NCBI GenBank assembly: GCA_947644195.1
Contig: CANRZB010000029.1
Coordinates: forward strand, 1-47,601
Length of the DNA: 47,601 bases
From: an uncultured Clostridium sp.
GTDB taxonomy: Bacteria > Bacillota > Clostridia > Lachnospirales > Lachnospiraceae
Direction: 5' to 3'
A program made the translations under genes and the position numbers. The notes under the pieces were generated by a model, which was not told where the DNA came from, made no database searches, and was given only the letters and a program-made list of their open reading frames with translations. This document shows positions 1 to 47,601 of this stretch, piece after piece (the stretch's first letter is position 1; every line of letters begins with the position of its first letter).

Positions 1-972
1 CCGGAACACATCCGTATACGTCTGGGAAGGAGTTGCTTTCTGCTTCATGACACCTTCTTTTACTGAAAATGGCCCCACTCCATGAAAGGCAGAGGGATCC
101 AGTTCTGCTGGCCTATATCCCTTCCCCTTTTTCGTACTCACATGTACAATGACCGCCTCTTTCATTTTTGACGCACTGTGAAAGGCACTTACCATCTGCC
201 CGATATTATGTCCGTCAATCGGGCCGATATAGGTCAGTCCCATATCTTCAAACAACATGCCCGGAATGAAAAGCCGTTTTACCAGATCCTTTAATCCTCG
301 TATTTTTACCGTCAAACGATTTCCCACACGGGGCAGCTTCTCCAATATGTTCTCCACATCTTCTTTCAATCCTGTATAGTTTATATTCGTCCGTATCTTT
401 CCCAGATAATTGGACATGCCGCCTACATTTTTAGAAATTGACATCTGATTATCGTTTAAGACAATGATCAGATTGGATTTCAGTCTGGCGGCATTATTGA
501 GCGCCTCGTATGCCATACCGCCGGATAGCGCACCATCACCGATCACTGCAAAGATTTTTTGGTCTTTCTGCTGTAAATCCCTTGCTTTCGCCAGCCCTAA
601 CGCTGCACTGATCGAAGTAGAACTGTGTCCGGTATCCATCACATCACAATCACTCTCCGCACGTTTGGGAAACCCGCTGATCCCCTGGTATTTCCGTAAA
701 CGGTCAAAGGCGTCCTGACGTCCGGTCAGAATCTTGTGGGTATAACATTGATGCCCTACATCCCATATTACCTGATCCTGCGGAAAATCACAGCATAAAT
801 GAATTGCCATGGTCAACTCCACTACACCCAGGTTTGACGCCAGGTGCCCCCCTGTGCGGCTGACCTGACGAACCATAAAGTGCCGTATTTCTTTTGCCAA
901 AGCCTTATAATTCTCTGGCTCAATCTCTTTAATATCATTCGGTTGTTTTATCCGCTCCAATAATTCACTCAT
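1..972 (-). CDS. dxs: 1-deoxy-D-xylulose-5-phosphate synthase, N-terminal part (partial)
   Basis: The enzyme condenses pyruvate and glyceraldehyde 3-phosphate to DXP, the first step of the MEP isoprenoid pathway, using thiamine diphosphate in the cytosol. The window holds the first 324 codons; the rest lies beyond the left edge (family length about 620). Visible family features are TGGHLASNLGVVELT near residues 40-54, the ThDP/Mg motif beginning GDG at 145-147 (Asp146) and ending in NDN about 30 residues later, and DGHN in the following segment. The ATG at 972 has GGAGG seven bases upstream. It is the last visible gene of the asp23-nusB-xseA-xseB-ispA-dxs operon and follows ispA by 43 bp, so prenyl precursor supply and chain elongation are cotranscribed. 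No defect is seen in the visible part. Confidence 0.96.
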   Translation of the reverse strand, partial: MSELLERIKQPNDIKEIEPENYKALAKEIRHFMVRQVSRTGGHLASNLGVVELTMAIHLCCDFPQDQVIWDVGHQCYTHKILTGRQDAFDRLRKYQGISGFPKRAESDCDVMDTGHSSTSISAALGLAKARDLQQKDQKIFAVIGDGALSGGMAYEALNNAARLKSNLIIVLNDNQMSISKNVGGMSNYLGKIRTNINYTGLKEDVENILEKLPRVGNRLTVKIRGLKDLVKRLFIPGMLFEDMGLTYIGPIDGHNIGQMVSAFHSASKMKEAVIVHVSTKKGKGYRPAELDPSAFHGVGPFSVKEGVMKQKATPSQTYTDVFR

Positions 973-1015
973 CGTTGTCCTCCGTGCCGCTGCTGCACTC
1001 TATCCCAAGACGGTC

Positions 1016-1924
1016 TTATTTCTTCCGCCAAATCAATTTCTCAATCAGAGTATTTAAAAATCTGTTTTCCCTGCCTAAACTCCCCAACTGCTCCAACGCA
1101 GCAGCAGAATACCGCTGCACTGCCTCCCTTGCCTTCTCCATTCCATACAGCGTCACATACGTTGTCTTTTCGTTTCTTTCATCACTGTGAACGGGCTTGC
1201 CTAATTCCTCGGTTGTACTGGTCAGATCCAGTATATCGTCCTGAATCTGGAAGGCCATGCCGACATTTCTGCCAATCTCCTCCATACATCGGATCTCCCT
1301 CTCCGATGCCCCAGCCAAGGCCGCGCCAATCATCAAGGCAGCTTCCAGCAATGCCCCTGTCTTTAATTGATAGATGAACTGAAGTCGTTCTGCATCAATC
1401 GGCTGCCCCGTCAGTTCTACATCGACCACCTGACCACCTACCATACCAAAAACCCCTGCCTTGTCAGCCAGAATTTCAATAGCTCGCAGTCCGCATGCGG
1501 AATCCTCTGCTGCACGGACTCCCCGAACCGCGGTCTCATAGGCAAAATTCAACAGAGCATCGCCTGCCAGGATCCCCATATCCTCCCCATATACTACATG
1601 TGTAGTCTGACGACCTCTGCGGAACTCATCGTTATCCATAGCTGGCAGATCATCATGCACCAGCGAATAGGTGTGAATCATTTCCAACGCCGCCATAAAA
1701 GAAGAAACCGAAGACAGATTTTGACCGCCAAATAACTGATAGGCCTCCCTGAGTAACATCGGCCGAATCCGCTTTCCTCCTGCCATCAAACTATATTCCA
1801 TGGCATCCTGTATCGTTCGCTGATAGGAAACGTTCTGCGGCAATGCGTTCCGCAAGATCTCCTCGATCTCTTGTAATTTTGTCTCCTGTTCCCGTGCAAA
1901 GGTTTCTGCATCCATTTGTTTCAT
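1016..1924 (-). CDS. ispA: Farnesyl diphosphate synthase / polyprenyl synthetase
   Basis: A 302-residue class I trans-prenyltransferase that adds isopentenyl diphosphate to allylic primers to give farnesyl (possibly geranylgeranyl) diphosphate for undecaprenyl and quinone synthesis. The first aspartate-rich motif is DDLPAMDND at residues 91-99, with the two-residue insertion typical of bacterial FPP synthases. The second is DDILD near residue 230, preceded by FQIQ. GGKRIRP near residue 49 binds diphosphate. The ATG is preceded by AAGGAG. It sits between xseB and dxs on the same strand, the standard Firmicutes arrangement. Exact product length cannot be set from sequence alone; FPP is most likely from context and size. 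Confidence 0.95.
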   Translation of the reverse strand: MKQMDAETFAREQETKLQEIEEILRNALPQNVSYQRTIQDAMEYSLMAGGKRIRPMLLREAYQLFGGQNLSSVSSFMAALEMIHTYSLVHDDLPAMDNDEFRRGRQTTHVVYGEDMGILAGDALLNFAYETAVRGVRAAEDSACGLRAIEILADKAGVFGMVGGQVVDVELTGQPIDAERLQFIYQLKTGALLEAALMIGAALAGASEREIRCMEEIGRNVGMAFQIQDDILDLTSTTEELGKPVHSDERNEKTTYVTLYGMEKAREAVQRYSAAALEQLGSLGRENRFLNTLIEKLIWRKK

Positions 1925-2018
1925 CGCCTCTCCTTACTGCCCTGTTCTGCGTTCCGGTCAGAACCGGCTTCGCCATATTCTGTCCATGTCTCCGCCAATC
2001 CTTGGTTCAAATGATTCC

Positions 2019-2210
2019 TCAATTCTTTTCTTCCATGATTTCTAATTTTTTCTCTACCTTGTCAATGGCAGCAGTACAGTTTTTGATCAGTTTCATGCCT
2101 TCTTCGTATTTTTGAAACGACTGTTCCAACGTCAGTTCCCCTTCCTGCAGTTCCCCAAGAATCGAATCCAACCGTTCAAAAGTTTGTTCCAATGTTAATT
2201 TTCCTGCCAT
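2019..2210 (-). CDS. xseB: Exodeoxyribonuclease VII small subunit
   Basis: A 63-residue acidic helical protein that assembles with XseA into exonuclease VII, which degrades single-stranded DNA to oligonucleotides in repair. The family core is visible as TFERLDSILGELQEGELTLE, followed by the KYEEGMKLIK helix and a charged end. The length is normal for XseB (60-80). The ATG has AAAGGAG upstream, and the start lies inside the 3' end of xseA: a 16-bp overlap in another frame implies translational coupling of the two subunits. It precedes ispA by about 95 bp. Confidence 0.96.
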   Translation of the reverse strand: MAGKLTLEQTFERLDSILGELQEGELTLEQSFQKYEEGMKLIKNCTAAIDKVEKKLEIMEEKN

Positions 2211-3427
2211 AGTTCTCCTTTCCGGATTTCCAACACTTCTACGTCAGCCTGTCCATCTTCCAGATTCATAGTCACTTTCTGTCCCAGTGAAATTTGTTCC
2301 ACGGAATGAATATTTCTGCCCGTCTCATCCTCCACATAGGAATAGCCACCCTGTAACTTGTACAGAGGGGAAAGCCCCTTTAATTCTTCCACATATAATG
2401 CCAACTGATGTCTGGCTGCCAACAGGCGTCGCTCTATCGTTTGCTTCATCCGTTCCTGTAGATCCGCCAGATACAGACGCTGCTGCCGGATCTGATCCTG
2501 CGGGCTGTGATGGCGAAGCGCCATTTCATACTGTGCCAGTCTCAACTTCCGGTAACGTAGAATCGTTTCCAGATACTTGTTCATATGGTAGGCAGCCTCC
2601 CGTAATCCAATCTCAAAATCCCGATAGGAAAATGCCGCCAATTCTGCTGCGGCCGAAGGCGTCGGCGCCCTAAGATCCGCCGCATAATCTGCTAATGTGG
2701 TATCCGTTTCATGCCCTACGGCAGATATGATCGGTTTGGCACAAGCAGCCACCGCACGAACCAAAGGCTCCTCATTAAATGCCCACAGATCTTCGATAGA
2801 ACCGCCGCCCCGTCCAATCACAATGACATCTACTTCTTCCCGCTGTTCCAAGGCATGGATCCCCTGTATCACAGTCTCTGCCGCTCCCTCCCCCTGCACC
2901 TTCGCAGGGTATAACACCACCTGAATATATGGATTGCGCCGATGAACCACATTACAGATATCTTGAATCACAGCCCCGGTCTGTGCCGTTACCACACCAA
3001 TACACATAGAATATTTAGGAATCTTCTTTTTTCTTTTTTCATCAAAAAGCCCCTCATCTAGGAGGCGCTTTTTCCGTTTTTCATATTCTTCATACAGACT
3101 GCCAATCCCGTCCTGCGTAATCTGCTGCGCATATAGCTGATATCTGCCATCCCGCTCATAGACCCGGATGCTGCCTTCAACAACAACCGCCATCCCCTCT
3201 TCTAACCGCAGCCGCAGACTCCGTCTGGCACTGGCAAACATGACACAGGAAATCTGAGAAGATGCATCCTTTAGAGTAAAATAGATATGTCCCGAAGAAT
3301 GATATTTACAGTTGGAGATCTCCCCCTGTACATAGATATGCTGCAATGCATATTCTCCCTCGAACATATTTCTGATATATTGGTTTACCTGAGACACTGA
3401 ACTGATCTGCTTCTGTCTTTTTTGCAT
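2195..3427 (-). CDS. xseA: Exodeoxyribonuclease VII large subunit
   Basis: The 410-residue catalytic subunit of exonuclease VII. The N-terminal OB-fold (about residues 8-105) contains VQGEISNCKYHSSGHIYFTLKD, the single-strand binding signature. The catalytic domain follows, with VVTAQTGAVIQDI, the conserved VIVIGRGGGSIEDLWAFNEE block near residues 200-220, and SAVGHETDTTLADYAADLRAPTPSAAAE, all strongly conserved in XseA. The C-terminal helical region is basic, and a short segment resembling GGYSYVEDE ends the protein. The start ATG follows GAGGTAGGTT. It overlaps xseB by 16 bp and lies 46 bp after nusB. Length is slightly shorter than the E. coli protein but normal for Clostridia. Confidence 0.96.
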   Translation of the reverse strand: MQKRQKQISSVSQVNQYIRNMFEGEYALQHIYVQGEISNCKYHSSGHIYFTLKDASSQISCVMFASARRSLRLRLEEGMAVVVEGSIRVYERDGRYQLYAQQITQDGIGSLYEEYEKRKKRLLDEGLFDEKRKKKIPKYSMCIGVVTAQTGAVIQDICNVVHRRNPYIQVVLYPAKVQGEGAAETVIQGIHALEQREEVDVIVIGRGGGSIEDLWAFNEEPLVRAVAACAKPIISAVGHETDTTLADYAADLRAPTPSAAAELAAFSYRDFEIGLREAAYHMNKYLETILRYRKLRLAQYEMALRHHSPQDQIRQQRLYLADLQERMKQTIERRLLAARHQLALYVEELKGLSPLYKLQGGYSYVEDETGRNIHSVEQISLGQKVTMNLEDGQADVEVLEIRKGELWQEN

Positions 3428-3473
3428 AACCTACCTCTGTACTGCCCACCGGCCTGTCCTCTCGTACCAATCT

Positions 3474-3899
3474 CTATTCCGGCATTTCCTTTGCAACCGT
3501 GGACAAAATGCCGTTTACAAAACCAGCAGATTTGTCTCCACCATAATTTTTAGCCAGTTCCACCGCCTCACTGATTGCCACACCGACCGGGATCTTCTCA
3601 TCATACTTCATTTCATAAATAGCCAAACGGAGTACGGTAAGATCTGATTTTGCCAGTCGTTTCACCGTCCAGCCATTGGACCTGGCTTCTATCATCTCGT
3701 CCAAATCAGCCACTTTCTCTATCACTGCCTGAAATTTCTCCCTTAACTCCTGTTGATCCCGCTTCGCAGCCGGTGGAGCCATATCTTCCAGAAAGAATTC
3801 CATCTGTTCCGGTAATTCCTCCCCCGGATAGTAGTCCATACGGAATAACGCCTGATACAAACATTCCCGCATTTCTGTCCTTGTCAATCTCTTTGCCAT
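3474..3899 (-). CDS. nusB: Transcription antitermination factor NusB
   Basis: A 141-residue all-helical RNA-binding protein that, with NusE (S10), binds boxA in rRNA leaders and supports antitermination. It starts with the basic [19 protein letters not shown], matching the family N-terminus (RE.A.Q.L...D). The C-terminal half carries [23 protein letters not shown], then [26 protein letters not shown], the most conserved NusB segment. It starts 18 bp after asp23 and leads into xseA, the usual Firmicutes order. No odd feature was found. Confidence 0.96.
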
Positions 3900-3917
3900 C
3901 GTTTTTTTGCTTCTCCT

Positions 3918-4274
3918 CTATTCGTTGCTCAAATTAACTCCTGCAACACGTACATTTACTTCAGACACACCCAGCCCTGTCATCGTTTCTATCTGCTGGC
4001 TCACACGGTCCTGTACCTGCTCAGATACTTTGGGAATATGATAGCCATAACGAACATTTACCATCATGTCTACATGCACAACGCCAGCGTCCATCTGCAC
4101 CTTCACTCCCTTGGAAAGTTTTCTTTTACCAAATTTACTAATTAATTCATTGGTAACATTACCTGCCATGGCATATACGCCATCGACCTCTGTTGCCGCC
4201 AGCGCTGCAATGGCTGCTACCACATCCGATGCAATCTTTACTTCCCCAATTCCTTTATTTTCCTGCTCTGCCAC
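3918..4274 (-). CDS. Asp23/Gls24 family envelope stress protein
   Basis: A 118-residue member of the Asp23/Gls24 (DUF322) family, small cytoplasmic proteins often held at the membrane and linked to envelope or alkaline stress; the biochemical role is not settled. The core is visible: GEVKIASDVVAAIAALAATEVDGVYAM, then the KGVKVQMDAGVVHVDMMVNVRYGYHIPKV strand region and VQDRVSQQIETMTGLGVSEVNVRVAGV. The start is a GTG with a perfect AAAGGAGG nearby, chosen over later codons for that reason. It is the first gene of the asp23-nusB-xseA-xseB-ispA-dxs operon and has its own sigma-A promoter. A large palindromic repeat lies just beyond that promoter. Confidence 0.93.
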   Translation of the reverse strand: MAEQENKGIGEVKIASDVVAAIAALAATEVDGVYAMAGNVTNELISKFGKRKLSKGVKVQMDAGVVHVDMMVNVRYGYHIPKVSEQVQDRVSQQIETMTGLGVSEVNVRVAGVNLSNE

Positions 4275-4315
4275 GATGATACCTCCTTTATTTCCTTCCT
4301 ATGATTATCTTACCC

Positions 4316-4344
4316 ATTATATCAAATTTCATAAGCTTTGTGAA
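4316..4344 (-). promoter_or_regulatory. Sigma-A promoter of the asp23-nusB-xse-ispA-dxs operon
   Basis: On the minus strand, TTCACA (4344-4339), a 17-base spacer and TATAAT (4321-4316) form a near-consensus vegetative promoter, with a perfect -10 and 5 of 6 at -35. It lies about 40 bp before the GTG start. The terminus of palindromic element copy 1 is 23 bp upstream of the -35. Confidence 0.75.
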
Positions 4345-4367
4345 GCAACAAACGAAAACCGGGCAGA

Positions 4368-4944
4368 GGAACAGCATTTCCTTGTTGCCCTTAACCATTT
4401 CTCGCACAGGGATCATTTTCTGTTATCCGTCATTTACCCGATTCCTTCTGCTGTTTCGCCTGATAAAGACATGATATGTCCGATGAGGCAAAATTTGCCC
4501 TGCCTGGCAAATTTACGCCCTTCGGAAAAACGATCTGCCTTGCGTGCCGTATTGTCTATTCGCGTGCTCGTGCGCAAAACTTCCCACATGCTACGTTTGT
4601 ATGTTTCTTTTACGGGCAATTTGAATACGCCGGTACTTACGAGGTGTTTTTTACCTCGTTATGTACCGCTGCGTATGAAATTTAGCGCAAGTGTGCCCGA
4701 AAAAGAAACTACAAACCGTGCATGCGTGTTCAGACAGTGCTTCCGAGCACGCACAGATACGTCACTGCAAGGCAGAGTTTCTCTCGAAGGGCTATTGCAC
4801 AACGGCAGGGCAAAATTTTGTCTGAATCGGACATTGCTGCTAACTTTTGAGCGAAACAACAGAAGAAATATCAAAATTTGACGGATAACAGAAAATGATC
4901 CTGTTGAAATACATTTCATAGAGCAACAAGGAAATGCTGTTGCC
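4368..4944. repeat. Large imperfect palindromic element, copy 1 (about 577 bp)
   Basis: The whole interval folds on itself as one giant imperfect inverted repeat. Its ends read GGAACAGCATTTCCTTGTTGCC on the left and the inverse of AGGCAACAGCATTTCCTTGTTGC on the right. Moving inward, both arms carry GATCATTTTCTGTTATCCGTC, TGCTGTTTCG-like, TGTCCGAT and CAAAATTTGCCCTGCC-like blocks in matching order. The centre near 4638-4658 is ACGAGGT, a T-rich loop, ACCTCGT. It holds no convincing gene: the reading frames present are short, lack ribosome sites and are not shared with copy 2. Related copies are at 32029-32482, 7134-7266 and 47431-47601. No transposase is present; a MITE-like non-autonomous element is one possibility and a structured-RNA or boundary element another. 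Confidence 0.85.
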
Positions 4945-4945
4945 T

Positions 4946-4992
4946 AAAAAAACTGGGCAGAGGAACCTCCCTAAATTCCACCGCCCAGTTTT
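4946..4992 (-). terminator. Rho-independent terminator of the blaI-blaR1-like operon
   Basis: On the minus strand, just past the BlaR1-like stop codon, AAAACTGGGC pairs with GCCCAGTTTT across a loop of about 24 bases and is followed by a run of T. The stem is perfect and the flanking A/T tracts would let it work in both directions. It abuts the end of palindromic element copy 1. Confidence 0.85.
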
Positions 4993-4993
4993 C

Positions 4994-6526
4994 TTACATA
5001 ATTTCTGTCATATCTGTAATGATCCATCCCGAACCAATAAATTCACAAGTATAACGGTAACTCTGTTTGACTATCTTAGAAGTACCATCGCCATAGTGCA
5101 CCAGGATTTCTTCCGAAGAATCCACAGCGACGCAATCGGCCGTTCTCTTGATTGCAGAAGATATGGTATATTCTTTCACTTCCTCACGGATCCCGCGTTT
5201 ATAGTAATTCTTCACAATTGCACACTGCTGTTGGTAAACATCGCTGCCGGGAAGCAATACCTCGTCAAGCTGATCGGTGCTGCCGGTATTTACCGCATTA
5301 GTAAATACGGTAATATATCGGTCGAATGCCTCCTCATAAGAGGCAGCGGCATCTGTCGCTGTCCGGTCATCCGCGGAAATACTTTGTCGTACCTGCATTG
5401 CCTGTTCCTGCTGCGACGCCTTGGCTTCCAAACCGTCATTCTCTCCTGCCAGATTCCCAATCCCGGAACTGCACGTCACCCCAACTGCTACGGCTAATGC
5501 TGCCGCCAGCGGCAGCATCATCCACCTAGAATATCTTCTCTTTCCACCAATAGCACGGATTCTCTGCTCCATTTCCCTGCCCTTTTTGCTCATCAGCAGC
5601 ATGGAATAACGAAAATCTCCCCATTGGCCGTTCCCCGCCAGCCTCACTAACATTCTGCCATAGCGGAAACGATTTTCCTCACCCAGCAAACGAATGACCG
5701 TTTCATCACAGTAAAGCTCAGCATCTTTTTTGGAACAGGAAGAAGCCAGCCAGACAAACGGATGATACCAATGAATAGATACCACCAGCATACGGAACAT
5801 CGCCCAAAGATGATCCCGATGACAGTAATGCACATACTCATGGGTAATCATCTGCTCCCGTTCCTCCTCACTTACCTTCCTATCACTGTCCTGCATAACC
5901 AGAGCAGATGGCAGATAGATGGCAGGTTTGAAGCATCCATAGAGACACGGTGTCTGTAAAATAGATACGGTATATATTTTTACCCGTCCTCTCTGTCCAT
6001 AGAACACCCGGTTCCTTTTCAATGCATGCAGCAATGTCACGTTGGACACAAAAAACCATAACAGCAGCAATACGGCAATAAACGTCCTGCCATAACGGAA
6101 AAACGAACGATTCCAAAATGCGTAAAATTGACTGCCGGCTCCCTGCAATACAGCAGAAGAACTTTCTTCCAGATTTCGTACTCCATAGGTAGAATTTGTC
6201 CGGGAAGGTTCCGTCAAATCTTGCTCCACTCCAATCCCTGTCTGAAGCGTGCGACCTGCGTCCCGGCTTTCCCTGCCTTGATCCGCCTTCTCTTTTTCTA
6301 CAGACCGCTCTGCCTGCTCCCATGCAGTAAAGGCTTTGGGAAATAGATTGGCGACGCTGACCGGTGTAGAAAATACATTGACCGGAATCAGAAAGCGCAG
6401 TAAAACTACAATCCACAGCGAATAAATTACCGCATAATGGATCTTTCCCATAAAGATCTTGCGAATCCCAATTACCAGCAGAACCAATAGAGAGGATTCC
6501 AGCATCCATTCCAAAAAAGTTCCCAT
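4994..6526 (-). CDS. BlaR1/MecR1-like M56 family membrane metallopeptidase with C-terminal sensor-like domain
   Basis: A 510-residue protein predicted to sense an envelope signal and cleave its partner BlaI-like repressor. The N-terminus has hydrophobic segments at about residues 8-24, 33-48 and 145-165. The M56 zinc protease domain contains HEYVH at 229-233 (His229, Glu230, His233), followed by HPFVW at 255-259 and DAELYCDE at 268-275, which supplies the third ligand. A further membrane segment lies near 335-355. The outer C-terminal domain (about 395-510) is not a penicillin-binding domain: it has no SxxK, SxN or KTG and looks NTF2/TcaA-like, so the signal is probably not a beta-lactam acylating this protein. 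It lies 8 bp after the BlaI-like gene and is cotranscribed with it. Start at 6526 is the only good N-terminus. Confidence 0.85.
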   Translation of the reverse strand: MGTFLEWMLESSLLVLLVIGIRKIFMGKIHYAVIYSLWIVVLLRFLIPVNVFSTPVSVANLFPKAFTAWEQAERSVEKEKADQGRESRDAGRTLQTGIGVEQDLTEPSRTNSTYGVRNLEESSSAVLQGAGSQFYAFWNRSFFRYGRTFIAVLLLLWFFVSNVTLLHALKRNRVFYGQRGRVKIYTVSILQTPCLYGCFKPAIYLPSALVMQDSDRKVSEEEREQMITHEYVHYCHRDHLWAMFRMLVVSIHWYHPFVWLASSCSKKDAELYCDETVIRLLGEENRFRYGRMLVRLAGNGQWGDFRYSMLLMSKKGREMEQRIRAIGGKRRYSRWMMLPLAAALAVAVGVTCSSGIGNLAGENDGLEAKASQQEQAMQVRQSISADDRTATDAAASYEEAFDRYITVFTNAVNTGSTDQLDEVLLPGSDVYQQQCAIVKNYYKRGIREEVKEYTISSAIKRTADCVAVDSSEEILVHYGDGTSKIVKQSYRYTCEFIGSGWIITDMTEIM

Positions 6527-6534
6527 CGCTTTCC

Positions 6535-6966
6535 CTACTTTCTTTTCTTACTGACCGTTTTTTCCTTTGTGTTACCTGCCTTATTTTGTGCCTCTTCCAA
6601 AATCTCCTGTAGCTCCCGGATATCCTCCCCGGACAAATCATTCTGACGCAGCAGGGCACTCATCATCATCCCAACACTGCCATCATAAATCCGCTGCAGG
6701 AAATCCCTGGTCTCCTGAACGACCACATCCTCTTTTTCTACCTTCGCATAGAAAAACTTTGTCTTCCCCTGCTCCTCATATCCAATTAACCCCTTCTCCG
6801 TCATTCTCCTTACCATGGTCGCACAGGTGCTTTTGCTCCATCCCACCCGATCTTTTAACACTGGTACAAGCTGCATTAACGATCTCGGTGATTCTTCCCA
6901 CAGACAGTTCATCAAATACCATTCACTGTTTGTTACATGAATTTCCTGTTTCAAAATGTTCTCCAT
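6535..6966 (-). CDS. BlaI/MecI/CopY family transcriptional repressor
   Basis: A 143-residue winged-helix repressor (PF03965 type). The DNA-binding domain spans about residues 7-75, with VTNSEWYLMNCLWEESPRSL, then VGWSKSTCATMVRRMTEKGLIGYEEQGKTKFFY, the classic recognition helix and wing. The C-terminal dimerisation region (about 80-125) would hold the protease cut site. I chose the ATG at 6966; an in-frame TTG at 6987 is possible, but the AAGGAG upstream is about 22 bases from it, too far. It heads a two-gene operon with the M56 protease and has an operator-like dyad directly after its own -10. The same operator word occurs at the divergent acyltransferase promoter, so it probably represses both. 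Confidence 0.9.
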   Translation of the reverse strand: MENILKQEIHVTNSEWYLMNCLWEESPRSLMQLVPVLKDRVGWSKSTCATMVRRMTEKGLIGYEEQGKTKFFYAKVEKEDVVVQETRDFLQRIYDGSVGMMMSALLRQNDLSGEDIRELQEILEEAQNKAGNTKEKTVSKKRK

Positions 6967-7065
6967 TTCCGTGCTGATTCTACACAACAGAATTCAGTCA
7001 CTTATCTTGCTCCTTGGAAAGCAGGAACCGGCATCAGCATAACCGAATTTAACCCCTGTCTTTCA

Positions 7066-7112
7066 ATTTACGTTGTAAACCATATTATAGGATATTCAGT
7101 TTAATTCGTCAA
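7066..7112 (-). promoter_or_regulatory. Promoter and BlaI-type operator of the blaI-blaR1-like operon
   Basis: On the minus strand, TTGACG (7112-7107), a 17-base spacer and TATAAT (7089-7084) form a strong sigma-A promoter. Two bases after the -10 comes GGTTTACAACGTAAAT (7081-7066), whose core is the dyad TTTAC-GTT-GTAAA (7067-7079), placed over the likely transcription start. BlaI/MecI/CopY proteins bind such short dyads, so this is a likely autoregulatory operator. Confidence 0.8.
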
Positions 7113-7133
7113 CCATTCTTTTCCAAAAAACAC

Positions 7134-7266
7134 GGAAATCAATTTTAGAATGTTATCCTTTACCGATGATTTCTGACAGGCAATTTTCTGTTATTCATTA
7201 AATTTCATCATTTACCCTGCTGTTTCGTTCAGAAGTTTTCCATGATGTCCGATGAGACAAAATTAA
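7134..7266. repeat. Palindromic element family, copy 3: solo arm
   Basis: One arm only. It starts GGAAATCAATTTTAGAATG and carries the family blocks ATTTTCTGTTATTC, TGCTGTTTCGTTCAGAA and ATGTCCGATGAGACAAAATT, then breaks off before the CCCTGCC block. By eye it differs from the arm at 47431-47562 by about six substitutions and one indel, so the two belong to the same subfamily. It lies between the blaI-like promoter (21 bp away) and the acyltransferase promoter (10 bp away). Confidence 0.8.
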
Positions 7267-7276
7267 AAACAAAAGA

Positions 7277-7323
7277 TTGACAATATAGACCTTTGATCTT
7301 ATAATTGGTTTACAATATAAATC
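7277..7323 (+). promoter_or_regulatory. Consensus promoter and BlaI-type operator before the acyltransferase gene
   Basis: TTGACA (7277-7282), a spacer of 17 and TATAAT (7300-7305) give a perfect sigma-A promoter. One base later comes GGTTTACAATATAAATC (7307-7323), nearly the same word as the operator at the blaI-like promoter and in the same position over the start site. The -35 region itself (TTGACAATATAGACC) echoes the word. A perfect promoter with an overlapping operator suggests tight repression with strong induction. Confidence 0.78.
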
Positions 7324-7392
7324 TATTGCCATGCCAACACCCATAATTTAAGGGACAGTCGGTACCTAAACGCAGCAGAATGGAGGATTCCG

Positions 7393-8364
7393 ATGAAAAA
7401 TTATCATGTACCACAGAAAAAGAACAACCTGGAGTTATTACGCGGCGTCGGTATTATAGGAATTGTACTCTACCACGCCTTTCCTGCCATCGTTCCTGGC
7501 GGATTCCTCGGCGTCCCCCTATTCTTTGTCCTGTCCGGTTATCTCATGTTTACCAGCAGCAACTACCAATGGAAACAAGGAACCTTTCGTATCCGTACCT
7601 ATTATCAAAAAAGGCTGACACGGATCCTGCCACCCCTATTTGTGATGGTTATGAGCGTATGCTGCTGCCTGACCCTTTTTCACCGCAGCTGGTTAATAGG
7701 AATTCGGCATGAAGTTTTCAGCATTTTTCTGGGATATAATAACTGGTGGCAAATCGGACAGCATGCCTCCTATTTTACTAAAAACCTTACTTCCCCATTT
7801 ACCCATCTCTGGTTCCTGGCAGTAGAATTCCAATGCTATCTACTATGGCCGTTTTTGTTTCTACTGTACCAGAAGGGTCTCCAGTGGATCGGCGGCAGAA
7901 AAATGTGCTTCCTCTTCGCTGCGCTTGCCCTATTATCTGCAGCTAGAATGTTCTGCCTCTATGTTCCGGGAAGCGACCCTTCCCGTGTCTATTACGGCAC
8001 CGATACGATGGCTTTTCCCCTGTTGATCGGTATGTTTCTCGGGGCTGTCCGATCCCAATATAAAAGCCTCTGCTTTCCGGTTTCCCCGCAGACCGCACAT
8101 GCCGTCTTTCTCTGTTTTTTGCTCTGCCTGTGCTCCCTGTTTCTATTGGTCGACGGGCAGACGGACCATCTCTACCAGGGTGGATTGTGGATGATTAGCC
8201 TGTTTTTTGCGGGTATCATCCATCTCCTGGAAAACCAGCAGGAAGCCGGAAGTGAAACCCGCACGGCTCCCCTGCTCTACCAGCTTGGCAGACACAGCTA
8301 CCAGATCTATCTCTGGCATTATCCCATCATGATCCTGGTACAACGAATCGGATGCTTCCTATAA
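7393..8364 (+). CDS. Acyltransferase-3 family membrane protein, OatA-like membrane half
   Basis: A 323-residue polytopic membrane protein predicted to pass acetyl groups from cytoplasmic acetyl-CoA to the outer face, as in OatA-type peptidoglycan O-acetylation. Family features: NNLELLRGVGIIGIVLYHAF with the key His (about residue 28), GGFLGVPLFFVLSGYLM, a basic loop RTYYQKRLTRILPPL, HLWFLAVEFQCYLLWPF (OatA has HxWSLxxExQFY here) and IYLWHYPIM near the end. About nine to ten membrane segments are visible. Unlike OatA, it ends after the membrane domain; the SGNH domain is the next gene. The ATG has GGAGG six bases upstream. Other acyltransferase-3 proteins modify lipids or sugars, so the substrate is inferred from the neighbour. 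Confidence 0.88.
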   Translation: MKNYHVPQKKNNLELLRGVGIIGIVLYHAFPAIVPGGFLGVPLFFVLSGYLMFTSSNYQWKQGTFRIRTYYQKRLTRILPPLFVMVMSVCCCLTLFHRSWLIGIRHEVFSIFLGYNNWWQIGQHASYFTKNLTSPFTHLWFLAVEFQCYLLWPFLFLLYQKGLQWIGGRKMCFLFAALALLSAARMFCLYVPGSDPSRVYYGTDTMAFPLLIGMFLGAVRSQYKSLCFPVSPQTAHAVFLCFLLCLCSLFLLVDGQTDHLYQGGLWMISLFFAGIIHLLENQQEAGSETRTAPLLYQLGRHSYQIYLWHYPIMILVQRIGCFL

Positions 8365-8458
8365 GCCATCACGTTTTCTAACTGTCAGATCAGAATCTCA
8401 GCATGCCTATCACAAAAGTAACTTTTTAACCCATAAAATCCCTGGAAAGGAGATTACT

Positions 8459-9235
8459 ATGCATCAGAATATCAGAAAAAAAATACAGTCTAGCACAAAG
8501 CTTTTTGCCTTATTGTTTTGTACCGTCGTGGGAGGTTATGGAATCTCCACCGCCCCGGAATCCGACCAGAGTGCATTAGAGCAAGAATTAAACAGAAATA
8601 AACAAATCCTGGAACAATGGGATCATATTAACTTAGTAGGAACCGGCAATACAAACACTGCGAATCCAGATACTGCAAAAGATTCCTCTGGCACAGATCC
8701 CATAGAGGGAAATTCCACCGGTTCTCCCTCCTCAACCGTCACTATAGAACCATCTCTATCTGTCATCGGGGACTCTGTTTTTCTGGGGGCAGCGCCTGCC
8801 TACAAAAAAATAGTCAAAGATGTCGCGATTGATGCAAAAATTTCCCGCCAGGTATCCCATGGACTGGATGTCGCTAAAAAATTGGCAGCCAAGGGGAAAC
8901 TAGGCAATACCGTGCTGATTTCCCTGGGTACCAACGGAAAATTCAACGAGGCAACCGGCCAGGCAATCGTTGATTATCTGGGCAAAGACCGCACTGTTTA
9001 CTGGATTACCGCTTACGGAAAAAAACTGGACTGGCAAAAAGAGGTCAACCAGACCATCCGAACACTGGCGAAGAAAAATGAAAACGTACATGTCATTGAC
9101 TGGGCCAAAGAAGCCCAGAAACATCCTGGCTGGTTCTATCAGGATGGAATTCACTTAAATACCAAAGGACAAAACGGATTTGCCCGGTTTATTGCCGCCG
9201 AATCCACACCTGCATCTCATTCTCGCCACGATTAG
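8459..9235 (+). CDS. Secreted SGNH/GDSL hydrolase-fold acetyltransferase, OatA-like extracellular half
   Basis: A 258-residue protein with a basic N-terminus and hydrophobic segment (about 14-30, signal peptide or anchor), a low-complexity Thr/Ser/Asn linker (about 58-95) and an SGNH domain. Block I is GDSV with Ser106 as nucleophile; block III is GTNG with Asn159; block V is DGIHLN with Asp229 and His232. In OatA the same catalytic set moves acetyl to the C6 hydroxyl of MurNAc, giving lysozyme resistance. Here it is a separate gene 94 bp after the acyltransferase-3 gene, with AAAGGAG before the ATG, so the pair looks like a split OatA. Its last 47 bases overlap the convergent GH127 gene. A wall or polysaccharide esterase is the main alternative. 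Confidence 0.85.
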   Translation: MHQNIRKKIQSSTKLFALLFCTVVGGYGISTAPESDQSALEQELNRNKQILEQWDHINLVGTGNTNTANPDTAKDSSGTDPIEGNSTGSPSSTVTIEPSLSVIGDSVFLGAAPAYKKIVKDVAIDAKISRQVSHGLDVAKKLAAKGKLGNTVLISLGTNGKFNEATGQAIVDYLGKDRTVYWITAYGKKLDWQKEVNQTIRTLAKKNENVHVIDWAKEAQKHPGWFYQDGIHLNTKGQNGFARFIAAESTPASHSRHD

Positions 9236-11210
9236 CCCAGGTATAATAAGGAACCAAATGTAATGTGACTGGTTTCCGACTCCCCTTCCGTGCATCATGA
9301 TACAATTCGTCGGTTTCCACCGCTTCCTGGCGGAACCCGGCGACAGCAATCCCTTTCACGGAAGCGGAGGCGACCTGCCGTTCCTCTAACACGGGCTCGG
9401 CATCCGTACAGATGCTTATCAAATGGAGATCCCTGCCCTGATCTACTTCCTCCATACAGTATACGACCGGACCACGCATGACTGCAACTTTCCCAATGTC
9501 TTCCCGCACCCTGGTGTCTGCCTCCAGAAAACGAATCTCCATAGGAAAATCTAACAGGATTTGATCCTGTTCTTTCCATCGCCTGGTAATATAGAGATAT
9601 CCCTCCCGCTCTTCGATTGCAGCATCCTCTGCTTCCAGCTGATAGGTATCACACCAGTCCGGAATCCGGCAAGCAATCGTAAAAACAGCGTCCACTCCCC
9701 GAACCTGGATCTTGACCGCTCCATCCCAAGGATGACCGGATTCTATAGAAATCTCTGCCATTTTTCCGGCAATATCTTTGTGGATCACTGCACCGATATA
9801 GAGATGCACAAACAAGGTATCTTCTGTGGCTGTATATGCATAGGATCCCACAGACCCCAACAAACGCGCCAGATTCGGCGGGCAGCAGGCACATCCAAAC
9901 CATTTCTGGCGAACCGCCTTGACATGAAACTTCCGTTCATCCAACCTGCATGCTTCGGGCGCCACCTCTAAAGGATTGACATAAAAGAAACTCCTGCCAT
10001 CTAACGCCATTCCACTGAGGATTCCATTATACAATGCCCGCTCCATCACATTGGCATATTTGGCAGCAGGATGGATCTGCAACATTCTCCTGGCAAAAAA
10101 GACGAGTCCAATAGAAGCACAGGTTTCAGCATAAGCGGTATCATTGGGTAAATCATAGGCAAAAGAAAATGCTTCCCCGATATGCGTCCCTCCGATTCCT
10201 CCCGTGATATACATCTTTTTCTGCGTCATATTGTCCCAAAGACGCTCACACGCCTCATAGAGCGAGGAATCCTCATAGTATCTGGCGAGATCTGCCATAC
10301 CGGAATACAGATATACCCCGCGCACAGCATGTCCAACTGCTTCCGTCTGTCGGCGCACCGGCAGATGTGCCTGATAATACTGATAGCGGAGTTCCTGTTC
10401 TTCCCTCGCAGAGATCTTCCACGCCTGATCTTCCCGATCAAAATAATAGGGTCTCTGTCCCCTCTCATTGACAAAGAAATAACTCAGATCCAGATACCGC
10501 TTCTCCCCCGTCACTTCATAAAGACGCACCAGCGCCATTTCTGCAATCTCATGCCCCGGATAACCTTTACATTGGTTCTCGCCCGTACCAAAAAATCCAT
10601 TGATATAATCTGCAAATTTTCGGGCCGCCTCCAACAGTCGCATTTTCCCGGTAGCTTGATAATAGGCAACAGCAGCCTCTGCCAGATGCCCAAAACAATA
10701 TAATTCGTGATGGTCCCGAAGATTGGTAAAAATCTGATCCATCCCACCAATGATATAATAGGTATCCAGATATCCATTTTCCTGCTGCGCCGCACAGACC
10801 GCATCGATCGCCTGATCCGCCAAATTTTCCAACTCCTGGTCTGGATGCTGGGACAGCGAATACGCTACCGATTCAATCCATTTATATAAATCACTGTCCT
10901 GGAAAACAAAACCATAAAATTTCTCCTCTAACGGTTTCCCATCCTCGGGCAGCGACTGAAATCCCCGAAAAGTAAACTTCGGTTCTTCAAAGTCACTCCC
11001 CTTGTTCCTGCGCTCCTGATTCTGGCGGCCCGCCACCTGAAAATTGCGCATGCAAAAACTGGGATCTGCCTCTGGAATCTGGTCGTTTAATGCACGCCAT
11101 TGGTATGGAATGATTTCCCGCCGAACCAATTCCATTCTCTCTCCCCAAAAATCATCGGTAATCTGTATTTGCTGCAAAGGCAGCGGTGTGTTTCTCTCCT
11201 CTTTTTTCAC
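9189..11210 (-). CDS. Glycoside hydrolase family 127, beta-L-arabinofuranosidase
   Basis: A 673-residue enzyme related to HypBA1, which removes beta-L-arabinofuranose from plant hydroxyproline-linked arabinans. The zinc/Cys active site is intact: Glu362 and Cys364 in YAETCAS, Cys442 and Cys443 in GCACCPPN, matching the Glu338, Cys340, Cys417, Cys418 spacing of HypBA1, with Glu346 matching Glu322. The N-terminal (alpha/alpha)6 barrel has GHLAEAAVAYYQATG and GHAVRGVYLYSGMAD; the C-terminal beta domain ends YYTWANRGENEMQVW, typical of the family. There is no signal peptide, so it acts on imported sugars. The start is GTG with AGGAG upstream. It overlaps the convergent SGNH gene by 47 bp. No transporter or regulator adjoins it, so it seems to be a lone catabolic gene. 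Confidence 0.9.
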   Translation of the reverse strand: MKKEERNTPLPLQQIQITDDFWGERMELVRREIIPYQWRALNDQIPEADPSFCMRNFQVAGRQNQERRNKGSDFEEPKFTFRGFQSLPEDGKPLEEKFYGFVFQDSDLYKWIESVAYSLSQHPDQELENLADQAIDAVCAAQQENGYLDTYYIIGGMDQIFTNLRDHHELYCFGHLAEAAVAYYQATGKMRLLEAARKFADYINGFFGTGENQCKGYPGHEIAEMALVRLYEVTGEKRYLDLSYFFVNERGQRPYYFDREDQAWKISAREEQELRYQYYQAHLPVRRQTEAVGHAVRGVYLYSGMADLARYYEDSSLYEACERLWDNMTQKKMYITGGIGGTHIGEAFSFAYDLPNDTAYAETCASIGLVFFARRMLQIHPAAKYANVMERALYNGILSGMALDGRSFFYVNPLEVAPEACRLDERKFHVKAVRQKWFGCACCPPNLARLLGSVGSYAYTATEDTLFVHLYIGAVIHKDIAGKMAEISIESGHPWDGAVKIQVRGVDAVFTIACRIPDWCDTYQLEAEDAAIEEREGYLYITRRWKEQDQILLDFPMEIRFLEADTRVREDIGKVAVMRGPVVYCMEEVDQGRDLHLISICTDAEPVLEERQVASASVKGIAVAGFRQEAVETDELYHDARKGSRKPVTLHLVPYYTWANRGENEMQVWIRRQ

Positions 11211-11313
11211 AGACTTCTCCTATCTCTGTCAAATAATTGGTAAGTTACTGATGTACGGTATCTTTCATTGTCAGTAATCAAGTCATTTGTCAAAATATCA
11301 GTGATCCAAAATT

Positions 11314-11916
11314 CTAATACCACTTTTCTGCATATAACATAGAATTCTCTACCGCTTCCAGATGCAACAGTTCCAACCGTTTCCTCTCCTGCATACTTCT
11401 CTCTAACAGATACTTTTCCAGGCGTTTCTTCTCCAGTCGTTTTTTCTCCAAGCGACGCTTCTCCAGCAGTTTTTCGTAGCGCTTCTGAAATTCTTTTCTA
11501 CGCCTTCTGCGCCGCTCCATATAATCATCCTCTTCTTTTTGATCCGACGAAGTACTCCAGCTGTCCACACGGTATTCTTCCTCGCTGCCGCCAATTGTCA
11601 CAATACGGTATCCCTGACCGCAAAAAGGTCCCATTAAATCCCGTCGTAGCAGAGCCATTACTCTTTCCCGGTATTCAGGATCTTCTTTCATCTTTTCCCA
11701 GCCTTCTCTCGTCACATGAATCAAGGTATGATGATTCGGGCACCACTGCATCATCTGCTCCACCTCATCCCAAAATTCCTGCTGAAACTGTTCCATACTC
11801 ATTTCCTGAATACGCTCCACCGCCGAAACAAATTCTATTTCGGATAACTCCTGGGAATCCCGGTTCCATGTTGCCGCATACTCCTGTAAACGGCGTGAAT
11901 CATTAATTTCTAACAT
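11314..11916 (-). CDS. Hypothetical protein with basic coiled-coil tail
   Basis: A 200-residue protein I do not recognise. Residues 1-80 are acidic and helical, rich in Glu, Gln and Met. Residues 85-120 form a more globular-looking stretch with FCGQGYRIVTIGG. From about 132 comes a run of arginines, then a highly basic coiled coil with short repeats of the form LEKKR to about residue 170, ending with aromatic residues. There is no signal peptide or membrane segment. GAGGAGAGGGAT precedes the ATG. It lies 104 bp upstream of the GH127 gene on the same strand and about 230 bp after the YccF gene. The basic tail could bind nucleic acid or an acidic partner, but this is a guess. Confidence 0.75.
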   Translation of the reverse strand: MLEINDSRRLQEYAATWNRDSQELSEIEFVSAVERIQEMSMEQFQQEFWDEVEQMMQWCPNHHTLIHVTREGWEKMKEDPEYRERVMALLRRDLMGPFCGQGYRIVTIGGSEEEYRVDSWSTSSDQKEEDDYMERRRRRRKEFQKRYEKLLEKRRLEKKRLEKKRLEKYLLERSMQERKRLELLHLEAVENSMLYAEKWY

Positions 11917-11965
11917 ATCCCTCTCCTCTTTTTCCAGTACGCACTACTTTCCTATTCGATTAAGA

Positions 11966-11989
11966 GAGAGTTTCGCAAGCGAAACTCTC
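11966..11989. other. Perfect 11-bp hairpin
   Basis: GAGAGTTTCGC, a two-base loop and GCGAAACTCTC form a perfect stem between the YccF gene terminator and the 200-residue hypothetical gene. There is no strong T-run on either side, so a terminator role is uncertain. Read on the minus strand it sits about 50 bp before the hypothetical start and could shape its leader. Confidence 0.5.
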
Positions 11990-12004
11990 CGCCTCCGATT
12001 CGAG

Positions 12005-12048
12005 AATAAAAGCGATGCATCCCACTCCGTCCCTGGAATACATCGCTC
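12005..12048 (-). terminator. Terminator downstream of the YccF gene
   Basis: On the minus strand AGCGATGTAT pairs with ATGCATCGCT (one mismatch) over a loop of about 17 bases and is followed by TTTTATT. It lies about 95 bp past the YccF stop, so it ends that transcript. Confidence 0.7.
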
Positions 12049-12144
12049 TCCTTAGCTATAGGTTATATCGGCTCTCCTACTGGAAATAATTAGGATAAAG
12101 GTGGATTTCTTCTTAGAAAATATAGAATCCCCTCCTATTCTGTT

Positions 12145-12510
12145 TCAAAGAGATGAAATCGTAGCACCAAACGGCATCAGAGATAATTTCGCCAATTTAA
12201 AAAACTGTAACCCAAACGGAATCCCAATGATCGTAATACACAACAGGCAACCGGAAATCACATTTCCAACTGCCATCGGAATCCCACAAAAGATCAGCCA
12301 GATTATATTGGCAATCAGCGAAACTGTGCCTCCCCCATATACAATCTCTTTTCCGAAAGGACAGAATCCCATAGAAGCAAACTTAAAGCACTGCAGACCC
12401 AACGGAATTCCAACAATCGTACAACAACATAGAATCCCGGAAAAGATCCATCCCAAACCGCAAAAAAAGCCACCAAAAACAAACCAGATCACATTACCCA
12501 AACATCCCAT
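12145..12510 (-). CDS. YccF domain-containing small membrane protein
   Basis: A 121-residue membrane protein of the YccF (DUF307) type, with unknown function. It is built from two similar halves: each has a hydrophobic segment with WxxFGG or WLIFCG, a second hydrophobic segment rich in Cys/Ile, then GIPxGLQxFKxA and PFG, near residues 35-58 and 97-118. The ATG at 12510 (MGCLGN) is chosen because AAAGGA lies eight bases before it; the frame stays open upstream but without a ribosome site. It is a single-gene unit with its own terminator, divergent from the GGDEF gene. Confidence 0.85.
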   Translation of the reverse strand: MGCLGNVIWFVFGGFFCGLGWIFSGILCCCTIVGIPLGLQCFKFASMGFCPFGKEIVYGGGTVSLIANIIWLIFCGIPMAVGNVISGCLLCITIIGIPFGLQFFKLAKLSLMPFGATISSL

Positions 12511-12634
12511 ATTCAATGTCCTTTCATAAATTCCAATAATATCCACCTAATCTATCTAATGATACCACAGAAACACTCTTCTTGCCACAGAATGAAACAA
12601 GAATGGAATCGCCAAAATTTGAACACTGTTGTTA

Positions 12635-12663
12635 TTGAAATAAGCGTCAAACTCTCATATAAT
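12635..12663 (+). promoter_or_regulatory. Sigma-A promoter of the GGDEF gene
   Basis: TTGAAA (12635-12640), a 17-base spacer and TATAAT (12658-12663) precede the ATG at 12715 by about 50 bases. No operator or riboswitch fold was seen in the short leader. Confidence 0.75.
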
Positions 12664-12714
12664 ATAACTATCTATCATCCATAGCAAGGAAGCTCCTTGG
12701 AAAGGAAGTGCAAA

Positions 12715-13944
12715 ATGTATCATACAAAAATGAAAAGAAATCTGCTTTTTATTGATCACGGGCAGACCTGTGAAGAACTTTGCCAAATTCTTGATGATAA
12801 ATACAACGTAACGATTGTTCGAGATATGACAGCCGCAAAAGATCTCCTGAAACAAAGTGAATCAGATATCCAAGCACTTCTGATTCACGCGGATCTACAG
12901 GAAGATATTAGCAAAGCTGTCCAATTTTTGAAAGACAGCAAAAGCCTTATCTCTATTCCAATTCTTACATATACCGATAAAGAGATCCCTGCAGACGAAT
13001 TTAGTTATCTCGGATCCGGAGTTTTTGATTGCATTACCAGACCATTTATCAGTAATATAATTAAAAACAGGATTACAAATGCAATTTCATTTACAGATTC
13101 CATGACGTTCTACGGAATTGAAAAGATACTGAAACAGCTTCCTTCCAATATTTTTCTCAAGGACAATGAGGCCCGATACATTTTTGCGACAAAGTATTGG
13201 CATCATCTGAAAAAACCGGATGATCCCAATTGGTCAATTCGGGGGAAAATTGATCCTGAGATACGAAAAGATAAACATAACGCTATCGAAGCGCATAAAA
13301 AAGATTTGGAAATCATAGAAACCGGTAAGGGTATGACTTACACGATTGAAATCAATGAGGATGGAATACAGGAATTCCTCCAAATTATCAAACAGCCTCT
13401 TTTCAATGAGGAGGGACATGTCACGGGCATTATCGGCCTGATTAACAATGTGACGGAGCACGAATTATTGAAAAAAAAGCTCCAGGAGCAAGCCGTCACT
13501 GACACACTGACCGGTCTATATAACAGGGCATATCTGGACGAATTTATCAAAATGCACAACGATGATTGTTACCCTCTTGCCATTATCTCGGCTGATTGTG
13601 ACGGACTCAAAGAAATAAACGATACCTTTGGGCATACGGCGGGCGATGAATATATTAAAGCTACTGCAAACCTTTTCAAAACGGTTTTACCCGAGGAACG
13701 CATATTATTCCGCATGGGCGGGGACGAATTTCTTGTTTTATTGCCCTCAACTTCAGAGGAAAAAGCCCTGCTCCTTGTAGATAAGCTAAAAGAGATGCAA
13801 AAACAATACCTCATACAAAACCGACAGCTGAGTATCTCTTTCGGCGTATCCGTCATGAAGAGCAGGGGAGATAGTTTCCATACCTGTATTACTGATTCCG
13901 ATCAAAAAATGTATTTTGAAAAAAGAAGGAAGCATAGAACGTAG
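12715..13944 (+). CDS. Degenerate-receiver / PAS / GGDEF protein, predicted diguanylate cyclase
   Basis: A 409-residue signalling protein predicted to make cyclic di-GMP from two GTP. Residues 8-125 look like a response-regulator receiver, but the phosphorylation site region reads LLIHADLQ with His where Asp is expected, and the CITRPF segment has Arg109 in place of the conserved Lys, so it is probably not phosphorylated. A PAS-like domain spans about 130-250 (LPSNIFLKDNEARYIFATKYW). The GGDEF domain follows, with DTLTGLYNRAYLDEF, DCDGLKEINDTFGHTAGDEYI and an intact MGGDEF at 334-339. The inhibitory RxxD site before GGDEF is missing. Start: ATG with AAAGGAAG upstream. No EAL or HD-GYP partner is in the window. 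Confidence 0.9.
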   Translation: MYHTKMKRNLLFIDHGQTCEELCQILDDKYNVTIVRDMTAAKDLLKQSESDIQALLIHADLQEDISKAVQFLKDSKSLISIPILTYTDKEIPADEFSYLGSGVFDCITRPFISNIIKNRITNAISFTDSMTFYGIEKILKQLPSNIFLKDNEARYIFATKYWHHLKKPDDPNWSIRGKIDPEIRKDKHNAIEAHKKDLEIIETGKGMTYTIEINEDGIQEFLQIIKQPLFNEEGHVTGIIGLINNVTEHELLKKKLQEQAVTDTLTGLYNRAYLDEFIKMHNDDCYPLAIISADCDGLKEINDTFGHTAGDEYIKATANLFKTVLPEERILFRMGGDEFLVLLPSTSEEKALLLVDKLKEMQKQYLIQNRQLSISFGVSVMKSRGDSFHTCITDSDQKMYFEKRRKHRT

Positions 13945-13984
13945 TTCTCCTTTAAATGTTCCTAAAGGATTGTTACACGCATTG

Positions 13985-14725
13985 CTACTCTTTTTTAACA
14001 GAGACGGGAGTAATCACAATCTGCTCCGCAGAAATATTGGTTTTTCGCTTCACAATATCAACAATCTGTGCCATCTCCTTTGCTGATAATTTCTCAGCAT
14101 CCACGACAACATCCGCTTTACCGTCATTGATGCTGACCATGGCATCCGAAAAACCTTTCGCCTCTAACATCATTTCCGCATCGCTTTCTTTCTGGGCATT
14201 TTCCGTAATCTCTGCGACTTCCTGTACGGCTGCTTTTTTATCTGCAGAACTCAGAGAATCATTATTGACAATTTCCATCAATGTCTCTTTATTTTTGGCC
14301 CGGGTCTGTTCTCTGGACAATTTTGCAGAAGAAAAATAATCCGCACCAATTACATTGGATACCATAACTGCTTCCCCCGGATTTTCCTGAGAAGCAACCA
14401 CTTCCCCCTTGTCATTTACACTGAGGGTCTTGCCTTTGTCATCTTCCTCGGAGATATCGGTAGCCTGTGCATTGTCCTGTTCCTTGGCAGAATCGTCCTC
14501 TTTTTGCTGGGCTGCCTCATCCTCTTTATCCTCCTTCGGTTCCGTTTCTTCTTTCGCCGTTTTGGTGCCCGCTTCTTTCTGTTCCGCCGTTTTCTGTTTA
14601 TTGGCATTGAGCCCGAATCCTCCGGTTGTAATCTCCTGTCCGGTAAAATTTAAGTATCCTGCCACGACGATCATCACTGCCAATGCTGTAATAATGATTT
14701 GATTTTTGTGAACCATTTTCTTCAT
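13985..14725 (-). CDS. spoIIIAH: Stage III sporulation protein AH
   Basis: A 246-residue protein, the mother-cell half of the SpoIIQ-SpoIIIAH channel across the forespore membranes. There is one membrane segment at about 10-27, then an unusually charged Glu/Lys/Asp-rich linker (about 42-100), then the YscJ/FliF-like ring domain (about 115-246) with YFSSAKLSREQTRAKNKETL and AQIVDIVKRKTNISAEQIVI, which is family-typical. The start has GAGGTAAAT before the ATG. It is the last gene of the spoIIIA operon, about 80 bp after spoIIIAG. The stop lies 41 bp from the convergent GGDEF gene, with a small TCCTTTA/TAAAGGA hairpin between (13948-13970) as possible terminator. Confidence 0.95.
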   Translation of the reverse strand: MKKMVHKNQIIITALAVMIVVAGYLNFTGQEITTGGFGLNANKQKTAEQKEAGTKTAKEETEPKEDKEDEAAQQKEDDSAKEQDNAQATDISEEDDKGKTLSVNDKGEVVASQENPGEAVMVSNVIGADYFSSAKLSREQTRAKNKETLMEIVNNDSLSSADKKAAVQEVAEITENAQKESDAEMMLEAKGFSDAMVSINDGKADVVVDAEKLSAKEMAQIVDIVKRKTNISAEQIVITPVSVKKE

Positions 14726-14805
14726 ATTTACCTCACTTTCGCCCGTACAAGTATTGACGCTCTATGTACAATAGGTGGTATCGGTTATCCTTGTACTGAC
14801 ATTTT

Positions 14806-15306
14806 TTATTCCATCTTCATTACCCTTATTTTATGTGGCTCCAGAGAAAATAATGCCTGAACTGCACGAATTATTTCTGCATCCATCTGCGCTTCCCCTG
14901 CTCCCTCCGCTACCACCAGTACCCCCTCCACTTTCTGCACCCGGGTATTCTCTAACAGCTTGGTTTTTTCCTCGGCACTATCTAAGGTAATCATCACGTC
15001 TACCTGCCCGATTCCCTGCACCTTTTCCAATATTTTTTCCAGCTGTTTCTCCTTCTTATCCGTATAAGCCTCCATGGCAGTCGCCGCCTCTGTCGCTCCA
15101 TCCACCGTTCCGCTGCTTTTATTCCGGTCAGAACGGCCCGTAGAACCTCCTGTCCAGCCGGACGGCAAAGAAAGTATTAGCAAAGCGATTCCCGCCACAA
15201 CCACCAGCAGTAATTTGGGTAAGCCAATCTCCTGTAGACGGATCGGAGGTAAAGATTTCCCCTTTCTAGCGCTATCGGCACCCGGTTCCGTTCCCTTTAA
15301 ATCCAT
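14806..15306 (-). CDS. spoIIIAG: Stage III sporulation protein AG
   Basis: A 166-residue ring-forming component of the feeding-tube channel at the engulfed forespore. There is one membrane segment at about 28-47, then a ring-building domain with KILEKVQGIGQVDVMITLDSA, VQKVEGVLVVAEGAG and EIIRAVQALFSLEPHKIRVMKM, matching the SpoIIIAG consensus. It is shorter than the B. subtilis protein (229), mainly in the linker. The start overlaps the end of spoIIIAF by 10 bp, with GGAGAG upstream, consistent with coupled translation. Confidence 0.94.
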   Translation of the reverse strand: MDLKGTEPGADSARKGKSLPPIRLQEIGLPKLLLVVVAGIALLILSLPSGWTGGSTGRSDRNKSSGTVDGATEAATAMEAYTDKKEKQLEKILEKVQGIGQVDVMITLDSAEEKTKLLENTRVQKVEGVLVVAEGAGEAQMDAEIIRAVQALFSLEPHKIRVMKME

Positions 15307-15794
15307 ATTACGACACTCTCCTCTCCCAATTGATAATACTGTTGCAATAAGCTTCGAAATTCACGCAGCTCTGCCTTGGACGGAGATTGCTGCTGGGATG
15401 CCATATGAATTTCCAGGCCAGTAACTTCCTCCTCCGCTCCCAGTGTTACCTGAACTTCCTGCACCGAAAGTCCTCTCTGCTCTGCCAGATCCGTAACCTG
15501 TATGGATATGGAACGCCGATATTCTTCACGGATTAATTCTTTCCTCTGCCCCTCAGCCAGTTGCAGCGAAGATTTGATATCCTCTAGATCCAGCTGATAT
15601 AAGTGCCGGTTAAGAATCTCGTACAGCCTGGAATCGTCGCCCAAGACACCGACGACTGGTGTGATTAACAGCAAAATCAAAATCAGTCCACTGACAAAAC
15701 GAAAATACTGCTGATACTGTGGTCTGCTAATCAAACTGCGAAGCACTGTTACCAATACAATATAGATCGCAATTCGTTGTATCCATTCCTCCAT
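15297..15794 (-). CDS. spoIIIAF: Stage III sporulation protein AF
   Basis: A 165-residue mother-cell membrane protein of the SpoIIIA complex. Two N-terminal membrane segments (about 6-22 and 33-51) surround SRPQYQQYFRFVSGLILIL, the conserved family block. A soluble domain follows, with VQEVQVTLGAEEEVTGLEIHM. The ATG follows GAGGGATAGAG. It is 25 bp after spoIIIAE and overlaps spoIIIAG by 10 bp. Confidence 0.93.
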   Translation of the reverse strand: MEEWIQRIAIYIVLVTVLRSLISRPQYQQYFRFVSGLILILLLITPVVGVLGDDSRLYEILNRHLYQLDLEDIKSSLQLAEGQRKELIREEYRRSISIQVTDLAEQRGLSVQEVQVTLGAEEEVTGLEIHMASQQQSPSKAELREFRSLLQQYYQLGEESVVIWI

Positions 15795-15819
15795 CTCTAT
15801 CCCTCATTCATCTCTGTTG

Positions 15820-16878
15820 TCATGTCATACTGCTAACCACCACAATTGATAAAACAAATAACATGGCGGCCATAGCAACAATCTGTATTAACAGCCGCAC
15901 TGATTCCGTCATCGCTCCGAAGCACCGGATCACTCGCCCATCGGAGATAGGCTGCACCACTGCCGCAATAAACTGATAGGCAAACCGATAGATCAATAGG
16001 TGAAGCAGAGGAATCACACAGATCAGGACGACTGCAATGACCCCGGTCACTCCCACCGCATTTTTTACTAACTTTCCGGCACAGAGCACTGCACTGGTAA
16101 TACTCCCAATCGTATTGCCCACACCGGGAATTGCCGTCCCAACCTTGACCAACGCAGATTTCTCCACCTGTGCAGCCACCGGCAGGATCAGTCCCTGGAT
16201 CACATTGATTCCCATCATAATTCCAAAAATTGTTTTCATGGCAAGTTTGACCAGATCCCGGATCAGATCTGCCATTCGTGTAAACATTTCCTCCTCGGAG
16301 AGCTGATTAACCAACTGCAGGATGAAATACAAATTAACGGCGGGCAGCAAAAATCGGATGAGCAGCAAATCCACGATCATCACCATAAACAACGTAAATT
16401 CATAGTATGCAGTCGTAGCCGCAGCCCCCTGTGAAAAAGTCATGCTGATAAAATATGCGGGGGCCAGCACCTTGATAAAATCCAAAAGCTGCACCAAAGT
16501 CTGCTCTGCCATCATCGTAATCTGCGTATACGCCGTGGCAAAAATAGAAAACAATAACAGGTAAACTCCATAAAAAGCGGTCTCTGCCACCTGCTTTCCC
16601 TGGAGTAACTTAGAAAAATTGCTCAGAACCGCACCAATTAACACAATCAGAATCAAATAGAAATACATGCTTTTCTGCTGCTGTAAATTCTGTAACAATC
16701 CATCCCAGATATCTTGTCCCACCTGCCTGGCATCCACCGGGGATTTTCCCTGCAGCAACCGAGACATGTACTCCGCAAAGGAAAAGCTATGATCCCCTAA
16801 AATCTGATCCAGCATGGATTGTACCTCTTCCTCCGAAATCTCATCCCAGATCGCCGCCGTACTATCCTGATATTCCAT
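15820..16878 (-). CDS. spoIIIAE: Stage III sporulation protein AE
   Basis: A 352-residue polytopic membrane protein of the SpoIIIA export-like complex, with about seven to eight membrane segments from residue 75 on. Family blocks seen: YFISMTFSQGAAATTAYYEFTLFM, GINVIQGLILPVAAQVEKSALVKVGTAI region and IPGVGNTIGSITSAVLCAGKLVKNAVG. The ATG at 16878 is chosen because GGAGG lies five bases before it; a GTG just upstream is also possible. The B. subtilis protein starts with a cleaved signal peptide; here the first 65 residues are acidic with none, and spoIIIAD ends 33 bp upstream, leaving no room for one. This suggests a different N-terminal topology. Confidence 0.94.
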   Translation of the reverse strand: MEYQDSTAAIWDEISEEEVQSMLDQILGDHSFSFAEYMSRLLQGKSPVDARQVGQDIWDGLLQNLQQQKSMYFYLILIVLIGAVLSNFSKLLQGKQVAETAFYGVYLLLFSIFATAYTQITMMAEQTLVQLLDFIKVLAPAYFISMTFSQGAAATTAYYEFTLFMVMIVDLLLIRFLLPAVNLYFILQLVNQLSEEEMFTRMADLIRDLVKLAMKTIFGIMMGINVIQGLILPVAAQVEKSALVKVGTAIPGVGNTIGSITSAVLCAGKLVKNAVGVTGVIAVVLICVIPLLHLLIYRFAYQFIAAVVQPISDGRVIRCFGAMTESVRLLIQIVAMAAMLFVLSIVVVSSMT

Positions 16879-16911
16879 CACTGCCTCCCTTTCCAAAACC
16901 CCAATCCCATG

Positions 16912-17292
16912 CTACAGACCAATACCGGTAATGACCTCGATTAGATTTTCAATAATCGGCATACTGACCACCAACAGCATCAATTTCCCATAGAATTCGA
17001 TCTGTCCACCCACCGCACCATATCCGGCATCCCGGCACAAACCCGATCCAAACTCTGCTATGTAGGTAATCCCCAACATCTTTAGCAAAATCTGTACATA
17101 GACAACATCCTCCCGGAAAACCTCCTGCAATTTCTCCACGACCTGCAGGACCCCCTGCATCTTTGTGGTAGATAATCCCAAAATTAGGATACTTGCCGCC
17201 AGGACAACTAGCATGGCAAAGCCTGTCTTCTCTTGCCGCAGAGACAACGCCAAAAGGACAGCCATCAGTCCAATCATCACGATTTTAATCAT
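16912..17292 (-). CDS. spoIIIAD: Stage III sporulation protein AD
   Basis: A 126-residue integral membrane protein of the SpoIIIA complex with three to four hydrophobic segments. Family blocks: the N-terminal hydrophobic MIKIVMIGLMAVLLALSLR and YVQILLKMLGITYIAEFGSGLCRDAGYGA, then IEFYGKLMLLVVSMPIIENLI. Two ATGs are adjacent (17295 and 17292); I chose 17292 because GGGG lies six bases before it. An upstream in-frame start at 17340 would add a Cys/basic stretch unlike the family. Length matches B. subtilis SpoIIIAD (133). Confidence 0.93.
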   Translation of the reverse strand: MIKIVMIGLMAVLLALSLRQEKTGFAMLVVLAASILILGLSTTKMQGVLQVVEKLQEVFREDVVYVQILLKMLGITYIAEFGSGLCRDAGYGAVGGQIEFYGKLMLLVVSMPIIENLIEVITGIGL

Positions 17293-17361
17293 CATTCGCC
17301 CCATTCTGCATGCGCACGGATGCGCTTTGCTTTCCTGCATACCACGGCTTTTTCTTAACTT

Positions 17362-17562
17362 TCAACTGCCAATAGTAAATAATGCTTCCACCGTTTCAAA
17401 TAATTCCTGAATATAGGGAATAATCCAAAGCAAAACCAAAATAAGTCCTGCCAGGCTTACCAAAAATGCCTGTTCATCCCTACCGGAATGTTTCAACACT
17501 TGTCCCAGCACAGATACCAGAATTCCTACTGCGGCAATCCTAAAGATCAGGTTAATCGTCAT
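17362..17562 (-). CDS. spoIIIAC: Stage III sporulation protein AC
   Basis: A 66-residue membrane protein with two hydrophobic segments (about 3-20 and 29-50), the smallest SpoIIIA component. INLIFRIAAVGILVSVLGQVL and GRDEQAFLVSLAGLILVL are typical. The ATG at 17562 follows AAAGGAAAGGG; a longer in-frame start at 17613 lacks a site and would not match the 68-residue B. subtilis protein. Its position between AB and AD is canonical. Confidence 0.94.
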   Translation of the reverse strand: MTINLIFRIAAVGILVSVLGQVLKHSGRDEQAFLVSLAGLILVLLWIIPYIQELFETVEALFTIGS

Positions 17563-17642
17563 CTGCCCTTTCCTTTCTATGCCCCTCCGGGCTAAACTTT
17601 GAACCCAATACAACTACAACTTCCCTAAGAACATTTTTGCTT

Positions 17643-18155
17643 CTATAGCAATAAAATTACCAAAAAACTTCCCACCGTAATTCCGGCTACATGGTATACC
17701 CTTGCCTGTCCCTGATAAGCATCCTTTGCCTGTTTCAAAACACCACCCAATCTCTGCTGATACAGTTGAATGGCATGCAGCTGCGTCTGACGGTCGGTCT
17801 GTCCCAGGATTTCACCCAGTTCACCTAGAATCCGCCGCTCCTGTTCCTGCAGTACTGTCCAGTCCCTATGGCTTAGTTCCTTTTGCCAAATCCCGCAGAT
17901 TCTGCCGGGATCCTCCTGACGCAGTGTTTCGTCCATCCGCCTCCAGAACTGCTTGGTATCATGGCTTTGATCAATCATACGCCGAATCAGATCTGGTAGA
18001 TCATAACCGGCATAATCTACCTCCCCATACAGCAGTTGTAACAAACCTTCCCACTCCTCCAACAGACGGATTCTGCGCAATGCTTTCCCTGACAGATACC
18101 ATCCAATCCCACCACTTCCTGCCATTACCAGACAGATTCCCAGAATTTTTAACAT
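17643..18155 (-). CDS. spoIIIAB: Stage III sporulation protein AB
   Basis: A 170-residue protein with an N-terminal membrane segment, a cytoplasmic helical domain and a C-terminal hydrophobic end (VAGITVGSFLVILLL). The helical domain resembles the GspF fold of type II secretion. Family signatures are LLYGEVDYAGYDLPDLIRRM, FWRRMDETLRQED and LGQTDRQTQLHAIQLYQQRL. The start at 18155 follows GGGAG eight bases upstream and gives the family length (171 in B. subtilis). It sits 44 bp after spoIIIAA. Confidence 0.94.
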   Translation of the reverse strand: MLKILGICLVMAGSGGIGWYLSGKALRRIRLLEEWEGLLQLLYGEVDYAGYDLPDLIRRMIDQSHDTKQFWRRMDETLRQEDPGRICGIWQKELSHRDWTVLQEQERRILGELGEILGQTDRQTQLHAIQLYQQRLGGVLKQAKDAYQGQARVYHVAGITVGSFLVILLL

Positions 18156-18199
18156 AACGCCCACTCCCTTTCCCAATGCCTGCTTTACCATTCATTGTA

Positions 18200-19237
18200 C
18201 TAGGCAGAATGAACGGTCTTCCGGGTCAGTTCCTTGCCCGTTGCCAATAACGATCCCCGTTCATCAAAAACTTCCCGGATCTGTCCAACTTTCCTGCCGC
18301 CTAACACGATGTACCGCTGAAACACCTTTTCCCGAACCAATCTGCCCAGGACCGGTTTGGATTTAATATCATCCATGCCATTTCCATGCACTGTTGCCAA
18401 AAGTTTGACGCCGCTGCTTATCACATATTCCAATGCCTCGACATCTTCTCTGGAGCCGATCTCATCCACAGCAATTACTTCCGGTGCCATAGAACGGACT
18501 AACAGCATCATCCCCTCTACCTTGGGACAGCCATCCAAAATATCTGTCCGGTAGCCCAGGTCATTTTGCGGTTCCCCCCGATAACAGGCTCCGATTTCGG
18601 AACGCTCATCTACAACGCCCACCGTCCTGCCGGATATTTCCGGGGATCCATAAGATAACAGACGGATCAAATCCCGAAGCAGGGTAGTTTTCCCCTGACG
18701 GGGCGGTGATACGATTAAGGTATGACATAGATCACCGTTCTGCAGCAATCCTGGTAGAACACCTTCTCCACAGCCGAGTACCTCATGGGCCAAACGGATA
18801 TTCAAACAGGTAATATTTCCAATACATTTCACCTGTCTGTTTTCCAGAATGATCTTTCCTGCAATCCCAATCCGGTGTCCTCCCCGAATCGTTAAATACC
18901 CTTGCCTCAATTCTTCTTCATAGGCATAGAGCGAATAATTGCTGATATATTCCACAACTTCCTCCAGTTCTTCCCTGGTAATGCAATATGCCGAACGGCT
19001 GTCCCTGCTCATACCACCCAATGTCCCCAAAAAATATTCCTGTCCCCGATACCGGAACAAAACCGGCGCCCCGACACGCAGCCGGATTTCCTGCAACCCT
19101 TCAAATTGAATGGCAAGCTCCTGGAACATTCTGCGCAGCCGTGTCGGAAGAATCCGATAAATCTCCTGTTCCCGGCACCTTTCTTTCTGTTCTGTGCAGG
19201 CCTGGGATTTACCGGAAACCACTTCCCGATTCCTCAT
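18200..19237 (-). CDS. spoIIIAA: Stage III sporulation protein AA, ATPase
   Basis: A 345-residue ATPase that powers the SpoIIIA channel, related to type II/IV secretion ATPases. Walker A is SPPRQGKTT at 177-185 (Lys183); Walker B ends VIAVDEIG at 254-261 (Asp258, Glu259). The N-terminal domain has the conserved LQEIRLRVGAPV and IRGGHRIGIAGK. The C-terminal end carries an extended positively charged segment. The start ATG follows AAAGGAGG. It is the first gene of the complete spoIIIAA-AH operon, normally transcribed by sigma-E in the mother cell; I could not fix a clear sigma-E promoter in the short upstream gap. Confidence 0.96.
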   Translation of the reverse strand: MRNREVVSGKSQACTEQKERCREQEIYRILPTRLRRMFQELAIQFEGLQEIRLRVGAPVLFRYRGQEYFLGTLGGMSRDSRSAYCITREELEEVVEYISNYSLYAYEEELRQGYLTIRGGHRIGIAGKIILENRQVKCIGNITCLNIRLAHEVLGCGEGVLPGLLQNGDLCHTLIVSPPRQGKTTLLRDLIRLLSYGSPEISGRTVGVVDERSEIGACYRGEPQNDLGYRTDILDGCPKVEGMMLLVRSMAPEVIAVDEIGSREDVEALEYVISSGVKLLATVHGNGMDDIKSKPVLGRLVREKVFQRYIVLGGRKVGQIREVFDERGSLLATGKELTRKTVHSA

Positions 19238-19333
19238 CCTAACGCCTCCTTTCTCTCCTTGGTTGTGCCTATACCATATATATGCGGCATGTCCGAAATC
19301 ATTCCAGGAATCGTGTCCTTAAAAATTCATAAC

Positions 19334-19362
19334 TTGCGAAGATTCTTGTTGCGTAGTATGAT
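19334..19362 (+). promoter_or_regulatory. Sigma-A promoter of the DUF3881 gene
   Basis: TTGCGA (19334-19339), a 17-base spacer and TATGAT (19357-19362), about 90 bases before the ATG at 19452. The gene is divergent from spoIIIAA. Confidence 0.65.
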
Positions 19363-19451
19363 AGAAGTAATTACTCTAGTGTGCTGACATACTAGGAAAA
19401 TAATGTGATTGCGTAATGATATTAGAAAAACATTGGAAGGAACCGATAGAA

Positions 19452-20333
19452 ATGCATCGATTTTTACGGGCAATCGGCTTTAGCGATCTCAACAGCCGAC
19501 AGGATATGGATAAAATATTAGGAATCATTATGAATGAACCCGACCGACAGAAAAAAATGGAGAAAAACGATCAGACCTACACCGAAATGGCAAAAGATTT
19601 TGGTCATCATATTGGTATTACGCTCCGCGGCGAATACGACAAATTGGGCTTCTTTCATTTAGAACATTATTTCCCCTACTGCACCTGCAACCTCTATACG
19701 ACAACCGAAGATATTGTGGTCAACCGCCGTGTGGATACCGATGCCTATACTGGTATGTGCGACGACATCCGCATGGGCATCTCCATGATCTTTTATTTAC
19801 AAAATACGGCGGATTATATTGCTTTAAACTCCCCGGACAATACACCGCACAAGGCAAAGTTATCCCTGTCCGGCTTATCTCTGGGTGGGACTATCATTCT
19901 GGGCGTAGAGCGTTCCGAACAGTCTCTGAAACGCAAGAATCATGAGACCTATCGGAAAAGTCAACTGATGAAGCAGGCCAAGAATGGCGACCAGGATGCC
20001 ATTGACAGTCTGACGGTGGATGAAATGGATCTCAGTTCCCGGGTCTCCCGGCGCAGTAAGACGGAAGACCTGTACAGTCTTGTTGAGACCAGTTTTATTC
20101 CCTACGGATCGGAGTCGGATAACTACTCTCTGCTGGGGACTATTATAAACTGGAGCCTGATAACCAACAACTATACCCATGAAGAAGTATACCAGATGTT
20201 AATCAACTGCAACGACATTGTGATGACTGTATGTATTAATAAAAAAGATCTGTTGGGCACTCCGATGATCGGCTGCCGTTTTAAAGGGGTAATCTGGATG
20301 CAGGGCTATGTGGATTTTCAGAAAATCATATAA
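19452..20333 (+). CDS. DUF3881 family protein
   Basis: A 293-residue soluble protein that looks like the DUF3881 family of Clostridia, with no known function. The N-terminus MHRFLRAIGFSDL is typical, and the frame continues through GHHIGITLRGEYDKLGFFHLEHYFPYC, a Ser/Gly-rich LSLSGLSLGGTIILGV and the C-terminal CRFKGVIWMQGYVDF. There is no signal peptide, membrane segment or catalytic motif. The ATG at 19452 is preferred because GGAAGGA lies ten bases before it; an ATG 36 bases upstream lacks a site. It is a single-gene unit divergent from spoIIIA and convergent with the penicillin-binding protein gene. Family naming is from recall of its sequence style. Confidence 0.8.
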   Translation: MHRFLRAIGFSDLNSRQDMDKILGIIMNEPDRQKKMEKNDQTYTEMAKDFGHHIGITLRGEYDKLGFFHLEHYFPYCTCNLYTTTEDIVVNRRVDTDAYTGMCDDIRMGISMIFYLQNTADYIALNSPDNTPHKAKLSLSGLSLGGTIILGVERSEQSLKRKNHETYRKSQLMKQAKNGDQDAIDSLTVDEMDLSSRVSRRSKTEDLYSLVETSFIPYGSESDNYSLLGTIINWSLITNNYTHEEVYQMLINCNDIVMTVCINKKDLLGTPMIGCRFKGVIWMQGYVDFQKII

Positions 20334-20366
20334 CTGCACAGAAGATTAAATCTACTGTGCAGTTAT
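20330..20366. other. Strong hairpin between convergent genes
   Basis: ATAACTGCACAG and CTGTGCAGTTAT form a perfect 12-bp stem with a 13-base loop, overlapping the DUF3881 stop codon. The A-tract follows on the plus strand, so the T-run precedes rather than follows the stem on the minus strand. It may limit read-through between convergent genes but is not a canonical terminator in either direction. Confidence 0.6.
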
Positions 20367-20385
20367 AAAAAAATTGTAAATTATT

Positions 20386-22938
20386 CTACTCTCCCGATCC
20401 ATGTACAACACAGGATTCCTTCAATCGTTCCGGTACAAGATAAGGCGTATCCATCGTCTCCGCTGTCTCCTCTTTCTTGAGATAAACCTGGTAATAGCAA
20501 TTTTGGTCTGGACACTGTGTGGTCGCCTTTTGGCTGTAAGAACGACAAATCTTATATTTCACATGGCAGTCGCATTTTTTCGTCGGCTCAGATCCTTTGG
20601 CGAAATACTCCGTCCTCATGGCAGAACCGCCATATGCTTCATCACAGAGACCCTCGACGGCCTGATTACCACACTTAATGCAAATTTTACTACTGATAAC
20701 CCCCTGCGGTTTCTCAAAATGCTGTTTATGACAGTGTTTCACTTGATGCACCCGGTCCATAATCTCTTTCCACATCTTTTTATGATAACTGCCATCCTGC
20801 TGTTTTAAATCACTGTCGTATCCGGTCCAAATACCAGCCGTATAATAAGGAGTATAACCTTCAAACCAGTAATCACTGTTATCCGAGGTCGTCCCCGTCT
20901 TTCCTGCGAGGGCAATCTCCCGATTGTCTAAGGCTACCGCCTGTCCGGTCCCACTGGTAATAACCTCCTCCATCGCATCCGTCAAAAGCCACGCCGTACT
21001 CTCTTTCATCACACGGGTAGGCTCCTCCTCATTCTCTAACAGTAGATTGCCATGGGCATCCACTACCTTGGAATAAAAGACCGGTTTATTATATTTCCCG
21101 CCATTTGCAATGCTGGCGTATGCTGCTGTCAGTTCCAGATTGGTGACACCATCAGTCAACCCTCCGAGCGCCGTTGGCAGCTGTAGGTCCGTATACACTT
21201 TCCCTTCTTCATCTTTCCGCTCTACTACAAGTGTAGTAAAACGAAGATTGTTCAGATAATCCAGCCCCGTTTGAGGAGTCACTTCTTCAAATGTTTTCAC
21301 TGTCACGATATTCATGGAATTCACAATCCCCGCACGTAGAGTTGTCAATCCTTTATACGCCTCTCCGTTCCAGTTATGCACTTTTACCCTGGTGCCATCA
21401 TACTGATAGGGAGAATCATCCTGCACCGTCCCCAGCGTCATACCACAACTGTCGAGCGCTGGCAAATATGTGGAAAGAATCTTAAAGGTAGATCCCGGCT
21501 GGCGCAGGGAAGCCGTCGCCCGGTTTAATGTCCGGTTTGCCGTCTTGCTGCCTCTCCCCCCCACAACTGCCTGGATTCTGCCTGTCGTATGGTCCATCAG
21601 AACAAAGGATGCCTGCGGCTGCTTAATCATATGCATCTGTTCTTCCTGTACAGTACCACCGGACACCAGCATAGCGTGCCGAAACTTTTTAATATATTTC
21701 TTTGCCTGGGAAGAATCGTCAAAATACAGGGTGATCTCCTTGCCCACTTCCTCCCAATAATTCCTGATATCATTTTCCGTATATTCGTTGACCGTTCCAT
21801 CCTTTTCCTGTACGGATAAGCGGTAGGACAGATAAGACTTCGTGCCCGCTGGATAATTTGCATCATTACCGATCACTTCATCACAAATCCTCTGCAGTTC
21901 CTGATCCTGGCAGCTGTAAATTTTAAGCCCTCCACGATAAATCGCATTATATGCCTGTGTCTCCGTATATCCCAGCTTTTGCTTGAGGTCTTCCAGAACA
22001 CTGTCAATCACAGCATCGACATAGTAAGAATTAACATTCTCCTTGATTGCGCTCTTTTTCTGGTTTACGGTTTCAATCCTAGAATATACGTCATCTGCCA
22101 GTGCATCCTCATATTCTTCCTCTCCAATATACTTCTGCTCTAACATTTTTTTCAGCACTATTTTATGGCGTTCACTGTTATTTTGTGGTTGTGAAATTGG
22201 ATTATATATGGTAGGGTTCTGGGCGATACTTGCCAAAACTGCTGATTCTGATAACGTGACCTGGGAAATATCTTTATTAAAATATCGTTTAGAAGCGGTC
22301 TGGATTCCCAGAGTATTCTGTCCCAGATTAATGGTATTCAAATAATATTCCAGGATCTGCTCCTTGCTCATCTCATTTTCTAACTGTACCGCCAGATACT
22401 GCTCCTTCACTTTACGGGACAATCTAGTAAAAAATGTTTTTTCATTGCCACCGCCAAATACCTGGTTTTTTAATAACTGCTGTGTAATGGTGCTGGCGCC
22501 CTGTTTCAATCCTTCCTCCTTGGAAATTCCAGAATAAATCGCCCGCAAAATCCCTTTCATATCCACGCCATAATGTTCATAGAACCGGGCATCCTCAATT
22601 GCAACAAAGGCATGCTGTACGTTTTCCGGGACATTAGACAGCTCGACATATTCCCGATTGGCATCCGAACCAATCAGTGTCTGAATCTTGTTGTGCCCCA
22701 CATCATAGATCGTTGTGGCATATCCTTCCGGCATCATATCCAGAGAACTGACCGCAGGCGCCGAATCACACAATCCACGCAACATTCCGGCAACACAAAA
22801 AGAAGTAATTAAGATCACTCCAATTACCAAGACAGCTCCCACTAAAACAAACCATACCCGGATTCGATTTTTGATTTTGCGCCTGGAAGAAACCAGGAGT
22901 TCCTGTTTCCAGCGCACCCTGCTTTCACTATAATTCAT
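20386..22938 (-). CDS. Class A penicillin-binding protein (PBP1A type) with Cys-rich C-terminal tail
   Basis: An 850-residue bifunctional peptidoglycan synthase. A membrane anchor is at about 28-52. The glycosyltransferase (GT51) domain has EDARFYEHYGVD with catalytic Glu115, GASTITQQLLKN and the NTINLGQNTLGIQTAS region. The transpeptidase domain has STFK at 483-486 (Ser483), SMN at 541-543 and KTGT at 680-683. The last 120 residues form a tail with ten cysteines, including ICIKCG and KCDCH, unusual for PBP1A and possibly disulfide- or metal-bound. The ATG at 22938 follows GGAG; an ATG four codons upstream has no site. It is the last gene after purF-purB-purA, separated from purA by a hairpin, so cotranscription is uncertain. 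Confidence 0.93.
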   Translation of the reverse strand: MNYSESRVRWKQELLVSSRRKIKNRIRVWFVLVGAVLVIGVILITSFCVAGMLRGLCDSAPAVSSLDMMPEGYATTIYDVGHNKIQTLIGSDANREYVELSNVPENVQHAFVAIEDARFYEHYGVDMKGILRAIYSGISKEEGLKQGASTITQQLLKNQVFGGGNEKTFFTRLSRKVKEQYLAVQLENEMSKEQILEYYLNTINLGQNTLGIQTASKRYFNKDISQVTLSESAVLASIAQNPTIYNPISQPQNNSERHKIVLKKMLEQKYIGEEEYEDALADDVYSRIETVNQKKSAIKENVNSYYVDAVIDSVLEDLKQKLGYTETQAYNAIYRGGLKIYSCQDQELQRICDEVIGNDANYPAGTKSYLSYRLSVQEKDGTVNEYTENDIRNYWEEVGKEITLYFDDSSQAKKYIKKFRHAMLVSGGTVQEEQMHMIKQPQASFVLMDHTTGRIQAVVGGRGSKTANRTLNRATASLRQPGSTFKILSTYLPALDSCGMTLGTVQDDSPYQYDGTRVKVHNWNGEAYKGLTTLRAGIVNSMNIVTVKTFEEVTPQTGLDYLNNLRFTTLVVERKDEEGKVYTDLQLPTALGGLTDGVTNLELTAAYASIANGGKYNKPVFYSKVVDAHGNLLLENEEEPTRVMKESTAWLLTDAMEEVITSGTGQAVALDNREIALAGKTGTTSDNSDYWFEGYTPYYTAGIWTGYDSDLKQQDGSYHKKMWKEIMDRVHQVKHCHKQHFEKPQGVISSKICIKCGNQAVEGLCDEAYGGSAMRTEYFAKGSEPTKKCDCHVKYKICRSYSQKATTQCPDQNCYYQVYLKKEETAETMDTPYLVPERLKESCVVHGSGE

Positions 22939-22956
22939 GAAATACTCCATCTATTC

Positions 22957-22993
22957 AGGAAGGTGGTTAAATTGCAAATTCAACCACCTTCCT
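22957..22993. other. Hairpin between purA and the PBP gene
   Basis: AGGAAGGTGGTT and AACCACCTTCCT form a perfect 12-bp stem with a 13-base loop, 12 bases after the purA stop and about 20 before the PBP start. T residues follow on the plus strand only. On the minus strand it could attenuate purine-operon read-through into the PBP gene. Confidence 0.55.
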
Positions 22994-23005
22994 TTTAAGT
23001 CTATC

Positions 23006-24289
23006 TTATTTTTTCCGATAGATAATATCCGAGCGCTTCGGCCCATTAGATATCATCGTAATTGGCACTTCCAGTTCCTTTTCAATGAATTCAATATATT
23101 TTCTGCAATTCTCCGGCAACTTATCATACTCCGTAATCCCGCAGATATCACAATTCCAACCCGGCAGCACTTCATATACCGGTTTTGCTTTTGCCAATTG
23201 GGAAGTAACCGGGAATTCCTTGGTAATTTTTCCGTCGATCTCATATCCGACGCAGACCGGAATCTCCTGTAAATATCCCAGACAATCCAAAACGGTCAGA
23301 ACAACCTCCGTCGCTCCCTGGATCTGGCAACCATACCTGCTTGCCACTGCATCAAACCAACCCATACGCCGTGGACGTCCGGTAGTCGCACCATACTCTC
23401 CGCCATCACCGCCATGCTTGCGCAGTACATCAGCTTCCTCCTCATCCAGGATCTCACTGACAAATTCCCCGGCACCAACCGCACTGGAATATGCCTTGAC
23501 CACTGTCACAATACGTCGGATCTCATAAGGTGGGATTCCGGCGCCAATCGCACCATAGGACGCCAATGTGGAAGAAGAAGTTACCATTGGGTAAATCCCG
23601 TGGTCCGGATCTTTCAGGGACCCTAACTGTCCTTCCAATAAAATGTTCTTTCCCTCTTTGATCGCCTGACGCAGGTAGAGAGACACATCACAGACATAAG
23701 GGGCTACCATATCTCGGTATTCCCGTAACGTTTCCAGCAACTCCTGAGGATCCAACGCTGGTTTATGATATAAATGCTCTAAGATAACATTTTTCTGTTC
23801 ACAGATACGAGCTACCTTGTCCTCTAACAAGGCATCGTCGAACAATTCCGATACCTGGATACCGATTTTGGCATATTTATCAGAATAAAACGGTGCAATT
23901 CCAGACTTGGTAGAACCAAAAGAGTTCTTTCCCAGACGCTCTTCCTCATACTGGTCAAACAGAATGTGGTATGGCATCAGAATCTGAGCGCGGTCAGATA
24001 CCAGAATTTTTGGTTTTGGTACATTCCGCTCTACCAAACCATGAATCTCCTGGAATAAATAAGGAATGTTCAAAGCAACACCATTGCCTATCACACTGGT
24101 CGTATGGTCATAAAACACACCGGATGGCAATAGATGTAACGCAAACTTACCATAATCATTAATGATCGTATGCCCTGCATTACTGCCCCCCTGAAAACGA
24201 ACGACAATGTCAGACTCTTGTCCCAGCATATCTGTGATTTTGCCTTTTCCCTCATCGCCCCAGTTCGCACCTACAATCGCTGTAACCAT
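23006..24289 (-). CDS. purA: Adenylosuccinate synthetase
   Basis: A 427-residue enzyme joining IMP and aspartate with GTP to give adenylosuccinate, the first committed step to AMP. The GTP/phosphate loop GANWGDEGKGKITD is at residues 6-19, followed by FQGGSNAGHTI with the catalytic His. Later segments include GQLGSLKDPDHGIYPMVTSSS, VTVVKAYSSAVGAGEF and GRPRRMGWFDAVASRY. Normal length and complete. It follows purB by about 90 bp, giving both purB-type and purA-type AMP steps in one cluster. Confidence 0.97.
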   Translation of the reverse strand: MVTAIVGANWGDEGKGKITDMLGQESDIVVRFQGGSNAGHTIINDYGKFALHLLPSGVFYDHTTSVIGNGVALNIPYLFQEIHGLVERNVPKPKILVSDRAQILMPYHILFDQYEEERLGKNSFGSTKSGIAPFYSDKYAKIGIQVSELFDDALLEDKVARICEQKNVILEHLYHKPALDPQELLETLREYRDMVAPYVCDVSLYLRQAIKEGKNILLEGQLGSLKDPDHGIYPMVTSSSTLASYGAIGAGIPPYEIRRIVTVVKAYSSAVGAGEFVSEILDEEEADVLRKHGGDGGEYGATTGRPRRMGWFDAVASRYGCQIQGATEVVLTVLDCLGYLQEIPVCVGYEIDGKITKEFPVTSQLAKAKPVYEVLPGWNCDICGITEYDKLPENCRKYIEFIEKELEVPITMISNGPKRSDIIYRKK

Positions 24290-24382
24290 TCTCTTCCTCC
24301 TATCTCATGCATCCATTGGTATCACAAAACTAAGCCCAATACATTAGTATACCGTATCTTGGCTCACAAAGCAAACCCGATT

Positions 24383-25837
24383 TTATACATTAATTTCCGC
24401 TTTCATGCCCAGAATATCTCGATTGGCGTCCAGAACAGGCTGCACTTCGTTTTCTATAAATTCCTGTACCTGAGATGGCGCACGCCCTACATATTTCGCA
24501 GGATCCATGGATGCCTGCAGTTCCTCCAGGCTCATTGGGAATTCCTCATCCGCAGCAATTAATTCCAACAGATTATTTTCTTTGCCATATTCCTTCACAT
24601 TCTTCCCTGCTTCCATAGAAAGAGTACGGATTTTTTCATGCAGCTCTTGGCGGTTTCCGCCCGCTTTTACCGCATCCATCATAATATTTTCTGTCGCCAT
24701 AAACGGCAGTTCGGAGAGCAGACGTTTCTCAATAACCTTATCGTATACTACCAATCCATCAACCACATTCAAAAGCAGATCCAGGATTCCATCCGTTGCC
24801 AGAAAGCCCTCCGGGATACTGATCCGTTTGTTGGCTGAATCGTCCAGGGTGCGTTCAAACCACTGGCTGGCCGAAGTAAACATCGTGTTAGTCACGTCTG
24901 CCATCACATAGCGGGACAGGGAAGCAATTCGTTCGCTGCGCATCGGGTTTCGTTTATATGCCATCGCAGAAGATCCAATCTGATTCTTTTCAAACGGTTC
25001 CTCAATTTCTTTCAAATGCTGCAACAAGCGGATATCATTGGAAAATTTATGGGCACTTGCCGCAATTCCCGCCAATACATTGGCAACTCTGGTATCCAAT
25101 TTACGGGAATACGTCTGGCCAGATACCGGAAAGCATGCCGAAAACCCTAATTTTTCTGCGATAATTTGGTCCAGTTTCTTGACCTTGTCCTCATCCCCAT
25201 CAAACAGTTCCATAAAGCTTGCCTGTGTGCCGGTGGTTCCCTTGGAACCCAGTAATTTCATCGTGGACAGTACATAATCCACATCTTCCAAATCCATTAG
25301 GAATTCCTGCAGCCACAGTGTCGCACGTTTTCCGACCGTCGTCGGCTGTGCCGGCTGGAAATGGGTAAAGGCCAGCGTCGGCTGTCCCTTATATTTCATG
25401 GCAAACCGTGCAAGTTCGTCAATTACATTAATGAGTTTTTTCTTTATCAATTGCAACGCTTCGGTCATTACAATGACATCGGTATTATCCCCCACATAGC
25501 AGGAAGTCGCTCCCAGATGGATAATCCCAGCCGCTTTTGGACACTGCTGCCCATAGGCATACACATGAGACATCACATCATGACGCACCTGTTTCTCCCT
25601 CTCTTTTGCCACATCATAGTTAATTTCCTCTGCATGCGCTTTTAATTCATCAATCTGTTCCTGGGTTACGGCTGGACCTCCCTGCTCATTCTTGAGCCCT
25701 AATTCATTCTCCGCTTCCGCCAGGGCAATCCATAGCTTCCTCCAGGTACGGAATTTCTTATCCGGAGAAAAAATGTATTGCATTTCCTTGCTGGCATAGC
25801 GCTCTGATAATGGACTGGTATACTTGTCTGTACTCAT
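24383..25837 (-). CDS. purB: Adenylosuccinate lyase
   Basis: A 484-residue fumarase/aspartase-superfamily enzyme that releases fumarate from SAICAR (giving AICAR) and from adenylosuccinate (giving AMP). The family signature [16 protein letters not shown] lies near residue 290, with the catalytic loop Ser. [14 protein letters not shown] and the [17 protein letters not shown] block (catalytic His) are also seen. It is close to the longer, eukaryote-like PurB form in length. The ATG follows GGAG. It lies 27 bp after purF, so the two are surely cotranscribed. Its AICAR product is the ligand precursor sensed by the riboswitch at 33314-33386. Confidence 0.96.
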
Positions 25838-25864
25838 ACTGTAGTCTCCTTTCGTATCACGTTA

Positions 25865-27349
25865 TTAAGAATCAAAATCTCCCCGGATATCCTCTTTCGG
25901 CGGGGCAATCGGATAATTGCCGGAAAAACAGGCATGACAATATCCACAATTCCCACCAATCAATTCCGCAAGACGTTGTTCGGACAGATATCCCAACGAA
26001 TCCGCACCAATCATGGCTGCTATTTCCTCCTCGGAATGTTGATAGGCAATCAGTTGGTCACTGGACGGCACATCCGTTCCAAAATAGCAGGGATGCCGGA
26101 ATGGCGGCGAACTGATCCTCACATGCACCTCCGTTGCCCCAGCGTCTTTTATCATGTTTACAATTCTTGCACTGGTAGTTCCCCGGACAATTGAGTCGTC
26201 TATCATCACAACCCGTTTGCCTCGGACGACTTCCCGCAGTGCATTTAACTTAATTCGCACACTGGATTCCCGCGCTGACTGCTTAGGCTTGATAAACGTC
26301 CGTCCCACATAACTGTTTTTTACAAAAGCTGTCCCATACGGAATCCCTGATTCCATAGAGTACCCCATGGCAGCAGCATTGCCGGATTCCGGTACTCCTA
26401 CCACAATATCCGCATCCACCGGATGGTCCTGTGCCAGGATCCGTCCGGCCATCAGGCGGGAACTATGCACACACACACCATCCAGATAGCTATCCGGGCG
26501 GGCAAAATAAATATATTCAAAGATACATTTGGCATGCTGTCCAGTTACCATACTCCGGTCAGAATGAATCCCTTCCGCATCAATCATCACGATCTCTCCG
26601 GGCTCCACATCCCGGACAAATTCAGCGCCCACGGCATCCAGTGCACAGCTCTCCGAAGAGAGAAAATAGGCGCGATCCCGTTTCCCGATACAGAGTGGTC
26701 GGAACCCAAACGGATCCCTTGCCCCAATCAATTTACGGGGACTGGCAACAACCAGGGAGTAAGCGCCGCTAATCTGTTTCATCGCACACTTCACAGCTTC
26801 TTCCGCCCTGCCGACATGTAACCTCTCGCGGGCAATCAAATAGGCGATCACTTCCGAATCAATCGTGGTATGGAAAATTGCCCCATTTAACTCTAACTGC
26901 CGACGCAAGTCCAGCGCATTGACCAGGTTTCCATTATGCGCTACCATCAACGTTCCCTTAATATAGTTTAAAACCAACGGCTGTGTATTTTCTGCAATAC
27001 TGGCGCCGGCGGTCGAATAACGAACATGTCCCACACCGATATCTCCCGCCATCTGATCGAGATGTTCCGCATCAAACACCTCATTCACTAATCCCATTCC
27101 CTTGCACATCTGGGAATTACGCAGAGCACCATCCGTCCGACTCACTGCAATCCCACAGCTCTCCTGGCCGCGGTGCTGCAATGCAAATAATCCATAATAA
27201 ATGGAAGAAGCAACATTTCCGCCATCCAGGTCATACATCCCAAAGACGCCACATTCCTCGCCCAGTTTTTCTTCCTCTGGTTCCTCTGCCAAACATACTT
27301 CTCGACATGGTTTCCCCTGTTGTACCTTTGCTTGTTTGTGTTTATTCAT
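25865..27349 (-). CDS. purF: Amidophosphoribosyltransferase
   Basis: A 494-residue enzyme that makes phosphoribosylamine from PRPP and glutamine, the first step of purine synthesis. The nucleophile Cys33 in GEECGVFGMYD becomes N-terminal after propeptide removal. The glutaminase domain includes HVRYSTAGAS and VAHNGNLVNA. The PRPP site is VVMIDDSIVRGTTSARI. Cysteines in FRHPCYFGTD and CGYCHACFSG fit the Bacillus-type 4Fe-4S cluster. The ATG at 27349 is chosen because AAAGG lies six bases upstream; the long upstream extension in frame has no site. It is the first gene of purF-purB-purA behind its own promoter and a possible attenuator. Confidence 0.96.
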   Translation of the reverse strand: MNKHKQAKVQQGKPCREVCLAEEPEEEKLGEECGVFGMYDLDGGNVASSIYYGLFALQHRGQESCGIAVSRTDGALRNSQMCKGMGLVNEVFDAEHLDQMAGDIGVGHVRYSTAGASIAENTQPLVLNYIKGTLMVAHNGNLVNALDLRRQLELNGAIFHTTIDSEVIAYLIARERLHVGRAEEAVKCAMKQISGAYSLVVASPRKLIGARDPFGFRPLCIGKRDRAYFLSSESCALDAVGAEFVRDVEPGEIVMIDAEGIHSDRSMVTGQHAKCIFEYIYFARPDSYLDGVCVHSSRLMAGRILAQDHPVDADIVVGVPESGNAAAMGYSMESGIPYGTAFVKNSYVGRTFIKPKQSARESSVRIKLNALREVVRGKRVVMIDDSIVRGTTSARIVNMIKDAGATEVHVRISSPPFRHPCYFGTDVPSSDQLIAYQHSEEEIAAMIGADSLGYLSEQRLAELIGGNCGYCHACFSGNYPIAPPKEDIRGDFDS

Positions 27350-27401
27350 GTTCATCCTTTCCCGCACCAAATGTTCTTCCCAGTTCATGGCAAAAGAAAA
27401 T

Positions 27402-27445
27402 CCCCGAAAGCTGTCGAATACTTCTTTCCTTCCATCTCTTCGGGG
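27402..27445 (-). promoter_or_regulatory. Possible attenuator hairpin in the purF leader
   Basis: On the minus strand CCCCGAA and TTCGGGG pair over a 30-base loop and are followed by ATTTTCTTTT, a terminator-like shape between the purF promoter and its ribosome site. No alternative antiterminator or known aptamer (guanine, PRPP) could be recognised in the short leader, so regulation by attenuation is inference. Confidence 0.5.
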
Positions 27446-27464
27446 TACGACGATTACCAAATAT

Positions 27465-27492
27465 ATTATAACCGTTTCCCGAAAAATCGCAA
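27465..27492 (-). promoter_or_regulatory. Sigma-A promoter of purF-purB-purA
   Basis: On the minus strand TTGCGA (27492-27487), a 16-base spacer and TATAAT (27470-27465), about 115 bases before the purF ATG and just after the end of the GH3 gene. Confidence 0.68.
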
Positions 27493-27514
27493 GACCGAAT
27501 CCTCTGTAAGAAAA

Positions 27515-28876
27515 TTATTTTTTCCCGGACTTACGGGGTTTTCTGGTTGGTTTTGGTGTCTCCGTAGGTTCCGGTGTCGGTGTTATCTCCGGTGTCGGCG
27601 TCGCCGACAACCTCGCTTCCACCTGTTCCCGCGTCAAGATTCCCCTCTTTAATTTCGTAGCCAAAATCCGTACCACAGACTCCTGCAGGCGCATTTCACT
27701 GATCGATCCATCCTGTACATGAGCTAACACTGCCTGATAAGCTTCCCGTAGATTGGATGGCATCAAAATCACATCTGCTCCGGCTTTTATGGTCTGATAG
27801 GCAGCCTCTGCCGAAGTATAATTATCTGTAATCGAGGACATGTCAAGCGCGTCTGTGACAATAACCCCGCGAAATCCCAACTCATCCCGCAATATGGTAC
27901 GCATAACCAGTTCCGATAAACTCGCCGGTTCCCGCGTTTCCGTTACCCGGCTGACCGAAATATGGGAAACCATCACAAAATCTGCCCCGGACTTAATGCC
28001 CGCCTGAAACGGTACAAAGTCAGTTTTCCGCAGCTTCGTAATACTTCGGTCAATATCCACGTTTTCCTGATGGGTATCTCCATCGGATGCCCCCTGACCC
28101 GGAAAATGCTTTAAAGTAGCGCTGACCCCGCGCTCCTGGCATCCCTGCACAAAGGCAGACACCAGATCCGCCACCTGATCCGGGTCACCGCCAAACGATC
28201 GGTTTCCAATTTCTGTATTGAGTTTACTGGTCTTGACATCAGCCACCGGTGCAAAGTCTACATTAAATCCCAAAAGACGGATCTCTCGGGCGATGGTACG
28301 TCCCATCTCATAAACATAATCTCCGTCCTGCGTCTTACCTATCTCTTCCGCCGAAGGAAATACGGTTGTTTTCATTTTAGGGTTTGAAGCAATTCTGGCA
28401 ACATCCCCGCCTTCTTCATCCACCGCTACAAACAAAGGCGTTACGCTCGTATCCTGTAATCCTGAAATCAGATTCCGGGTCTGCTTGATTCTGGCTATAT
28501 TTCTGGAAAACAGGATCACACCACCAACCGGAATTTCCTGCAATGCTGCCTTCATTGTCTTGGTACATTTTTTGAACTCATAGTAGTTGCCTTTGCGAGT
28601 ATCTAACTGCTCCAGATTGACCATAAACAATTGTCCTACGCGTTCCTCCAGGGTCATCCCCTCATAGTATTGCCCTGCCAAATCCAGGGCATCCTCCTCG
28701 GACATGGTAATGACCGGCTGCTCGGAAGGTTCCGGTGTTGCCGCCGGATCCGGTGTATATTTTTTGATAGGTTTCGTCTGTGTCCCCGGAAGGCTGCACC
28801 CGGATACCAGTAGCATGACTGCCATACTCATGGCCAGCAGCCGATACCCCCGCTTTCTTATTCTCTCCGTCTTCAT
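27515..28876 (-). CDS. Glycoside hydrolase family 3 lipoprotein, NagZ-like beta-N-acetylhexosaminidase
   Basis: A 453-residue exported enzyme that probably removes GlcNAc from peptidoglycan fragments. The N-terminus is a lipoprotein signal with lipobox VSGC (Cys27), then a Pro/Thr-rich linker. The GH3 barrel has VDEEGGDVARI, KHFPGQGASDGDTH at 256-269 (the His269 loop of NagZ) and VIVTDALDM with nucleophile Asp342. There is no second GH3 domain, which fits NagZ. The C-terminus is a Pro/Thr-rich tail ending in lysines. The ATG at 28876 follows GGAGAG; an in-frame ATG four codons upstream lacks a site. It lies upstream of purF on the same strand, but a separate purF promoter follows it. Confidence 0.9.
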   Translation of the reverse strand: MKTERIRKRGYRLLAMSMAVMLLVSGCSLPGTQTKPIKKYTPDPAATPEPSEQPVITMSEEDALDLAGQYYEGMTLEERVGQLFMVNLEQLDTRKGNYYEFKKCTKTMKAALQEIPVGGVILFSRNIARIKQTRNLISGLQDTSVTPLFVAVDEEGGDVARIASNPKMKTTVFPSAEEIGKTQDGDYVYEMGRTIAREIRLLGFNVDFAPVADVKTSKLNTEIGNRSFGGDPDQVADLVSAFVQGCQERGVSATLKHFPGQGASDGDTHQENVDIDRSITKLRKTDFVPFQAGIKSGADFVMVSHISVSRVTETREPASLSELVMRTILRDELGFRGVIVTDALDMSSITDNYTSAEAAYQTIKAGADVILMPSNLREAYQAVLAHVQDGSISEMRLQESVVRILATKLKRGILTREQVEARLSATPTPEITPTPEPTETPKPTRKPRKSGKK

Positions 28877-29048
28877 CGATCTCTCCATTTCAAAGTGTGT
28901 TCAGATTCCTGTTTACGGACAGTTCCCGATTCACTGCTCGTCTTTCCCAGTCTATCATTTGTCCCTAAAATAATCTATCATTTTTTTGTGAAAATATTGT
29001 AAAGTGCCCAAGCACCCCCGCATAAGATAAAACTGTAAATATATTTAA

Positions 29049-29065
29049 CTGTCGCAAAACGACAG
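29049..29065 (+). other. Leader hairpin before the Cys/Gly-rich small gene
   Basis: CTGTCG, a five-base loop and CGACAG lie directly before the ribosome site CGGAGG of the gene at 29079. It could stabilise the mRNA or control access to the start. Upstream, CATAAGATA near 29021 resembles a sporulation sigma -10 box, but the -35 is not convincing. Confidence 0.5.
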
Positions 29066-29078
29066 AACGGAGGATTAT

Positions 29079-29282
29079 ATGAGTGATTTAGCAGCAACTA
29101 ACTGTGGATGCGCTTCAAATGACAACGGATGCAACTGGATTATTATCCTGTTACTCCTGTGCTGCTGCGGCGGCGGAAATTCTTTTGGCGGCTTCGGCGG
29201 CGGATGCGGCGGAAATGATGGATGCGGATGTGGATCAATCATCTGGATCATACTTATCCTGTGCTGCTGTGGTGGATTCTAA
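29079..29282 (+). CDS. Cys/Gly-rich small hydrophobic protein (chorion-like high-cysteine type)
   Basis: A 67-residue protein of extreme composition: clusters of Cys and Gly around two hydrophobic stretches. It looks internally duplicated: GCNWIIILLLLCCCGGG (about 17-33) and GCGSIIWIILILCCCGGF (about 50-67) flank a Gly-rich centre with FGGFGGGCGGNDGCGC. Similar short Clostridia proteins carry the automatic name chorion class high-cysteine HCB protein 13, with no proven role. A good ribosome site (CGGAGG) and downstream terminator show it is a real gene. It may be a spore-coat or membrane-bound protein; this is inferred from composition and the sporulation-like -10 upstream. Confidence 0.8.
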   Translation: MSDLAATNCGCASNDNGCNWIIILLLLCCCGGGNSFGGFGGGCGGNDGCGCGSIIWIILILCCCGGF

Positions 29283-29331
29283 TCCATCCATTTAAGACGG
29301 GAATACTCCCCCCGAACAATGGGAGTGCCAT

Positions 29332-29360
29332 CAAGGGGTTCGCTTGCGGACCCCTTTCCT
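29332..29360 (+). terminator. First terminator-like hairpin after the small Cys/Gly-rich gene
   Basis: AAGGGGT-TCGC and GCGG-ACCCCTT form a stem with one G-T pair, followed by a T/C-rich stretch. It is weaker than the second hairpin downstream. Confidence 0.55.
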
Positions 29361-29381
29361 ATTTCCCAAAAAACAAAAGGA

Positions 29382-29420
29382 TAAAGGGCCAGCGCCATCT
29401 GGCTGCCAACCCTTTTTATA
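29382..29420 (+). terminator. Second terminator after the small Cys/Gly-rich gene
   Basis: AAAGGG pairs with CCCTTT, with an inner CCAG/CTGG stem, followed by TTTATATAG. It lies just before the convergent 61-residue gene. Confidence 0.65.
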
Positions 29421-29446
29421 TAGTAAGAATGATTCACGCCATCATC

Positions 29447-29632
29447 CTATTCTGCCTGATGCCGGCAGCGAATACATTCTCTGTCAATTTCATAGATTGT
29501 ATCATCTTCTATGATTAAATCCTGGTCTTTCTGCTTGTTCCTCCGGGTAATCTGCGGATCATACACATGCATTGCATGAATCGACTGCTTCTGCTCCTTC
29601 CCCGATCTTCCACCGTAATAATAGTATCGCAT
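29447..29632 (-). CDS. Small conserved-looking hypothetical protein
   Basis: A 61-residue basic protein starting MRYYYYGGRSGKEQ, with a central QITRRNKQKDQDLII, the acidic EDDTIYEIDRE and a C-terminal CIRCR. I do not recognise a named family. The ATG at 29632 has a perfect AGGAGG seven bases upstream, which makes it a real gene despite its size; the frame opens further upstream without a site. It lies 65 bp after aroC on the same strand and may be the last gene of the purO-purH-aroC unit. The CxxC pair could bind metal, but two cysteines alone prove nothing. Confidence 0.7.
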   Translation of the reverse strand: MRYYYYGGRSGKEQKQSIHAMHVYDPQITRRNKQKDQDLIIEDDTIYEIDRECIRCRHQAE

Positions 29633-29697
29633 TCTTTTCCTCCTAAATGTTCCTACCATATAATTTATGCAGAAGCCGTCCATAGGGAAGTAACATT

Positions 29698-30795
29698 TCA
29701 GGTAAAATGCCGGATAATGCCATCCATCTGCGAAGTCATAGATTGCAGCAGTAAATCCAGGATGGAGATGGCAACCATTGACTCTACCACAACCACGGCA
29801 CGCGGCACGATGATAGGATCATGCCGGCCGCGAATCCCAATCGAAATCTCCTCTCCCTGCCGATTTACGGTACGCTGTTCCCTGGCAATGGATGGAGTCG
29901 GTTTGATGGCCGCCCGCAGAATAATATCACTGCCATCACTGATACCCCCTAGAATACCTCCGGCATGGTTCGTCTGCTTACAGATCGTTCCCTCTCTACT
30001 ACAGAACGCATCGTTAAAATCCGAACCAAAACTGTCTGCCGCCTGGAAACCATCGCCGATTTCCACTCCTTTGACAGCGCCCACTGACATGACTGCCTGA
30101 GCCAGCACGGCATCCAATTTGTCGAATACTGGCTCACCCACACCTGCGGGCAATCCTCGCACGATACATTCCACAATGCCTCCCGCGGAGTTTTGTTCTG
30201 ACATTTTCTCTGCCAGGCGATCCTCTGCACGCGCAGAGGCATCCAGATCCGGCATAAATAACGGGCTCTTTGCAATATTTTCCCGTGACGCTTTTGATTC
30301 CTCTATCGTAATCCCGGCAATTGACCTGCTATACGCAAAGACTTCCACCCCCAATGCCTTCAAGACTTCTTCCGCCACCGCACCGCCGGCAACTCTCCCG
30401 ATGGTCTCCCTGCCGGAAGAACGGCCGCCGCCACGGTAATCCCGAAATCCATATTTCTGATCAAAGGTATAGTCGGCATGTCCCGGACGATAATATCCGG
30501 CAATTTCCGAATAGTCTTTTGACCGCTGGGTCTGGTTATACACAACCATAGAAATCGGCGTACCTGTGGTCTTCCCTTCAAAAACGCCCGACTGGATCTG
30601 TACCAGATCTTCTTCCTTGCGCGGAGTAGAATACTTAGTCTGTCCAGGCTTCCTGCGGTTCAGGTATTGCTGTACCATTTCCTCCCGCAGCGGCAACCCC
30701 GCCGGGCAGCCATCTACGACGGCACCAATACCCGTACCATGCGATTCTCCCCATGTCGTTACACGAAATAACTTGCCAAATGTAGAACCCGCCAT
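29698..30795 (-). CDS. aroC: Chorismate synthase
   Basis: A 365-residue FMN-dependent enzyme that converts EPSP to chorismate, the last common step to aromatic amino acids and folate. Signatures: TTWGESHGTGIGAVVDGCPAG near residues 8-30 (catalytic His), GRSSGRETIGRVAGGAVAEE, and FNDAF then NHAGGILGGISDGSDIILRAAIKPTPSI. GAGGAAATAATA precedes the ATG. It lies 23 bp after the AICAR transformylase gene. Its product feeds folate, the cofactor source for that enzyme, a reasonable link within the operon. Confidence 0.97.
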   Translation of the reverse strand: MAGSTFGKLFRVTTWGESHGTGIGAVVDGCPAGLPLREEMVQQYLNRRKPGQTKYSTPRKEEDLVQIQSGVFEGKTTGTPISMVVYNQTQRSKDYSEIAGYYRPGHADYTFDQKYGFRDYRGGGRSSGRETIGRVAGGAVAEEVLKALGVEVFAYSRSIAGITIEESKASRENIAKSPLFMPDLDASARAEDRLAEKMSEQNSAGGIVECIVRGLPAGVGEPVFDKLDAVLAQAVMSVGAVKGVEIGDGFQAADSFGSDFNDAFCSREGTICKQTNHAGGILGGISDGSDIILRAAIKPTPSIAREQRTVNRQGEEISIGIRGRHDPIIVPRAVVVVESMVAISILDLLLQSMTSQMDGIIRHFT

Positions 30796-30818
30796 TATTA
30801 TTTCCTCCCATACTAAAA

Positions 30819-31994
30819 TTAATGATGGAACAAACGCAATCCGGTAAAACTCATTACGATTCCGTGATGATTGCAGGCGTCAATCACATCCTGGTCACGG
30901 ATTGATCCACCCGGCTGGGCAATATAGCTGACTCCGCTTCGGAATGCCCGCTCCACATTATCACTGAATGGGAAGAAGGCATCCGAGCCACAGGTCACAC
31001 CGTCCGCCTGTGCTAGCCACGCTTTTTTCTCCTCTGTGGTAAAGACCGGAGGTTTTTCTGTAAATACCTTTTCCCATTCTCCGTCCGCCAGGATATCCAT
31101 ATAATCTTCCCCGATATACAAATCAATGGCGTTGTCACGGTCTGCACGCTTTCCATCTGTCTTAAACGGCAGGTTCAAAACCTGTGGAGACTGACGAAGC
31201 AACCAATTATCTGCCTTTTGCCCTGCCAATCTGGTACAGTGGATACGAGACTGCTGTCCAGCGCCAATTCCGATTGCCTGTCCATTTTTCACAAAGCAGA
31301 CAGAATTGGACTGGGTATATTTCAAGGTAATCATCGCAATCGCCATGTCATCCTTTGCCGTCTGTGGCAGTTCTTTGTTATCCGTCACAATATTGCTGAA
31401 AAATTCCTCGTCAATATTTAATTCATTTCGCCCCTGTTCAAAGGTAATGCCAAACACTTCCTTGCGCTCAATCGGATCCGGTTCGTAATCCGGGTCAATC
31501 TGAATAATGGCATAGCTTCCTTTTTTCTTCTCCTTTAATAATTCCAATGCTTCCGGCTCATATCCCGGTGCAATGATCCCATCGGAAAATTCTCTCTTGA
31601 TCATCCTGGCCGTGCACACATCACAGACATCAGACAATGCGATAAAATCCCCATAGGAAGACATGCGGTCTGCGCCTCTGGCCCTGGCATAGGCGGCTGC
31701 AAGAGGTGTCAAGTCTCCGAGATCATCAACCCAGTAGATCTTTGCCTCTACTTCACTGAGCGGGTTACCAATGGCGGCACCGGCGGGCGATACATGCTTA
31801 AAGGAAGTGGCCGCAGGCTTGCCGGTCGCCCTCTTTAACTCACGTACCAGCTGCCATCCGTTAAAGGCATCCAGAAAATTAATATATCCCGGTTTCCCAT
31901 TTAATACTTCAATCGGCAACTCGCCCTGCTCCATAAAAATCTTTGATGGTTTCTGGTTTGGGTTACACCCATATTTCAACTCTAATTCTTTCAT
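30819..31994 (-). CDS. Phosphoribosylaminoimidazolecarboxamide formyltransferase, stand-alone
   Basis: A 391-residue AICAR transformylase that moves a formyl group from 10-formyl-THF to AICAR (ZMP). It matches the C-terminal domain of PurH only; the N-terminal IMP cyclohydrolase domain is absent and is supplied by the PurO-type gene upstream. The catalytic Lys66-His67 lie in [42 protein letters not shown] and the end [29 protein letters not shown] are strongly conserved. GGAGG precedes the ATG. Only 34 bp separate its start from palindromic element copy 2, which splits it from purO; whether it still depends on the riboswitch is open. Confidence 0.94.
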
Positions 31995-32028
31995 TTGATT
32001 CCTCCATATTCTGTTAGGTTTTCACAAC

Positions 32029-32482
32029 GGTAACAGCATTTTCTTATTGCCATTTACAGTTTCTGGCACAAAGATAATTTTTTGTTATCCGTTGTAAACT
32101 TGATTCATTCTGCTGTTTCGATCGAAAAATTCCGATTGTCTGAATACACAAAATTTGCCCTGCCTGGCAAGTTTACGCCCTTTGGAGAAACGATTTGCCC
32201 TGCGTGTCATATTGTCTATTCGCGTGCTCGTACGCAAAACTCCCCACATGCTACGTTTGTATGTGTGTTCAGACAGTGCTTCCGAGCACGCACAGATACG
32301 ACACGCAAGGCAAAGTTTCTCACAAAGGGCTATTGCACTACGACAGGGCAAAATTTTGTCTATCTCAGACATTACTGATGATTTTTGAACGAAACAGCGG
32401 AATACGTACTGAAATTCAACGGATAACAAAAAATTATCCTGTTGAAACATATCACAAGTGGCAACAAGAAAATGCTGTTACC
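32029..32482. repeat. Large imperfect palindromic element, copy 2 (454 bp)
   Basis: The termini are a near-perfect inverted pair: GGTAACAGCATTTTCTTATTGCC against GGTAACAGCATTTTCTTGTTGCC. The arms pair inward through TTTTTTGTTATCCGTTG, CTGCTGTTTCG, GTCTGA, CAAAATTTGCCCTGCC and GTGCTCG/CGAGCAC blocks to a short centre near 32255. It shares long stretches with copy 1 (for example the region of TATTGTCTATTCGCGTGCTCG), but lacks the extra central arm of copy 1 (about 4600-4728). No gene is present. It fills the purO to AICAR transformylase gap, which otherwise has nothing but the ribosome site. Confidence 0.87.
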
Positions 32483-32491
32483 CTGCGTTTT

Positions 32492-33205
32492 TCACTGATG
32501 TTTATTGATGATGGATGTACGGTACTCTCCGGTCATCAGGTCAATATAACGGACAAAGAGTGATACCTTATTATCCTCATTCAAACTGGTCCATAGCATG
32601 TTGGTAAATTCATCCATATCATCATCAATTCCAACCAGTTTCGGCTCCCCCTCAAAACTAGGGAGCGGATCCCCATTTCCCTGATACGTATGGATAAAAT
32701 GCCCCTCTCCGGCAACCGGGGTGCTGTACGCAAAAGTGAAGCGTTGGCAGGAATCCCCGTTTCCGTTATTACTCTTGAGAATGGATAATGCATAATGATA
32801 TTCGCCATCTTCCACATGCATCACACCAGAAATCCGGGGCGTGTAGTTTGGTGCATCCGGCTCAAATGCCCTTGTGCGGAGCGCCTGTTCAAAGGTTTGC
32901 TGCTGATCCATGAAATGATAGATCGTATCGGTCTGATCACCATTGGTTACAATCGTCTTATTTCCCAGAACACGAACCGGTGCATAGATAATCAGACTGG
33001 GATCACTCAATTTCGACGGATCAAACGCCTGTGTACGGATACCGGTTCCATCTTCCACAAATACCCGGTTCCGGCTGTTTTCGCTACGTCCCATAATGAA
33101 GTAAGCGGTAACGGCATACTTTCCATTGGGAGTTTCCCCCATTACGATACCCCGTCCGGGATATTCATTTCCCTTTAACGCATTTTCCAGTGAAATCATT
33201 TGCAT
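32492..33205 (-). CDS. purO: IMP cyclohydrolase, archaeal PurO type
   Basis: A 237-residue protein matching the PurO (PF07826) family, which closes FAICAR to IMP, the last step of purine synthesis. PurO is best known from archaea but is also found in some Clostridia with a stand-alone transformylase. Family-like features: the N-terminal NEYPGRGIVMGETPNGKYAV, AYFIMGRSENSRNRVF, then AFDPSKLSDPSLIIY and a GDEF-like region rich in Gly/Asn. It has no relation to the PurH cyclohydrolase domain. The ATG at 33205 follows GAGG six bases upstream. It is the first gene after the ZTP riboswitch and is followed by element copy 2, the transformylase and aroC. Confidence 0.92.
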   Translation of the reverse strand: MQMISLENALKGNEYPGRGIVMGETPNGKYAVTAYFIMGRSENSRNRVFVEDGTGIRTQAFDPSKLSDPSLIIYAPVRVLGNKTIVTNGDQTDTIYHFMDQQQTFEQALRTRAFEPDAPNYTPRISGVMHVEDGEYHYALSILKSNNGNGDSCQRFTFAYSTPVAGEGHFIHTYQGNGDPLPSFEGEPKLVGIDDDMDEFTNMLWTSLNEDNKVSLFVRYIDLMTGEYRTSIINKHQ

Positions 33206-33290
33206 ACTTTACCTCATTTCTGCGGCTATCGAATCCAGATAACCGACCATTGTGCACGGAGCAGTGCTGCCCCCGCATCCACTGCATAAC

Positions 33291-33327
33291 AACAAAAGAC
33301 CACCCAGGCGTTACTGCCCAGGCGGTC
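33291..33327 (-). terminator. Riboswitch expression-platform terminator before purO
   Basis: On the minus strand GACCGCCTGGGC pairs with GCCTGGGTGGTC (with some G-T pairs) and is followed by TTTTGTTGTT. Its 5' strand is the last aptamer helix (GCCGACCGCCTGGGCA), so ligand binding would block this stem and allow purO transcription. Confidence 0.82.
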
Positions 33328-33386
33328 GGCTTTTGCTTCCATACTCCCTGTGGGTCATCCCACTTATCCGCCAGTCGTATGGAACT
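33314..33386 (-). promoter_or_regulatory. ZTP/ZMP (pfl) riboswitch aptamer
   Basis: On the minus strand, P1 is TTCCATAC with GTATGGAA. Inside it come GACTGGCGGATAAGTGGG, a short loop, and CCCACAGGGAG, and after a linker the second subdomain GCCGACCGCCTGGGCA. These are the conserved blocks of the pfl motif that binds ZTP/ZMP (AICAR ribotide). It lies in the purO leader. High ZMP, the substrate of the enzymes made, should switch the operon on. The match is from recalled consensus, not a covariance-model score. Confidence 0.9.
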
Positions 33387-33394
33387 CTGTTTCC

Positions 33395-33423
33395 AGAATA
33401 CTCTATTCCTCTAAAAAATTCAA
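33395..33423 (-). promoter_or_regulatory. Sigma-A promoter of the riboswitch-purO transcript
   Basis: On the minus strand TTGAAT (33423-33418), a 17-base spacer and TATTCT (33400-33395), ending about ten bases before the aptamer P1. The spacing places the start just ahead of the riboswitch. Confidence 0.68.
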
Positions 33424-33455
33424 CCATTTTATGTCAGGAATTGCGAATTTTTAGA

Positions 33456-34358
33456 TCAACGTCCACAGTAATAAACTTTGCCTCCCTTTGCCGCAATGCC
33501 TTTATAATGTAACAATTCGTCGATCGTTACCAGTTCAAATCCTTTTTTCTTCAGCTTCGGAACCAGCTTTTCCACCGCTTTGGCCGTGGTTGGGTAGAGA
33601 TCATGCATCAATATAATATCCCCATCTTTGACTGACTTGCACCGTTTCAGGATCGAATCCACATTCCGGCTCTTCCAGTCCTCGCTGTCCAGGCTCCAAT
33701 AAAACATTGACACTGGTATCGTCTTTCGCATCTTACTGCTCACATTGCCATATGGCGGTCTCAGCGCCGTCGTTTCACATCCAATAACCGCAGATACCGC
33801 TTTATTCGTCTTATCAATTTCTTTCTTGATCTGTTTGCTGTTCATTTTACTCAAATCCGCATGGTCATAGGTGTGGCTTCCGATCTGGTTCCCCTGATCG
33901 TATGTCAGTTTTAATGTGTCCGCAAAAGTACTGACCCGGTTACCGACCACAAAAAAAGTTGCGCGGCTGTCATTCTTTTTGAGCGATTTGAGTATTTTCC
34001 TAGTTACCTTGGTATAGGGGCCATCATCAAAGGTCAGAGCCACCATTGGCTTGCTGGCATCCAGATCTTTCCGAAACCATCTCTCTGCACCCTGCGGCTC
34101 CGGCGTGTTTGTCGGCGCAGGTACATCTGTAGGCGCCGTTGTAGCCGCTGCTGTCTTTTTCTGGTCCTGCCCCGTTTTGGAACTGCCATTTTTGTCTAAC
34201 ACAATGGCTTTCACTGATAATGCAACGATCACAATAATCAGTCCCAATGCGATGTTCCCTGCAATCAGCTTCCAACGGCTGGACTTCCTGCCCTGCTTTT
34301 CCAAGAAACCGTTTTGGCTCCCGAAACTGAAGTGATCTTTTTCCTCTCGTAAACTCAT
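33456..34358 (-). CDS. Polysaccharide deacetylase (NodB homology, CE4)
   Basis: A 300-residue membrane-anchored enzyme likely removing N-acetyl groups from peptidoglycan or another glycan outside the cell. A signal anchor is at about 31-54, followed by a Thr/Ala/Pro linker. NodB motifs: TFDDGP at 109-114 (Asp112 metal ligand), SHTYDH at 161-166, RPPYG at 200-204, DSEDW near 230 and LMHD near the end. All catalytic residues are present. The ATG at 34358 has GGAGG upstream; an in-frame ATG 14 codons earlier lacks a site. Together with the split OatA and NagZ-like genes, it gives the window several wall-tailoring activities. It is upstream of the purO promoter on the same strand. Confidence 0.92.
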   Translation of the reverse strand: MSLREEKDHFSFGSQNGFLEKQGRKSSRWKLIAGNIALGLIIVIVALSVKAIVLDKNGSSKTGQDQKKTAAATTAPTDVPAPTNTPEPQGAERWFRKDLDASKPMVALTFDDGPYTKVTRKILKSLKKNDSRATFFVVGNRVSTFADTLKLTYDQGNQIGSHTYDHADLSKMNSKQIKKEIDKTNKAVSAVIGCETTALRPPYGNVSSKMRKTIPVSMFYWSLDSEDWKSRNVDSILKRCKSVKDGDIILMHDLYPTTAKAVEKLVPKLKKKGFELVTIDELLHYKGIAAKGGKVYYCGR

Positions 34359-34560
34359 ATCTGCCCCTCCAAGTGATAAATTTCCTGATTTCATTTGCAT
34401 GCATCACAATCATATCATACTCCAAAAAAAGTATGTTACAAATTTTTTGCTTTTTCATTAAATTGTATTACAAATCTTTATAATATTCATGCTATCGTAA
34501 AAATACAACAAAATTGTATCACTCTTGCAAACATTCTGCCATAGGCAGAATCATCAACGA

Positions 34561-34578
34561 AAAATGCATAGGCATTTT
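34561..34578 (-). terminator. Short terminator after the TIGR04086 gene
   Basis: On the minus strand AAAATGC, a four-base loop and GCATTTT, then TTCG. It begins about five bases past the stop. A second palindrome (ATTCTGCC/GGCAGAAT, 34535-34553) follows. Confidence 0.6.
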
Positions 34579-34582
34579 CTTC

Positions 34583-34960
34583 TCATACTTTCTTTCGGGC
34601 AGGCGCTAACATCCCTCCTAGCATCCCGGTAACTGCACAGACCATACATCCACTGAATACCCAGGAATTTCCAGATAGTTCCGTTCCCATTAGCCAGATT
34701 CCGATTAACAGCAGCACAGCAAAGTAGCAGAGACCAATGGCGCAGCCCCAGAACATTTTTTGCTTTCCCCGGAAACCACCGATCAGAAATCCTCCCAAAA
34801 AAGAAACTACTACATAAACTGCCACTACGGTACCACTGACCACGCCGCTGTCTGCGTGAATCTTCCACAAAATGCCTGACAGAATTGCCAGCAGGATTGC
34901 TGACAGCAGATACATCGCCCCCCATACCAGCAAAAACATTACGATACTGTTTTTCTTCAT
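34583..34960 (-). CDS. TIGR04086 family membrane protein
   Basis: A 125-residue integral membrane protein with four hydrophobic segments (about 7-30, 42-62, 69-92, 100-118) and Gly-rich helix contacts such as SFLGGFLIGGFRGKQK and TGMLGGMLAP. It resembles the TIGR04086/YrzE group, with no proven function. In Bacillus this gene follows yajC; here yajC is 6 kb away, with a two-component system and three other genes between. The ATG has a weak upstream site. Family assignment is by pattern and context, so only moderate certainty. Confidence 0.7.
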   Translation of the reverse strand: MKKNSIVMFLLVWGAMYLLSAILLAILSGILWKIHADSGVVSGTVVAVYVVVSFLGGFLIGGFRGKQKMFWGCAIGLCYFAVLLLIGIWLMGTELSGNSWVFSGCMVCAVTGMLGGMLAPARKKV

Positions 34961-35067
34961 ATATAATCCCCCATGTCATTTCCGCGGCCCATATTTTCCA
35001 GCACACTTCATTATCTTATTATATATCTATACAGTGATCGCAAAATTATTACTCCTGCCACCAGGGA

Positions 35068-37011
35068 TCAGTAGAAAAAAGCGATCAAGATCCCCGCAAT
35101 TAAAACCATTGCACTGACCAAAATCAAGATCCAGGCGCTTTTTTCCTGCTTTGCAGATCGCTCAGCATCATCTGAGTCTCTTTGTGAAAATCCGTTTTTG
35201 TGGTCATCCATTCGCTCTGTATTCTCCCCCGGTTTTCCCTGCGGCATACCTCCCTGTGGCATATTTTTTTGTTCTGATTCACTTTCCTGAGCTGTCCCAG
35301 CATCCGCACCTGGCATCTGCTGTGATTCTAAGGATTTTTTTGCTGGTTGGGAACTTTGTGCTTCTGTAGTGTCCTCTGTTTTCTCGCCCTGGGTGGAACT
35401 TTGTTTTTCTGTGGTACTCTCTGTTTTCTCGCCCTGGGTGGAACTTTGTTTTTCTGTGGTACTCTCTGTCCTCTCGCCCTGGGTGGAACTTTGTTTTTCT
35501 GTGGTACTCTCTGTCCTCTCGCCCTGGGTAGAACCCTTAGTTTCGTTTGGTGGCGCCATCCTCGCCATGACAGGCACCCCCTCCTGCTGGTTTTCCTGCT
35601 GCTTGCCGTCTGCTGCCCGCCCAGGGGTTCCATGCTCCATTCCTCCCATATCGGAAATAGTAATCTCAGAGGCATCCACCACTTGTTCTCCCGTCTGCTT
35701 TTGTCCATCCGAAGTGGCAGAAAGTTCCCCCGTCAATTGCGCCTGGATGCTCTGTGTCCGCAGCAGACAAAATTCCTTCAATGTATTTAACCCGCTTTCA
35801 AATTCCTCTACCGTACAAAATTTGGTGGGATCTTTTTCTACGTAAGGGGTAATCAGAGACTTGATCCGTTCTATCTCCTCTGTAAATTTCCCGCTGTCAA
35901 AATAGTCCGAAAGGAATCTCTCAAAACACTGGTGATACTGCTCTGTATATTTCTGCTGCGAAAAGATCCAAGCTAACATTGGCCGAGAATTCACATCTAC
36001 ACCAGAAACCGGGGTATCTATAGGATAGTTGACCAACGCAGAACCATCCTGTGCTCCCTGAAATCCACCAAAGGCAAGATTATAATCCCACGGAATCATA
36101 GACATCTTTCCCTCTTTTTCATATAGATAATAGTTATGAATCATATTTCCTGTATAACTATCAAAATTACAGACAAAATTGTGAACCACAAAATACTGGA
36201 TTACCTGACGGATATCCACCGTACTTTCCAAATTTTCGCAGGTATTTAACTGCTTTAGCGAAGCAATCAGTCTGTCTTTGTCTGCATCGGTCGCTCCGCC
36301 CACCACGCTATTGGAGAAAATGTTCTGATAACTGCTATACTGATCATCTGTGTATTCCAGCAGGAGATCGCTCTGATTCATCCCGCTTCCTGGCTCAGCG
36401 CTGTCCGGTTTGTACAGATTGCCATAATCGCTGCCATAATTTCGCTCCAGAAAGGCTTCCTCAATCCCTTCCACCGCCAGATACAAACCAAAATCTTCTC
36501 CATTGACACGGATGTAGACAAAACTGCAAAGCGGTGCAGTCACATCATTAGCACGCATCATTTGATAACAGATATAATCTTTGACATAAGTATTATCCTG
36601 AATAATATTATTCAGACAGAGTTTATCCAGTCCATAGTAGGAGTTCGAGGGATCATAATGATCAAACTCAATCTTCAAACTATACCTGTCATTTCCATAA
36701 TTTTTTACCTGCGTCATGGATGTATTTCCCTTGGCACGAATTGCTACATTTTTGTAAGCCTCCGAGTCAATGACCAGGGAGCAGGCAGTGTATTCTTCCT
36801 CGGTACAGGAATCCACAAATCCTTCCCAGTCATCCATGACAATATCAATCGTATGAACCAACGTCTGATCAAAAAGACGGTTCTCATATTCCTTCTCCCC
36901 GGAAACCGGGCGGATGCCTAATTTTTTGCCATTCATGAATCCCGCTGTCAGCATGACAGCAAGAAGCACGGCAAAAACACAAATCCGGTCAATATATTTA
37001 TGTGTTGACAT
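35068..37011 (-). CDS. CotH-like kinase family protein with 15-residue repeat tail
   Basis: A 647-residue membrane protein with a CotH-type atypical kinase domain. There is an N-terminal membrane segment (about 9-27). The kinase core includes AIRAKGNTSM near 91-100 with KIEFD, LNNIIQDNTYVKDYICYQMMR, FGLYLAVEGIEE, NFDSYTGN with Asp284 and MIPWDYNLAFGGF with Asp309; the Asp residues are those needed in CotH. A low-complexity tail has four 15-residue copies like TQGERTESTTEKQSS, then a C-terminal membrane segment. It is predicted to phosphorylate a wall or surface protein outside. The ATG at 37011 follows GGAGG. It lies about 95 bp downstream of DUF4956 and is likely cotranscribed with it and VTC. 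Confidence 0.9.
   Translation of the reverse strand: MSTHKYIDRICVFAVLLAVMLTAGFMNGKKLGIRPVSGEKEYENRLFDQTLVHTIDIVMDDWEGFVDSCTEEEYTACSLVIDSEAYKNVAIRAKGNTSMTQVKNYGNDRYSLKIEFDHYDPSNSYYGLDKLCLNNIIQDNTYVKDYICYQMMRANDVTAPLCSFVYIRVNGEDFGLYLAVEGIEEAFLERNYGSDYGNLYKPDSAEPGSGMNQSDLLLEYTDDQYSSYQNIFSNSVVGGATDADKDRLIASLKQLNTCENLESTVDIRQVIQYFVVHNFVCNFDSYTGNMIHNYYLYEKEGKMSMIPWDYNLAFGGFQGAQDGSALVNYPIDTPVSGVDVNSRPMLAWIFSQQKYTEQYHQCFERFLSDYFDSGKFTEEIERIKSLITPYVEKDPTKFCTVEEFESGLNTLKEFCLLRTQSIQAQLTGELSATSDGQKQTGEQVVDASEITISDMGGMEHGTPGRAADGKQQENQQEGVPVMARMAPPNETKGSTQGERTESTTEKQSSTQGERTESTTEKQSSTQGEKTESTTEKQSSTQGEKTEDTTEAQSSQPAKKSLESQQMPGADAGTAQESESEQKNMPQGGMPQGKPGENTERMDDHKNGFSQRDSDDAERSAKQEKSAWILILVSAMVLIAGILIAFFY
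35346..35536 (-). repeat. 45-bp tandem repeat inside the CotH-like gene
   Basis: Four copies of a 45-bp unit, the inner ones starting at 35391, 35436 and 35481, encode the 15-residue TQGERTESTTEKQSS motif. The inner copies differ by only a few bases while the outermost copies are more diverged. The period is a multiple of three, so gain or loss keeps the frame. The peptide is Ser/Thr-rich and hydrophilic, as in stalks of surface proteins. Confidence 0.9.
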
Positions 37012-37105
37012 ACGAATCCTCCATTCCACAGCCATTTACACAATGAAATGTTCACAAACATTACGGTTACACTTTTGAATATAACTAATGTCACAAGAAC
37101 AGGTT

Positions 37106-37777
37106 TTATCCCATATAATCCCCATTGTAACTAACTAACACAGCACTGTTAACGCCTTCCATATCTGTAAGTTCATTTACAAATTCCGTATGATCATTTT
37201 TCATCCGAATCTCTATATTTAACTCAATGGCACCTTTTTGTACTGTTTTACTCTTGATTACAAACTTCTTTACCTGCTGTCCTAGGAATTCGATTGCCTG
37301 CTTTTCATTTTCCTGATCCTTGCAATGGATGACCAGGATATAGGGATGCACATGTGATTTTTTATTGGCAAAAAACAACAATACCAATCCAATCAAGACA
37401 CTCCCAAACACCGCCAGCGGAATCATTCCCGCCGCCAGCACAATCCCGACCGCAATAGACCAGAACAGGAAGGCAATGTCTAACGGCTCCTTAATGGCTG
37501 TACGGAAACGAACAATGGACAAAGCACCGACCATTCCCAGGGAAAGCACAATATTGGACGTCACCGCCAAAATAACTAATGTCACAATCATCGTTAAAGC
37601 TACCAAGGTTACTCCGAAACCAGAGGAATACATCACTCCCTGAAACGTCTTTTTATAAACGAAATAGATAAATAATCCCAGACCAAACGCAAGCACTAAT
37701 GCTAATGCCATATCTAACAGGGAAACACTGGTAACATTTTCTAAAAAACTAGATTTAAAAATATCTTGAAACGTCAT
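37106..37777 (-). CDS. DUF4956 domain-containing membrane protein
   Basis: A 223-residue protein with about four to five membrane segments in its first 145 residues and a soluble C-terminal domain (about 150-223). The DUF4956 hallmark GMVGALSIVRFRTAIKEPLDIAFLFWSIAVGI lies near residues 80-112. Function unknown; genes of this type often accompany VTC-type polyphosphate polymerase genes. The ATG at 37777 follows GAGG; earlier in-frame starts have no site. It is between the VTC and CotH-like genes on the same strand, supporting a shared job. Confidence 0.9.
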   Translation of the reverse strand: MTFQDIFKSSFLENVTSVSLLDMALALVLAFGLGLFIYFVYKKTFQGVMYSSGFGVTLVALTMIVTLVILAVTSNIVLSLGMVGALSIVRFRTAIKEPLDIAFLFWSIAVGIVLAAGMIPLAVFGSVLIGLVLLFFANKKSHVHPYILVIHCKDQENEKQAIEFLGQQVKKFVIKSKTVQKGAIELNIEIRMKNDHTEFVNELTDMEGVNSAVLVSYNGDYMG

Positions 37778-37939
37778 AATTTTCCTCATTTCTGCACTGC
37801 ATTCAAAATCAACAAATCTAACCACAGGACCAGGCCATTCGGTACCAGGCAGTACACTGATACGATATTCCCTGCTTCTTCAGATGCAGTACCCTGCGGT
37901 ATTTTACCCATTTGAAACCCTTATCTCCTTCCAGAAATC

Positions 37940-38611
37940 TTACCCATAAATGCGGCAGGCAGCATATTTGGAAAAAGCACTGGTATGCGTGCCAGGGATC
38001 TGTATTACCTCCCGGATTACTGTTGGTAAGAATTCATCCCATTTTACTTCCAGAATGATGGGCGCCCCTCCCACGGGTATCGTAATACTCTCTGGATTCA
38101 TAAAATCCGTGCCAAACAATCCTGTCCTGAGATGATGATCCAACGTGACACGCACATTTCCCGGAAGATAGACAAAAGCTTCCCGAGTATATTCCACGAT
38201 AGTTTTCGCACGGAGCCCCTGGGATTTTCTCTTGTCATACAGTTCCTGCAGAAGCGGTTTTTTTGTCTGAGGCAGGCTGCCTACGTCTCCATTCAGCAGG
38301 ATAGGAACTTCGTCCGGCGTTACTACTTCCTGCTTCTTCTGGCAAAGACCTCTGTATTTATACTTCTTTTCCAACAATAGATAAGATGGATCTAAATTGT
38401 AGCATCGCAGCCTGAATTTTTCCCTGCCATCGACTCCATTGATTTTCTCCTGTAATGCCCGATCCGCAGCATTATCAAAATACAGGCTTCGAATCTCATA
38501 GCTTCCATGGATCCCATGACGGTCATGCTGCATGACAGCGGACAGCCTGGAACGCAGTACCAGATAATTTCCATAGCTAATTTCATGCTTCCACTCATGC
38601 CGAAATTTCAT
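37940..38611 (-). CDS. VTC-domain polyphosphate polymerase family protein
   Basis: A 223-residue VTC-domain protein. In yeast Vtc4 this fold makes polyphosphate from ATP in a tunnel lined by basic residues; bacterial stand-alone forms are less studied. The basic and acidic tunnel pattern is visible: RHEWKHEI near 4-11, EIRSLYFDN at 39-47, KFRLRCY at 65-71, LEKKYKYRG at 80-88, YTREAFVY with Arg144, TLDHHLRTG near 156-164 and ILEVKWDEFLP at 186-196. There is no SPX or membrane domain; DUF4956 next door may provide the membrane part. The ATG at 38611 follows GGGGG. It lies about 160 bp before DUF4956 and 190 bp after the histidine kinase. Confidence 0.9.
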   Translation of the reverse strand: MKFRHEWKHEISYGNYLVLRSRLSAVMQHDRHGIHGSYEIRSLYFDNAADRALQEKINGVDGREKFRLRCYNLDPSYLLLEKKYKYRGLCQKKQEVVTPDEVPILLNGDVGSLPQTKKPLLQELYDKRKSQGLRAKTIVEYTREAFVYLPGNVRVTLDHHLRTGLFGTDFMNPESITIPVGGAPIILEVKWDEFLPTVIREVIQIPGTHTSAFSKYAACRIYG

Positions 38612-38685
38612 GTTCCGATTCCCCCTTTCTTCTATGATTGGAAGAAGAATACCATGCAAACCTTAGCCGAAACTTAGACAGAGAC

Positions 38686-38755
38686 AGAAAAATGATCCGA
38701 TCAGACTGTTCTTTGACAAGATTGCTCATCAAAAAGCAGTCAGACCGGACCATTC
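38686..38755 (-). terminator. Long terminator after the histidine kinase gene
   Basis: On the minus strand AATGGTCCGGTCTGACTG pairs with CAGTCTGATCGGATCATT with few mismatches, followed by TTTCTGTC. It separates the tgt-yajC-regulator-kinase operon from the VTC gene, which then needs its own promoter. Confidence 0.75.
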
Positions 38756-38803
38756 GCCTGGCTAACATCTTATTATGAATTTATTGTGTCCTTTCGTTTT
38801 CCC

Positions 38804-40036
38804 TTAGAAACAAACTGTAAAACAAATAGAATCCGGCCGGTAATATGTTGCGAAAATCCGACCGTGATGCGCTGTAACTATCGCCTTCGCCATGGACAGA
38901 CCAATCCCGTAGCCACCATTTTTCTGTGTCCGCGCAGCATCAGCCCGATAAAAACGATCAAACAGTTTCTCTTCCGGAACTTCTGGCAATTGCTTACAGG
39001 AATTACTAACCGACAGCCGAATCTGTTTTCCCTCTCTCCGCAGGGTAATCTGTATCTTTCCATCCTCATCTGTATATTTTACGGCATTATCAAACAGAAT
39101 CGAAATTAATTGTCTTATCTGCCCCAGATCAGCATGCAAATTTACCCCCTCTGAAATCTCGGTCTGTACCTGGATCCGCTTGTTTTCTATTAATGGGATA
39201 AATTCCTGCAACACCTCCTCTAACAGTTCGCTACAGGCAACATTAATCGCCCGGACTTCCCACGATCCTTCCTCCATCCGGGCAAGCCAAAGCATATTTT
39301 TCATCAGTCCATCCAGACGCATCGTCTGGTCTTTGATATTACGGCTCCATTTATTTTCTCCCTGATATAATTCCATTGCCTCCGTATTGGATTGAATGAT
39401 TGCTAATGGCGTTTTTATTTCATGTCCGGCGTTTGTTATAAATTGTTTTTGCCGTTCCATGTTTTCCGCAACCGGGCGAATCGCCCTCCTGGATAGTAAT
39501 ATGACAAAAAGCAGCATGAGCCCCCAACAAACCATGCCAACCCCTGCTGAAAGCAACAAAACCCGAAAATAAGACACCATATCATCAGAGCAATCTAAAA
39601 AAACAAGGAGAGAACCTCCGATCTCAGACAAATCTCTTTTCTGGAAACGGTATTTTCCCGCACTGCCTTTCTCTCTGCCCTCCTGGAAAATCTGCGTCGC
39701 CAGATCCACTGCCTCCTGCTCCGTTACGGTGGATGTACGGCTCACATCCACCGCATGGACTTTGCCATCCCGATCAAAACGAACCACGTAAAAATTGGAA
39801 GAAAGAAAAGAATCATACTCATTTTTGGGATGTTCCATCCACCGGTCGGAGGGAAAAGGCTTGCCTGGCGGCGGCGGATTCCCCTCATTATCTGCAATCA
39901 TCTGTAATCTGCGGTCAATATTGGTTCTAACCATTAGGATGTTGCTAAGATTAATTGCACCTAATAACATTAATATTAAAACAGTTATCGCGACCATCGC
40001 TGTCTTGACAAACTTTTTTTGAAGCGCCCGACTCAT
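38804..40036 (-). CDS. Sensor histidine kinase
   Basis: A 410-residue membrane kinase. Membrane segments lie at about 12-32 and 157-182, enclosing a 125-residue outer sensing domain that begins with a Pro-rich stretch. The transmitter has an H-box NAGHEIKTPL with His205, an N-box LISILFDNAVKYTDEDG, and GGYGIGLSMAKAIV as G-box. HAMP is short or absent. Start ATG at 40036 overlaps the regulator stop as ATGA, with the ribosome site GAGGTGGAG inside the regulator gene, so the two are translationally coupled. The signal is unknown. The following VTC/DUF4956/CotH genes are candidate targets. Confidence 0.94.
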   Translation of the reverse strand: MSRALQKKFVKTAMVAITVLILMLLGAINLSNILMVRTNIDRRLQMIADNEGNPPPPGKPFPSDRWMEHPKNEYDSFLSSNFYVVRFDRDGKVHAVDVSRTSTVTEQEAVDLATQIFQEGREKGSAGKYRFQKRDLSEIGGSLLVFLDCSDDMVSYFRVLLLSAGVGMVCWGLMLLFVILLSRRAIRPVAENMERQKQFITNAGHEIKTPLAIIQSNTEAMELYQGENKWSRNIKDQTMRLDGLMKNMLWLARMEEGSWEVRAINVACSELLEEVLQEFIPLIENKRIQVQTEISEGVNLHADLGQIRQLISILFDNAVKYTDEDGKIQITLRREGKQIRLSVSNSCKQLPEVPEEKLFDRFYRADAARTQKNGGYGIGLSMAKAIVTAHHGRIFATYYRPDSICFTVCF

Positions 40037-40707
40037 TGCTCCACCTCTAAGGTATAGCCAATATTTCTTTTCACAGTAATATGGACATTCGCATGTAACG
40101 CGGAGAGATGCTTTCGAAGATAGGAGATATAAACCCATACCGTACCATACTCGGCATCCGTTTCACTCCCCCACACCTTGTAGAGCAGATCTCCCGTAGA
40201 AAGATAGATGCCCCGGTTCAATAGCAAAATTTCCATCAACTGAAATTCTAATTTGGGCAGGACCATTTTTTTCCCATTCGCAGAAAGTTCGTAGCTCTGC
40301 CGATTTAATGAAACATTACCGCATTGCAGTATATCCGGCGTATAGTCCTCCCTGCGGCGCAACATGGCACGAATCCGGGCAAGCAGCAAATCCATGGAGA
40401 AAGGCTTTGGCAAATAATCATCTGCTCCCAGGTCCAGCCCATGAACCTGGTCTTCAATCTCTGATTTTGCCGTCAATAATAAAACAGGGGTATTGCAGCC
40501 AGATTCCCTTAGCTTTTGCAATACCTCCAGTCCATTCATCCCAGGCATCATGATATCAAGAATGATACCATCATACTGTTCCCCATATGCGTAAGCGAGC
40601 GCTTCCTCTCCATCATATACCGCATCAACCATATAGTGGTGATAGGTCAGAATATCCACCACAGCTTCTGACATCCCCCGTTCGTCTTCTGCGTATAATA
40701 ACTTCAT
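40033..40707 (-). CDS. OmpR-family response regulator
   Basis: A 224-residue DNA-binding regulator. The receiver has acidic AEDE at 6-9, phospho-acceptor Asp51 in IILDIMMP, Thr in LLLTAKSE and Lys in DDYLPKPFS. The winged-helix output domain is intact, with LPKLEFQLMEILLLNRGIYLSTGDLLYKVWG and VWVYISYLRKHL. The ATG at 40707 follows GGGGAG. It is one base after the yajC stop and overlaps the histidine kinase by 4 bp. This close coupling to a secretion gene is unusual for a two-component pair. Confidence 0.94.
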   Translation of the reverse strand: MKLLYAEDERGMSEAVVDILTYHHYMVDAVYDGEEALAYAYGEQYDGIILDIMMPGMNGLEVLQKLRESGCNTPVLLLTAKSEIEDQVHGLDLGADDYLPKPFSMDLLLARIRAMLRRREDYTPDILQCGNVSLNRQSYELSANGKKMVLPKLEFQLMEILLLNRGIYLSTGDLLYKVWGSETDAEYGTVWVYISYLRKHLSALHANVHITVKRNIGYTLEVEQ

Positions 40708-40708
40708 C

Positions 40709-41035
40709 TTACTCCCCGCTCTGCTTATCAATCTCCACAATGTTTTCTTTCTTCATTGGAATTCTACAGTTCTTGTTGCTGCCAAACTCCACAATGACAA
40801 TCTCATCGGTAATATCAATTACAACGCCGAAGAATCCGCTGGTTGTCAAAATACTGTCCCCCACTTCCAACGTGGTCAGCAGCGCGTCGTGTTCTTTTCT
40901 CTGCTTGCTCTGTGGACGGATGGCAAAAAACCAGAAAATTCCAAAGATTACCGCATAGAGAAGAAGCATTGTAATCAAACTTCCCTGACCGGCACCACCG
41001 CCCGCTGCACCACCTTTTGCTAATAATGCTATCAT
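40709..41035 (-). CDS. yajC: Preprotein translocase subunit YajC
   Basis: A 108-residue accessory protein of the SecDF complex. It has a Gly-rich N-terminus, one membrane segment (about 20-38) and the conserved FFAIRPQSKQRKEHDALLTTLEVGDSILTTSGFFGVV block, then EFGSNKNCRIP. The start overlaps tgt by 4 bp (ATGA), so translation is coupled. In most Firmicutes secDF or a TIGR04086 gene comes next; here a two-component system does. Confidence 0.95.
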   Translation of the reverse strand: MIALLAKGGAAGGGAGQGSLITMLLLYAVIFGIFWFFAIRPQSKQRKEHDALLTTLEVGDSILTTSGFFGVVIDITDEIVIVEFGSNKNCRIPMKKENIVEIDKQSGE

Positions 41036-42165
41036 TTTGTTTCCTCCTCAAGTTGAATTAATTTTTGCTTTTTATATTCCTGATAACGCCCCTGCTCAAT
41101 TGCGTCACGGATTTCTTCCATCATATGATTATAAAAATAGAGATTATGGGTTACCATCAAACGCATCCCCAACATTTCTTTTGCCTTTAGCAAATGTCGG
41201 ATATAAGCCCTGCTGTACCGCCTGCACACTGGACAGCCACAGTCCTTATCCAGGGGCCTGTCATCCAGTTCATATTTGGCATTGGCCAAATTCATCTTAC
41301 CATGATTGGTATAGGCATGTCCATGCCTGCCATTCCTTGCCGGATAGACACAGTCAAAAAAATCCACCCCGCGGTCTACGCCCTCCAAAATGTTTGCAGG
41401 AGTTCCCACTCCCATCAGATAAGTTGGCTTGTCTTCGGGAAGATAAGGGATCGTTTCATCCAGGATATGATACATCTCCTCATGGGATTCTCCGACTGCC
41501 AGTCCACCCAAGGCGTAACCATCCAGATCCATCTCTGCAATCTGCTTCGCATGGCTAATGCGGATATCTTCATACGTTCCACCCTGGTTAATCCCAAACA
41601 AAAGCTGGTTCGGATTAATCGTGTCTTCCAGAGAATTCAGCCGTTTCATTTCCAGTTTACACCGCCGCAGCCACCTAGTGGTGCGGTCTACCGAATCCTG
41701 CATATATTTCCGGGTAGCCGGATGGGGCGGGCACTCATCAAATGCCATTGCAATGGTGGAAGCCAGATGCGATTGGATCTGCATACTTTCCTCCGGACCC
41801 ATAAATATTTTATGTCCATCAATATGAGAGCGGAATGTTACACCCTCTTCCCGGATCTTACGCAGCCCCGCCAGGGAAAACACCTGAAATCCCCCGGAAT
41901 CCGTCAAAATAGGCTTATCCCAGGAAACAAACCGGGAGAGTCCGCCCAACTGTTTCACAATCTGATCTCCCGGGCGTACATGCAGATGATAGGTGTTACA
42001 AAGCATAACCTGAGTTTTCAATCCCTGTAGATCTTCTGTCGAAACAGCACCCTTCATCGCACCTACCGTTCCTACGTTCATAAAAACCGGAGTCTGGATT
42101 GTGCCATGAACGGTCTGTAATTCTCCCCGTTTCGCCCGGCCGTCTTTTTTCAGTAATTTGTACAT
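41032..42165 (-). CDS. tgt: Queuine/preQ1 tRNA-guanine transglycosylase
   Basis: A 377-residue enzyme swapping guanine at the wobble position of GUN tRNAs for preQ1. The catalytic residues are Asp89 in LTDSGGFQVFSL and the nucleophile Asp in FDCVYPARNGRHG. The zinc site is CGCPVCRRYSRAYIRHL. MGVGTP and ALGGLAVGE are also family-typical. The ATG has only a weak site and lies four bases after the HAAS gene stop, so translation probably re-initiates from it. It overlaps yajC by 4 bp; tgt-yajC is a widely conserved pair. Confidence 0.97.
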   Translation of the reverse strand: MYKLLKKDGRAKRGELQTVHGTIQTPVFMNVGTVGAMKGAVSTEDLQGLKTQVMLCNTYHLHVRPGDQIVKQLGGLSRFVSWDKPILTDSGGFQVFSLAGLRKIREEGVTFRSHIDGHKIFMGPEESMQIQSHLASTIAMAFDECPPHPATRKYMQDSVDRTTRWLRRCKLEMKRLNSLEDTINPNQLLFGINQGGTYEDIRISHAKQIAEMDLDGYALGGLAVGESHEEMYHILDETIPYLPEDKPTYLMGVGTPANILEGVDRGVDFFDCVYPARNGRHGHAYTNHGKMNLANAKYELDDRPLDKDCGCPVCRRYSRAYIRHLLKAKEMLGMRLMVTHNLYFYNHMMEEIRDAIEQGRYQEYKKQKLIQLEEETK

Positions 42166-42169
42166 GCTG

Positions 42170-42613
42170 TTACCAATCCCTCCGAATCAATTTCCATAGT
42201 ATATAGATAAGCAACACCGGCAACAGGATGACAAAAGCCATACGCAATAAAAATCCTATTAAGATCAACACGCCAACGATCACCAAAATCAGAATTACCT
42301 GTCGCAGAATTCCACCGGCAGCACTGCCCTGTGCCTCCTGTTCATATGACGCACTCCCATGCATCTGACGATACTCCTGCCTAGCTTCCCTGGTATATTG
42401 TTCCGCCGCCGAGCCTTTCGAAGCCAAATACGCTTTTACTACGGACTGGGCAATTGCATTAGGATTTCCCAATTCCTCACATAATTCCTCATCACTGAGG
42501 TCACTCTGTTCAAAATATTCCCGATAATATCTGATCGTATCTTCGATTTCTGTCTGTGGTATCTTTCTCTCCAGACTTTCTCTCATAATCGCCAAAAATT
42601 CTGTCCGATCCAT
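42170..42613 (-). CDS. HAAS/DUF1700 domain-containing membrane protein
   Basis: A 147-residue protein. The N-terminal HAAS-like helical domain has MDRTEFLAIMRESLERKIPQTEIEDTIRYYREYF, then EELGNPNAIAQSVV, as in DUF1700 proteins. After a linker (about 70-100), two membrane segments lie at about 103-122 and 126-141. Such proteins often pair with PadR regulators and act as anchors or anti-sigma-like modulators; no PadR gene is adjacent here. It lies four bases before tgt, which seems to be coupled to it. Confidence 0.82.
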   Translation of the reverse strand: MDRTEFLAIMRESLERKIPQTEIEDTIRYYREYFEQSDLSDEELCEELGNPNAIAQSVVKAYLASKGSAAEQYTREARQEYRQMHGSASYEQEAQGSAAGGILRQVILILVIVGVLILIGFLLRMAFVILLPVLLIYILWKLIRRDW

Positions 42614-42669
42614 ACTGCTCCTTTGCTTTGGTTATCCCGTCTGAAATTATGATGTGCCTTATATGGGAA

Positions 42670-42708
42670 CGAGAAACAGCTTTGCAGGGTATGCAAAACT
42701 GTTTCTCG
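42670..42708. other. Long perfect hairpin between fba and the HAAS gene
   Basis: CGAGAAACAG and CTGTTTCTCG, with an inner TTTGCA/TGCAAA pairing and a short loop, give a stem of about 16 bp. There is no T-run on either side. It lies downstream of fba on the minus strand and may stabilise or end that transcript. Confidence 0.6.
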
Positions 42709-42733
42709 CGATTGATACAAGATACAAAGAAAA

Positions 42734-43597
42734 TTACGCTTTTCCAACAGAACCAAACAGTTCCATTTTTTCTTTTACCGTAGCCTTAATTGCTTCTGCA
42801 CCCGGAGCCAAAAGTTTACGAGGATCAAAGCCTTTGCCCTCCAGATCCTTGCCTTCCTCAATATATTTACGGGTTGCTTCCTGGAATGACAACTGGCACT
42901 CGGTGTTTACATTAATCTTTGCCACACCCAGAGAAATTGCTTTCTTGATCATATCTTCCGGAATTCCGGTACCACCATGCAGAACCAAAGGCATGTCTCC
43001 TGTCTTTGCCTGAATAGCATCCAGGGTCTCAAAGCTGAGCCCTGCCCAATTCTCTGGATATTTTCCATGGATGTTTCCAATACCGGCAGCCAACATGGTT
43101 ACTCCCAAGTCTGCTACTGCCTTACACTCATCTGGATCTGCACATTCTCCAGCGCCAACGACACCGTCTTCCTCCCCACCGATAGAACCTACTTCTGCTT
43201 CCAGGGAAAGTCCTTTTTCCTTACAGATCGCTACTAACTCTTTTGTCTTCTCTACATTTTCCTCTAATGGCAGGCTGGAACCATCGAACATGATGGAAGA
43301 GAAACCAGCTTCAATACAAGCTTTTGCCCCATCATAAGATCCATGATCCAAATGCAATGCAACCGGAACGGTAATCCCTAAGCTGTCAACCATAGCGTCC
43401 ACCATAGCTGCAACGGTCTTAAATCCCGTCATATACTTACCTGCACCCTCGGACACTCCCAGAATGACCGGGCTGTTACACTCCTGTGCCGTCAATAAAA
43501 TTGACTTCGTCCACTCCAGATTGTTGATGTTGAACTGACCAACCGCATAATGGCCGGCCTTTGCTTTCTTTAACATGTCTTCTGCTGAAACTAACAT
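42734..43597 (-). CDS. fba: Class II fructose-1,6-bisphosphate aldolase
   Basis: A 287-residue zinc-dependent aldolase of glycolysis and gluconeogenesis. The metal/catalytic motif LHLDHGSYDGAK has Asp84 and His85. Further on are FDGSSLPLEENVEKTKELV, LEAEVGSIGGEEDGVVGAG, NIHGKYP (metal His), LVLHGGTGIPEDMIKKAI and KINVNTECQ, all typical. GGAGG precedes the ATG. It is a single-gene unit with its own promoter (TATAAT at 43666-43661) and a GC-rich leader hairpin. No defect is seen. Confidence 0.97.
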   Translation of the reverse strand: MLVSAEDMLKKAKAGHYAVGQFNINNLEWTKSILLTAQECNSPVILGVSEGAGKYMTGFKTVAAMVDAMVDSLGITVPVALHLDHGSYDGAKACIEAGFSSIMFDGSSLPLEENVEKTKELVAICKEKGLSLEAEVGSIGGEEDGVVGAGECADPDECKAVADLGVTMLAAGIGNIHGKYPENWAGLSFETLDAIQAKTGDMPLVLHGGTGIPEDMIKKAISLGVAKINVNTECQLSFQEATRKYIEEGKDLEGKGFDPRKLLAPGAEAIKATVKEKMELFGSVGKA

Positions 43598-43634
43598 AAT
43601 CTAACCTCCATCTTTTGATTTCTATCACCAAATA

Positions 43635-43689
43635 GCTGGGCAGAATCGCCCACAGCGCTTATTATAAACTATTTTTTCCAAAAAGAAAA
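43635..43689 (-). promoter_or_regulatory. fba promoter and leader hairpin
   Basis: On the minus strand TATAAT (43666-43661) lies 17 bases after a weak -35 TTTTCT (43689-43684). Right after the start comes GCTGTGGGC paired with GCCCAGC (43656-43635), a short hairpin at the 5' end of the mRNA that may protect it. Confidence 0.6.
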
Positions 43690-43810
43690 CAGTAATTCGG
43701 AAAAAACAGGAAAGATTCAGACAAAATTTACCAGGCCATAGGGAATCGTAACCGGAAAAATCTCCATGCCCCTGTTTTTCTATATCGACAGGCGATCTAT
43801 CGACAGACTG

Positions 43811-44410
43811 TCAGGAAAGCTCATCAATGGTTTTATAATATTCTGGCAGGAATTCCTCACAGAAGATGTCTGCTTCTGCGCAGTGGAGATTTTGCAGCGC
43901 CTGCCAGGTTGCCGCTTTCGCACTATGGAATTCCTGGTTTCCCGCCTTTTCTTCCTCAATGCACTTAACCAGAGCGGACAATTTGTCTGCTGCTTTTACC
44001 ACCAGCTTTTCCTCTGGCGAAGCAGCCTCCGGCAACAGAAAGGCAGCATATTCCTCCTGCAGGTCTTCGGGTAGCATGGCTAACATCCGTCTGGCCGCCC
44101 CATCCTCAATCCGCCTATACACCTCCCGGATCTGCGGATCATGGTATTTTACAGGGGTTGGCATATCCCCGGTAATGATTTCCGTACAGTCATGATACAG
44201 CCCCAGCAAAGCAATCCGCTCTGGAACATACTGCCTGTCCAGACGTTTTTTCCCTAGCAGCGCCAACCCATGCGCCAGCATTGCTACCTCCATGGAGTGT
44301 TCGCTGATATTCTCCGGCGCGGCATTGCGCATCAATGCCCAGCGCCCAATATATTTCATTCTCGCCATCATGGCAAAAAAACCATTATGCGTTTCTGTCT
44401 GATATTCCAT
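43811..44410 (-). CDS. yfbR: HD-domain 5'-deoxynucleotidase, YfbR family
   Basis: A 199-residue HD-domain phosphohydrolase that removes phosphate from deoxynucleoside 5'-monophosphates. Metal ligands: His38 in ENISEHSMEVAMLAH (with His47), and the HD pair His73-Asp74 in LYHDCTEIITGDMPTPVKYH; a further Asp lies in VVKAADKLSALVKC. Length matches E. coli YfbR (199). It lies 23 bp after uvrA with GAGG before the ATG, so it is cotranscribed and possibly SOS-induced with it, which would link dNMP turnover to repair. Confidence 0.9.
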   Translation of the reverse strand: MEYQTETHNGFFAMMARMKYIGRWALMRNAAPENISEHSMEVAMLAHGLALLGKKRLDRQYVPERIALLGLYHDCTEIITGDMPTPVKYHDPQIREVYRRIEDGAARRMLAMLPEDLQEEYAAFLLPEAASPEEKLVVKAADKLSALVKCIEEEKAGNQEFHSAKAATWQALQNLHCAEADIFCEEFLPEYYKTIDELS

Positions 44411-44433
44411 AGCAATCCTCGTTTCTAAGCAAT

Positions 44434-47283
44434 TTATCTTTTCTTTTCCAGGAGAGTTTTCAGAAAATGTCCGGTATAGGATTTCTCAACCTTTGCAATC
44501 TTTTCCGGTGTTCCCTTGGCAATTACCGTACCGCCGCGGTCTCCTCCCTCCGGCCCGATATCAATAATATAATCCGCCGTCTTGATCACATCCAGATTAT
44601 GCTCAATCACAATAACCGTATTTCCACCCTCGGTCAAACGGTGCAGAATACTAACCAGACGGTCTACGTCTGCAAAATGCAGTCCCGTGGTTGGCTCGTC
44701 CAAAATATATACGGTTTTACCGGTACTGCGGCGGCTTAATTCTGTCGCCAGTTTTATCCGCTGTGCTTCTCCACCGGAGAGTGTCGTGGATGGCTGCCCC
44801 AGTTTAATATAGGACAACCCTACATCATTGAGTGTTTCTATCTTGCGGCGGATTGAAGGAACCGGCGCAAAAAATCCCAATGCCTCCTCCACGGTCATGT
44901 CCAACACATCAAAAATACTCTTACCCTTATATTTCACTTCCAAGGTTTCCCGGTTATAACGTTTCCCCTCACAGACCTCACACGGCACATAGATATCCGG
45001 CAGGAAATTCATCTCTATTTTGACGATTCCATCCCCCTGACACGCCTCGCAACGGCCACCCTTCACATTAAAACTGAACCGTCCTTTCTGATAACCTTTC
45101 GCCTTGGCATCCGGCGTCGATGCAAAGAGATCTCGGATCATATCAAATACACCCGTATACGTAGCCGGATTCGACCGAGGTGTTCTCCCAATCGGCGCCT
45201 GGTCAATCGCAATCACTTTGTCGAGCTGATCCAATCCAAGAATCTCGGTGTGCTTTCCCGGAATACAACGTGCACGGTTCAACTGTTTTGCGAGAGTTTT
45301 ATATAGAATCTCATTGACCAGAGAACTCTTGCCGGAACCGGACACCCCGGTTACACAGGTCATAACCCCTACCGGGAACTTCACATTAATTTTCTTCAGG
45401 TTATTTTCAGCGGCCCCACGAACTTCGATCCATCCCGCCGGCTTCCTGCGTTTCTCTGGTACGGCAATTCGGCGCCTTCCACTGAGATAATCCCCGGTCA
45501 GGGAATTCTCATTCTGCATGATTTCCTGCGCATTACCTACGGCGACGACTTCTCCGCCGTGTTCTCCGGCCCCCGGTCCGATATCCACGATATAATCCGC
45601 CGCCATCATGGTATCCTCATCATGTTCAACCACAATCAGGGTATTGCCCAGGTCACGGAGCTTTAACAATGTCTTTAACAGTTTTTCATTATCTCGCTGA
45701 TGTAATCCGATACTTGGCTCGTCCAGAATATAGGCAACTCCCACGAGGCCGGAACCAATCTGGGTTGCCAGTCGGATTCTCTGTGCCTCCCCTCCTGACA
45801 GGGAGCCCGCATTTCTCGATAGGCTCAGATAATCCAGTCCCACATCCATCAGGAATCCCACTCTGGCATGGATTTCACGAAGGATCAGTTCGCCAATCCT
45901 CTGCTGACGTTCCGTCAGCTCCAGCTGATTCATAAAGGCAAAGAGATCCCGGATCGACATGTCCGTCACTTCCGCAATATTTTTATCCCCTACCGTAACC
46001 GCTAACGGACCTGGTTTCAGGCGCTTGCCCCCGCAGGCTTCACACGGAGTAATCTGCATAAAGGATTCATATTCCCGTTTCGTAGTATCTGAATGAGTTT
46101 CGCGGTATCTGCGCTGCACATTGCGGATTACCCCCTCAAATGCCACATCATACACACCGGTTCCACGTTGCCCCTGGTAATGAACCTGGATTACCCGTCC
46201 GTCGGTTCCGTGCATGATAATATGGCGGATCTTCTCTGGAAGATCCTGATAGGGAGTATCCAGGTCAAAATCATAAGCCTTTGCCAGCGCTTCTAACGTA
46301 CATCTGGTGTAACTGCCCGGATTCTTGGAAGACTGCCAGCCGCAGACTACGATAGCACCATCGGATAGACTGACCGTTGGATCCGGTATCATGAGCTTCT
46401 CAGAAAATTCCATCTTATATCCAATCCCGGTGCAGACCTCACAGGCGCCAAACGGATTGTTGAAAGAAAACGAGCGAGGCTCAATCTCCTCAATGCTGAT
46501 CCCACAGTCCGCACAGGAAAAACTCTGACTGAAATTAACCTGCCTGTCTCCCGGAATATCCACCACCAGTAAACCATCTGCCAGACGCAGAACATTTTCC
46601 ACCGAATCTGCCAGCCGTTTCTCAATGCCTGGACGCACTACCAGACGATCTACCATAATTTCAATCGTATGTTTCTTGTTTTTCTCCAAACGGATTTCCT
46701 CAGACAAGTCGTAGAGATGCCCATCCACAACCACCCGGACATAACCTGCCCTGCGCGCCGAATCAAACACCTTGGCATGTTCTCCCTTTCGCCCCCGAAC
46801 CACTGGCGCCAAAAGCTGCAACCTGGTTCCCTCCGGGAAACTCATAATCTCATCGACAATCTGATCCACCGTCTGGCGCCGGATCTCTTTTCCACAGTTC
46901 GGACAATGTGGAATTCCAATCCTGGCATAGAGCAACCGGTAATAATCATAGATTTCTGTCACTGTCCCCACTGTGGAACGCGGATTTCGATTGGTTGACT
47001 TCTGATCAATAGAAATCGCCGGAGACAATCCTTCGATACTTTCCACATTCGGTTTTTCCATCCGTCCCAGAAACATACGTGCATAAGAGGACAGAGATTC
47101 CATGTAGCGCCTCTGCCCTTCCGCATAAATAGTATCAAATGCCAGGGAGGACTTGCCGGAACCACTGAGCCCGGTAAATACCACAAATTCATCTCTGGGT
47201 ACTTCCAGATCAATCCCTTTGAGATTGTGCTCTCTCGCCCCGCGTATTTTGATATATTTCTTCATTTCCTCATGTTTGCCCAT
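44434..47283 (-). CDS. uvrA: Excinuclease ABC subunit A
   Basis: A 949-residue damage-recognition ATPase of nucleotide excision repair. The first Walker A is [14 protein letters not shown] near residue 33; the second is [15 protein letters not shown] near 640. Two ABC signatures LSGGEAQRI are present, with LDEPSIGLH and LDEPTTGLH as Walker B. Zinc modules: HCPNCGK in the insertion domain and CEACQGDG...CEVCEGKRY in the C-terminal half. Start ATG at 47283 has GGAGG five bases before it; a frame extension upstream lacks a site. It is led by a sigma-A promoter with an SOS box and followed by yfbR. uvrB is not in the window. Confidence 0.98.
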
Positions 47284-47380
47284 AACAGCCTCCATCAGAT
47301 ACAAAATATTATGCCGCTGATCCCGTAGTGGATCACAGCAACACATCCCGTACTTAGTATGTTACCCTTTTATCTTTCGT

Positions 47381-47409
47381 ATCATAACATGCTTTCCCTA
47401 AAATAGCAA
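47381..47409 (-). promoter_or_regulatory. Sigma-A promoter of uvrA-yfbR
   Basis: On the minus strand TTGCTA (47409-47404), a 17-base spacer and TATGAT (47386-47381). The LexA box touches its upstream edge. Confidence 0.75.
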
Positions 47410-47422
47410 GTACATATGTTCG
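47410..47422 (-). promoter_or_regulatory. LexA (SOS) box of uvrA
   Basis: CGAACATATGTAC matches the Gram-positive SOS consensus CGAAC-N4-GTTCG at all but one or two end positions and lies directly upstream of the uvrA -35. LexA binding here should repress uvrA-yfbR until DNA damage. Confidence 0.82.
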
Positions 47423-47430
47423 ATCGCCAT

Positions 47431-47601
47431 GGAAATCAATTTTTGAATGTTATCCTTTACCGATGATTTCTGACAGGTCATTTTCTGTTATTCATTAAAT
47501 TTCATCATCTACTCTGCTGTTTCGTTCAGAAATTTTCATGATGTCCGATGAGACAAAATTTTGCCCTGCCATAGTGCAATAGCCTTTCGAAAGAAACTCT
47601 G
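47431..47601. repeat. Palindromic element family, copy 4 (runs off the right edge)
   Basis: It begins GGAAATCAATTTTTGAATG, is nearly the same as solo arm copy 3 up to ACAAAATT, then continues with TTGCCCTGCCATAGTGCAATAG and AAGAAACTCTG, which match the inverse of the right arm of copy 1. Only the first arm is inside the window. The terminus lies 9 bp beyond the LexA box and 22 bp upstream of the uvrA -35. Confidence 0.8.

Follow-up and report, generated by a model that had tools for sequence, protein, structure and literature searches.

Wall acetylation is known in other bacteria to block lysozyme, and wall O-acetylation is controlled by sigma-V. In the available text of the reports on the sigma-V/RsiV system of B. 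subtilis and E. faecalis, regulated proteolysis is tied to lysozyme resistance (PMC4183432, PMC5014341, PMC2836378). A different proteolytic switch is described for BlaI-BlaR1 and MecI-MecR1 of staphylococci and B. licheniformis, in which a BlaI-family repressor adjoins an M56 HEXXH protease with four membrane segments, and inverted-repeat operators are placed both at the promoter of the pair itself and at a target gene transcribed divergently; the locus described here is alike in all these respects. According to the available portion of the study on C. thermocellum, BlaI_0696 and BlaI_1845 control small regulons with two inverted-repeat pairs per target promoter, read as the binding of four protomers, and the BlaI_1845 operon includes a putative peptidoglycan-synthesis homologue; both regulators were tied by the authors to the beta-lactam response, and that portion names no O-acetyltransferase (PMC8457756). 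Regarding the enzymes, Gram-positive OatA is a fused polypeptide with an AT3 part and an SGNH part carrying Blocks I, II, III and V, whereas the locus analyzed here encodes two proteins from two genes, a layout that resembles Gram-negative PatA/PatB as presented in the accessible text of PMC6174289.

The window, that is, the whole stretch of 47,601 nucleotides that was analyzed, belongs to the 3.44-Mb genome of an uncultured Clostridium sp. (Lachnospiraceae), which was compared with a genus set of 28 genomes. The locus probably constitutes a proteolytically switched BlaI-type repressor regulon of two operons, dedicated to peptidoglycan O-acetylation. The basis of this reading in the sequence consists of the genes, the motifs and the dual operators, together with their conservation and co-distribution, while repressor binding, repressor cleavage, the polymer acetylated and the inducing signal are what we infer.

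The repressor gene (6535..6987, minus strand) encodes a BlaI/MecI-family protein (PF03965, E 1e-26; 94 bits, curated cut-off 22.6), which matched MecI (1okr, E 6.3e-16) and was 71-84% identical to 12 relatives. Comparison with relatives suggests that translation starts at a TTG at 6954 (139 aa), after GGAG. When mapped on MecI, the known cleavage site Asn101-Phe102 corresponded to Ala111-Leu112 in 13/13 aligned sequences, so that the cut site of the window repressor would be Ala-Leu, unlike the Asn-Phe of BlaI-BlaR1 and MecI-MecR1.

The BlaR-like membrane metalloprotease (510 aa; 4994..6526, minus strand; PF05569, E 1.5e-38; M56 domain at residues 177-326) showed four membrane segments by hydropathy and kept the HEXXH motif (HEYVH, residues 229-233), with H229, E230, H233 and E270 invariant in 12/12 aligned sequences (the window and 11 relatives). 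The original prediction had described a BlaR1-like sensor devoid of a penicillin-binding domain, and the domain scan agreed: no penicillin-binding (class D-like) sensor domain was found in this protein, and in its place a C-terminal TcaA_5th NTF2-like domain (PF22819, 46.2 bits, cut-off 23.6; residues 397-506; 5009..5338, minus strand), predicted to be extracellular and a putative sensor, was detected. The same domain was found in all 12 BlaR-like sequences scanned, a set of near-complete sequences comprising the window's own and others at least 38% identical to it. This C-terminal domain alone is what the protein has in common with TcaA, since TcaA is described in the available text as a single-span protein with an intracellular zinc finger (PMC10328498), in contrast to the four segments and M56 domain found here. 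When the sensor profile was run against PDB sequences, no credible relative was obtained, the top matches being designed or repetitive helical proteins; in the structure comparison of the sensor no TcaA entry stood among the matches listed, which carries no weight against TcaA, and the literature search on the TcaA/NTF2 domain yielded unrelated papers only.

From its motifs, the enzyme encoded by the divergent operon is predicted to be a split OatA, consisting of an AT3 membrane protein and a separate anchored SGNH protein. The OatA-like function proposed for the acyltransferase gene is divided over two genes located 94 nt apart rather than residing in one, which the original prediction had missed. 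The AT3 membrane acyltransferase (323 aa; 7393..8364, plus strand; PF01757, E 6e-31, 108.1 bits, cut-off 31) represents the N-terminal half of OatA as a separate protein, and the SGNH O-acetyltransferase (258 aa; 8459..9235, plus strand), with one hydrophobic segment at residues 15-33 forming an N-terminal membrane anchor, represents the C-terminal half; fused AT3-SGNH forms exist elsewhere in the bacterial family. Such an SGNH gene was found just once in the genome (E<=0.001). The best solved-structure match of its product was 6vjp (E 3.6e-19), which we take to be the S. aureus OatA domain, followed by the pneumococcal enzyme (E 1e-5), with the next SGNH enzyme at E 0.57; its SGNH Pfam score (31.4) was just below the curated cut-off (32.9). 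All of OatA Blocks I, II, III and V were present in the window protein. The catalytic Ser, Asp and His of Blocks I and V lie in GDS and D-G-[IT]-H in 15/15 sequences, while Block III, G(T/V)N, reads GTN in the window protein and was kept in 13/15 of the set, the other two having GIN. Block II, (V/I)(G/S)(R/V), reads ISR and its motif was found in 15/15; V/I-G/S-R is given as OatA-specific in the available text of PMC5697884.

Two divergent, near-perfect promoters, each with the same word one or two nucleotides after the -10, had been proposed, and both sites were recovered with 0 mismatches. The blaI-blaR promoter (7084..7112, minus strand; TTGACG-17-TATAAT) matched the consensus at 11/12 positions and that of the acyltransferase operon (7277..7305, plus strand; TTGACA-17-TATAAT) at 12/12; they ranked as the top two among six promoter-like sites in 4700-9400, a region whose shuffles yield 7.3 sites of any score. 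The word begins 2 nt past TATAAT in the former (GGTTTACAACGTAAAT, 7066-7081, minus strand) and 1 nt past it in the latter (GGTTTACAATATAAAT, 7307-7322, plus strand; the end at 7323 originally given is one base longer). It is contained in a dyad just 3' of the -10 of blaI (GGTTTACAACGTAAATT, 7065..7081, minus strand) and in another 3' of the -10 of the acyltransferase operon (GGTTTACAATATAAATC, 7307..7323, plus strand). A second, similar dyad, overlooked in the original prediction, overlaps the -35 at both promoters (GGTTGACGAATTAAACT, 7098..7114, minus strand, and GATTGACAATATAGACC, 7275..7291, plus strand), the centres of the two dyads being separated by 32 and 33 bp in the two promoters. The dyads at 7098-7114 and 7065-7081 would be inverted-repeat operators at the repressor's own promoter. 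The BlaI targets of C. thermocellum likewise carry two inverted-repeat pairs each, with half-sites GTCTAT/GACTAT in the accessible part of the study, compared to GGTTTAC in the window. A 135-bp multicopy repeat lies between both promoters (7130-7264), and an origin of the operators from it was ruled out, as it includes neither of them.

Perfect copies of the word occurred in the 3.44-Mb genome at the two window promoters only, and the same was true for the looser word GGTTTACANNRTAAA; the dual operator was found solely before AT3-SGNH and blaI-blaR. With up to two mismatches, 13 copies were counted genome-wide against 19 for the reversed control, and the loose single word alone is therefore not enriched. 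The perfect word as placed within its promoters, together with its conservation, does exceed chance.

Since the single word with two mismatches was no more common than its control, the two-dyad promoter, scored against a reversed control, was used as evidence across the genus. It yielded 10 sites in 6/28 genomes against 0 reversed-control matches, six of them preceding AT3 and four preceding blaI, with none before other genes. Conservation of the word in relatives with this gene pair had been set as a test of the original prediction, and it was kept: of the nine genomes that have the SGNH gene, eight had a readable acyltransferase promoter (that of G011 being on another contig than its SGNH gene), and 7/8 carried the dual operator, the sole exception (G004) being likewise without a blaI ortholog. 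In three genomes (G006, G008 and G024) the acyltransferase operon lies away from blaI, 90 kb apart or on another contig, and has kept the operator. The blaI ortholog and the SGNH gene occurred together in 7 of the 28 genomes, one alone in 2 and 1, and neither in 18 (Fisher p 2.2e-4). In G020 (76% complete) the operator and AT3-SGNH were present and the blaI ortholog was not found; in G018 (79% complete) blaI was present with the -35 dyad only and AT3-SGNH was not found; and in G006 the second dyad of the blaI promoter was degraded. When diverged promoters were compared, conservation was concentrated in the dyads and the -10. GGTTTACANNRTAAA gave 24 sites in 16/28 genomes, 11 of them at blaI or AT3, against 14 control matches in 12/28, and alone it is only moderately specific, whereas the dual pattern is specific.

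The counts for the loose words (13 against 19 in the genome; 24 against 14 in the genus) speak for the rival that, in an AT-rich intergenic region, the words match by chance or as promoter-like sequence, or that they derive from the multicopy repeat. Such an origin is extremely improbable, since dual sites numbered 10 against 0, all at the same two operons, the dyads and -10 stood out in diverged promoters, and the repeat holds neither operator; the cross-genome result already refutes it, unless a different protein binds the dyads. It is also rather unlikely that, under the same regulation, the polymer modified by AT3-SGNH is a different one of the cell surface (teichoic acid, capsule or a glycoprotein sugar), the whole being a surface-decoration regulon. 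AT3 proteins modify many carbohydrates (available text of PMC9833829), the split gene order is unlike classical fused OatA, and the AT3 protein shares only 33-40% identity with the AT3 domains of eight fused OatA-like proteins in the family, and 20% with a ninth over part of it; nevertheless, the SGNH protein matched 6vjp and the pneumococcal enzyme ahead of other SGNH enzymes, and the OatA-specific Block II was universal in the set.

Slightly less probable still is that the operon belongs to a beta-lactam response, in which the pair senses the drugs themselves or their wall fragments, with O-acetylation as an accessory defence. The absence of a penicillin-binding domain, a blaR1_generic score of 85.3 bits for the window protein against a cut-off of 400, the confinement of GGTTTACANNRTAAA in this genome to the two window promoters, and, on its contig C10, a separate true BlaR1 (622.6 bits, PF00905) that has a BlaI of its own all argue against it, despite the BlaI and M56 homology and a B. 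licheniformis peptidoglycan fragment that, in the accessible text of PMC3305447, triggers a BlaI-controlled response. A wall-modification regulon rather than a beta-lactamase system, as originally proposed, is supported by operator conservation, the missing penicillin-binding domain and the operator kept where the operons are unlinked. BlaI/BlaR1 pairs are readily interpreted as genes for beta-lactam resistance; as the wiring here points to wall modification, surveys of resistance in gut bacteria can be led astray by annotations of this kind.

Under the O-acetylation regulon favoured here, a BlaI-family dimer would occupy both dyads at either promoter, the first covering the -35 and the second the start site, shutting down both its own blaI-blaR operon and AT3-SGNH. 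An envelope signal, for which wall damage or a wall ligand are the likeliest candidates, would activate the BlaR-like metalloprotease, whose outer domain is TcaA/NTF2-like instead of penicillin-binding; the activated protease would cut the repressor and both operons would be expressed. The AT3 protein would then supply acetyl groups across the membrane, for the anchored SGNH protein to place on peptidoglycan. More tentatively, the TcaA/NTF2-like domain might itself be the receptor of peptidoglycan that is damaged or has been cut by lysozyme, this ligand activating the metalloprotease, and the system a lysozyme-inducible O-acetylation switch of gut Lachnospiraceae, evolved by a sensor swap in a penicillin-resistance module and independent of sigma-V/RsiV. 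The proposed regulated proteolysis linked to lysozyme resistance is shared with sigma-V/RsiV, in which an anti-sigma factor takes the place of the repressor and both protease and sensor differ. Unlike BlaI-BlaR1, the predicted target is an O-acetyltransferase operon and not a beta-lactamase or resistant transpeptidase, and unlike Gram-positive OatA, the genes would be transcribed under a BlaI-type operator; among the matches listed in a search of titles and abstract openings in open-licence PMC, BlaI joined with O-acetyltransferase control was not found. If true, this would be a further route beside sigma-V for switching lysozyme resistance on via regulated proteolysis, and it would offer a sensor domain whose ligand could be sought directly.

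In a wider scan with one genome per species, 83 sites in 80 loci were obtained out of 94 matching stretches; a blaI-family gene follows 43 of the sites, AT3 follows 17 and other genes follow 17, and 6 were cut. In some Lachnospiraceae among the 17 other sites, lipoprotein or small secreted genes lie behind the operator, and these are perhaps further regulon members; the remaining ones (flavin-reductase-like genes, Bacteroidaceae, SAR86) look, by eye only, like other regulators or chance. The same operator is also used by BlaI proteins that are less closely related and come from other families, and by itself it therefore does not identify the ortholog of the window's BlaI. In the AT3 tree the operator was present in 19/20 rows of one branch, 9 of which had been retrieved by the operator pattern itself, and in 0/12 rows outside; among the 11 rows of the branch found otherwise (window included), it was present in 10.

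Both copies of the operator word that the original prediction had placed just after the −10 elements were found without mismatches, at 7066-7081 (minus strand, blaI-blaR promoter) and 7307-7322 (plus strand, AT3-SGNH promoter), beginning 2 and 1 nt past TATAAT in promoters scoring 11/12 and 12/12, respectively. The 3.44-Mb genome contains no other perfect copies. With two mismatches allowed, 13 copies were detected genome-wide vs. 19 of the reversed pattern; taken by itself, the word is weak proof. When the promoters were read by sequence, each −35 was also covered by a further dyad of this type (GGTTGACGAATTAAACT, 7114-7098, minus strand, for blaI; GATTGACAATATAGACC, 7275-7291, plus strand, for AT3). 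Both operons thus carry one dyad (roughly GGTTTAC-N3-GTAAAYC, half-site GGTTTAC) over the −35 and another covering the expected start site, with centres 33 bp (blaI) and 32 bp (AT3) apart, approximately three helical turns. The region separating the divergent promoters contains a 135-bp interspersed repeat (7130-7264); when probed with 80 bp of it, the genome gave 37 matches including the probe itself, many close to contig ends, and inverted, MITE-like pairs spanning ~590 and ~470 bp were seen in two of the nine other copies compared (loci L233 and L237). A partial copy lies upstream of a paralogous blaI on contig C15, and another copy at 47428-47502, near the end of the window's contig, suggests that this element breaks the assembly.

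The repressor gene blaI (6535-6987, minus strand; PF03965, 94 bits; MecI 1okr, E 6.3e-16) probably starts, judging from where several relatives begin, at the TTG at 6954. The adjacent blaR (4994-6526, minus strand) encodes a BlaR-like M56 metalloprotease with an intact HEYVH motif and four hydrophobic segments, ending in a TcaA_5th domain (PF22819). On the plus strand, the AT3 acyltransferase gene (7393-8364) is followed by a separate SGNH gene (8459-9235), whose product has one N-terminal hydrophobic segment; the final 47 bases of the SGNH gene are overlapped by a convergent minus-strand gene (9189-11210), presumably related to glycoside hydrolases. Neither half of the system is new as a kind: a penicillin-binding domain is missing from three of four BlaR-like proteins that were inspected in this genome, and OatA is well known. 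What would be new is the combination of a TcaA-type sensor with a BlaI-type regulon dedicated to a split OatA, which was absent from titles and abstract openings among the matches listed. In a paralogous blaI-blaR pair of the same genome (locus L077, 6484-9130), BlaR ends in BspA-type leucine-rich repeats, hence different sensors occur on the M56 module; the promoter dyad of this pair differs (GGTTGACATATGC...GCATATGTCAACC). The closest solved structures to the SGNH protein were 6vjp (E 3.6e-19) and 6wn9 (E 1.1e-18), which we take to be S. aureus OatA, then 5ufy (1e-5) and 5ug1 (2.4e-5), the next SGNH enzyme matching only at E 0.57. 5UFY is described as the pneumococcal OatA domain in PMC5697884, where the OatA motifs Block II, (V/I)(G/S)(R/V), and Block III, G(T/V)N, are also defined; Block II was present in 15/15 SGNH members and Block III in 13/15, the remaining two having GIN.

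SGNH relatives were found in 9 of 61 genomes, all nine within the genus (28 genomes), and the expected conservation of the operator in relatives was borne out at seven of the eight readable AT3 promoters (G025 ends at a contig edge). In one genome, G011, AT3 lies on a different contig from the SGNH gene and the −10 is TATAGT. The dual-dyad pattern TTGACNNNNTARACN{7,10}TATAATN{0,13}TTTAC gave 10 matches in 6 of the 28 genomes and none for the reversed control: six before AT3 (G000, G006, G008, G020, G024, G026) and four before blaI (G000, G008, G024, G026). The divergent layout, which the original prediction proposed to look for, recurs in genomes G011 and G320 and at loci L115, L121, L129, L155, L173 and L193. 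In G006, ~90 kb of one contig separate the SGNH gene from blaI, and in G008 and G024 the two are on separate contigs, which argues that the operator goes with the gene rather than arising from an intergenic region common to both; in G026, with a tandem AT3-SGNH-blaI-blaR arrangement, each operon has its own operator. The one readable AT3 promoter without the operator belongs to G004 (99% complete), in which no blaI ortholog was found (best identity 33%); it retains TTGATA-17-TATAAT, with the first dyad worn (GGTTGATATGTTAAAAT) and the second absent, and repressor and operator seem, from these sequences, to have been lost together. At an author-chosen threshold of 70% identity, blaI orthologs and SGNH genes co-occurred (7 genomes with both, 2 and 1 with one alone, 18 with neither; Fisher p 2.2e-4; 5/1/0/11 in 17 high-quality genomes, p 9.7e-4), p values being indicative only, since the genomes are related. 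Two genomes do not fit a strict rule: G020 (76% complete), with AT3 and operator and no blaI ortholog, and G018 (79% complete), with blaI and no AT3-SGNH found. The blaI promoters of G018 and G006 retain the first dyad, with no good second one.

In the AT3 tree (32 rows; truncated and duplicate loci left out, except two rows identical to others), a single 20-row branch (ultrafast bootstrap 100, SH-aLRT 95) carried the operator in 19 rows, G004 being the lone exception, while it occurred in none of the 12 rows outside (a split pair, L212 and L214; another split, L213; and nine fused OatA-like proteins). Of the branch rows, nine were found via the operator pattern itself; among the 11 found otherwise, window included, it was present in 10. 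Across seven diverged promoters (left out were G020, which is near-identical to G006; G008 and G024, whose spacing is longer; and G004), conservation was concentrated at the −10 and in the dyads, and elsewhere only single columns here and there were conserved.

According to PMC8457756, BlaI proteins of C. thermocellum use two inverted-repeat pairs at each target, and direct cleavage of BlaI by BlaR1 at Asn101-Phe102 is described in PMC9834060. In the proposed mechanism, BlaI dimers would block RNA polymerase until an envelope signal on the NTF2-like domain switches on the protease, which would cleave BlaI, perhaps at Ala111-Leu112 (the position aligned with the known cleavage site, invariant in 13/13 aligned sequences); AT3 and SGNH would then O-acetylate peptidoglycan. 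In a paper on AT3 folds (PMC9833829), it is suggested that standalone AT3 proteins may work with a partner yet to be identified, and AT3 and SGNH here look like an example of this in nature.

In the wider family, SGNH matches at E<=1e-30 were detected in 18 of 397 genomes. Besides the window, the operator was present in 3 of 17 (G320, G159, G336), all three with a divergent blaI whose portion within the locus shows 71-78% identity; in the other 14 no operator was found in the fetched 3.4-3.7 kb, and in two of these (L211, L215) AT3 was not found there either. A scan of 84,980 species, each represented by one genome, with TTGACNNNNTARACN{14,28}GTTTACANNRTAAA gave 94 stretches, 80 of which came back as loci with 83 sites: 43 before a BlaI-family gene, 17 before an AT3 of the same protein family as the window's, 17 before something else and 6 cut off. 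At the AT3 sites, the gap between boxes was 17 or 18 in 15 cases, matching the window, and 25 in the other two; together with the window these sites make 18 species-level genomes, several coinciding with those mentioned. Many BlaI matches, at 38-52% identity and chiefly from Oscillospiraceae and further Clostridia, are paired with BlaR proteins as long as 1499 aa; the operator probably predates the AT3-SGNH regulon, the acyltransferase being one attachment to it. At loci L114-L192 (mostly Oscillospiraceae), the genes for such BlaI proteins are themselves preceded by this dual operator, and the long BlaR partners probably carry other sensor domains. Loci L126, L154, L160, L179 and L190, which come from three other Lachnospiraceae assemblies, have this operator before lipoprotein-like gene pairs or small secreted proteins, and the regulon may be wider there.
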